Source: Halalkalibacter oceani
GTDB taxonomy: Bacteria; Bacillota; Bacilli; Bacillales; Bacillaceae_D
NCBI RefSeq assembly: GCF_023715605.1
Contig: NZ_JAMBOL010000035.1
Location: 1 to 34,259, forward strand
DNA: 34,259 nucleotides
Direction: 5' to 3'
Shown here: positions 1-34,259 of the stretch, one piece after another
How positions within the stretch are numbered: position 1 is the first letter of the stretch
How the letters are laid out: the number at the start of each line of letters is the position of its first letter
Notes under the pieces: generated by a model
What the model was told of the DNA's origin: nothing
What the model saw: only the letters and a program-made list of their open reading frames with translations
Database searches by the model: none
Position numbers and translations under genes: made by a program

Positions 1-1
1 C

Positions 2-97
2 CCTGTAAGAAATTTTAATTCGTTCTACTTCTATCCAGTAGTACTGGTGAGATTACTATTTGGTGTTAGTGAAATTTGGAGAATACACGAGTATTAG
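2..97 (+). CDS. C-terminal end of an unidentified protein, possibly Cas3 (partial)
   Basis: One forward frame is open from the left edge to a TAG at 95-97, giving about 31 residues rich in aromatic and branched residues. It ends 34 bp before cas4 and reads in the same direction. In type I-B operons the gene before cas4 is usually cas3, so a cas3 tail is the contextual guess. The visible residues carry no diagnostic motif, and an open frame this short could be chance. Sequence to the left of the window would settle it. Confidence 0.3.
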   Translation, partial: PVRNFNSFYFYPVVLVRLLFGVSEIWRIHEY

Positions 98-131
98 CGA
101 GAAAATTAAACTTTATTGAGGGAGGAAAAAG

Positions 132-650
132 ATGCAGCAGCAATCCATTGGTGGTGTAGATATTCATTATTTGTCACTTTGCAAGCGGAAGCTGTGGTTA
201 TATAAGCATGGGATTCAGATGGAGAATGAGTCGGATCAAGTGTTACAAGGGAGTGTTCTTCATGAATCGGCATATCCCAGATTGGAAAAACGGGAAGTTT
301 TAATTGATAACGAATTTAAAATTGATTCAATTGATGGGGAATTTGTCAGAGAAGTAAAGTTATCAAGTCGAATGAGAGAATCGGATCGTTTGCAGATGCT
401 TTTTTATTTATATCAGTTACAGTTACGTGGAGTAGTGAAGAAAGGACTAATCAGTTATACAAAGGAGAGACGAACGGAAGAAATCTTACTTGGTCCGCAA
501 GAGAAATTAGAGATCAAAGCAGCTATCGCTGAGGCCTATAAAGTGGTTGAGAAACAAAAACCACCTGGTCTTAAGAAGCTCTCCTATTGCAAGAAGTGCG
601 CATATTATAGTTTTTGTTATGCTGGGGAGGGTGATGAGGATGATGCGTGA
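132..650 (+). CDS. cas4: CRISPR-associated exonuclease Cas4
   Basis: A RecB-like nuclease of the CRISPR adaptation module, which trims and orients prespacers with Cas1-Cas2. The 172-residue length fits Dna2/Cas4-type CRISPR proteins. Visible hallmarks are Cys17 near the N-terminus with a C-terminal cluster Cys153, Cys156 and Cys162 (CKKCAYYSFC), together the four expected [4Fe-4S] ligands; His44; and the E-V-K nuclease motif at residues 74-76 with acidic residues just before it. The ATG at 132 follows a strong GAGGGAGG site. The gene overlaps the start of cas1, so the two are probably translationally coupled. Base composition is AT-rich relative to the chromosomal genes from 2 kb onward. Confidence 0.93.
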   Translation: MQQQSIGGVDIHYLSLCKRKLWLYKHGIQMENESDQVLQGSVLHESAYPRLEKREVLIDNEFKIDSIDGEFVREVKLSSRMRESDRLQMLFYLYQLQLRGVVKKGLISYTKERRTEEILLGPQEKLEIKAAIAEAYKVVEKQKPPGLKKLSYCKKCAYYSFCYAGEGDEDDA

Positions 651-1626
651 CCATTATGTCTTTTCAAATGGAGCCTTAAAACGAAAGCACAATACCATTT
701 ATTATATCAATCAGGATGGGCAACAGAAACCGTTACCGGTTGAAAAAATTCGAAACCTTCATGTTTTTGGAGAAGTGGAATTTAACACGAAGTTACTTAA
801 TTATCTTAGTCAATACGATATATGTGTTCATGTTTACAACTATTATGGCTTTTATGCGGGCACTTATTATCCGAGAGAAAAGTCGGTTTCTGGTTTTTTG
901 CTAGTCAATCAAGCAGAACATTATACACATAAGTATAAACGCTTATATTTAGCTCATAGTTTTATGCAAGGCGCTGTTCATCATATGCTTCGAAATTTAA
1001 GAAGACATAAGGAACAGACAGCAGAGGCTGTGAAAATCATTGAGAAAGAGCTATTTGAGATGCAAACCTGCACAGACATTTCCTCCTTGATGGGAAAAGA
1101 GGGGCAAATTCGAAAAAGCTACTATCAAGCATTTAATAAAATTCTAAAACAGGATATTGGGTTTGAAAAGCGGGAAAAACATCCGCCGCGTGACCCGCTG
1201 AATGCAATGATTTCTTTTGGGAATTCACTCATGTACCAAATTGTTCTTTCAGAAATCTATCGCACAACTTTAAATCCAACGGTTAGCTATTTGCATGAAC
1301 CCTCGACTAAACGATTTTCTTTATGCCTTGATCTGGCTGAAATCTTTAAACCCTTAATTGTAGACCCTATTATTTTTTCTCTTATTAATAAGCGATCTAT
1401 TACAAAAAAGCACTTTGAATACTTAGAAGGAGAAATCTGTTTTTTAAATGAAGAAGGGAAGAAGCGCTTTATTAGAGCATGGGAAGAGAGATTAAAAAGC
1501 AGTGTAATGCATAGAGCATTAAAACGTAAAACAAGCTATCGTTATCTAATTAGACTCGAATGCTACAAGTTAATCAAGCATCTGATTGGAGATGATGTTT
1601 ATAAACCGTTGAAAGCGTGGTGGTGA
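640..1626 (+). CDS. cas1: CRISPR-associated endonuclease/integrase Cas1 (type I-B-like)
   Basis: Cas1 is the metal-dependent integrase that inserts new spacers, acting as a complex with Cas2. From the ATG at 640 the protein has 328 residues. The expected active-site residues are present: Glu154 (KEGQIRKSYY), His219 (SYLHEP) and Asp231 with Glu234 (LDLAEIFKP). The N-terminus (RDHYVFSNGALKRKHNTIYY) is typical of type I-B Cas1. The open frame extends upstream to 547, but GGGGAGG at 624-630 places the start at 640; ATGs at 634 and 643 are alternatives. It overlaps cas4 by 11 bp and ends two bases before the cas2 ATG. Confidence 0.93.
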   Translation: MMRDHYVFSNGALKRKHNTIYYINQDGQQKPLPVEKIRNLHVFGEVEFNTKLLNYLSQYDICVHVYNYYGFYAGTYYPREKSVSGFLLVNQAEHYTHKYKRLYLAHSFMQGAVHHMLRNLRRHKEQTAEAVKIIEKELFEMQTCTDISSLMGKEGQIRKSYYQAFNKILKQDIGFEKREKHPPRDPLNAMISFGNSLMYQIVLSEIYRTTLNPTVSYLHEPSTKRFSLCLDLAEIFKPLIVDPIIFSLINKRSITKKHFEYLEGEICFLNEEGKKRFIRAWEERLKSSVMHRALKRKTSYRYLIRLECYKLIKHLIGDDVYKPLKAWW

Positions 1627-1628
1627 AT

Positions 1629-1892
1629 ATGTTTGTCATTATCACTTACGATGTGGAGCGTAAAAGGGTGGGAAAGGTCTGTAAAAAATTACGGGAATAT
1701 TTAGATTGGAGTCAGAATTCTGTTTTTGAAGGTGAAATTACAAAAGGGAAACTGACTCAATGCTTAGCAGAACTTAACAATATAATTGATAATAATGTAG
1801 ATTCTATTTACTTATATCAAGTCTCGAATCCTAAAAATTTGAAGAAAACCGTTTATGGAATAGCAAAAAGTCCAATGGATTGGTTTTTGTAA
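1629..1892 (+). CDS. cas2: CRISPR-associated protein Cas2
   Basis: Cas2 is the small ferredoxin-fold dimer that bridges two Cas1 dimers during spacer acquisition. From the ATG at 1629 the protein has 87 residues, the usual size, and starts with the family's first beta strand and conserved Asp8 (MFVIITYDVERKRVGK). It ends YGIAKSPMDWFL. The frame stays open upstream through GTG codons at 1617, 1620 and 1623, but the family start favours the ATG. It is the last gene of the cas operon in the window. No CRISPR repeats follow before the next gene, so any array must lie to the left or elsewhere. Confidence 0.93.
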   Translation: MFVIITYDVERKRVGKVCKKLREYLDWSQNSVFEGEITKGKLTQCLAELNNIIDNNVDSIYLYQVSNPKNLKKTVYGIAKSPMDWFL

Positions 1893-1987
1893 CACCCATG
1901 TTTGAATCGTGTCGTTATAGGGACAAGACCAAATCTGCTCAAAAGGTTTTTTAAGAACTATCTATTTCAACTAATAGTAACACGTAA

Positions 1988-2006
1988 AAGGGGGAAATCC
2001 CCCCTT
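1988..2006 (-). terminator. Terminator of the sigma/anti-sigma operon
   Basis: A 7-bp perfect stem (AAGGGGG paired with CCCCCTT) with a 5-nt loop. Read on the minus strand it is followed directly by TT and then TTACG, just after the anti-sigma stop codon at 2031. On the plus strand the tail is TTCAACATCTTCT, so it could also weakly end the cas operon. Confidence 0.7.
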
Positions 2007-2030
2007 CAACATCTTCTAAACATCCTCCGT

Positions 2031-2735
2031 TCACGGCATGCTCAGCTTAATCAAAAACGGATTCGGGTCGGTTGGTTGGATGCTGCCTCCGCGTGGTTCT
2101 TTGCTGAGGATGATGTGGTCGAGCTGGTTGACGATATCATCCTGGAGGTAGAGCTGGCCCTGGGCGCCATTAACTTGGATAATGCCGGCGTCCTTTAAGT
2201 CAGTGGTCGAGCGGATCCAGGCCTGGTAGTCGTTGAGTGAGACCGGATGCAGGCCGTCGACGAGCAGCATCAGCTCGTTTGAGTCGTTGTTGATCCAGGC
2301 ATAGCCTTTAATCGCGGTGTTATCCTCCGGGGAAATTTCATATAATGTCGTTTCTTCGTTCATTAAAAATGGCAGCGGCTCTTCGGCTGAATGCTGAAGG
2401 GACGTCTTTTGCACCTGGCTGATTGTCAGCCATGAGCCGAGCAGGAGGACGATGACGACGAGGCTGAACCGTGCTGTCAGAGGACGCAGTGTCAGAAAAT
2501 GAAAAAAGGGCTTTCGCTGTTCGGTTCGAATTGTATGTAAAATCCGTTTTTTCAGGCGTTCCGGTGGACGGATGTGCGCTTCTGTTTCTTTGGCAAAAAA
2601 GGGCTTCCATTGTTCCTGAAGCTGCTGACAATGCGGACAGTGGTCGAGATGCTGTTTCACGCTGGCTTCATCCTCGGCTTCACCGCGGAGATAGTCGATA
2701 ATCTGTTCCTCTGAAAAATGATTATGACAAGACAT
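2031..2735 (-). CDS. Zinc-finger anti-sigma factor, RskA-like
   Basis: A membrane-bound anti-sigma factor predicted to hold the neighbouring ECF sigma factor inactive. The 234-residue protein has an N-terminal zinc-binding anti-sigma domain with the H-x3-C-x2-C signature (His29, Cys33, Cys36), one transmembrane segment at about residues 83-101, and an extracytoplasmic C-terminal domain like that of RskA (anti-sigma K), ending about residue 234. The ATG at 2735 is preferred over the in-frame GTG at 2744, which lies inside the AGAGGTG ribosome binding site. It starts six bases after the sigma factor's stop codon. The signal sensed cannot be read from the sequence. Confidence 0.87.
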   Translation of the reverse strand: MSCHNHFSEEQIIDYLRGEAEDEASVKQHLDHCPHCQQLQEQWKPFFAKETEAHIRPPERLKKRILHTIRTEQRKPFFHFLTLRPLTARFSLVVIVLLLGSWLTISQVQKTSLQHSAEEPLPFLMNEETTLYEISPEDNTAIKGYAWINNDSNELMLLVDGLHPVSLNDYQAWIRSTTDLKDAGIIQVNGAQGQLYLQDDIVNQLDHIILSKEPRGGSIQPTDPNPFLIKLSMP

Positions 2736-2740
2736 TTTAT

Positions 2741-3313
2741 TCACCTCTTGCTTTGGTAATCCTTCGTTTGTTCCTTCAAGTATTTTCGCATATTATTCAT
2801 ACCATAACGAACAAGAGACTTAATCGTCCCTAATGGGCGATTTAACTGAGACGCAAGCTTGCGGTGGGAATGACCTAAGAAGAAATTCCCGTAAATGGCC
2901 ACTCTCTGTGCTGCGGGCAAGCCGTTAAGCGCTCTATGGATGGTTTCCCGTTCATCCTTCAAAATAATCTGTTCCTCAACCGGCGGTTGTTCGGCCGGCT
3001 TGTTGTGTAATTCCTCTTCCACTCTGGAATGAATCCGCTTTGCCCGACGCAACCGGTCGAGGCAGCGGCTTCGCGTTTTTACGGCAATCCAGGCTTCAAT
3101 GCTTCCTTTATCCCGATTATAGCTAGCGGCATGATGATACAGCTCAATAAAGACATCATGACAAAGATCCTCGGCGTCGGCGTGATTTTTTAAGATGCCG
3201 AGAGCAATGCGAAACACAAACGGAGAATAGCGGTCATAAAACTGTTCAAACGCCTTGGAAGACCCATTTTCGATCTGCTTCAGCAAATATTCTTCATCAG
3301 AAATAGAGGGCAT
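2741..3313 (-). CDS. ECF-type RNA polymerase sigma factor
   Basis: An extracytoplasmic-function sigma-70 factor of 190 residues. Region 2 spans about residues 20-90 and includes the core-binding stretch ALGILKNHADAEDLCHDVF. Region 4 covers about residues 125-180, with the helix-turn-helix HRKLASQLNRPLGTIKSLV. Region 1.1 and region 3 are absent, as expected of ECF factors. The ATG at 3313 follows a perfect AGGTGA site with 5-nt spacing; the frame also opens with a GTG at 3322. It forms an operon with the anti-sigma gene and is divergent from the NEW3/ABC operon, which is a plausible target, although I could not find a convincing shared promoter. Confidence 0.9.
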   Translation of the reverse strand: MPSISDEEYLLKQIENGSSKAFEQFYDRYSPFVFRIALGILKNHADAEDLCHDVFIELYHHAASYNRDKGSIEAWIAVKTRSRCLDRLRRAKRIHSRVEEELHNKPAEQPPVEEQIILKDERETIHRALNGLPAAQRVAIYGNFFLGHSHRKLASQLNRPLGTIKSLVRYGMNNMRKYLKEQTKDYQSKR

Positions 3314-3379
3314 GAAACTCACCTACCTTTTTCCTGGGTTCAACCTTCTTTCTATTAATAATACTCCTGAAACATTGAT

Positions 3380-3414
3380 TTGGATTTAGAAATTTACTAT
3401 TTTTTTAAATCCAA
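3380..3414. promoter_or_regulatory. 9-bp inverted repeat between divergent operons
   Basis: TTGGATTTA at 3380-3388 and its exact reverse complement TAAATCCAA at 3406-3414 lie midway between the ECF sigma gene and the divergent NEW3-domain gene. The 17-nt centre is AT-rich. It could be an operator for both transcripts or a hairpin in either leader; nothing in the sequence decides which. Confidence 0.35.
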
Positions 3415-3464
3415 TTTTCCATCGGTTTCGTACTTTTAATGAAAATAGAAGGAGGGAAGGTTAC

Positions 3465-4622
3465 ATGAGAAAAAAACGGTTTGCTCTACTGATGGCTGTT
3501 ATGCTGGTAATGGTCGGAGCATTTCCAGCATCATCTTTTGCAGTGGGAGGCATTGAACTTTATACCCCGTATACGGGAATAGCGGTTACGCCGGGGGAAT
3601 CAATCAATTATTCTTTTGAGGTAATGAATGAAACAGCAGAGATTCAGCAAGTGTCGATTGAGGTGGCAAATTTGCCGGAGCAATGGAGCTACGAGCTTAT
3701 TTCGGGGGGCTGGCAACTACATGAGCTGGCAATTAAGCCGAATGAGTTCACTGATTTTTCAATTAATGTCGATGTTCCGCTGGAAGTGGAGAAAGGGACG
3801 TATTCCTTTGATGTTATTGCCAGAAACCGAAGCGGAGTCGTTGAGACGCTTCCTATACAGATCGATGTGACGGAGGAGGGAACGTTTCGAACAGAGCTGA
3901 CCTCGGAGCAGCCGAATATGGAGGGTCATGCCGATTCAACGTTTACGTATAAGGTCACGCTGCGAAACAGGACAGCGGAGGAGCAGCGTTATGCGCTGAA
4001 GGCAAATGCGCCGGAGGGCTGGGGTGTCAGCTTTCAGGTTGACGGGGAAAATGTGACCTCCGTGACCGCGGAGTCAAATGCGACAAAGGACTTCGATGTC
4101 GTTGTTACACCGCCGCCTGAAGTGGAGGCGGGTGATTATTCAATACCAATTTCGGCATCGACCAATTCTACGAATGCCGAGGTCAATTTGGAGACGGTGA
4201 TTACCGGGAATTACGCAATGGAGGTTTCGACGCCTTCCGGGAAGTTAAGTGAAGATATTACAGCCGGCAGGGAGAAGACGATTCAGCTTGCTGTCACGAA
4301 TACAGGCTCCGTGCCGATCAATGATGTGAAACTGAGCGCCCAGCAGCCGGTAGACTGGACTGTCACCTTTGCTCAGGATACCATTCCGGTTATTGAACCA
4401 GGTCAAACCGAAACGGTTCAGACGACGATTCAGGCGAGCAAGGACGCGATTGCCGGTGACTATATCGTTTCGATTGAGGCGAATGGAGCCGGAACAGCGG
4501 GAAAAGCTGATTTTCGCATGCAGGTTGAAACGTCGCTCCTCTGGGGATGGATTGGTGTCCTCATTATCGCGTGTGTACTGGCCGGTATTTACTATATGAT
4601 GCGCAAATATGGAAGGAGATAA
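3465..4622 (+). CDS. Exported NEW3-domain membrane protein
   Basis: A 385-residue protein that should be exported and anchored by its C-terminus. It has a signal peptide (residues 1-26, probable cleavage after SSFA), about three Ig-like NEW3-type (alpha-galactosidase-associated) repeats at about 30-135, 145-235 and 250-350, each with the pattern of a WxVxF strand followed by a P-G-x-T/Y turn, then one transmembrane helix at about 358-378 and a short basic tail. It begins an operon with an ABC ATPase and an ABC-2 permease. Such NEW3-ABC triplets are known in Firmicutes and archaea, but the substrate is not established. The start follows GAAGGAGGGAAGG. It is probably an extracytoplasmic partner of the transporter. 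Confidence 0.82.
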   Translation: MRKKRFALLMAVMLVMVGAFPASSFAVGGIELYTPYTGIAVTPGESINYSFEVMNETAEIQQVSIEVANLPEQWSYELISGGWQLHELAIKPNEFTDFSINVDVPLEVEKGTYSFDVIARNRSGVVETLPIQIDVTEEGTFRTELTSEQPNMEGHADSTFTYKVTLRNRTAEEQRYALKANAPEGWGVSFQVDGENVTSVTAESNATKDFDVVVTPPPEVEAGDYSIPISASTNSTNAEVNLETVITGNYAMEVSTPSGKLSEDITAGREKTIQLAVTNTGSVPINDVKLSAQQPVDWTVTFAQDTIPVIEPGQTETVQTTIQASKDAIAGDYIVSIEANGAGTAGKADFRMQVETSLLWGWIGVLIIACVLAGIYYMMRKYGRR

Positions 4623-4624
4623 CG

Positions 4625-5584
4625 ATGACAGAAGCTATTATCGAAATCACTGACCTGACGAAATATTATTCACAGAAGTGTGCGGTCGACCATTTGAATG
4701 TGACGATTCATCGTGGTGAGGTCTTTGGATTGCTAGGGCCGAACGGAGCTGGTAAATCAACGACGATTCTCATGCTGCTCGGCCTTTCTGAACCGAGCGA
4801 AGGGCAGGCGATCGTCTGCGGTTATCATTCCACGCGTCAGCCGATCGAAGTGAAGCGGAAGGTAGGCTATTTGCCGGATAATATCGGCTTTTATGAGGAG
4901 CGGACCGGCCTGGAGAATATCGTGTATACCGCACTCATTAACGGTGTGCCGAAGCAAGAGGCGACAGAGCGGGCGGAGCGTTTGCTGAAGCAGGTCGGAC
5001 TTGAACAGGCAAAAGACAAAAAGGCTGGTCATTATTCCCGTGGGATGAGGCAGCGGCTTGGCCTGGCCGATGTGCTAATAAAAGACCCGGAAGTGATTAT
5101 TCTTGATGAGCCGACATTGGGGATTGATCCCCAAGGGGTTCAAGAGCTGCTGCGGATTATTCGTTATTTGAGTAAAGAAAAAGGAATCACCGTACTGCTT
5201 TCCTCTCACCAGCTTCATCAGGTTCAACAAATTTGCGACCGGGTCGGCTTGTTTGTTGAAGGCCGGCTTTTGGCTGAAGGCGATGTGCAGACATTGGCAC
5301 GTAAACTATTTCCAGATTACAAGTTAACCTATTATGCCAATGTTTCGAATCAACCGTCTGATCTGATCGAAAAGCTTCAGAAGGTTGATGGTGTCTTTTC
5401 TGTAGAGGAAGGAGAGAGCGGGCAACAGCTCATTATTAAGACAGAGGTTGATCTCTCAGCCCGGCTGGCGGGCTTTATCGTACAATCTGGAGCCTCTCTT
5501 CATGAGTTTGGTTTGAAGGAATATGGTTTGGATGACATTTATCATCACTATTTTGAGGGGGGAGTGTCTCGTGAAGTTTCCTAA
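4625..5584 (+). CDS. ABC transporter ATP-binding protein
   Basis: The nucleotide-binding subunit of an ABC-2-type exporter, 319 residues. Walker A is GPNGAGKS at 38-45, the ABC signature is YSRGMRQRLGLA at about 137-148, Walker B is VIILDEP at about 157-163, and the switch histidine lies in SSHQLHQV. The C-terminal 80 residues form the extra domain seen in multidrug/NatA/YxlF-like ATPases. The frame opens upstream at 4547, but the ATG at 4625 follows GGAAGGAGATAACG and starts two bases after the NEW3 gene's stop. Its end overlaps the permease start by 14 bp, consistent with translational coupling. Confidence 0.93.
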   Translation: MTEAIIEITDLTKYYSQKCAVDHLNVTIHRGEVFGLLGPNGAGKSTTILMLLGLSEPSEGQAIVCGYHSTRQPIEVKRKVGYLPDNIGFYEERTGLENIVYTALINGVPKQEATERAERLLKQVGLEQAKDKKAGHYSRGMRQRLGLADVLIKDPEVIILDEPTLGIDPQGVQELLRIIRYLSKEKGITVLLSSHQLHQVQQICDRVGLFVEGRLLAEGDVQTLARKLFPDYKLTYYANVSNQPSDLIEKLQKVDGVFSVEEGESGQQLIIKTEVDLSARLAGFIVQSGASLHEFGLKEYGLDDIYHHYFEGGVSREVS

Positions 5585-6560
5585 GGTTAAGCTGAAGTTT
5601 AAACGTCGCGAGTCGGAAGAATCATTCAAACCGATGCATCCCTTTTGGGTAATCGTCCAAAAAGAAGTTGGCGATCATATTCGCAGCTGGCGGTTTGTCA
5701 TTTTGCTCGTTATTCTTTTTTTGACGTGCTTCGCCTCCCTTTACACAGCGCTTTCGGCTATTCGTGATGCGGCAGCTGAGATTGACTCGAATCAGTCGTT
5801 TCTGTTTTTGAACTTATTTACGTTAACCGATCAGAACGGCTCATTGCCGCCGTTTATTACCTTTATTAGTTTTCTCGGGCCGATTCTTGGAATCGGTCTC
5901 GGCTTTGATGCGATCAGTGCCGAGCGCAATAAAGGAACATTGAGTCGCATCGTTTCCCAGCCGATCCCCCGTGATTACTTAATTAATGCGAAATTTGTCG
6001 CGACCTTGCTCATTGTGACCTTTTTTATTTTTTCGTTAGGCTTTTTAGTAATTGGCTTAGGAATTCTCTCGATTGGTCTTCCTCCCACTTGGGATGAATT
6101 TGCGAGGATGGTGACATTTCTGTTTTTGAGCGTGATCTATATCGGTTTTTGGCTGAATTTGGCGATTTTGTTTTCGGTCCGCTTCAAGCAAACGGCGACT
6201 TCAGCGCTTGCCAGTATTGGACTTTGGCTGTTTTTTAGCTTGTTTTATTCGATGCTTGTCAATTTGGTCAGCGGCCAGTCGTCGGCCAATGACCCTGCTC
6301 AATTTGCCTTTATGCAAATGCTATCGCGGCTCAATCCGAGCTATTTATTTAGTGAAATGACGACGATCCTGCTCACTCCTTCGATTCGGGCGTTAGGTCC
6401 GCTGACGATGGAGCAGGCAGTCGGAGCAATCCCGACCCCTTTGCCTTTCATGCAAAGTCTATTATTAATCTGGCCGCAATTTATCGGCTTGCTGGCGGCG
6501 ACCTGCCTCTGCTTTGGCATCTCGTATCTGATTTTCATGCGCCAGGAAATTCGCGCCTGA
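5571..6560 (+). CDS. ABC-2 type transporter permease
   Basis: The membrane subunit that pairs with the upstream ATPase, 329 residues. After a basic cytoplasmic start it has about six transmembrane helices. A conserved ABC-2 feature sits between helices 2 and 3: a GLGFDAISAERNKGTLSRIV segment followed by the QPIPRDYLINAKF coupling stretch. The GTG at 5571 is chosen because it follows GGGGGGAG at 6-nt spacing; the longer frame from 5523 would overlap the ATPase extensively. It closes the operon. Substrate unknown; export of a lipid, peptide or surface component is possible for this family. Confidence 0.9.
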   Translation: MKFPKVKLKFKRRESEESFKPMHPFWVIVQKEVGDHIRSWRFVILLVILFLTCFASLYTALSAIRDAAAEIDSNQSFLFLNLFTLTDQNGSLPPFITFISFLGPILGIGLGFDAISAERNKGTLSRIVSQPIPRDYLINAKFVATLLIVTFFIFSLGFLVIGLGILSIGLPPTWDEFARMVTFLFLSVIYIGFWLNLAILFSVRFKQTATSALASIGLWLFFSLFYSMLVNLVSGQSSANDPAQFAFMQMLSRLNPSYLFSEMTTILLTPSIRALGPLTMEQAVGAIPTPLPFMQSLLLIWPQFIGLLAATCLCFGISYLIFMRQEIRA

Positions 6561-6580
6561 TCACTCTCTGGTGATTTGAG

Positions 6581-6613
6581 CTATCGGTTTTCTTCTAGTA
6601 AAATAGCCGATAG
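6581..6613. repeat. Intergenic 7-bp inverted repeat
   Basis: CTATCGG at 6581-6587 and CCGATAG at 6607-6613 form a perfect inverted repeat with a 19-nt centre, just after the permease stop and before the oxidase ribosome binding site. There is no T-run, so it is not a classical terminator. Possible leader hairpin or operator. Confidence 0.3.
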
Positions 6614-6639
6614 GAACGTAGAAAAGGAAAGGTGTTTTG

Positions 6640-7752
6640 ATGCAGACTGTAAGTGTGATTGGAACGGGGATTTTGGGAGCGGCAACGGCTTATCATCTGG
6701 CAAAGGCCGGCGTCGAGGTGACGATGATAGACCGGGAAGAGCCGGGGCAGGCGACGGATGCAGCGGCGGGAATCGTCTGTCCATGGATTTCACAGCGGCG
6801 TAATCAGGCCTGGTATCAACTTGCAAAAGCGGGAGCACGCTATTATCCGACACTCATTCAGGCGCTGGAGGAAGAGGGAGAGCCGGATACGGGCTATGCA
6901 AAAGTCGGAGCGATTAGTCTTCATACCGAGGAAAAAAAGCAGTTGGAAATGGTGAAGCGGACGCTCAAACGGCGCGAGGACGCTCCTGAAATTGGCGAGG
7001 TGATCCCGCTTTCTGAAGAGGAAACGAGAGCATTGTTTCCGCTGTTGGCACCGGGCTATCGCTCGGTTTATGTGAGCGGCGCGGCAAGGGTGAATGGCCG
7101 GTCACTGCGAAGGGCCTTACTGACAGCCGCCTTGCGATATGGGGCGAAGGAAGTGAAGGGGGATGCGACATTCGCTTATGAGGGCGCTGATCTTGTCGTC
7201 CGGGTAAACGGGGAGAGCTTACTGTCCGACCAGGTCATCGTCACGGCCGGGGCCTGGGCCAAAGCGCTATTGGCGCCGCTTGGAGTGGAGTTCATGGTCA
7301 GTCCGCAAAAAGCGCAAATTATTCACTTGGCTTTACCCGGCGCCGATACAGGCGAGTGGCCTGTCGTGATGGCTCCGGCCAACCACTATATGCTGGCATT
7401 CGGTAGGGAGCATGTGGTGACAGGGGCGACGCATGAAAATGAGAAAGGCTTTGATCAACGGAGAACGCTTGCTGGTATGAATGAAATTTTTGAGAAGACG
7501 TTGAAGACGGCGCCGGGTCTTGCTGAAAGTACGGTGCTAGAGACAAGAGTCGGCTTCCGCCCGTATACGCCGGAATTTTTGCCGGTTATTGGCAGGCTTC
7601 CGAGTCATGAGCACGTCTTTGTCGCCAACGGTCTCGGAGCATCCGGGTTAACGGTCGGGCCGTTTCTCGGAGCGGAGCTGGCCAGGCTTGTGCGTGGAGA
7701 AAAAACGGAGCTTGATTTACAGCCGTATGATGTAGCCGGAGCGATTGAGTAA
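6640..7752 (+). CDS. FAD-dependent amino-acid oxidase/dehydrogenase (DAO family)
   Basis: A 370-residue flavoprotein of the D-amino-acid oxidase/glycine oxidase/DadA superfamily, which oxidises the amine carbon of amino acids. The Rossmann motif GTGILGAATAYHLAKAG starts at residue 7 and ends with an acidic residue (MID) that binds the FAD ribose. The C-terminal FAD contact is the VGFRPYTPEFLPVIG block, followed by FVANGLGASGLTVGP. The ATG at 6640 follows GGAAAGGTG. It is transcribed alone. Substrate cannot be fixed by sequence; glycine/sarcosine or a D-amino acid is plausible. A PLP enzyme acting on D-amino acids lies at 13.9 kb but is not in the same operon. Confidence 0.87.
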   Translation: MQTVSVIGTGILGAATAYHLAKAGVEVTMIDREEPGQATDAAAGIVCPWISQRRNQAWYQLAKAGARYYPTLIQALEEEGEPDTGYAKVGAISLHTEEKKQLEMVKRTLKRREDAPEIGEVIPLSEEETRALFPLLAPGYRSVYVSGAARVNGRSLRRALLTAALRYGAKEVKGDATFAYEGADLVVRVNGESLLSDQVIVTAGAWAKALLAPLGVEFMVSPQKAQIIHLALPGADTGEWPVVMAPANHYMLAFGREHVVTGATHENEKGFDQRRTLAGMNEIFEKTLKTAPGLAESTVLETRVGFRPYTPEFLPVIGRLPSHEHVFVANGLGASGLTVGPFLGAELARLVRGEKTELDLQPYDVAGAIE

Positions 7753-7817
7753 AACGGTCACCACCTCCTTGTGACGTGCATAGGCTAGAGTGACACTATG
7801 AATGAGGAGGAGCAGCG

Positions 7818-8045
7818 ATGAATGGAGCAGATGTAAGAAGACCTGGCTTCGGGGGACGCCGGCCATTTGGCGGCGGCTTCGGCTATGGCGGCTGGGGAGG
7901 CTTTGGACGCCGGCCTTTCTATGGCGGAGGAGCATTTCTCGGCGGCTTTCTTGGCGGGTTAGCAGGAAGCGCTTTTTATCCAGGCTACCCGTACTATCCG
8001 TATTACCCTTATTATCCTTATTATCCATACTATCCTTATTATTAA
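7818..8045 (+). CDS. Small Gly/Arg- and Tyr/Pro-rich protein with YPYY repeats
   Basis: A 75-residue low-complexity protein. Residues 8-50 are Gly-, Phe- and Arg-rich (FGGRRPFGGGFGYGGWGGFG), including a GGAFLGGFLGGLAG stretch, and the last 25 residues are near-perfect PYY repeats. A GAGGAGGAG ribosome binding site precedes the ATG and a clear terminator follows, so this is a real gene. Similar Gly/Tyr-rich small proteins occur in bacilli and are often linked to spore surfaces, but I do not recognise a named family. Confidence 0.75.
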   Translation: MNGADVRRPGFGGRRPFGGGFGYGGWGGFGRRPFYGGGAFLGGFLGGLAGSAFYPGYPYYPYYPYYPYYPYYPYY

Positions 8046-8054
8046 ATAAAATGA

Positions 8055-8094
8055 GAGCTGCCCTGAAAAATGAGTTTGGCGGGCGGCTCTTTTT
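8055..8094 (+). terminator. Intrinsic terminator after the YPYY gene
   Basis: GAGCTGCCC (8055-8063) pairs with GGGCGGCTC (8081-8089), one G-U pair, 17-nt loop, then TTTTT. It starts nine bases after the stop codon. Confidence 0.85.
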
Positions 8095-8289
8095 GTTCTC
8101 TTGTTGCATGAACTTTCCTTATTTACCCAATTTAAGTATTGTTTTGTGTCTCTGGATATTGTAACCTGAAACTATTAAGAATGAATGTCTTTCAAAGATT
8201 GAAAGGACAAGCTGAGGTTATGAGAGAGTCTTTACAGCTGCGACCAGGCCAAAAAACAATAACGAGAATATAAAATGGAGGCTGGAAAA

Positions 8290-8766
8290 ATGCGAAAGAG
8301 ACGAGCGATGATGATGATCACGTTAACGGTTATTTTATTTGCGGGAGTTGGAACTGGCACGGTCGGATGGGCATCAAGTGATCTTCCATTTGGTAACGGT
8401 TCCGAAGACACCGTGCCCATGGATCATATGGACCCTACTCCGTTTGTTCCGGTGGCTGAGATAGATATGGAGGGAAAGAACGATACTGAGGAGCATCAAA
8501 AATCCCTTAAAGGTGTACCCATCAGTCATTCAGAAGCACCGGTTGAAGCTGTAGCAGGCGTAAATGCTCATGAAGACACCGTGCCCATGGATCATATGGA
8601 CCCTACTCCGTTTGTTCCGGTAGCCGAAATAGATATGGAAGGAGAGAACGCTATTGAGGAGCATCAAAAATCCCTTAAAGGTGTAACCTTGAGTCATTCA
8701 GAAGCACCGGTTGATGTAGCGAGTGATGAACCTATAGAAGTGGTAAAAGAAGTTGAAGTAGAGTAG
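8290..8766 (+). CDS. Secreted protein with two 56-residue tandem repeats
   Basis: A 158-residue acidic protein with an N-terminal signal peptide (MRKRRAMMMITLTVILFAGV, cleavage probably near VGWASS). Residues 39-94 and 95 onward are two copies of one unit starting EDTVPMDHMDPTPFVPVAE and containing EEHQKSLKGV and SHSEAPV. The frame extends back to 8275, but GGAGG at 8277-8281 is the ribosome binding site for the ATG at 8290. I do not recognise the family. The Met/His/Asp-rich DHMDP motif could bind a metal, but that is inference only. Confidence 0.72.
   Translation: MRKRRAMMMITLTVILFAGVGTGTVGWASSDLPFGNGSEDTVPMDHMDPTPFVPVAEIDMEGKNDTEEHQKSLKGVPISHSEAPVEAVAGVNAHEDTVPMDHMDPTPFVPVAEIDMEGENAIEEHQKSLKGVTLSHSEAPVDVASDEPIEVVKEVEVE
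8404..8715 (+). repeat. Tandem direct repeat, 168-bp period
   Basis: The DNA for the two protein repeats starts at 8404 and 8572. The first 50 or so bases are identical and later positions differ mostly at third codon positions, so the duplication is fairly recent and has stayed in frame. Confidence 0.9.
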
Positions 8767-8843
8767 ACGGATGAATGAAAGATAGTCCTTCTGCTTGTAT
8801 ATTATCGAGGGCGTGCCGATACATACAAGGGGGGATAAAATTG

Positions 8844-9161
8844 ATGAGTATGCTTAGCGCTGGAAGTTTGATTCTTGGATTAGTTGCTTGGATACTTCCT
8901 ATTATTAATCTTAATCGATATAGAGATGATAACCATGAGAATAAGAGGTGGGTTGTTTTGGTTATTATCAGTCTTAGTGCCTGTGCAATTTCACTGTGCT
9001 TTCAAATTTTTTATCACCATCATTTAGTAAAGATCGAGGAGTGGTCCACTCTGATGGATACGGCTGGTGCAGTGGCCTTCGTCTCTTCTGTTCTTCTGAT
9101 CATTACGATTTTGTTAAATGCCGCCACTCTGCTGGTCTATCAGAAGCAGGACGCTAAATAG
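8844..9161 (+). CDS. Small three-helix membrane protein of unknown function
   Basis: 105 residues from the ATG at 8844, which follows AGGGGGG at 9-nt spacing (the frame opens earlier, at 8775, without a ribosome site). Three transmembrane helices are apparent at about residues 4-20, 32-52 and 72-96, separated by short polar loops (NRYRDDNHENKR and HHHLVKIEEWSTLMD). It resembles uncharacterised membrane proteins of bacilli; I cannot assign a function. A strong terminator follows 10 bp after the stop codon. Confidence 0.7.
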   Translation: MSMLSAGSLILGLVAWILPIINLNRYRDDNHENKRWVVLVIISLSACAISLCFQIFYHHHLVKIEEWSTLMDTAGAVAFVSSVLLIITILLNAATLLVYQKQDAK

Positions 9162-9171
9162 ACCTGGATAA

Positions 9172-9215
9172 AATGAAAAGACCGCTTCTCCTGATGAGAT
9201 GGCGGTCTTTTCATT
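9172..9215 (+). terminator. Strong terminator with 14-bp perfect stem
   Basis: AATGAAAAGACCGC at 9172-9185 pairs perfectly with GCGGTCTTTTCATT at 9202-9215, with a 16-nt loop. The A-rich and T-rich arms allow it to work in both directions. It separates the forward genes from the minus-strand copper operon. Confidence 0.85.
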
Positions 9216-9451
9216 GACAGATAAGCATTTATAAAATTCCAGCCACCCATGTAGCCATTTCAAGGGAGTTGGTAAGCCTATTCAAAGAAGAGCAATGGGC
9301 TCTGCCCGCTGCGCGGTCCACAAGAAGAAACCTGCTTGTTGTTGACCTTAAAACATGGCAGCGGCTCTGTTCTGCGCCTGACTTTGCGCACTGCTTCGAG
9401 CTTGAGACAAATGGAAAAGCAACCTTTTTATCTCAAGCTCTTCTCTATGTG
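9216..9451. other. Intergenic stretch with a dispersed GC-rich motif and an inverted repeat
   Basis: No credible gene. It holds GGCTCTGCCCGCTGCGCGG at 9298-9316, related to two motifs at 13.7 kb, and a 10-bp perfect inverted repeat, GAGCTTGAGA at 9398-9407 and TCTCAAGCTC at 9431-9440. The latter lies just downstream of the copC-like gene (minus strand) and may stabilise or end its mRNA, although no T-run follows. Confidence 0.5.
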
Positions 9452-10039
9452 TTATTTTCTCCGTCTGACTAACCAGCCGGCTAATGCGCCAAATAGGATG
9501 ATGACGACGGCGGTCGTCAATAGGGGCACAATCGTTTCGGCTGCTGGCGGATCTTCTTCTTCGTCTGCTGTTGCCAGGTCAGGTTCTGTTGTTTCTTCTT
9601 CAATGGTCTCTTCTTGTTCCGTTTCCGGCTCTTCGGTTACTGGAGCGTCCTGCTCCTCTGTAGCCGCTTCATTTTCTGGTGCTGGTGCATCGACAGAAAA
9701 TGAAAACTCACCTTCTGTAGTATGAGTATCTGCGCCGATAATCGTCCAGGCGACCCGGTATTGGCCATTTGCCAGTGGCTCAGCGAGAGAAGCTGTTAGA
9801 ACAGGGCTGTCAATGCTGATGTCCTCAACCGGCACTTCTTCTTCATTTTCGTTAAATAGCTGGATGGTGCTTAATGGCTCGATTCCGGCATCGAATTGAA
9901 GTTCAAGTGTATCGAGTGGTTCTTCAACCGTTTCTCCGTCGGCCGGAGTTGATGATTCCAGGTGGGAATGAGCGCCGGCGGCGGCTGGAAAGAGCAAGAG
10001 ACAATAGATACAAGCTAGCAGCAAAAAGTAATTCTTCAT
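9452..10039 (-). CDS. CopC-domain copper-binding protein, membrane anchored
   Basis: A 195-residue exported protein. After the signal peptide (cleavage near AAAGA) the mature chain begins HSHLESSTPADGE, the N-terminal His motif of CopC/YcnJ-type copper proteins. The beta-sandwich ends about residue 118 with the second His site in GADTHTTEGEFSFSV. A Glu/Thr/Pro-rich linker (about 120-165) leads to a C-terminal transmembrane helix and RRRK tail. The ATG at 10039 follows AAAGGGG. It is the last gene of the minus-strand cluster, 17 bp after the His-rich lipoprotein. Role: periplasm-equivalent copper binding or delivery. Confidence 0.87.
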   Translation of the reverse strand: MKNYFLLLACIYCLLLFPAAAGAHSHLESSTPADGETVEEPLDTLELQFDAGIEPLSTIQLFNENEEEVPVEDISIDSPVLTASLAEPLANGQYRVAWTIIGADTHTTEGEFSFSVDAPAPENEAATEEQDAPVTEEPETEQEETIEEETTEPDLATADEEEDPPAAETIVPLLTTAVVIILFGALAGWLVRRRK

Positions 10040-10056
10040 CAATTTTCCCCTTTCAT

Positions 10057-10524
10057 TTATTCATGATGGTCATGAGCGTGATGATCTTCTTCATTGTCGG
10101 TCTGCTCATGAGCGGATTCCTGTTCGGATACATCGCCAACGGCAATGTCCTGTACCGGCATGACGTGCAAGTCGCGGGCGGAAACATGCGTCTGAACGGA
10201 ATAGAGCCCGTCCTCGGCAAAGGCATGGGTCAATTGATAGACTCCGTCACCGGCGTGCTCCGCTTCAAGCATCTCGCCATTGTCGCGATCATCGGCCTTC
10301 CAGATTTCAAATTGAACATCCGAGGCATCGTCAACCAATTCACCACCCTGGGTGACGCGGACCGCCAATTCAAGCTCTTCATTTGGTTCGGCTGTGTCGG
10401 GCGCGATAATTTCTGCTTCTAATGGAGCGGCGACGCCGCCTCCCAGCTCGTCTTCCGGTTCTGCCTGGCAGGCTGCCGTAAGCAAAATCGTTAGCATAAG
10501 TAAGCTTTTTACTACTAATTTCAT
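10057..10524 (-). CDS. His-rich lipoprotein with YtkA/FixH-like domain
   Basis: 155 residues. A lipoprotein signal peptide ends in the lipobox LTAAC with lipid-modified Cys19. Residues 35-125 form an Ig-like domain of the YtkA/FixH type (beta strands around VQFEIWKA and GVYQLTHAFAEDGLYSVQTHV). The tail DNEEDHHAHDHHE is a likely metal-binding cluster. It sits directly upstream of the CopC-like gene, with AGAAAGGTGATTATCC before its ATG. Together the pair looks like an extracellular copper-handling set, possibly for cytochrome oxidase assembly or copper tolerance; this is inference from family and context. Confidence 0.8.
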   Translation of the reverse strand: MKLVVKSLLMLTILLTAACQAEPEDELGGGVAAPLEAEIIAPDTAEPNEELELAVRVTQGGELVDDASDVQFEIWKADDRDNGEMLEAEHAGDGVYQLTHAFAEDGLYSVQTHVSARDLHVMPVQDIAVGDVSEQESAHEQTDNEEDHHAHDHHE

Positions 10525-10554
10525 TGGATAATCACCTTTCTTGAATATGCATCT

Positions 10555-10600
10555 ATCTGAATTTTAGCGTGAAATTGTGAAGCTGGAGTGAAATTTCATC
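10555..10600 (-). promoter_or_regulatory. Candidate response-regulator binding repeats before the lipoprotein-CopC genes
   Basis: On the minus strand the 91-bp gap between the kinase and the lipoprotein holds three TTCAC units close together (TTCACTCCAGCTTCACAATTT, then another CACGC), followed by TAAAAT. Direct repeats of this kind are typical for OmpR-family regulators, and a regulator of that family is encoded just upstream. No footprint evidence; the promoter elements are not clear. Confidence 0.35.
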
Positions 10601-10615
10601 ATTGCGCGAAAATGT

Positions 10616-12004
10616 TCACATTTCCAGCGGCAGGACGAGGCGGACGATCGTACCGGCGCCCTCTCCTGAAACGAACTCAAGCTCTCCCCGATGCTTCTTC
10701 ACAATTTGGGCGACGATGGCCAAGCCTAAACCGGTACCGCCATCTTTCCGGGTGCGGGCTTTGTTGACCCGGTAAAAGCGCTCTGTCACATGCGGCACAT
10801 CCTGTTTAGGAATCCCGGGCCCGTTGTCGGAAATGGTCAGCTCCGCCGAGGCACCTCGAACCGCGAGAGTGACGTCAATTGTTTCATGCGGTGGAGAATA
10901 GCGTAGCGCGTTATCGAGCAGGTTGCGCACGACCTGTTCAAGCCGGTCGCTGTCGCCGGAAATGATGCAGTCTTCATCGAGCTGTCGCTTAATCGTGACA
11001 CTTCTTTGTTCACTGATCACTTCAAATGCTTCAACGACGTCATTGATCAGCTGGGCAAAGGCGATCGGTTCGAGCTTCATCGGATACGATTCCCCTTCCA
11101 GCTGAGCGAGGTCAAGCAAATCATTGACAAGACGCTCCAGCCGATTCGCTTCATTTTGAATAATCGTCAGTCCCTTTTTCGGCTCAATCACCGATTCCTC
11201 CACAGCTTCTGCGTAGCCTTTCATATAGCTTAACGGAGTGCGCAGCTCATGTGAAACATTGGCAAGAAATTCACGCCGCTTCATTTCGACTTCTTCCAGA
11301 GAAGTTGAAAGCGTGTTAAAAGACTGAGCAAGCTGGCCAAGCTCGTCCTTACGCGCCTCGATCGCAATTCGCTGGGAAAAATCGCCGCCAGCCATCCGTC
11401 CGGCAATCTGCTTCATTTCAAGCAGTGGGGCAACGAAGGCATTGGTGATTCTTCGCCCAAGGAACAAAATAAGCAGGAAGAATACAAGCATGCCGATTAC
11501 CAGCGTATCGCGAATCGCCAAAAATGGTTCATGCACCTCTGAAAGAGGATTCGTTAAAAAGATCGATCCCGCCAGATGACCGTCGTGGAAGAGCGGAATG
11601 GCCACCCCGAGTATATCCTGCTGAAAACGGGGATGAGGCCGAATCATGACAACCGTTTCACCATTGAGCAGCTGCTGCCGCTCTTCAAATGTAATCAGTG
11701 TTTCATTGGAGTATGGATCAAAGGGCGAGCCGCCGCCAAGCAGCATCGGGTCAGCGGTAAACAGAATGTCAGCGGCTGTGCTTTCAGTTACCCAGTCGAT
11801 CCGTTCGGCAAATGCTTCGCTGTTGCCAGATGTCTGATACGTTTCAGCAAGCTCTTCTCCCTGTCTGACGAAAAGCTCAATCTGCTTATCGAGATAAAGC
11901 CGTTCATACAAATAGAAGGTTAACATGACGCCCGCCCCGAGGAAAAAGAGCGCGACCGCGAAAACCGTTGCCCATACCTTCGTTTTAATGGAAAGTCGTG
12001 TCAT
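10616..12004 (-). CDS. Two-component sensor histidine kinase
   Basis: A 462-residue membrane kinase. TM1 is about 10-32, the extracellular sensor about 33-163, and TM2 about 164-184, then a HAMP domain to about 240. The HisKA domain carries phospho-accepting His252 in SHELRTPLSYMKGY. The ATPase domain shows the N-box NLLDNALRYS, G1 DNGPGIP and G2 GGTGLGLAI. The start ATG overlaps the regulator's stop codon (ATGA), so the pair is translationally coupled. The sensor domain has an HPHP-like IRPHPRF stretch but no known metal motif. Copper, redox or envelope stress is suggested by the neighbours only. Confidence 0.93.
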   Translation of the reverse strand: MTRLSIKTKVWATVFAVALFFLGAGVMLTFYLYERLYLDKQIELFVRQGEELAETYQTSGNSEAFAERIDWVTESTAADILFTADPMLLGGGSPFDPYSNETLITFEERQQLLNGETVVMIRPHPRFQQDILGVAIPLFHDGHLAGSIFLTNPLSEVHEPFLAIRDTLVIGMLVFFLLILFLGRRITNAFVAPLLEMKQIAGRMAGGDFSQRIAIEARKDELGQLAQSFNTLSTSLEEVEMKRREFLANVSHELRTPLSYMKGYAEAVEESVIEPKKGLTIIQNEANRLERLVNDLLDLAQLEGESYPMKLEPIAFAQLINDVVEAFEVISEQRSVTIKRQLDEDCIISGDSDRLEQVVRNLLDNALRYSPPHETIDVTLAVRGASAELTISDNGPGIPKQDVPHVTERFYRVNKARTRKDGGTGLGLAIVAQIVKKHRGELEFVSGEGAGTIVRLVLPLEM

Positions 12005-12684
12005 GATTGCCCCTCGAATTTGTAGCCGATGCCCCAGACCGTTTTAATCATCGCACCAGCCGACTTTAGTTTCAGCCGTAATGTTTTAATATGAGTGTCG
12101 ACTGTCCGGAGCGTGCCGTACTCCGAGTCGATGCCCCAAATCCTGTCATAGAGCTGCTCTCTGGTGAAAACCTGACCTTCGTGCTCAATTAGAAAGACGA
12201 GCAGATCATACTCGCGCCTTGTAATGGGAACCGCCGTGCCGGCCAGTGTCAGCTCACGGGCATGCTTATCAATGAGCAGGGGACCACGACGTAAAACCTC
12301 ATGCGGCTGCGAGAAAGCGCGGCTGCGGCGCAATGCCGCTTCAATACGCGCCATCAGCTCGCGCGGGCTGAAAGGCTTGACGACGTAATCATCCGCACCG
12401 ATTTTCAGCCCTTTGATTTTATCCTCTTCACTGCTTCTGGCGGTCAGCATGACGATTGGTACGGATGAAAAGGCGCGGATTTTCTCGCACGTCGTAAAGC
12501 CGTCCATTCCGGGCATCATTACATCGAGCACAATTAGATCAATGTCATGCCGGGCGAGCAGGCTGAGTGCTTCGACACCGCTTGAGGCACAGGTCACCTC
12601 ATATTCAGTTTTTAAATAAGAAGCGACAAGCTCCAGCAAGGCTTCCTCATCATCGACTAAGAGAATATGGGGCAGCGTCTTCAT
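12001..12684 (-). CDS. OmpR/PhoB-family response regulator
   Basis: A 227-residue DNA-binding regulator. The receiver domain (1-120) has the acidic pair DD at 11-12, phospho-accepting Asp54 (VLDVMMPGMDG) and Lys103 (VVKPFS). The C-terminal winged helix (about 130-225) includes TRREYDLLVFLIEHEGQVF and RTVDTHIKTLRLKLK. It overlaps the propeller gene upstream and the kinase downstream by 4 bp each (ATGA both times), so the three form one transcript. Likely targets are its own operon and the lipoprotein-CopC genes. Confidence 0.94.
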   Translation of the reverse strand: MKTLPHILLVDDEEALLELVASYLKTEYEVTCASSGVEALSLLARHDIDLIVLDVMMPGMDGFTTCEKIRAFSSVPIVMLTARSSEEDKIKGLKIGADDYVVKPFSPRELMARIEAALRRSRAFSQPHEVLRRGPLLIDKHARELTLAGTAVPITRREYDLLVFLIEHEGQVFTREQLYDRIWGIDSEYGTLRTVDTHIKTLRLKLKSAGAMIKTVWGIGYKFEGQS

Positions 12685-13652
12685 TCTGATTCCTCCAGCA
12701 CAATAGTATAAGGACCCGGCGCCACAGGTTCTTCGTGAATAAGCGAGAACGTGGCAAGGTCAATGACGGATACTGTATCACTGTCAAGGCTTGTCACGAC
12801 GATGGTCGAACGATTGCCCGCCATCCCGTTTGGATTATGACCAACCTCCAGACGGTCAACGACCTCATTTTCTGTCGTATCGATTTTATAAAGGGAATGA
12901 TCCCCGTGACATAGCACATACAAATAAGAAGTATCCGGCTGCTTGAAAAATGCGACAGGCATCAGGCCGACCGTGATTTCCTGTAATGGCTGCCCCGTTT
13001 CCTTATCATAGGCGATTATCCGATTATTTAATTCCCCGAATGGCCCATGCCCGCCAATCCATAGCTGACGGCCGTCTTCAAGCAGTCCAACCGGGCGCTC
13101 CATGACGGAGAATGTCCTTAAAACCTCGGCAGTGGCGCTGTCGATGACCGTAACGGTATGGCTGCGTTCATTTAAGACGTACAATGTACCGTCGGAGGCA
13201 AGATGGAGGTCGGTCGGGGCTTCGCCGACGTCGATGCTGCCGAGCTGCTCGTTTTTGTGGTAATCAATGATGTGAACCTGATCGTTGATGATATCGGAAA
13301 CATAGAGCTGCTCGTCTTCGGCAGAGAAGGCCAGCGCCGTTAATCCTTCATTCAATTCAAGCAAGGGGCGGCTTTTTCCTTCAGCGAGATCAAACAGAAA
13401 TAAAGAGGTTTCCTCCTGACTTGTGGCGATGAGCTGCCGGTCGCCGGTCCGGATCATATCGGTTAGCACCGCGCGACTGTTCGCCGTGACTGCGACCTGC
13501 CAGTTTTCATCGAGAAAAGTGAGCGTCGGCTCTTTGGCGTGCGAAAGGATCGTCAGCGGCTTGTCTGAAGGCGGTTCAGTAAAATGCTGCTCACTGCATC
13601 CGCCAACGGTTAGGAGGCAGGCAGCGAGCAGAGCAGAAAGAATATGCTTCAT
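12681..13652 (-). CDS. Beta-propeller lipoprotein (YVTN repeats)
   Basis: A 323-residue lipoprotein: the signal peptide ends in TVGGC with lipid-modified Cys19, followed by about six YVTN/NHL-like blades, seen as repeats such as GEAPTDLHLASDGTLYVLNE and GHNPNGMAGNRSTIVVTS. Propellers of this kind occur with copper/redox systems (nitrous-oxide and cytochrome pathways) and as binding scaffolds. The ATG at 13652 follows GGTGGAGA; the longer frame from 13673 lacks a ribosome site. It heads the regulator-kinase operon, which is unusual and suggests an accessory role in signal sensing. Confidence 0.85.
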   Translation of the reverse strand: MKHILSALLAACLLTVGGCSEQHFTEPPSDKPLTILSHAKEPTLTFLDENWQVAVTANSRAVLTDMIRTGDRQLIATSQEETSLFLFDLAEGKSRPLLELNEGLTALAFSAEDEQLYVSDIINDQVHIIDYHKNEQLGSIDVGEAPTDLHLASDGTLYVLNERSHTVTVIDSATAEVLRTFSVMERPVGLLEDGRQLWIGGHGPFGELNNRIIAYDKETGQPLQEITVGLMPVAFFKQPDTSYLYVLCHGDHSLYKIDTTENEVVDRLEVGHNPNGMAGNRSTIVVTSLDSDTVSVIDLATFSLIHEEPVAPGPYTIVLEESE

Positions 13653-13676
13653 CAGTCTCCACCATTTCTTCATTTA

Positions 13677-13850
13677 TTAAAATTTCCGGGGCTGATTCGA
13701 GGAAGGACATCGGCTCCGCACGTTACGCGGCCGTCTGAAAAGAACCCCGCTTTCAGACGGCCTTACATGATTGTAACGGCTCCGCACGCCGCTTCTAGGA
13801 AAAGCCGCTACGCGGTTTTCTTATGGTACTATCATAGCATGGAATTGTGA
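13677..13850. repeat. Intergenic structured element with two GGCTCCGCACG motifs and a 12-bp hairpin
   Basis: GGCCGTCTGAAA at 13729-13740 pairs perfectly with TTTCAGACGGCC at 13751-13762 (10-nt loop). It is preceded by GGCTCCGCACGTTACGCGG (13712-13730). A second copy of GGCTCCGCACG (13778-13788) is followed by a GC-rich hairpin-like stretch ending CGCTACGCGG. A related motif lies at 9298-9316. Both flanking genes point away, so this is not their terminator. It looks like a small interspersed palindromic repeat. Confidence 0.55.
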
Positions 13851-13924
13851 AAAAACATTGAAGTCAGGTTACAGTAGAAGGAGAAGGCATGTTCAACGCG
13901 AATTCGTAGGAGGAGGGATTTAGG

Positions 13925-15016
13925 ATGAGAAACATGATCGATACACCAGCATTAGTTGTTGACTTAGATAAAATGGAGGCGCAATTAAAGCGGATGGCGA
14001 ATATCGCGGCGAGAAAGAAGCTGAAGCTTCGTCCGCATACGAAGACCCATAAAAGTCCGGCGATCGCTTTGCAGCAGCTCGCGCTCGGGGCAACAGGGAT
14101 TACAGTTGCCAAGCTGGGCGAGGCCGAGGTAATGCGCCGGCACGGCATTGATGATATTTTAATTGCGTATCCGCTGATTGGAAAGAAGAAGCTTGAACGC
14201 CTGCGGGAGCTTGCGAAGGACACAAAGGTCACTGTCGCGCTTGATAGTGTGGAGGTGGCGCGCGGAATTGCTGCTGTTGGCGAGCAGCTTGGAAGGAAGA
14301 TCCCTGTTTATCTTGAAGTAGATACGGGATTGGGGCGTTGTGGACTTCAGCCGTCCGAGGAGATTGTCAGACTGGCGGAGCAGGTTATGAAGCTGTCCTT
14401 TTTGGAGATTACCGGAGTAATGACGCATTCCGGTACTGCCTATAAAGTTAGAACGAAGGAAGAGCTGCAGGAAGTCAGCCGGCTAGAGGCGGAAGGTCTG
14501 CTGTCCGCTCAGCAGATGGTAGATGACAAGCTCGGCTACAAGATTCCGGAAGTCAGCGCCGGTTCTTCCCCGACTGCGTATGATGAGCAGAACTTTCCGG
14601 GTTTGACGGAAATGAGGCCGGGGACCTATGTGTTCAATGATGCGACATTGGCTTCGCTCGGCGTCGTTGACGAACAGGATTGCGCGCTTTCTGTTTATAC
14701 GACAATTGTCAGCGCACCGGCTGCTGATCGCGTCATTATTGATGCCGGCTCAAAAACGTTAACCTCGGATCAGGGTGCTTTTACGAAAGGATTTGGCCGA
14801 ATAAAAGGCGAGGATCATGTCTGGGTAAGCTGGCTGTCAGAGGAGCATGGCGTGATTGAACTGGAGGAGGGGCATTCCTGGCGAATCGGTGATCAAATCG
14901 AGGTGATCCCGAATCATGTTTGTCCGACGGTGAACCTTGCTGATGAAGTCATCGGCATCAGAAATGGGAGAATAGAAAAGGTGTTTTCGATTGAAGCGCG
15001 GGGAAAGAATAAATAA
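13925..15016 (+). CDS. D-threonine aldolase/D-serine dehydratase-type PLP enzyme
   Basis: A 363-residue fold-type III PLP enzyme (alanine-racemase-like N-terminal barrel plus DSD/D-TA C-terminal domain). The PLP lysine is in the RPHTKTHK motif at residues 36-43, with Lys40 the likely Schiff-base residue. The DTGLGRCG loop and the SAGSSPT phosphate-binding motif are present. The C-terminal metal site of the family appears as His-x-Cys in NHVCPTVN. Family members cleave D-threonine to glycine and acetaldehyde or dehydrate D-serine; substrate is not decided here. The ATG follows GGAGGAGGG. Confidence 0.88.
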   Translation: MRNMIDTPALVVDLDKMEAQLKRMANIAARKKLKLRPHTKTHKSPAIALQQLALGATGITVAKLGEAEVMRRHGIDDILIAYPLIGKKKLERLRELAKDTKVTVALDSVEVARGIAAVGEQLGRKIPVYLEVDTGLGRCGLQPSEEIVRLAEQVMKLSFLEITGVMTHSGTAYKVRTKEELQEVSRLEAEGLLSAQQMVDDKLGYKIPEVSAGSSPTAYDEQNFPGLTEMRPGTYVFNDATLASLGVVDEQDCALSVYTTIVSAPAADRVIIDAGSKTLTSDQGAFTKGFGRIKGEDHVWVSWLSEEHGVIELEEGHSWRIGDQIEVIPNHVCPTVNLADEVIGIRNGRIEKVFSIEARGKNK

Positions 15017-15017
15017 G

Positions 15018-15075
15018 CGAATGATGGGGTGGCGGATTGGTCAGCGTTTGACCGGCTTCGACACCCCATCATTCG
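15018..15075. terminator. Long GC-rich hairpin after the D-amino-acid enzyme
   Basis: CGAATGATGGGGTG (15018-15031) pairs perfectly with CACCCCATCATTCG (15062-15075), and an inner GGTCA/TGACC stem sits in the loop. There is no T-run on the plus strand. It lies between convergent genes (the enzyme and the YjcZ-like gene), so it may act as a two-way transcription barrier or an mRNA-stabilising structure. Confidence 0.6.
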
Positions 15076-15110
15076 TCGTGCCTATGTCTGACTGCTACCA
15101 AGGTGGATGA

Positions 15111-15206
15111 TTAGCAGCAGTATGAAGCACCGATAATAATTAAGAGGATAAACAGAACGACAAGTAATGCGAAACCGTTGCTATAACCACCAGTATGTCC
15201 GCTCAT
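15111..15206 (-). CDS. YjcZ-family tiny transmembrane protein
   Basis: A 31-codon gene on the minus strand. The product starts MSGHTGGYSNGFALLVVLFI, continues with a hydrophobic LLIIIGAS segment and ends YCC. This is the layout of the YjcZ/YjcM-type tiny sporulation-associated proteins of bacilli: a Gly/Ser-rich start, the G-F-A-L-x-V-V-L-F-I-L-L-I-I helix and an aromatic end. AAAGGCGGTG precedes the ATG at 5-nt spacing. Function in these proteins is poorly known; expression in sporulating cells is reported for relatives. The paired C-terminal cysteines are a little unusual. Confidence 0.85.
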   Translation of the reverse strand: MSGHTGGYSNGFALLVVLFILLIIIGASYCC

Positions 15207-15501
15207 ATTGGCACCGCCTTTCAGGTGAGGATACTATAGATTATGCGCCCTCCGAAAAAAGGAACTGGGCGAGTGCGGAATTTCGGGTTCTTTTCAAAAC
15301 TGTGTATAAAGTCAGACTTGCCTGAGCCACCTCTGTAACAAAAATTGGCATCCGCTCAGGCGTTTTTCCTAAAGGGAAAAAGGGAATAAGGCAAGCAAGC
15401 AGAACAATGCGCGTAAAATTGGTAAAATAAATGTAACGTATTTTTAAAGGCTTAAATGGTATGATGGGACTACAGCGTTATGATAGATTGGAGGCAGTCG
15501 A
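15207..15501. other. Intergenic stretch with an orphan terminator-like hairpin
   Basis: No gene is seen. GCCTGAGC (15320-15327) pairs with GCTCAGGC (15354-15361), followed by GTTTTTCC, an intrinsic-terminator pattern on the plus strand, with no forward gene upstream of it. It may end a short RNA starting about 15.24 kb or attenuate the moxR transcript. A TATGAT hexamer at about 15461-15466 could be the moxR -10 box, but no good -35 box lies at the right distance. Confidence 0.4.
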
Positions 15502-16461
15502 ATGGAAGCAGCGGTTGAACAAGTCGAGAAAGTGATTGCGAACATTGAGCAAGTTGTAGTAGGTAAAAGAAAGGAAATCGAGCTGAGTTTGGTTGCGCTT
15601 TTTGCGGGAGGGCATGTCTTGCTTGAGGATGTCCCGGGTGTCGGAAAAACGATGATGGTGAAAGCAATCGCGCGCTCATTGGGAGCCGATTTTAAGCGGA
15701 TTCAGTTTACGCCTGACCTTCTACCGTCCGATGTGACAGGCGTCTCTATATATAATCAGCATACTCGTCAATTTGAATTCCGGCCAGGGCCGATCATGGC
15801 CAATATTGTGCTGGCTGATGAAATAAATCGTACGTCGCCTAAAACCCAATCCGCCCTGCTGGAATCGCTTGAGGAGAGCAGTGTGACGGTTGACGGGGAA
15901 ACATTGCAGCTGAACCGTCCTTTTTTCGTGATGGCGACGCAGAACCCGGTCGAGTACGCCGGTACCTTTCCATTGCCTGAAGCCCAGCTTGATCGATTTT
16001 TGTTGAAGCTGCAGCTCGGTTATCCGAGTGAACAGGAAGAGCTTGAGGTGTTGAACCGCCTTCAGCATCAGCACCCGATCGAAGGGATTGAAGCGGTGAT
16101 GACGACGGAGGAGGTTGTGGCGATTCAGAATGAAGTCACGAAGACAATCGTCAGCGAGCCGGTCAAAGCGTACATGATCGACCTTGTGCATGCGACGAGG
16201 AATCACCAGGCAGTTGAGCTCGGCGTCAGCCCGCGGGGGACGATCGCTTTAATGAGAGCTTCTCAGGCTTACGCATTTTTAATGGGAAGAGACTATGTCA
16301 CCCCGGATGATGTCAAGCATATTACGCCATTTGTGCTGGCACACCGGATGATGATGACAGCAGAAAGCAAAATGTCCAATACGACAGCCGCTCAAACTGT
16401 GGAAAATATTCTTGATCAGGTTTCCGTACCTGTTCCGCAAAGAAGGATGGCCCGCTCGTGA
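15502..16461 (+). CDS. MoxR-family AAA+ ATPase
   Basis: A 319-residue AAA+ ATPase of the MoxR/RavA group, chaperone-like proteins that usually work with DUF58 or von-Willebrand-A-type partners. Walker A is GVGKT at 46-50, Walker B LADEINR at 104-110, sensor 1 MATQNP at about 151-156, and the arginine-finger region LPEAQLDRFLL follows. The C-terminal lid contains SPRGTIALMRASQAYA. The start follows GGAGG. It overlaps the DUF58 gene by 4 bp, forming an operon with the transglutaminase gene. Confidence 0.93.
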   Translation: MEAAVEQVEKVIANIEQVVVGKRKEIELSLVALFAGGHVLLEDVPGVGKTMMVKAIARSLGADFKRIQFTPDLLPSDVTGVSIYNQHTRQFEFRPGPIMANIVLADEINRTSPKTQSALLESLEESSVTVDGETLQLNRPFFVMATQNPVEYAGTFPLPEAQLDRFLLKLQLGYPSEQEELEVLNRLQHQHPIEGIEAVMTTEEVVAIQNEVTKTIVSEPVKAYMIDLVHATRNHQAVELGVSPRGTIALMRASQAYAFLMGRDYVTPDDVKHITPFVLAHRMMMTAESKMSNTTAAQTVENILDQVSVPVPQRRMARS

Positions 16462-17606
16462 CGCTGATCAACACTTTGCGGCCTTTTTTTAAATATGTTT
16501 CCCTCGTAGTGCTCGTCGGGGCGGTATTTTCTTATGCGATGTTTCAAGGTGGATTTGTCAGCTGGTTTTTGTTTTACAGTGTGGCAACCGTGCTCCTATC
16601 TACGATTCTAGTAGCGCTGTTTCCTTTTCAAGTGAAGCAAGTGGAACGGAATGTCAGTAAGAGCTCGCTTCAGGCAGGTGATGATCTGACGGTAACGATC
16701 GTCATTCATAAAAACAGGTTCCAGCCATTCTTTTATGTACGGATACAGGATACAGTACCGCAGCGGATTGGAAGTGCTGATTCCGCGGCTTTGTTTTTCT
16801 TTTCCTTTCAACAAAAGATCGAGCTGACGTATACGGTGGAGGCGGCAAAACGGGGGATTCATTCCTTTGGCCCGGTCATTCTCGTCTTTGGTGATTTGTT
16901 TGGTTTGTTTGAAAGAAGGATGGTCCTCGCGCATCAGACAGATCTTCTCGTTTATCCGCGCATTCACCGGCTGCATGCCGTTCCTGCTAGCGGCCGCCCG
17001 AGACAACAGGAAGGAACGAGTTCACGTCAGGCGATTGAAGAAGACCGTTCTTTAGCAGGGGTGCGGCAATATGTACCCGGCGACAGGCTGACAAGTATTG
17101 ACTGGAAGCAGTCGGCCCGCTCGGCTTCCTTAATGACAAAGGAGTTTGAATCGTTTCAGGGAGAAGGGATTATGATCGCCTTTGATCCTTACCGAAATGC
17201 CGCTTCTGCCGAGCAGTTCGAGCAGACGGTGGAATTTACCGCCTCGCTTGTTGCGGAGTTCTGCAAAAAGTACCAGAGTATTGAGCTGGCTGTCCGCTCT
17301 CTGGAATGGACGTCGATTTCTCTTTCGGAGCGGACCGTCAGCCAGGGGCTGAGATTGTTAGCCCAGGTGTCTTCTCTTGATAAACCGATTGAACCGGTGC
17401 ACCGCCTGTTCAGCGAATGGAAGGGGATGCATGTTTACCTCGTATGTGTCGAACTCAATCAAGCATTATTGGTAGCGTGCCGAACGATCCAGGCGCAGCA
17501 GGCAGAAGTATCTTTATGTATGAAAGGTCTGGGAAACAGCGACCGCCGATTGATTGATGAATGTAAGGCAATGGGGGTTTCGGTGCTTCTCTTTGAAGAT
17601 GAATAG
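16458..17606 (+). CDS. DUF58 domain-containing membrane protein
   Basis: A 382-residue protein with two N-terminal transmembrane helices (about 12-30 and 33-52), a beta-rich region, and the DUF58 signature GVRQYVPGDRLTSIDWKQSA at about 197-216, followed by a vWA-like fold with MIAFDP. The GTG at 16458 overlaps the moxR stop codon, consistent with coupling. DUF58 proteins pair with MoxR ATPases and transglutaminase-like membrane proteins; the exact function of the trio is not known. Confidence 0.9.
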   Translation: MTLINTLRPFFKYVSLVVLVGAVFSYAMFQGGFVSWFLFYSVATVLLSTILVALFPFQVKQVERNVSKSSLQAGDDLTVTIVIHKNRFQPFFYVRIQDTVPQRIGSADSAALFFFSFQQKIELTYTVEAAKRGIHSFGPVILVFGDLFGLFERRMVLAHQTDLLVYPRIHRLHAVPASGRPRQQEGTSSRQAIEEDRSLAGVRQYVPGDRLTSIDWKQSARSASLMTKEFESFQGEGIMIAFDPYRNAASAEQFEQTVEFTASLVAEFCKKYQSIELAVRSLEWTSISLSERTVSQGLRLLAQVSSLDKPIEPVHRLFSEWKGMHVYLVCVELNQALLVACRTIQAQQAEVSLCMKGLGNSDRRLIDECKAMGVSVLLFEDE

Positions 17607-17623
17607 AAAAAGGGGGGAGAGTC

Positions 17624-19798
17624 ATGCGCTTAGAAAAAAAACAGATGGAATTCGGCAGGGATTTTCTTCTGTATGGGCTGAGCTTCCTGCTGTTAATGGA
17701 ATGGCTCTTGCCACTCCCGTATATTACCGATACGGGATTTATCCATATTTTTATCCTGTTTACCGCCATTTTCTTTTTCGTGACATTTATTCAATTGCCG
17801 CTTTTCGTCTCGATGCTGATTAAAACGGTTGTCATCGTCTATGGCATGTTTCTTGTATTCTTTGAGGGGCCGTTTCTTTCACTTGAGTGGATGAACGTCT
17901 TTTTGATTGATTTCGTTGACAACGTCGGCTATATTTTTACCGGGCAGTGGCATGTGCTGACGGATTTGTTCCGCAGCTTTCTGTTCTTTCTTCTTCTGGC
18001 GATTATGAGCTATCTATTATTCTATTGGACCGTATACGCGCGGCGGATCTTTTTCTTTTTGATCCTCACCGTTGTTTATATTACGGTTCTCGATACGTTC
18101 ACCGTCTATGATGCGACCTATGCGATTATTCGCACGTTCGTAATTGGCTTCCTGCTGCTCGGACTTGTGACGATTTACCGGATGATTGAGCAGGAAAAAG
18201 TCGCCTCTGCCCCGCGGCTTCTGCCGGTACGGCTGGCGCTTTTGCTTGTGGCGATGGTCGTAACCGGTGGGATATTCGGCTTTCTCTCACCGAAGCTCGA
18301 GCCGCAATGGGCCGATCCCGTTCCCTTTATGCGAGCGGCTGTTGGGGCCGAGGGAGACGGGTTCGGTGATGCGGTAAGAAGAATCGGCTACGGCGATAAT
18401 GATGAACAGCTGGGGGGCGGCTTTGTTGATGATGATACTCCGTTGTTTTATGCGGCAGCCACCCAGGAGCATTATTGGCGTGGAGAAACGAAGGACTTCT
18501 ACACGGGGAAGGGATGGGAGACGACGACGCCGGAAGTCGAAAGCAATCAAAGCTTTTTCCAGGAAGGAAACAGCTGGATGTATGAGCTTGAGTACCTGGA
18601 AGCAGAGGTTGCGTTTGCCGACGAATCAAACCGGAGCTACGCTCATCTCTTTTATCCGGGTGAGCTGATCACGCGTTCGAGCATTATGGAAGCCGAGCTG
18701 ACAGTCGATGCGTTTACCGCCAAAGCGGAAACCTCCTTCGGTGATGAGCCAGTCGGGCTCACGAACTATCGCTATGAATATGTCTATCCGACCTACCATA
18801 TTGAAGGGCTCCGTTCTTCTCATGAAAGTGATCCGGCTGAGATTACGGAGTTTTACACACAGCTGCCGGAGGAACTGCCGGATCGGGTGCGGGAATTGGC
18901 TGAGGAAATCACCGCAGAAGAAAGTAATCGCTATGACCGCGCCAAAGCGATTGAAAGATACTTATCCGGGCCGTTTTTTCAATATGAAACAAATGATGTC
19001 GCCGTACCGGGTGAAGGGGAAGACTATGTCGATCAGTTTTTGTTTGACACACAACGGGGATATTGTGATAATTTCTCAACCTCGATGGTCGTGATGCTGC
19101 GGACATTGGATATTCCGGCCCGTTGGGTAAAGGGCTTTACCCAGGGTGAACAAATCGACACGCTTGACGAGAATCGCAATGTGTACCAGGTTACAAATGG
19201 CAATGCCCATTCCTGGGTGGAGGTTTATTTTCCCGAAGCAGGCTGGGTTCCATTTGAACCGACAAGCGGCTTTGATTCCAGCTTTGAATTTATCGAGCCG
19301 GAGCTTGAAGCGGAATCGACGGATTCGGCAGGAGCTGACCAGGAGGAAGAGGACGAGGAAGTAGAAGATGTCTTTGCGGAATTGGAAGAAGAAGAGGAGC
19401 AGAATCAGGCGATCTCGCCAGGAAGCTGGGCCCGTCCAGGTGGAGCGACGCTGCTTGTGCTTTTGGGGATAGCTCTCTTATTTATCCTGTTCCTGAAAAA
19501 TAAAAAGGTTATGCAATATATGGTTTTAAAGCGATTTATGAGCCGCAAGGATGAAACGGCCTTTATTCCGGCCTACGAGCGCTTATTATGGCTGCTTCAC
19601 CGGTTTGGCTGGGGCCGGAAAGACGGAGAAACGCTGCGGGAATACGCCAACCGGACGGCTGAACAATTTGCCGCAGATGAAATGCTGCTGCTAACCGATG
19701 AATATGAGCGCCTCGTTTACGGCGGGAAATCACTTGAAGCGAGCTGGTCCTCCCATAAAGGCAACTGGGAAGCGCTGGTCAGAAAAATCCATTCTTGA
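17624..19798 (+). CDS. Transglutaminase-like membrane protein (TgpA type)
   Basis: A 724-residue protein. The N-terminus (about 10-290) holds six or so transmembrane helices of the DUF3488 type. A large extracellular part contains the transglutaminase-like core with the triad Cys481 (RGYCDNFSTSM), His529 (NAHSWVEVYF) and an acidic residue in GWVPFEPT (Glu where Asp is classical, common in this family). An acidic linker (about 565-600) leads to a further helix (about 607-627) and a DUF4129-like cytoplasmic tail. The ATG follows AGGGGGGAGAG. Its TGA stop overlaps the -35 box of the guaA promoter. Confidence 0.92.
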   Translation: MRLEKKQMEFGRDFLLYGLSFLLLMEWLLPLPYITDTGFIHIFILFTAIFFFVTFIQLPLFVSMLIKTVVIVYGMFLVFFEGPFLSLEWMNVFLIDFVDNVGYIFTGQWHVLTDLFRSFLFFLLLAIMSYLLFYWTVYARRIFFFLILTVVYITVLDTFTVYDATYAIIRTFVIGFLLLGLVTIYRMIEQEKVASAPRLLPVRLALLLVAMVVTGGIFGFLSPKLEPQWADPVPFMRAAVGAEGDGFGDAVRRIGYGDNDEQLGGGFVDDDTPLFYAAATQEHYWRGETKDFYTGKGWETTTPEVESNQSFFQEGNSWMYELEYLEAEVAFADESNRSYAHLFYPGELITRSSIMEAELTVDAFTAKAETSFGDEPVGLTNYRYEYVYPTYHIEGLRSSHESDPAEITEFYTQLPEELPDRVRELAEEITAEESNRYDRAKAIERYLSGPFFQYETNDVAVPGEGEDYVDQFLFDTQRGYCDNFSTSMVVMLRTLDIPARWVKGFTQGEQIDTLDENRNVYQVTNGNAHSWVEVYFPEAGWVPFEPTSGFDSSFEFIEPELEAESTDSAGADQEEEDEEVEDVFAELEEEEEQNQAISPGSWARPGGATLLVLLGIALLFILFLKNKKVMQYMVLKRFMSRKDETAFIPAYERLLWLLHRFGWGRKDGETLREYANRTAEQFAADEMLLLTDEYERLVYGGKSLEASWSSHKGNWEALVRKIHS

Positions 19799-19823
19799 CC
19801 GTCGTATAGCTCACTGATAAAAT
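19795..19823 (+). promoter_or_regulatory. SigA-type promoter of guaA
   Basis: TTGACC at 19795-19800, a 17-bp spacer, then TAAAAT at 19818-19823. Transcription should start near 19830, about 25 nt before the riboswitch aptamer. The -35 box contains the TGA stop of the preceding gene. A 7-bp inverted repeat (CACTGAT/ATCAGTG, 19812-19832) overlaps the -10 box. Confidence 0.75.
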
Positions 19824-19853
19824 AAATCAGTGCTTAATTGTATAGGAGAAAAA

Positions 19854-19993
19854 GCCTTCGTATATCCTTAGGAATATGGCCTAAGAGTCTCTACCGGATG
19901 ACCGAGAATCATCTGACTATGAAGCAGATTCTGTTATGCTGGAATCTGCCTTTGTATGTTGTGGAGAAGCAAAGGCGGATTTCGGCTTTTTTT
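19854..19993 (+). ncRNA. Guanine riboswitch with transcription-termination platform
   Basis: A purine riboswitch aptamer at 19856-19924: P1 (CTTCGTA with TATGAAG), the J1/2 signature ATATCC, the P2 arm with loop GGAATATGG, J2/3 GTCTCTACCG and P3. The specificity base in ATCTGACTATG is C, which reads guanine rather than adenine. Downstream, GCAGATTC (19924-19931) with GAATCTGC (19942-19949) forms an antiterminator that competes with a terminator, 19941-19954 with 19970-19983, followed by seven Ts (19987-19993). Guanine binding should stabilise P1 and switch guaA transcription off. Confidence 0.92.
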
Positions 19994-20060
19994 AAAAGAT
20001 AAATGGGATAACATTCGAGTCGCCTCTTTTAGTGATTTCAAGGGAACTGGCGTGCTTAGG

Positions 20061-20086
20061 AAGAAAGGCGGCTTGCCGCTTTTCTT
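20061..20086 (+). other. Second leader hairpin before guaA
   Basis: AAGAAAGGCGG (20061-20071) pairs with CCGCTTTTCTT (20076-20086) around a CTTG tetraloop; one G-U pair. It lies after the riboswitch terminator, about 15 nt before the ribosome binding site. The 3' arm is U-rich, so it could act as a weak second terminator or affect translation or mRNA stability. Confidence 0.5.
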
Positions 20087-20116
20087 AATGAAAATTAGAT
20101 AAAGGGTGTGGAAGAA

Positions 20117-21658
20117 GTGAACGAGTTAAACCAGGAAATGATTGTCGTTCTTGATTTCGGGGGACAGTACAACCAGCTTATTACACGGAGAATCCGTGAT
20201 TTAGGGGTATACAGCGAACTGCATTCCAACAAGATTACAGCAGATGAATTGAAGAAAATGAATCTGAAAGGGATTATTTTTTCAGGGGGGCCAAATAGTG
20301 CCTACGTGGAAGGGGCGCCGAAATGTGATCCGGCTATTTTTGAGTTGGATGTGCCGATTTTAGGGATTTGCTACGGCATGCAGCTAATGACCCAGCATTT
20401 TGGCGGGCGCGTTGAAGCTGCCGAGCATCGTGAATACGGAAAAGCGCGCATCAAAGTTGAAAACCAGTCTAACTTATTTCTCGGCCTTCCGATCGAACAG
20501 TCTGTCTGGATGAGTCACGGTGACTTAATTGTCGCCCCGCCAGATGGTTTTGTCGTTGATGCTTCCAACCCTTCTTGCCCTGTTGCGGCGATGAGTGATG
20601 AACGCCGTCAGCTTTACGGCGTTCAATTCCATCCGGAAGTACGTCATTCTGAGTTTGGCGACGCCTTATTAAAGAATTTCGCTTTTGAAGTATGTAAGTG
20701 CGCGGGTGAATGGTCGATGGAGAATTTCATCGAGGAAGAAATTCGGAAGATCCGCGACCAGGTCGGGGACAAGCAGGTGCTTTGCGCCTTGAGCGGCGGG
20801 GTTGATTCCTCGGTCGTGGCTGTTTTAATTCATAAAGCGATTGGCGACCAGTTAACATGTATGTTCATTGACCACGGACTGCTTCGGAAGGATGAAGCAG
20901 AAAGTGTGATGGAAACGTTCAGTGAAGGCTTTAACATGAACGTGATTAAAATCGATGCCCAGGAACGCTTCTTGTCGAAGCTGAAAGGTGTTTCCGATCC
21001 GGAGCAAAAACGTAAAATTATCGGGAACGAATTTATTTATGTGTTTGAAGAAGAGGCAGGCAAGCTGAAGGACATGGATTTCCTTGCTCAAGGAACGCTC
21101 TATACCGACATTATTGAGAGCGGAACCGACACGGCGCAAACGATTAAATCGCATCACAATGTTGGCGGACTGCCTGAGGATATGAGCTTTACGTTAATCG
21201 AACCGCTTAACGCTCTTTTCAAGGACGAAGTGCGCAAAGTCGGGACAGAGCTCGGCATTCCTGACGAAATCGTCTGGCGTCAGCCGTTCCCGGGACCTGG
21301 TCTTGGCATTCGTGTCCTCGGTGAAATTACGGAAGAAAAGCTTGAAATCGTGCGCGAGTCCGACGCCATTTTGCGCGAGGAAATTAAAAAGGCCGGACTT
21401 GACCGCGAAATTTGGCAATACTTCACCGCGCTTCCTAACATGCGAAGCGTCGGTGTAATGGGAGACGCGCGGACGTATGATTACACCGTCGGCATTCGCG
21501 CCGTTACGTCAATCGACGGCATGACATCCGACTGGGCGCGGATCCCATGGGAAGTGCTGGAATTGATTTCAACGCGGATTGTCAATGAAGTCAAGCACGT
21601 CAACCGCGTAGTCTATGACATTACATCAAAGCCGCCGGCGACGATTGAGTGGGAGTAG
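20117..21658 (+). CDS. guaA: GMP synthase (glutamine-hydrolysing)
   Basis: Converts XMP to GMP using ATP and glutamine, in cytoplasmic purine synthesis. 513 residues from the GTG at 20117, which has AAAGGGTG eight bases upstream; an in-frame GTG at 20108 has no proper spacing. The class I amidotransferase triad is Cys85 (GICYGMQ), His172 and Glu174 (QFHPEV). The ATP-pyrophosphatase loop is SGGVDSS at about 226-232, and the C-terminal dimerisation domain contains [15 protein letters not shown]. It ends ATIEWE. Its last codons are the known insertion site for guaA-type mobile elements, and an integrase follows. Confidence 0.98.
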
Positions 21659-21660
21659 TT
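21640..21660. other. Probable attachment site at the 3' end of guaA
   Basis: The end of guaA reads ATTGAGTGGGAGTAG. Elements with this class of integrase are known to enter at exactly this place, keeping the gene intact. I searched the window by eye for a second copy: only a 9-mer, GTGGGAGTA, recurs (30510-30518), inside another repeat, so the right attachment site is probably beyond the window. Confidence 0.5.
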
Positions 21661-21666
21661 GTCGGA

Positions 21667-21715
21667 GAGCTGAAACCCCTTTGTTTATAAGGGTTTCGGC
21701 TCTTTACTCTATTTT
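21667..21715 (+). terminator. guaA terminator
   Basis: GAGCTGAAACCC (21667-21678) pairs with GGGTTTCGGCTC (21691-21702) with one G-U pair, then TTTACTCTATTTT. Its tail touches the integrase stop codon on the other strand. Confidence 0.85.
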
Positions 21716-22926
21716 CATTGCATTGTTATTGCATTATTTGTTTTTAAACCTTTACGCAGGTAACGAGCAGTGAATTGATTCTTGGGTGAAGTATCTTCAT
21801 TTTCTGTTGCTGTTTGGTAAGACATAATACCTTCTAATTTATGGGCTACTTCAAAGTTACTGTTAGGATACAAATGTCCGTAGGTGCCAAGTGTCGTTTC
21901 AATATCTTCATGTCCTAGGCGGTCTTTAATGATTAATGGGTTTTCGCCCATACTAATAAGCAAAGAAGCGTGAGAATGTCTTAAAGCATGTAATCTAATT
22001 CGATGAACCCCAGCTTTTTTTGAAAAACGTGTAATGGCATTCGCTAACGTATGCTTTTGTGTGGGGATACCATTATAGCTCATTACAAAATTGGTTTGAA
22101 CGACAGATTGCTGCACGTCCTTCCATTCGCTGAGTAACGTTAGTGTATCTCCATCTAATGCAATATGACGAACACTAGCCTTTGTTTTTGGTTCTACAAA
22201 AGAATAGTTATCCAAATTCTTATAGTAAAGTGTTTTATCGATAGATAACAGACCTTTGTCAAAGTCAATATCTTCCCATTGAATCGCAGTGGCTTCTCCA
22301 ATTCGCATGCCTGTCATAAATAAAAACCACAATGAAATAAATAAAAAATGTTGATAATAATCTTCTTTATAGAAAAGAGAGATGACCTTTTCAAATTCTT
22401 CTTTTGTCCAAAAGTCTATTTTGGTCTTTGTTTTCTTCACATTACCTACAATTTTCGATGGATTATTTTCAGCTAGTCCTAAAACAACAGCTCGATCCAT
22501 TGCCATAGAAAACAACCCTTGAACATTTCTAATATAAGAAGAACGATACTTCTTTTTAGATAATGCTAATTGCCATTTTTGAACATGGATCGGGGTAATT
22601 TCCGTTGTGATTAAGTTATTAAAAAAAGTGAAATGTTTTCTTACAGTCGGTAATCGATTATCGTACGTTCTTCTTTTTACTTGTGTTTTATACCAAGGTA
22701 AGAAAATATCTTCAATAAAATGTTGGAATAAAACGTCATCTTGCTTTTCTTCTAGTGCATCTGGTTTTGTAAGTAGTAACCTTGAATATTCTTCCCTTGC
22801 TTCTTTTTTAGTTTTAAAACCACTGCGGTACTTCTGAATTTGCTTGCCAGTGATGGGGTGATACCCTAAATTAGCACGAAAATAATATGTTCCATTCTTT
22901 GCCTTTTTGACGATATCTTTAGTCAT
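21715..22926 (-). CDS. int: Tyrosine recombinase (integrase) of the guaA-inserted element
   Basis: A site-specific recombinase that integrates and excises the element. 403 residues: an N-terminal arm-binding, AP2-like domain (about 8-45), a core-binding SAM-like domain (about 65-165), and a catalytic domain. Catalytic residues are visible as R in TGMRIGEA, H-x-x-R in LHALRHSHAS, H in RLGHEDI and the nucleophile Y in TYGHLYP. The ATG at 22926 follows AAGGAGTG; the frame reaches back to 22968. Position directly after guaA on the opposite strand, with the DUF3173 gene upstream, is the usual layout for Firmicutes elements at this site. Confidence 0.95.
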   Translation of the reverse strand: MTKDIVKKAKNGTYYFRANLGYHPITGKQIQKYRSGFKTKKEAREEYSRLLLTKPDALEEKQDDVLFQHFIEDIFLPWYKTQVKRRTYDNRLPTVRKHFTFFNNLITTEITPIHVQKWQLALSKKKYRSSYIRNVQGLFSMAMDRAVVLGLAENNPSKIVGNVKKTKTKIDFWTKEEFEKVISLFYKEDYYQHFLFISLWFLFMTGMRIGEATAIQWEDIDFDKGLLSIDKTLYYKNLDNYSFVEPKTKASVRHIALDGDTLTLLSEWKDVQQSVVQTNFVMSYNGIPTQKHTLANAITRFSKKAGVHRIRLHALRHSHASLLISMGENPLIIKDRLGHEDIETTLGTYGHLYPNSNFEVAHKLEGIMSYQTATENEDTSPKNQFTARYLRKGLKTNNAITMQ

Positions 22927-22964
22927 GATTTCACTCCTTACGCAATTAGTGCAAGAAGTACAAA

Positions 22965-23150
22965 TCACACATCTAAAGTTATCCCTAATACTTCCTCCAC
23001 AGCTTCTTTTGGAACACGATCTAACTTTTTTGATTGATAATACGTGTGTCCCTTTGAAATCATTAGTTTTTTACACTCCCTAATGATATCAGCTGAAAAA
23101 GAGGGACCATAACCTAGCGCTATCAAGTCTTTTTTAGTGACGGTAACCAT
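22965..23150 (-). CDS. DUF3173 family small protein
   Basis: 61 residues (MVTVTKKDLIALGYGPSFSA...). The DUF3173 pattern is clear: K-x-D-L-x-x-L-G-Y, the S-x-x-I-I-R-x-x-K segment, and a C-terminal VP-x-x-x-VEEVLGI. It lies 38 bp before the integrase with an AAAGGAG ribosome site, same strand. DUF3173 genes regularly sit next to this kind of integrase and are thought to act in recombination control, as an excisionase or regulator; that role is inference. Confidence 0.85.
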   Translation of the reverse strand: MVTVTKKDLIALGYGPSFSADIIRECKKLMISKGHTYYQSKKLDRVPKEAVEEVLGITLDV

Positions 23151-23323
23151 ATGAACTCCTTTCCATAGACTAGGATATGCTATTTGATATCTGTCTATTA
23201 TTATATCGCTTCTATAAAACTAATTCTAATATGTTGCGTGAATTTGGCTCTTGCACTAAAATAAAAAGGATTTAATGTCATAACTTGATAGTTACTTTAA
23301 CCTATCTTGCTAAATTGAATATA

Positions 23324-23618
23324 AAAAATCAGACGGCTGCTGGTGCAGCTCCACGGGAATTTCACCCCTGCAAGTATTTCTTCCAGCCCTACTCATAGCT
23401 TGCGACGGTTCAAACGCTCGAACCATGACGATAGGGGAGTATCATTATCCTAACTGATGGGTTATCGCCAGCAATCCACCACGATTACATTAGATTCATA
23501 GATTATCGCTCGTTTCTAACGAAAGTCATGGCGTATGAATCAATTGGCTCATCATCAGTAGAACGTATCTGATTTTTTGCTTATACTGCACGGCGTAATC
23601 TTCCGTGCTTTCTTTGTC
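23324..23618 (-). ncRNA. Candidate structured RNA, copy 1
   Basis: A conserved non-coding segment downstream of the HTH pseudogene, read on the minus strand. Hairpins: GCACGG/CCGTGC (23588-23593 with 23603-23608), CCCTA/TAGGG (23387-23391 with 23432-23436), and the 3' hairpin GCTGC-ACCA-GCAGC (23336-23349) followed by CGTCTGATTTTTTAT. Compared with copy 2, changes in two of the helices are matched on both sides. The reading frame present in copy 2 is broken by stops here. Not recognised as a named RNA family. Confidence 0.5.
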
Positions 23619-23667
23619 AAAGAACAAATATATGATGAATGAAAGGGAAAACCTAACCATTCTGTAT

Positions 23668-23928
23668 TCAAATTTTGAAAGTTAAAACAGATTGCATAAG
23701 CTTCGCTCGTAAGCGTTCGCGTGTATCTTCATCGATGCCTCAATAAGTGTTACCTTGTTCATCACGGAGCTTACGCATGGATAAACTTGTCATATAGCTT
23801 CTATAATGTAGAACAACTACTTTCATTGCTTCTAGCTCACCCTTATTTGCAGCTAAAATGATTGGATACGGCAAAAAGCCACGCTCATTGATTTCCGTAT
23901 TAGTATTAATCATCCCATTCATCTGCAT
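23668..23928 (-). pseudogene. Helix-turn-helix (Tn916 Orf8-like) gene, nonsense mutation
   Basis: Matches the intact HTH protein at 29.7-29.9 kb: GFLPYPIILAANKGELEAM, then SYMTSLSMRKLRDEQGNTY. Where copy 2 has TGG (Trp) after NTY, this copy has TGA (23740-23742), although the frame behind it stays clearly related (GIDEDTRERLRAKLMQSVLTFKI) to a stop at 23668. The last 13 codons of a sigma-like gene (RRFLEEHADEWDD, 23906-23947) overlap its start, as in copy 2, but the rest of that gene is deleted. Starts at 23928 or 23922 are possible, with GGAGGAGC just upstream. Confidence 0.85.
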
Positions 23929-24030
23929 GCTCCTCCAAAAAACGTCTTGATGATTTCCCCTTTCATTACCTTCAACAAGTTTTTTTGTAAAATGCCAAAA
24001 ATCAGAGAAAAAGTTTTTAAAAAACAATAA

Positions 24031-24054
24031 CCCAACTGAATATTAACAGTTAGG
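24031..24054 (-). terminator. Leader hairpin with T-run, copy 1
   Basis: On the minus strand CCTAACTG pairs with CAGTTGGG (8-nt loop; one U-G pair) and is followed by TTATTGTTTTTT. It marks the upstream end of the direct repeat. The same structure occurs in copy 2 (30490-30514), ahead of the sigma-like gene. It may terminate the upstream kinase transcript or act as an attenuator. Confidence 0.55.
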
Positions 24055-24391
24055 TAGAATCATTTTTAATATTTAATATTAAGGACCAAAACAAGAAATA
24101 CTTTAAATGTCAAACTCTATTTTATTACAATTCACATAAAAACTGATCGAACATAATAATGAATAATACAAAATAAAGTTTTTTAAATCGTGGTATTAAT
24201 AGAACAATTTTTGAAAAAATCGATCAAAATATAATAAAAACCTGGTTATAGCTATTTTCAATTAATGCACTTACTATTGACTATATTATTTAATATTTAT
24301 TAAGCCTTACGATAAACATTATTCTACTCGAACACCTTTAATTTGATACTTATTTTCCGATTAACCAATTTCTTTAACCCCACCATTATAC
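24055..24391. other. AT-rich gap without genes
   Basis: About 340 bp of very AT-rich sequence after the kinase stop codon. I see no open frame with a ribosome site, no strong hairpin with T-run directly after the kinase gene, and no repeat other than the leader hairpin at its left end. Confidence 0.5.
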
Positions 24392-25417
24392 TTATAGATC
24401 ATAATAATTTCTGATTTTTGGAAAGTGGATGATGACCTTCGTATATTTCCCATCTTCTGAATGAATGGAAAGGTCATGTCCTAATTTAAGAGCCATTTCT
24501 TTTGCAAGGTAGAGACCTAAACCGGTAGATTTGGCATGACTTCTCCCAATAGATCCTGTAAATCCTTTTTCAAATACGCGGCTGATATCCTCTGGCTTAA
24601 TTCCAATGCCTGTATCTTGAATCTGTAGCCGCTTTTCTTTTCGATCTTCCTCAAATTGTACGGAGATTTCCCCGCCTTCACCTGTATATTTTAAAGAATT
24701 TGAAAAAACTTGATCCATAATAAAACCAAGCCATTTACTGTCGGTATGGACAACCTGTTCAATATTGTCCATATGAAAACGAATTTGCTTGTTAATAAAA
24801 GATTTGGCAAATTTCTTTACACTATTTTTAGCGACTTGATCCAACACTACCTCGGAAATAAAATAATCTTTGGAAAAAGAATCAATGCGAGAATAATAAA
24901 GAGCCTGCTCCACGTAATTTTCGATTCTATCCAACTCATCTTCAAACTTGTCCACAAGGTTTTCAACAGTTCTTCCATTACTGTTTTCCATAAGCAAGCG
25001 ACCTGCCGCAATCGGAACCTTGACTTCATGAATCCAAGATGTAATAAAGTCTTGATGATCCATTTTTTCGTTATACAACTTTTGTAATTGATCGCCATGC
25101 ACACTATTTACTTTTTTTAATAACTCAAGATATAACAGTTGTTCATCGTTTCGCGGTTTAGGCAGAGTTGCGAGAAATTCTTCATGATTACTTTCAACCA
25201 CATCATTTAATTCCCGATAAAATTCTCTATTGTAATAGTATTCGATGATTACGTATATAGCTACAATAAAAAAGATAACCATATTGGTATATACGATATT
25301 ACTTACAGCGTTTCTGGAATCTGTGCTCACAATCATCATCAAAGAAACAAAGAACATAATGATCATGTTTAATATAAAGAAATTCCGTTTATCTTTTAAG
25401 TAATGAAAGAAATTCAT
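24392..25417 (-). CDS. BceS-like intramembrane-sensing histidine kinase
   Basis: 341 residues. Two closely spaced transmembrane helices (about 13-31 and 41-60) with only some 10 residues outside, and no sensor domain: the hallmark of BceS-type kinases, which read the activity of a partner ABC transporter. The phospho-accepting His130 lies in TSWIHEVKVPIAAG. The ATPase domain shows the N-box (IMDQVFSNSLKYT), G1 DTGIGI and G2 STGLGLYLA. The ATG overlaps the regulator's stop codon (ATGA). The partner transporter is encoded divergently at 26.3-29.0 kb. Expected ligands are cell-wall-active peptides bound to their lipid targets. Confidence 0.92.
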   Translation of the reverse strand: MNFFHYLKDKRNFFILNMIIMFFVSLMMIVSTDSRNAVSNIVYTNMVIFFIVAIYVIIEYYYNREFYRELNDVVESNHEEFLATLPKPRNDEQLLYLELLKKVNSVHGDQLQKLYNEKMDHQDFITSWIHEVKVPIAAGRLLMENSNGRTVENLVDKFEDELDRIENYVEQALYYSRIDSFSKDYFISEVVLDQVAKNSVKKFAKSFINKQIRFHMDNIEQVVHTDSKWLGFIMDQVFSNSLKYTGEGGEISVQFEEDRKEKRLQIQDTGIGIKPEDISRVFEKGFTGSIGRSHAKSTGLGLYLAKEMALKLGHDLSIHSEDGKYTKVIIHFPKIRNYYDL

Positions 25418-26085
25418 TGAATTATATAACCTTGTCCTTTCTTAGTTGTAATAAAGTGTTCTTTTCCAAGTTCAACAAGTTTTTTACGCAGGCGAGCAAT
25501 ATTAACCGTCAATGTATTTTCGTCCACGAAATTTTCATTCTTCCAAAGGCTACGCATCATTTTCGTACGACTGACGATGATTCCTTTATTTTTCATAAGA
25601 ATTTTTAAAATAAGAAATTCTGTTTTCGTGAGTTCCGATTTTCGATCTCCATGTAAGACCTCTCCGTTTTCAAGATTTAATATAATTCCATCATGTTCCA
25701 TTGTCTGAGACTGTGTTTCCATATAGGAATACGTTCTGCGAAGGAGTGCATTTATTTTTGCAATCAATACATCCATATGGAAAGGTTTTTGAATATAATC
25801 ATCTCCTCCCATGTTCATCGACATCACTATATCCATTGGTGTATCACGGGAAGAGAGAAAGATCATAGGGACCTTTGAAATTTCTCTGATTTTATTACAC
25901 CAGTAAAATCCGTCAAACGATGGCAAATTGATATCCATGATGACTAGGTGAGGATCATGATTAAGAAATACCTGCATGATTTGGTCAAAGTCTTCGATCT
26001 TAACGGTTTCAAAACCCCACTTTTCTAATGCTTCCCCTACCATATCACGAATGGTCAAATCATCTTCCACAATCATGATTTTCAT
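25414..26085 (-). CDS. BceR-like OmpR-family response regulator
   Basis: 223 residues: a receiver domain with acidic ED-D at 7-9, phospho-accepting Asp51 (VIMDINLPSFDG) and the conserved lysine in IQKPFH, then a winged-helix domain (LTKTEFLILKILMKNKG, DENTLTVNIARLRKKL). The frame opens upstream at 26184, but ATG 26085 follows GGAGGGAAGAGGA and starts the canonical MKIMIVEDD. It is divergent from the transporter operon; a likely binding site lies between them. Confidence 0.93.
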   Translation of the reverse strand: MKIMIVEDDLTIRDMVGEALEKWGFETVKIEDFDQIMQVFLNHDPHLVIMDINLPSFDGFYWCNKIREISKVPMIFLSSRDTPMDIVMSMNMGGDDYIQKPFHMDVLIAKINALLRRTYSYMETQSQTMEHDGIILNLENGEVLHGDRKSELTKTEFLILKILMKNKGIIVSRTKMMRSLWKNENFVDENTLTVNIARLRKKLVELGKEHFITTKKGQGYIIQ

Positions 26086-26183
26086 TCCTCTTCCCTCCAA
26101 ACAATCATCCTTCTGTAACATCATATTAATTGAATATCGACCAACATACAAAGAAAACATCGTGTTTAATATATTTTTTATCA

Positions 26184-26230
26184 ATGTGACGAAAATGTAA
26201 GGTTACGAGATCAAGCTGTAAGTTTATATA
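26184..26230 (+). promoter_or_regulatory. Candidate BceR-type operator and promoter of the transporter genes
   Basis: ATGTGACGAAAATGTAAGG at about 26184-26202 resembles the BceR-family recognition sequence (TGTGACG, four-base A-rich centre, ATGT). TATATA at 26225-26230 could be the -10 box, 17 bp after GTTACG. It is 62-108 bp before the ATPase ATG. Similarity is from memory of the family; not searched. Confidence 0.5.
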
Positions 26231-26291
26231 AAGAGCAGCTATTGTAAAATAAAAACATAAAACAAAACTATTCTGAATGGAGGATTTAAAT

Positions 26292-27059
26292 ATGAAAACT
26301 ATTGTCGAAGCAAAACAAATAAAAAAAGTCTATGGTGCAAAGGGAAATGTATTTTCAGCTTTGGAGGATATAGACTTAACCGTCATGGAAGGTGAATTCG
26401 TCGGTATTATGGGTCCCTCGGGTGCTGGTAAATCAACTTTACTAAATATATTGGCAACAATTGACGAGCCGACTGCTGGTGACATCGTGGTTGACGGAAT
26501 CAATTTGACAAAGATGAATGAAGAGCAATTATCTGCCTTTCGCCGTGACAAACTTGGTTTCCTTTTCCAAGACTATAATTTATTAGATACTCTAACTGTG
26601 AAAGAAAATATTATCTTGCCGTTAGCCTTGGCAAAATTGAACGTTGAGGAATTGGAACGAAGAGCAGATGAAGTGGCAGATAAGTTTGGCATTCGCGACA
26701 TTTTAAATAAGTACCCGTACCAAATTTCTGGGGGACAAAAGCAACGCACGGCAGCATCACGCGCGATTATTTCAAAGCCAAACCTAATATTGGCAGATGA
26801 ACCAACAGGTGCGTTGGATTCGAAATCAGCAACAGACTTATTAGAAAGTTTAAAGGATCTTAATGAACAAGACAAGGCAACAATTTTAATGGTTACCCAT
26901 GATGCTTATGCGGCAAGTTATTGTAATCGCGTCCTATTTATTAAAGACGGTAAAATCTTCACAGAACTTGTAAAAGGGAAAAGATCCCGCAAAGAATTTT
27001 TCAACAAGGTATTGGATGTTCTATCCGCACTGGGGGGTGGAGCAAATGACGTTATTTAG
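26292..27059 (+). CDS. BceA-like ABC transporter ATPase
   Basis: A 255-residue ATPase of the peptide-antibiotic (Bce/MacB-like) type. Walker A is GPSGAGKS at 41-48, the Q-loop is FLFQDYN, the signature is ISGGQKQR at about 145-152, and Walker B ILADEPTGALD. The ATG at 26292 follows GGAGG; the frame starts earlier at 26277. The last 14 bp overlap the permease gene. With the permease it should recognise a cell-wall-active peptide or its lipid complex, remove it, and signal through the divergent kinase. Confidence 0.94.
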   Translation: MKTIVEAKQIKKVYGAKGNVFSALEDIDLTVMEGEFVGIMGPSGAGKSTLLNILATIDEPTAGDIVVDGINLTKMNEEQLSAFRRDKLGFLFQDYNLLDTLTVKENIILPLALAKLNVEELERRADEVADKFGIRDILNKYPYQISGGQKQRTAASRAIISKPNLILADEPTGALDSKSATDLLESLKDLNEQDKATILMVTHDAYAASYCNRVLFIKDGKIFTELVKGKRSRKEFFNKVLDVLSALGGGANDVI

Positions 27060-28971
27060 TTTAGCAAGGAAAAATATTAAAGGTAATTTCAATAATTATT
27101 TTGTCTATTTTGTTACACTCGTCTTCAGCATGGTTATTTATTATACGTTCACTTCCTTGCAATATAGCGAAAAAATTCAGGAAAGCATTGAATTGTCGGA
27201 TACAATGAGTTTCATGTTTGGGGTATCATCAATTATCTTAATTTTATTCGTAGCAATCTTTATTTTGTACTCCAATTCATTCTTCACAAGAAAAAGGAAG
27301 AAAGAAGTCGGATTGTACGCCATACTTGGTTTACGCAAGAAAACCATTGCAAAAATGTTGTTTTATGAAAATTTGATTATGGGAATCATTGCAATAGTTA
27401 TTGGAATTATTCTTGGAACCTTACTTTCCAAATTATTTGCAATGATTTTAATAAAACTTATGGGTTCAATTGCCGAGGTGGACTTCGGTATTTCCATTCT
27501 AGCGATTACCCAAACAGTCATAGTCTTTATGGTCATTATTTTATTCACTTCCGTTCAAGGTTACCGTTTGATTTATCGTTTTACATTAATCGAATTATTC
27601 TATGATGAGAAAAAAGGAGAACAAATTCCAAAGGTTTCACTTATTACGGCTGTTATCGGAGTTATATTTCTTGTCGTTAGTTACTGGCTGATATTAAAAC
27701 CATTTCCTGACGAATTTACTACGGAATATTTAATAAAAAATTATGGTATTGCTTTTGTTGCTCTCGTCATTGGCACCCATTTATTTTTTCGATCTGTAAC
27801 GGTCTATTTATTAAGATTATCACAAAAAAATAAGTCGCGTTATTACAGAGGAACTAGAATAATTGAAACATCTCGTTTACTGTTTCGTATTAGAGGGAAT
27901 GCACGTACCTTTACAGTCATTGCATTGTTGAGTGCTGCTACGATCTGTTTCTTAGGTGCAACTTACAGTGGGTATTACAGCAACGAAAAAAGAGCTAAGG
28001 AAGTTGTTCCATTCAGCTATTCGCATTTGTCAAAAGGTCCAGAATTTGATTCGCAGGTGGAGAGCATAATAAAAGCAGATCATCGACATCCAATAAAAGC
28101 CCAACTAGACATACCCGTCATTCAGGTAAAAGGAATACTCTCATTTCAACTGGATTATGACATAAATCCTGTGAAATTAATCTCAGAAAGTACATTTAAT
28201 AAAGTAGCGAATGCTTTAAATAAGGATGAAACAGTCTCACTATCAGGAAATCAAGCAGCAGTAATCCAGCCAAGGTTTACTGAATATACGAAGTCGGTTT
28301 TTAAAGGAGAAAATATAACGATTCAATTGCCTCAAGGAAGCAGCGAACTGCCATTTGTTCATATGGTTGAAAGTAATGTGCTACCTTTCGATTATCCCGA
28401 TTTCTTTCTAGTAGTCAGTAACGAAATGTTTGCTGAGATAGCCAAAAAAGAGGCTCCATTAACTTATAAAGTGTATGAAGTGGAAAATGAAGTAACGGCA
28501 CAAGCCACATCAAAGAAAGTAAATAAACTGGTTGGAAACGATTTTCAAGTTTCTTCATCATTTTATACGGAGTATAAGCAAGGTAAAGAAGGAAACGCAA
28601 TTACTCTCTTTATTTTCGGATTTTTGGGGCTAGTATTTTTAGCAGCAACTGGAAGTATCATTTATTTCAAACAGTTAACAGAAGCGAATGAGGCGAAAGG
28701 ACACTATGAAATCCTTAGAAAAATCGGTGTCAATAAAAAGGATATACGTAAATCAATCAAAAGGCAGTCATTATTTGTGTTTGGATTGCCACTAACCATA
28801 GGAATATTGCACAGTTGTGTGGCATTGTACTTTACTAGCAACTTTATTTCTAATCTCATTGGAATCAATCTTATTTTCCCTATTCTAATGGCTATAGTCT
28901 TCTTTGTTATTATCTATGCAGTCTATTACGTATTAACTGTTAATACGTACAATCGCATTGTAAACAAATAA
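27046..28971 (+). CDS. BceB-like ABC transporter permease
   Basis: 641 residues. It has the ten-helix BceB topology: helix 1 at about 17-37, then FtsX-type helices, a large extracellular domain of about 200 residues between helices 7 and 8 (about 315-520), and three final helices with the EILRKIGVNKKDIRKSIKRQ coupling segment. The ATG at 27046 follows GGGGGGTGGAG. The big external domain is the feature that sets Bce-type permeases apart and is thought to contact the peptide. The peptide it handles cannot be told from sequence. A terminator follows directly. Confidence 0.93.
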   Translation: MTLFSLARKNIKGNFNNYFVYFVTLVFSMVIYYTFTSLQYSEKIQESIELSDTMSFMFGVSSIILILFVAIFILYSNSFFTRKRKKEVGLYAILGLRKKTIAKMLFYENLIMGIIAIVIGIILGTLLSKLFAMILIKLMGSIAEVDFGISILAITQTVIVFMVIILFTSVQGYRLIYRFTLIELFYDEKKGEQIPKVSLITAVIGVIFLVVSYWLILKPFPDEFTTEYLIKNYGIAFVALVIGTHLFFRSVTVYLLRLSQKNKSRYYRGTRIIETSRLLFRIRGNARTFTVIALLSAATICFLGATYSGYYSNEKRAKEVVPFSYSHLSKGPEFDSQVESIIKADHRHPIKAQLDIPVIQVKGILSFQLDYDINPVKLISESTFNKVANALNKDETVSLSGNQAAVIQPRFTEYTKSVFKGENITIQLPQGSSELPFVHMVESNVLPFDYPDFFLVVSNEMFAEIAKKEAPLTYKVYEVENEVTAQATSKKVNKLVGNDFQVSSSFYTEYKQGKEGNAITLFIFGFLGLVFLAATGSIIYFKQLTEANEAKGHYEILRKIGVNKKDIRKSIKRQSLFVFGLPLTIGILHSCVALYFTSNFISNLIGINLIFPILMAIVFFVIIYAVYYVLTVNTYNRIVNK

Positions 28972-28977
28972 GGGCGA

Positions 28978-29014
28978 AACATCTCTCGAATGTTCGGTTC
29001 GGGAGGTGTTTTTT
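28978..29014 (+). terminator. Terminator of the transporter operon
   Basis: AACATCTCTCGAA (28978-28990) pairs with TTCGGGAGGTGTT (28998-29010), two G-U pairs, 7-nt loop, then TTTT. It begins seven bases after the permease stop codon. Confidence 0.9.
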
Positions 29015-29176
29015 CATGTATTCCTTTGTTAAAAAAATCCTCATTACTCTGGAATCTAGACCGATTATATTATTGAAGATCAAATTGAACATCCTTAAAT
29101 CTTCTAACAACAAAAAATCGAATGATTGGAAATATGATAACTCCTATACAAAATGTATCGCCAATAGAAACACAAT

Positions 29177-29323
29177 TCAGTCTGTAATATCAGAAATAAT
29201 GCCATATTCTTTCATTAATTTATTTTTAACCATGTAATATTCTTTCTTGGTAATCAAATTACGGGTTAGCAGTTGTTTTAACATAGCAATTTGTATACTA
29301 TAAAGAATCAAATCCTGTTTCAA
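29177..29323 (-). CDS. Small SHOCT-like protein
   Basis: A 48-residue protein read on the minus strand from a TTG at 29323, with AGGGGGG eight bases upstream. The sequence has an amphipathic first helix (DLILYSIQIAMLKQLL) followed by the SHOCT-like part NLITKKEYYMVKNKLMKEYG and the tail IISDITD. Short proteins with this G/N-L-I-x-x-x-E-Y/F pattern are common near recombinases in Firmicutes elements. It lies just upstream of RNA copy 2, same strand. The forward open frame over the same bases has no ribosome site and odd composition. Confidence 0.75.
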   Translation of the reverse strand: MKQDLILYSIQIAMLKQLLTRNLITKKEYYMVKNKLMKEYGIISDITD

Positions 29324-29348
29324 AAAACACGCCCCCCTATAATTAATT

Positions 29349-29640
29349 AAAAATCAGACGGCTGTTGGTACAGCTCCACGGGAATTTCACCCCTGCAAGT
29401 ATTCCTTCCAGCTCTACTCATAGCTTGCGACGCTTTGAACGTTCGAACCATGACGGTAGAGGAGTATCATTATCCATACTGATGGGTTATCGCCAGCAAT
29501 CCACCACGATTGTATTAGACTCATAGATAATCGCTCGTTTCTATCGAAAGTCATGGCGTATGAATCAAGTGGCTCATCATCAGTAGAACGTATCTGATTT
29601 TCGGTCTATACTGCACGGCGTTATCTTCCGTGCTTTCTTT
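29349..29640 (-). ncRNA. Candidate structured RNA, copy 2
   Basis: Downstream of the HTH gene on the minus strand. Helices: GCACGG/CCGTGC (29613-29618 with 29628-29633), CTCTAC/GTAGAG (29412-29417 with 29456-29461), and 3' hairpin GCTGT-ACCA-ACAGC (29361-29374) followed by CGTCTGATTTTTAATT. A 60-codon open frame (ending near 29408) crosses it without start signals, and copy 1 breaks that frame twice, so an RNA is favoured over a protein. It could be an independent RNA or a long 3' UTR with terminator. Confidence 0.5.
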
Positions 29641-29683
29641 GTCAAAGAACAATATATGTGAAAGGGAAAACTTAACCATGTAA

Positions 29684-29938
29684 TCAAATCTTGAAAGCTA
29701 AAATGCCCTGCATAAGCTTCGAACGTAAACGATCATGTGTGTCTACATCAATGCCCCAATACGTATTACCACGCTCATCATAAAGTTTACGCATAGACAA
29801 ACTTGCCATATAGCTTCCATAATGCAAAATAACGTAATTCATCGCTTCTGGATCACCCTTATTTGCAGCTAAAATAATTGGATACGGTAATAAGCCACAT
29901 TCGTTGTCTTTTGTGTTAGCATCAATCATCCCAGTCAT
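29684..29938 (-). CDS. Helix-turn-helix protein, Tn916 Orf8-like
   Basis: 84 residues from the ATG at 29938 (the frame starts at 29944; ATG 29929 is also possible). GGAGG lies inside the end of the sigma-like gene nine bases ahead of 29938. The chain reads GLLPYPIILAANKGDPEAMN, then SYMASLSMRKLYDERGNTYW and DRLRSKLMQGILAFKI, the helix-turn-helix domain typical of conjugative transposons. It overlaps the sigma-like gene in another frame, so the two are coupled. Known relatives belong to the transfer-control region of Tn916-family elements. Confidence 0.85.
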   Translation of the reverse strand: MTGMIDANTKDNECGLLPYPIILAANKGDPEAMNYVILHYGSYMASLSMRKLYDERGNTYWGIDVDTHDRLRSKLMQGILAFKI

Positions 29939-30359
29939 CTGCATGTTCCTCCAAAAATCGCTTTAACCTTTTAAAAGAGCTTGTCCGTCTATACTGAACC
30001 GTACTACGAGGAATCTCTAGTAGTTCGGCTATTTCTACATCTGATTTATCAAAAAAATAGTATAGTAGGACTGTCTTACGCTTTTCTATTGGCAAAGTAC
30101 GCAACGCTTCAGCGAGTAATTTCGGAGTTATTTTCTTTCCAACCACTTGAAAACTTTGTCCTTCTTCTCCTTCATATTGCTGATCTAAGGTATAGAGTTG
30201 ATTTTCTTCTTGTGGTGTGAGATCAGAAAATGTCATCTCCTTTGCTTGTCGTTGTTGTCTTTCGTTGAAAATATTGATTGCTTCATTCTTCAGTACACGT
30301 TTACAAAAAGCATTAAATGCACAGCGAACTTGCCACTCGGTACGATCTGGTTCTATCAT
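29922..30359 (-). CDS. Sigma-70-like regulator, Tn916 Orf7-like
   Basis: 145 residues from the ATG at 30359, which follows GGGAGAGGAAATGC; the frame runs on upstream to 30494 through leader sequence also present in copy 1. The N-terminal half has the NAFCKRVLKNEAINIFNERQ helix of the family, and the C-terminal half is a sigma region-4-like helix-turn-helix (LPIEKRKTVLLYYF and SDVEIAELLEIPRSTVQYRR). Such proteins regulate transfer and excision genes in Tn916-like elements. Intact here, deleted in copy 1. Confidence 0.87.
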   Translation of the reverse strand: MIEPDRTEWQVRCAFNAFCKRVLKNEAINIFNERQQRQAKEMTFSDLTPQEENQLYTLDQQYEGEEGQSFQVVGKKITPKLLAEALRTLPIEKRKTVLLYYFFDKSDVEIAELLEIPRSTVQYRRTSSFKRLKRFLEEHADDWDD

Positions 30360-30489
30360 GCATTTCCTCTCCCTTCGCAACTGCAAAGGTGGGTGATGAT
30401 TTCCCCTTTCATAACCTTCAACAAGATTTTTTATGAAATGCCAAAAATAAGAGCAATATTTTAAAAAATATTCATTAAATACAAAAAAG

Positions 30490-30514
30490 CCCAACTGAAC
30501 ATAAGCCAGGTGGG
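30490..30514 (-). terminator. Leader hairpin with T-run, copy 2
   Basis: On the minus strand CCCACCTG pairs with CAGTTGGG except for one mismatch, then CTTTTTTG. Equivalent to 24031-24054. It stands 130 bp before the sigma-like start codon and may act as attenuator or block upstream transcription. Confidence 0.45.
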
Positions 30515-30559
30515 AGTAAAAATTTATACATTTTATTAAATGGAAAATTCTATTTAAAA

Positions 30560-30799
30560 AAGTGGAAAGCCTTAGTTCAAAAAGAAAACAAATTACGACA
30601 AAACAAAAAGTAAAAGTAATATATGAGCTAAGGCACGATTATCCTGTGAAGACATTACTCAAAATTGCCGGTATTCCACGTAACACTTATTATTATAAAA
30701 TTAATACTTTTGAGCACTCAGATAAAAATTCCAAGTGGAAAAGGCTCATTAGTTCTATTTTGAGAAGCATAAGGGCAGATATGATTATCGTCGTATCCT
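30560..30799 (+). pseudogene. IS3-family (IS150-like) transposase OrfB fragment
   Basis: An N-terminal piece of an IS3-family transposase. KWKALVQKENKLRQNK is in one frame, then VKVIYELRHDYPVKTLLKIAG and IPRNTYYYKINTFEHSDKN in the next, then FEKHKGRYDYRRI in the third, so at least two frameshifts. The catalytic DDE domain is missing and no inverted repeats were found. It is an old remnant next to the direct repeat. Confidence 0.85.
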
Positions 30800-30825
30800 C
30801 TTTTCTTCTTTAATACTCACCATCC

Positions 30826-31977
30826 CTAAAGAATCTTTGACACAAAGGGAATCTGCTTAATTATATAACTTAACAAGAAGCAAAGTGGTAACGTGATCAG
30901 AATCATAGCTAGAAACATGAAGGATGGTGGAAAGTGGATGACCTTCAATCCAGCAATAACAATAGCGATAATCGGTATATGAATGATGTAAATCACGAAA
31001 GAATGGGCTGACAAGAAGCTCCAACCTTTTCCTTGATGAAAAACTCTTTCGCGAAAGAATATGATTAATCCGAGAAAGACGCCAACACAAAATAGAGCTT
31101 CCCACAGAGAATAAACCAAAGATGTCCAGTTCCAGCCGCCAGAAAACTGTAATCCGTCTACCCCAAATATCAAGACTAAGGGTAGAAGAAGAATCGATGC
31201 TCCAATTGCAATTCCAAAACCCGCCCTCCCCATAGAATCAGGAGTATTTCGAAACCAATTACGTTGGTAAGCGATGATACCCAAAATGAATAGCCCGACA
31301 TATTGTGGGAGATCATAGCCGCTTGCTGTAAAAAGTCCAACAAATGATTGAACCTCGGGAGATCCACCGGGTAAATCAAGAGCAGGAACCCACAGTCTTA
31401 TGGTGAAGTATCCTGCTGCTAATATCATTACAAAGACTGTAAACATCCTGTAGGTGGGTGGCGTACTCTGCCGAACTACTGATAGCTTATTTTTACTCAT
31501 AAACTTCGCCCAGACTGCGTATAAACAAACGAATACGAAAAGTAGCTCGACGTACCAGATCGGGCCGTAAGTTAAATGTGAAAAATAGGTTTGCCATGTA
31601 AATGGCTTTTGGTTAAGTATATAGGCTTCAATTGCTTGAACTTGGCTAAGAATGAAAATATAGAAGATAAATGGGATTAGGAATCGGATAGATCTATCCT
31701 TGATAAACCGAGTTGCCCCATTTCGTTCAAAAGATAAAGGGACAAAGTAACCAGAAATAAGAAAAAATGTCCCCATAAAGAAAGTCTGGTTAAAAGCAAG
31801 AAATAGAAGGCCCATTACAACCCCAATAGACCCTTGTGTTAATACCTCGTTATAGATGGAAAAATACACCAAATGATGAAACACAACCAACACTGTAAGA
31901 GCTCCTCTTAGATTATCAATAAAATATAATCGTTCTTCCTTTTGGGGAGACAAGCTCCCTATATGTCTTGAATTCAT
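30826..31977 (-). CDS. Acyltransferase 3 family membrane protein
   Basis: 383 residues. About ten transmembrane helices with the family start YFIDNLRGALTVLVVFHHL, where the R and the HH pair are the usual catalytic/conserved positions, and the ISGYF/P motif near residue 85. Such enzymes O-acylate surface sugars, peptidoglycan or antibiotics. The start is uncertain: ATG 31977 lacks a well-placed ribosome site, and the frame reaches 32007. It is transcribed alone, with about 100 bp to the next gene. Confidence 0.85.
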   Translation of the reverse strand: MNSRHIGSLSPQKEERLYFIDNLRGALTVLVVFHHLVYFSIYNEVLTQGSIGVVMGLLFLAFNQTFFMGTFFLISGYFVPLSFERNGATRFIKDRSIRFLIPFIFYIFILSQVQAIEAYILNQKPFTWQTYFSHLTYGPIWYVELLFVFVCLYAVWAKFMSKNKLSVVRQSTPPTYRMFTVFVMILAAGYFTIRLWVPALDLPGGSPEVQSFVGLFTASGYDLPQYVGLFILGIIAYQRNWFRNTPDSMGRAGFGIAIGASILLLPLVLIFGVDGLQFSGGWNWTSLVYSLWEALFCVGVFLGLIIFFRERVFHQGKGWSFLSAHSFVIYIIHIPIIAIVIAGLKVIHFPPSFMFLAMILITLPLCFLLSYIIKQIPFVSKIL

Positions 31978-32080
31978 AATAATTCTTATGTTCCTCTCTA
32001 TAAACATTTAAAAATATATTTCAACGGAGCATCCGCCAAACTGGACGGCTATGTATAAACCGTCCTATTTGCTCTATATT

Positions 32081-32302
32081 TTAATTTTCTCTTTTAGTTG
32101 ATCCGCCTATTTTCCAAGAGGCTAAACTTATGACCCCACCAACTACAATAAAAATAATGTCCATAACAATTTCAAATCCCTGAAACGCATTAATATAATT
32201 TACCAAAAACCAGCTTTTTCCACCATTAGTCAAATGATTAATTAATCCGCCTACTCCCTGTATAACAAAAAGTAGACCAAGTCCACTGATTATTTCTTTC
32301 AT
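32081..32302 (-). CDS. Small membrane protein of unknown function
   Basis: 73 residues with two hydrophobic helices (about 4-22 and 44-62) separated by NHLTNGGKSWFLVNYINAFQG. ATG 32302 follows GAGGTG at good spacing. It lies 24 bp after the GAP-family gene and is probably co-transcribed with it under the TetR regulator. I do not recognise the family. Confidence 0.7.
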   Translation of the reverse strand: MKEIISGLGLLFVIQGVGGLINHLTNGGKSWFLVNYINAFQGFEIVMDIIFIVVGGVISLASWKIGGSTKREN

Positions 32303-32326
32303 GATGAACACCTCATTAATAATTTT

Positions 32327-33040
32327 TTAATTTAATATTCCTCTAAGACCGATATTGAAAAAAACTGCACCTACTACTCCTATCGCTACCAACAGTGAGG
32401 AAATCGGAGCTTCATTTAATTTTGATCTAATTTTATTTAGAAATTGTTGCAGTCTCTCTTTAAACATAATATTAACCCCTAACAAAAGAAGAGAAGGAAG
32501 CACCATTACAAGATTGTAGCCAATTATAATAAAGATAGAAGAGGAAGGCTCAATTGTTAGGTGATTCATTAACAAAATGGAATAAAAGTAAGGCAACGCA
32601 GTTACAAATTCAATTAGAAAAACAATGATACCTAACATGATCATCCCTTTCATCGTTGTTTTTTGGGGTATAAATGAAATTAAACGTTTTTTTGTATTAT
32701 CATTTGGTTTACAGAAGCTAATTAGAACAATAACTGCTCCAAAAAGGAGATAAAACCAATTGATAAAGTCAAATTCAGATAATTTTCCGATTCCTTTCAA
32801 TAGTGAATCTCCACCAAAGTATAGGAATAAGCCCACTATGAAGTAGCCAAACTGCGTAATAAACAAAAAAACAAGCAAGCGAGAAGATAATTGATTAGGC
32901 TGTGTCAATAATAAATAGGCTGTTACAGCAAGTACACCAGGACTTAATATATCAATTAATGCGCAAATAGAAATAATTAGCAAAGCTATCGATGTGTCTA
33001 TTGATGAAGAAGGCATTAATGCTTCAATACTTTCGATCAA
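32327..33040 (-). CDS. GAP-family membrane transporter-like protein
   Basis: 237 residues, six transmembrane helices. The N-terminal ALIDILSPGVLAVTAYLL pattern and repeated helix pairs match the GAP (Sap/sulfolipid-1-addressing, LysE-like) family. The frame starts with TTG at 33040, 11 bases after AAGGAG. It is driven by a promoter on the minus strand that overlaps one of two TetR operators, so the regulator next to it should repress it. Substrate unknown; drug or small-molecule export is the usual guess for such pairs. Confidence 0.8.
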   Translation of the reverse strand: MIESIEALMPSSSIDTSIALLIISICALIDILSPGVLAVTAYLLLTQPNQLSSRLLVFLFITQFGYFIVGLFLYFGGDSLLKGIGKLSEFDFINWFYLLFGAVIVLISFCKPNDNTKKRLISFIPQKTTMKGMIMLGIIVFLIEFVTALPYFYSILLMNHLTIEPSSSIFIIIGYNLVMVLPSLLLLGVNIMFKERLQQFLNKIRSKLNEAPISSLLVAIGVVGAVFFNIGLRGILN

Positions 33041-33064
33041 ATATAGAGTCTCTCCTTTTTATAT

Positions 33065-33116
33065 GTTATAATTTAAATAACACAGTGTGTTAAAATTATA
33101 ATAACACACTGTGTTA
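33065..33116. promoter_or_regulatory. Twin TetR operators with the GAP-operon promoter
   Basis: Two perfect 15-bp palindromes: TAACACAGTGTGTTA (33078-33092) and TAACACACTGTGTTA (33102-33116), centres 24 bp apart. On the minus strand TTAACA (33093-33088), 17 bp, then TATAAC (33070-33065) forms a SigA promoter for the GAP operon, covered by the first palindrome. The second lies just before the tetR ribosome site, and TATAAT at 33097-33102 could be tetR's -10 box. Confidence 0.85.
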
Positions 33117-33136
33117 AGAAAAGGAAGTGATTTTTT

Positions 33137-33742
33137 ATGCCAAGGATTGTTGATCATGAAAAAAAGAGGAAGTCAATTGCTGAGGCCGCTTGGAATATTA
33201 TTAAGAAAGAGGGAATCGAAAAGGCATCTATAAGAAGAGTTGCTATTGAAGCAGGCATGTCTGCTGGAGCGTTAAGACATTATTTTTCAACTAAGGATGA
33301 AATGTTATTATTTATCATGGATTATTATCTGGAAGAAGGGAAAAAACGTTCTCAAAGTAAAAGTTGGCCAGACAATCCATTGCAGGCAGTCGCAGAAGTT
33401 TTATTGGAGCTTGTACCAATTGATGAAGAAAAGAAAATCGAAACGAGCGTTTGGTGGATCCTTGCACTTCAGTCACTTACAAGTGATACATTAAAAGAAA
33501 AAAAAGATGAAATGACTAACGGTATGTATGAATTAGCAAATTCAATGATCGAGATATTAGTCCTACAAGGGATTTTATCTGATTCAACTAATGTAAAATT
33601 AGAAAAAAGTAGGCTAGCGGCATTAATTGATGGATTGTCCATTCATGCTCTGTTAAGACCTGATGTCTACTCTCCAGAAAAGGTGAAGGAAGTAATCCGT
33701 TATCATTTAGAAACACTCTGCGATGAAAGTAAATTGAGTTAA
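33137..33742 (+). CDS. TetR/AcrR-family transcriptional regulator
   Basis: 201 residues. An N-terminal helix-turn-helix (about 25-48, ASIRRVAIEAGMSAGALRHYF) is followed by an all-helical ligand domain of the PksA/BetI-like subgroup. ATG 33137 follows AAAGGAAGTG. The gene is divergent from the GAP/small-membrane-protein pair, with two palindromic operators between them, so autoregulation and control of that pair are expected. Confidence 0.93.
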   Translation: MPRIVDHEKKRKSIAEAAWNIIKKEGIEKASIRRVAIEAGMSAGALRHYFSTKDEMLLFIMDYYLEEGKKRSQSKSWPDNPLQAVAEVLLELVPIDEEKKIETSVWWILALQSLTSDTLKEKKDEMTNGMYELANSMIEILVLQGILSDSTNVKLEKSRLAALIDGLSIHALLRPDVYSPEKVKEVIRYHLETLCDESKLS

Positions 33743-33835
33743 TTGATCATGTATCTGAAGTTATAGTCCATTTGTGTTATAACGAGATGCACTTCAAAGG
33801 GGCATTTTGTTGAACAGTTGCATGAAGTAGGCTTT

Positions 33836-33957
33836 AGTATATTACAGCTTTTCCTTCCATTACAGGCATAGCCGTCATATTTTTAGTAAAAATACAGTTC
33901 ACGGATAAGCTTGTAACTAAGTTAAAAATAAATTATTTTAGAATGGCAGTAAATTAG
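33836..33957 (+). pseudogene. Possible fragment of a membrane protein
   Basis: In one forward frame the stretch reads YITAFPSITGIAVIFLVKI, then QFTDKLVTKLKINYF and RMAVN before a TAG at 33955. The hydrophobic segment and basic tail look like the end of a small membrane protein, but there is no start codon and the neighbouring frame upstream also looks partly coding. Possibly a frameshifted relic, possibly chance. Nothing else was seen in 33743-34035. Confidence 0.25.
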
Positions 33958-34035
33958 ATGAAAAATTCACATTTTTAATCATAGGTTTAAAAAATAGTTA
34001 CTTTTCAATAAAAATCTGATAGGAAGTGTGAAAAT

Positions 34036-34152
34036 ATGTTGGATACTATATGTTTTTTCTGCAAAAATAAATTTACGATTAATCATTCTGATTCACAATA
34101 TTATAAAATCAAAAAAGGAGAAAATAAATATTACTCAAACTTCGCAGACTGA
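34036..34152 (+). CDS. Short CxxC protein, possibly truncated
   Basis: 38 residues starting MLDTICFFCKNKFTINHSDS and ending YYSNFAD. AGGAAGTGTG precedes the ATG. The CFFC pair followed by KKGENKYY resembles the first half of small zinc-ribbon proteins of bacilli that have a second CxxC about 25 residues later; that second pair is missing. It may be cut short by DNA that entered at about 34.13 kb. Confidence is limited by size. Confidence 0.4.
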   Translation: MLDTICFFCKNKFTINHSDSQYYKIKKGENKYYSNFAD

Positions 34153-34257
34153 AATTGATAAATAAGCCTTGATATAGGTAGGCAGACCGCTAATCCATTG
34201 CTGAAGTTGACTTTTCATCCATTTTTGAATAGTTTTATTTGACTTTTTAAGGGTATC
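34135..34257 (-). CDS. C-terminal end of an unidentified protein running off the right edge
   Basis: On the minus strand one frame is open from the window edge for 40 codons to TGA at 34135: DTLKKSNKTIQKWMKSQLQQ, then WISGLPTYIKAYLSISVCEV. The composition looks protein-like, with several Trp, Tyr and Gln. It overlaps the end of the short CxxC gene in opposite orientation. I cannot name the family. Confidence 0.35.
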   Translation of the reverse strand, partial: DTLKKSNKTIQKWMKSQLQQWISGLPTYIKAYLSISVCEV

Positions 34258-34259
34258 TT

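Follow-up and report, generated by a model that had tools for sequence, protein, structure and literature searches.

Among the closest described systems is canT, a cis-acting processive antiterminator of Tn916 that was mapped between orf8 and the excisionase gene and lets RNA polymerase ignore stop signals, so that the transfer genes of Tn916 are expressed (Wirachman & Grossman 2024, PMC11658703). According to the available part of that text, canT was active in one orientation only and in cis only, was inactive in trans, and worked in a reporter outside Tn916 and on foreign terminators too, while canT mutants showed normal excision and lost expression of the distant transfer genes. Antitermination in Tn916 was processive and required the bases of canT(S3), an inactivating triplet that begins 283 nt past the orf8 stop; the deletion canT(D162) comprises 229-390 nt (PMC11658703, available part). 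The canT structure given there comes from single-sequence folding only.

The sequence analyzed here, referred to as the window, is the 34,259-nt contig NZ_JAMBOL010000035.1 of Halalkalibacter oceani. It carries two copies of a noncoding segment that matches pemK RNA, a family reportedly described originally by Weinberg et al. in 2017.

Identification of the two copies as pemK RNA

The copies were confirmed on the minus strand of the window at 23324-23618 and 29349-29640, where the earlier note had placed them. The upstream ends at 23618 and 29640 were too short, as the RNA segment extends 5' to a boxA-like motif at 23626 and 29651. Both copies matched the Rfam family RF02913 over the full model and above the curated cut-off of 34.8 bits, copy 1 at 23351..23448 (62.8 bits) and copy 2 at 29376..29473 (59.8 bits), both on the minus strand. 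Within 22900-30500, every other Rfam family stayed below its cut-off. The antiterminator RNA EAR has an Rfam model, and cmscan gave no match to it up to E 5 in the same interval. The copies belong to an RNA family already described, though without an explained function, and because of this match the new RNA class proposed in the earlier note is ruled out; the comparison with Rfam, which that note had named as able to refute novelty, returned a known family. What stood of the proposal was a structured RNA with real covariation, linked to a sigma/HTH gene pair. The Rfam type label of RF02913 is Cis-reg. Of 398 genomes sampled from the phylum, 26 carried pemK RNA, the host's being one of them.

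Aligned over the stretch that begins with boxA and finishes with the 3' arm of the closing helix, the two copies are identical in 277 of 302 columns, and two of the remaining columns are gaps. Beyond the RNA, the repeat unit shows 85% identity over 624 columns. The open reading frame listing contained no frame of at least 50 aa inside copy 1; in copy 2 it gave a 53-aa frame that reads on the other strand.

Genes surrounding the copies

Upstream of copy 2 lie an orf8-like HTH_16 gene (29684..29944, minus strand; PF12645, E 5e-21) and an orf7-like gene for sigma-70 region 4 (29922..30494, minus strand, start uncertain; PF08281, E 2.2e-9). HTH genes had been noted before both copies and are there, but the one upstream of copy 1, a second HTH_16 (orf8) gene (23674..23868, minus strand), carries one in-frame TGA. 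Downstream of copy 1 follow a DUF3173 gene (22965..23150, minus strand; PF11372, E 6.8e-29) and a tyrosine integrase gene (21715..22968, minus strand; PF00589, E 1.7e-21), the latter adjoining the 3' end of a gene that we take from its sequence to be guaA. The cargo consists of a histidine kinase and response regulator (24392..26184, minus strand) and of an ABC ATPase and FtsX-type permease (26277..28971, plus strand), which are antisense to the copy 2 transcript. A pattern scan predicted an intrinsic terminator at 24030..24055 (minus strand), between copy 2 and the integrase gene on the copy 2 transcript.

Transfer of the window element is doubtful, since the relaxase profiles PF02486 and PF03432 had no match in the host genome; PF12696 (TraG-D_C) matched on a different host contig (C51), and the contig of the copies ends at 34259. 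When the interval 21560-21770 was searched for an attachment-site repeat of the guaA end in the window, one 13-mer of chance length and none of 14 bases or more was found, and no 24-mer from 21600-21740 had a counterpart with at least 19 matches in the window. The same arrangement with both RNA copies occurs in Lederbergia galactosidilytica and has thus moved or persisted.

Occurrence in other elements and probable correspondence to canT

The scan of genome contigs for the RNA pattern comprised at least 116 stretches. From 131 pattern matches, 124 RNAs with enough flank were retained, five of them added by coordinates, and copies near a contig end were dropped; 40 sequences were hand-picked from the 124 for diversity and aligned, and near-duplicates were removed. 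One match in Vicingaceae was discarded as an apparent chance occurrence of the pattern. The best nearby upstream frame, found for 101 of 121 RNAs, matched HTH_16 in 52 and Sigma70_r4_2 in 32, and a long downstream frame, found for 78 of 121, had Resolvase as its domain in 44 cases and Phage_integrase in 27. The next small gene after the RNA varied (HTH_17, DUF3173, PemK, resolvase, and others) in a survey that covered 63 of 111 first downstream frames, with long ones omitted. In six annotated elements with RF02913 matches, an HTH gene was upstream in all six, and xis, integrase, or recombinase genes followed the RNA in five (Tn916 twice, vanB, TndX, and Monoglobus elements). In the sixth, a TnpW gene followed, with no recombinase within the stretch examined.

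The canT(D162) stretch, as delimited in the available text, spans the entire RF02913 match in Tn916, where the RNA predicted here would occupy 142-408 nt past the orf8 stop. In two sequences (L036 and L033), ATA stands at 283 nt past the orf8 stop, where position 4002 is the start of the RF02913 match. The canT(S3) bases are conserved as the ATA of ATAATGATACT in both window copies. Copy 1 is placed as canT is, between orf8 and int on the coding strand, with DUF3173 instead of xis; copy 2 follows orf8, and DUF3173 and int come only 6 kb further downstream. These sequence matches suggest that canT and the RNA of the window copies are one kind of RNA, of which Rfam's pemK RNA would be the 3' part. 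The terms "pemk", "rfam", "boxa", and "nusb" have no occurrence in the available text of PMC11658703, and searches of an open-licence library gave no paper that connects pemK RNA with canT.

Secondary structure and covariation

The RNA body of about 250 nt is larger than Rfam's model, and a long-range helix, P1, brings its two ends together. P1 closes 23327..23574 in copy 1 (5' arm 23574-23567, 3' arm 23334-23327) and 29352..29599 in copy 2 (5' arm 29599-29592, 3' arm 29359-29352). In copy 1, the 5' domain (23453..23559) is closed by P2, in which ACTGATG (23559-23553) pairs with CATCAGT (23459-23453, by eye), and contains P3, formed by GATTCATA (23541-23534) with TATGAATC (23500-23493), and the hairpin P3b with the loop GTGGTG (23482-23477). 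The conserved junction strand ATAATGATACT lies at 23438..23448 in copy 1, its first three bases being the triplet hit in canT(S3) of Tn916 (PMC11658703, available part), and at 29463..29473 in copy 2. The 3' hairpin P7 reads GCTGC ACCA GCAGC in copy 1 (23336..23349) and GCTGT ACCA ACAGC in copy 2 (29361..29374), and its loop is complementary to that of P3b. All these features are on the minus strand. The long-range helix, the second helix, and the 3' hairpin lie outside Rfam's model.

The paired changes described between the copies were found in the 3' hairpin (GCTGC/GCAGC against GCTGT/ACAGC) and in the second helix, here read as CCCTAT/GTAGGG against CTCTAC/GTAGAG. They exceed chance, as the same two helices recur with compensatory changes in the 40-sequence alignment, which includes both copies. 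The third stem, GCACGG/CCGTGC, is likewise the same in both, with a loop differing by one base; it forms hairpin P0 of copy 1 (23588..23608, minus strand), and P0-like hairpins, judged by eye and outside the scored pairs, occur in only part of the family.

Changes on both sides were present in 31 of the 37 pairs scored in the 40 sequences. Paired cells made up 92.9% against 68.3% in shuffles that ignore kinship, and the covariation score was 0.665, compared to 0.224 in the shuffles and no more than 0.137 on sliding, again with kinship ignored; swap controls also leave kinship among the sequences in place. Rfam's helices P4 and P5 had both-side changes in 6/6 pairs each, and its hairpin P6 (GGUGAAAUUCC) in 1/3, the other two pairs being invariant. 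G.U outnumbered A.C by 132 to 24 among paired cells, which marks this strand as the one that folds.

A first test of P1 with long windows placed 4 of 67 RNAs in the best 5% of swaps (mean own -21.7 versus -18.3 kcal/mol). It was replaced by an anchored test of 69 rows, some from two-anchor RNAs and some with plainly wrong anchors, in which an anchor was lacking for 39 of the 124 RNAs. Among held-out RNAs, an anchor was found in 9 of 20, and the own score of 7.33 against 5.36 for swapped arms gave weak support. In the P3 test, the anchors put P3 wrongly in many rows. For the P3b-P7 kissing loop, the antiparallel run exceeded the parallel control in 36 of 87 cases, fell short of it in 10, and tied with it in 41, and runs of at least 4 numbered 44 against 28 in the control, with wrongly picked hairpins included. 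The loop-loop contact predicted from these sequences is supported, short of pair-by-pair proof.

boxA-like motif upstream of the RNA

An exact boxA-like motif, TGTTCTTTGACAA, is situated on the minus strand 5' of copy 1 (23614..23626) and of copy 2 (29639..29651). The near-identical GTTCTTTGAAAACT precedes the host's one assembled 16S gene, and TTCTTTGAMAACT sites flank 16S genes in a genome of the same genus. TCTTTGAMAA was present upstream in 66 of 114 RNAs and in 0 of 114 in each of three mirrored controls; a looser boxA form was found in 96 of 114, compared to 12 reversed and 18 reverse-complemented. Among 20 further RNAs, 15 had boxA. One locus (L025) had boxA in an odd place, only 32 nt before the core. 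Nus factors may act through this motif. The role of boxA in the window RNA is uncertain, since the active 452-bp reporter fragment of Tn916 in the available source starts inside boxA and is missing the six initial bases of TGTTCTTTGAAAAC, counting the Tn916 side alone.

Alternative explanations

The small hairpin and T-run reported at the 3' end are present in both copies, and a loose terminator pattern scan included both 3' hairpins among 11 terminator-like sites (mean of 5.4 in shuffles). As a terminator they are doubtful, because the stem is 5 pairs long, several bases separate it from the T-run, and TCTGATTTTT, the T-run stretch, is the 3' arm of P1 in homologues, so that this end is better read as the closing long-range helix. 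Where homologues have changed P1 arms, the T-run is swapped for other sequence. An independent small RNA that stops at the hairpin and T-run is thus disfavored, despite the scan, and is very improbable, canT also failing in trans (PMC11658703, available part). The same scan result, the Cis-reg label, the strong structure, and the frequent position directly before recombinase genes would suit a ligand- or protein-sensing leader (riboswitch or attenuator) controlling only the next genes, xis or DUF3173 and integrase. This too is improbable given the P1 arm in the T-run and the variable next small gene, and also the effect of canT on foreign terminators and the normal excision of canT mutants that yet lose distant transfer-gene expression (PMC11658703, available part).

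Location in mobile DNA close to a recombinase and the many hairpins could also reflect a function of the conserved strand at the DNA level, in single-stranded form or as a cruciform, perhaps during transfer or recombination, and not as RNA. The excess of G.U over A.C disfavors this by speaking against a cruciform, though not against single-stranded DNA of that strand, and canT was active in a reporter outside Tn916, in one orientation and in cis (PMC11658703, available part); we give this explanation next to no credence. Decay into relics of an inactive element without present function is unlikely but carries an appreciable chance. It would agree with the absence of the PF02486 and PF03432 relaxases from the host genome and with the in-frame TGA in orf8 beside copy 1, but the helices are kept in both RNAs, the differences between the copies compensate each other, and the two-copy arrangement is found in L. 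galactosidilytica as well.

Proposed mechanism and comparison with known systems

The two copies are very probably processive antiterminator RNAs of the canT type, from a Tn916-like integrative and conjugative element (ICE) or from what is left of one, with pemK RNA as the 3' part of this RNA. The assignment is made by analogy, from family membership, the place, strand, and key residues shared with canT, the extended structure, and the upstream boxA. The role in transfer control suspected in the earlier note is most likely correct. The RNA is not new, as it matches the Rfam family and its Tn916 homologue, canT, has already been the subject of experiments. Transcription from the orf7 promoter region would cross orf7 and orf8 and produce the RNA, which would fold into a body of about 250 nt whose ends P1 holds together, the conserved AUAAUGAUACU strand being part of the junction and the loops of P3b and P7 touching. 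It would then act on its own transcribing polymerase, so that downstream terminators are ignored, and in the excised circle the terminator-resistant transcript would reach the transfer genes, coupling their expression to excision. In the window, copy 2 would extend the transcript over the 5 kb of cargo, so that it reaches copy 1 and the genes for DUF3173 and the integrase. By analogy with Tn916, we infer activity of both window copies and a polymerase contact.

Several observations stand against the antiterminator reading. The two relaxase profiles had no match in the host genome, the orf8 gene beside copy 1 is interrupted, and copy 2 is not directly before xis and int. Some of the frames found upstream of 101 RNAs and downstream of 78 match neither kind of gene. 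In the available text of PMC11658703, a 291-nt Tn916 fragment that includes the stretches hit in D162 and S3 showed no activity, and the S3 change made little or no difference within a 400-bp fragment.

More tentatively, and with slightly less than even confidence, we propose that pemK/canT is a composite in which an rRNA-type boxA loads Nus factors and the 250-nt RNA, through its closing helix and kissing loop, locks them on RNA polymerase. The composite would be a standard switch of Bacillota ICEs, employed alongside recombinases of either class, and would tie transcription of the transfer genes to excision. The data suggest that antitermination coupled to excision commonly controls transfer in ICEs. 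The pemK family of unexplained role thereby gains a probable function, canT gains a conserved structure beyond the single-sequence folding in the available text of its discoverers (PMC11658703), and horizontal gene transfer is proposed, in testable form, to be linked to the machinery of rRNA antitermination.

Compared to Rfam's pemK model, which has 61 positions and corresponds to about 98 nt of the window copies, the window RNA adds P1, P2, P3, P3b, P7, the loop-loop contact, and boxA. The TGTTCTTTGACAA motif directly 5' of both copies is similar to boxA of rRNA operons and of lambda nut, but, unlike those, it precedes a large structured RNA. Cis-acting RNA antitermination is likewise the way of working of EAR, put, and conAn2, as discussed in the available part of PMC11658703. 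The Tn916 sequence at the canT site itself matches RF02913, with the S3 bases starting the match, and place and strand are shared with the window RNA; canT in Tn916 sits between orf8 and xis, whereas the window element, unlike Tn916, has two RNA copies, copy 1 before DUF3173 and the integrase and copy 2 before the cargo operon.

Two copies of pemK RNA in the window

Two minus-strand segments delimited from the sequence, copy 1 (approximately 23325-23626) and copy 2 (about 29352-29651), were identical in 277 of 302 aligned columns. The earlier note had observed base differences between them, and these are indeed located in helices, with pairing preserved in both copies. Its proposal of a new RNA class was not upheld by comparison with Rfam, in which both copies matched the known pemK RNA family, RF02913, with 62.8 and 59.8 bits (cut-off, 34.8 bits). 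The copies are an ordinary sequence feature, members of a known RNA family. The sole other Rfam match over cut-off in the window was the purine riboswitch RF00167 (19838-19939, 78.2 bits) before guaA; SQ2397 (RF03532) was below cut-off throughout the window.

Copies 1 and 2 were the only RF02913 matches in the host genome. Among 60 genomes comprising the host and its relatives, the host alone carried RF02913, and a broader sample of the phylum had it in 26 of 398 genomes, host included. This patchy occurrence suits a mobile element.

Downstream of copy 1 lie a DUF3173 gene and then a tyrosine integrase gene, adjoined by the 3' end of a gene that we take, from its sequence, to be guaA. Upstream of copy 2 are genes for an orf8-like HTH_16 protein and an orf7-like sigma region 4 protein, and the cargo between the copies comprises two-component system and ABC transporter genes. 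The HTH gene beside copy 1 is interrupted by an in-frame TGA. The ORF at 23740-24027 before copy 1 appears, by eye and in two blast blocks, to fuse the beginning of the orf7 region with the orf7 end and a truncated orf8; from its sequence, it seems to resemble the product of an internal deletion in orf7. The same layout was found in Lederbergia galactosidilytica (L136, 1-8000), with both RNA copies co-oriented about 6 kb apart in the order orf7, orf8, RNA, a cargo of ABC and two-component genes, a copy of orf8, and RNA; the cargo proteins are closely similar to those of the window.

Elsewhere in the window, three overlapping ORFs (132-1892) appear from their sequence to resemble Cas4, Cas1, and Cas2, and the ORF at 8275-8766 contains an internal repeat, VPMDHMDPTPFVPVAEIDMEG, twice. 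A TraG-D_C domain on a different host contig (L178, G000:C51:12483-12770) might be part of a transfer module.

Extended fold of the RNA

A pattern scan for the RNA returned at least 116 genome-contig stretches and 2 viral contigs. One of the IMG/VR "viral" contigs (pair L154/L105) agrees in size and match position with a contig of Anaerosphaera aminiphila that also carries this RNA, and is perhaps an ICE, not a virus. Forty sequences, hand-chosen for diversity, were aligned with MAFFT without using structure. RNAalifold predicted 37 pairs, and the covariation anticipated by the earlier note was present in this wider alignment, 31 of the 37 pairs being changed on both sides in at least one sequence. 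Paired cells made up 92.9% of 1428 versus 68.3% after shuffling, and the covariation score was 0.665 versus 0.224 shuffled and 0.101-0.137 with partners slid. In the fold of the minus-strand sequence, G.U outnumbered A.C among pairs by 132 to 24, as expected if the RNA of this strand folds.

Helices 4, 5, and 6 are those of the Rfam model, whereas P1, P2, a short GCC/GGC pairing, and P7 are new predicted elements relative to it. P1 is predicted to connect both ends of the approximately 250-nt RNA, and P2 to close the 5' domain, terminating immediately before the conserved AUAAUGAUACU. The P1 arms diverge strongly between lineages and change together. In an anchored test apart from the 40-sequence alignment (anchor in 85 of 124 RNAs among the matches listed), own arms formed 7.75 bp versus 4.96 for swapped arms, own being greater in 63 of 69 distinct rows; for P3, a further 5'-domain helix, the means were 5.38 versus 3.55, greater in 53 of 69 rows. 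The hairpin loops of P3b and P7 are complementary, with a summed run length of 320 over 87 distinct loop pairs, compared to 232.6 (SD 8.3, maximum 259) in 2000 re-pairings. Compared with a parallel control, 36 of the 87 runs were longer and 10 were shorter.

A boxA-like element upstream of the RNA

A boxA-like TGTTCTTTGACAA is located immediately 5' of the RNA in copies 1 and 2 alike, and these are the only two TGTTCTTTGAMAA sites in the host genome. Of 114 distinct RNAs among the matches listed, 66 had TCTTTGAMAA within 330 nt upstream, as against none of the 114 reversed, complemented, or reverse-complemented regions; a looser form was present in 96 of 114, versus 12 reversed and 18 reverse-complemented. 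At 20 further RF02913 loci, the loose form was present in 19 and the exact form in 15; the exact site of L025 lies oddly near the core.

The rRNA boxA is situated near 16S genes. In the host, GTTCTTTGAAAACTGAAC is found about 144 nt before the start of the single assembled 16S gene (contig C102), and a complete genome from the host's genus has 29 TTCTTTGAMAACT sites, of which 28 are no more than 400 nt from a 16S gene, on either side. Of two further genomes, one had 3 of its 4 TTCTTTGAMAACT sites at such a distance from a 16S gene and the other 0 of 3, one of the latter three being 5' of a pemK RNA. The boxA is bound by S10 and NusB in antitermination complexes (PMC12691694).

Gene context across the family

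The context of 121 distinct RNAs among the matches listed was analyzed, with an upstream ORF assigned by rule in 101 and a long downstream ORF in 78. The upstream ORFs encoded HTH_16 (52/101) and Sigma70_r4_2 (32/101), and the long downstream ORFs Resolvase (44/78) and Phage_integrase (27/78). Small downstream ORFs (63 of 111 listed) included HTH_17 (13/63), DUF3173 (6/63), and PemK (5/63). The five PemK matches agree with the family name. By these counts, the RNA is accompanied most often by the sigma/HTH pair and by a recombinase rather than by pemK.

Relation to canT of Tn916

Plasmid records with similar DNA numbered 31, including 28 from Enterococcus, and 3 phage-collection records also had such DNA. 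Six annotated stretches were inspected: L031 (vanB element), L032 (TndX element), L033 and L036 (Tn916), L034, and L035 (Monoglobus element). All six had an RF02913 match above cut-off, preceded by an HTH gene. Genes for xis, integrase, or recombinase came next after the RNA in L031, L032, L033, L035, and L036; in L034, a TnpW gene followed, and an annotated recombinase was absent from the stretch examined.

These stretches showed further features. The sigma gene is preceded by SQ2397 cis-regulatory RNA (RF03532, 229.8 bits) in L032 (2657-2886) and in L033 and L036 (2553-2782). In the Monoglobus replicon L035, another pemK RNA is present on the other strand (6676-6772, minus) near a short recombinase ORF, and in L036 (KY065497.1, "Streptococcus phage IPP61") the Tn916 genes adjoin a translation-elongation-factor-like gene.

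At the corresponding place in Tn916, Wirachman & Grossman 2024 (PMC11658703) map canT, with which polymerase passes terminators of the element and foreign ones. It acts in cis, in one orientation only, and does not require other Tn916 genes; canT mutants excise normally and do not express the transfer genes. The canT(S3) mutation changes ATA to TGC, beginning 283 nt past the stop codon of orf8; canT(D162) deletes nt 229-390. In L036 and L033, the bases at the canT(S3) position are ATA, at 4002, the first position of the RF02913 match (4002-4102), and the entire match of Tn916 is inside the canT(D162) deletion. By position and sequence, pemK RNA appears to be identical with canT. The terms "pemk," "rfam," "boxa," and "nusb" are absent from the text of the canT paper, and no paper connecting pemK RNA with canT was found in open-licence literature. 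The 452-bp canT fragment reported as active in that paper starts at nt 126, within boxA (120-133), which counts against a strict boxA requirement.

Most likely, the RNA would be produced as part of the orf7-orf8 transcript and, once folded, would alter the polymerase that made it, so that terminators are passed; in the circularized element, terminator-resistant transcription would extend into the transfer genes. We infer contact with RNA polymerase and Nus involvement. In the window, a transcript from copy 2 could cross the cargo and reach copy 1, DUF3173, and the integrase, passing on the way a terminator predicted by pattern scan only (24055-24030, minus strand); the continued transfer ability of this element is doubtful. 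The identity of pemK RNA with canT of Tn916, if correct, would together with the extended fold and boxA provide a testable function for an unexplained RNA family.
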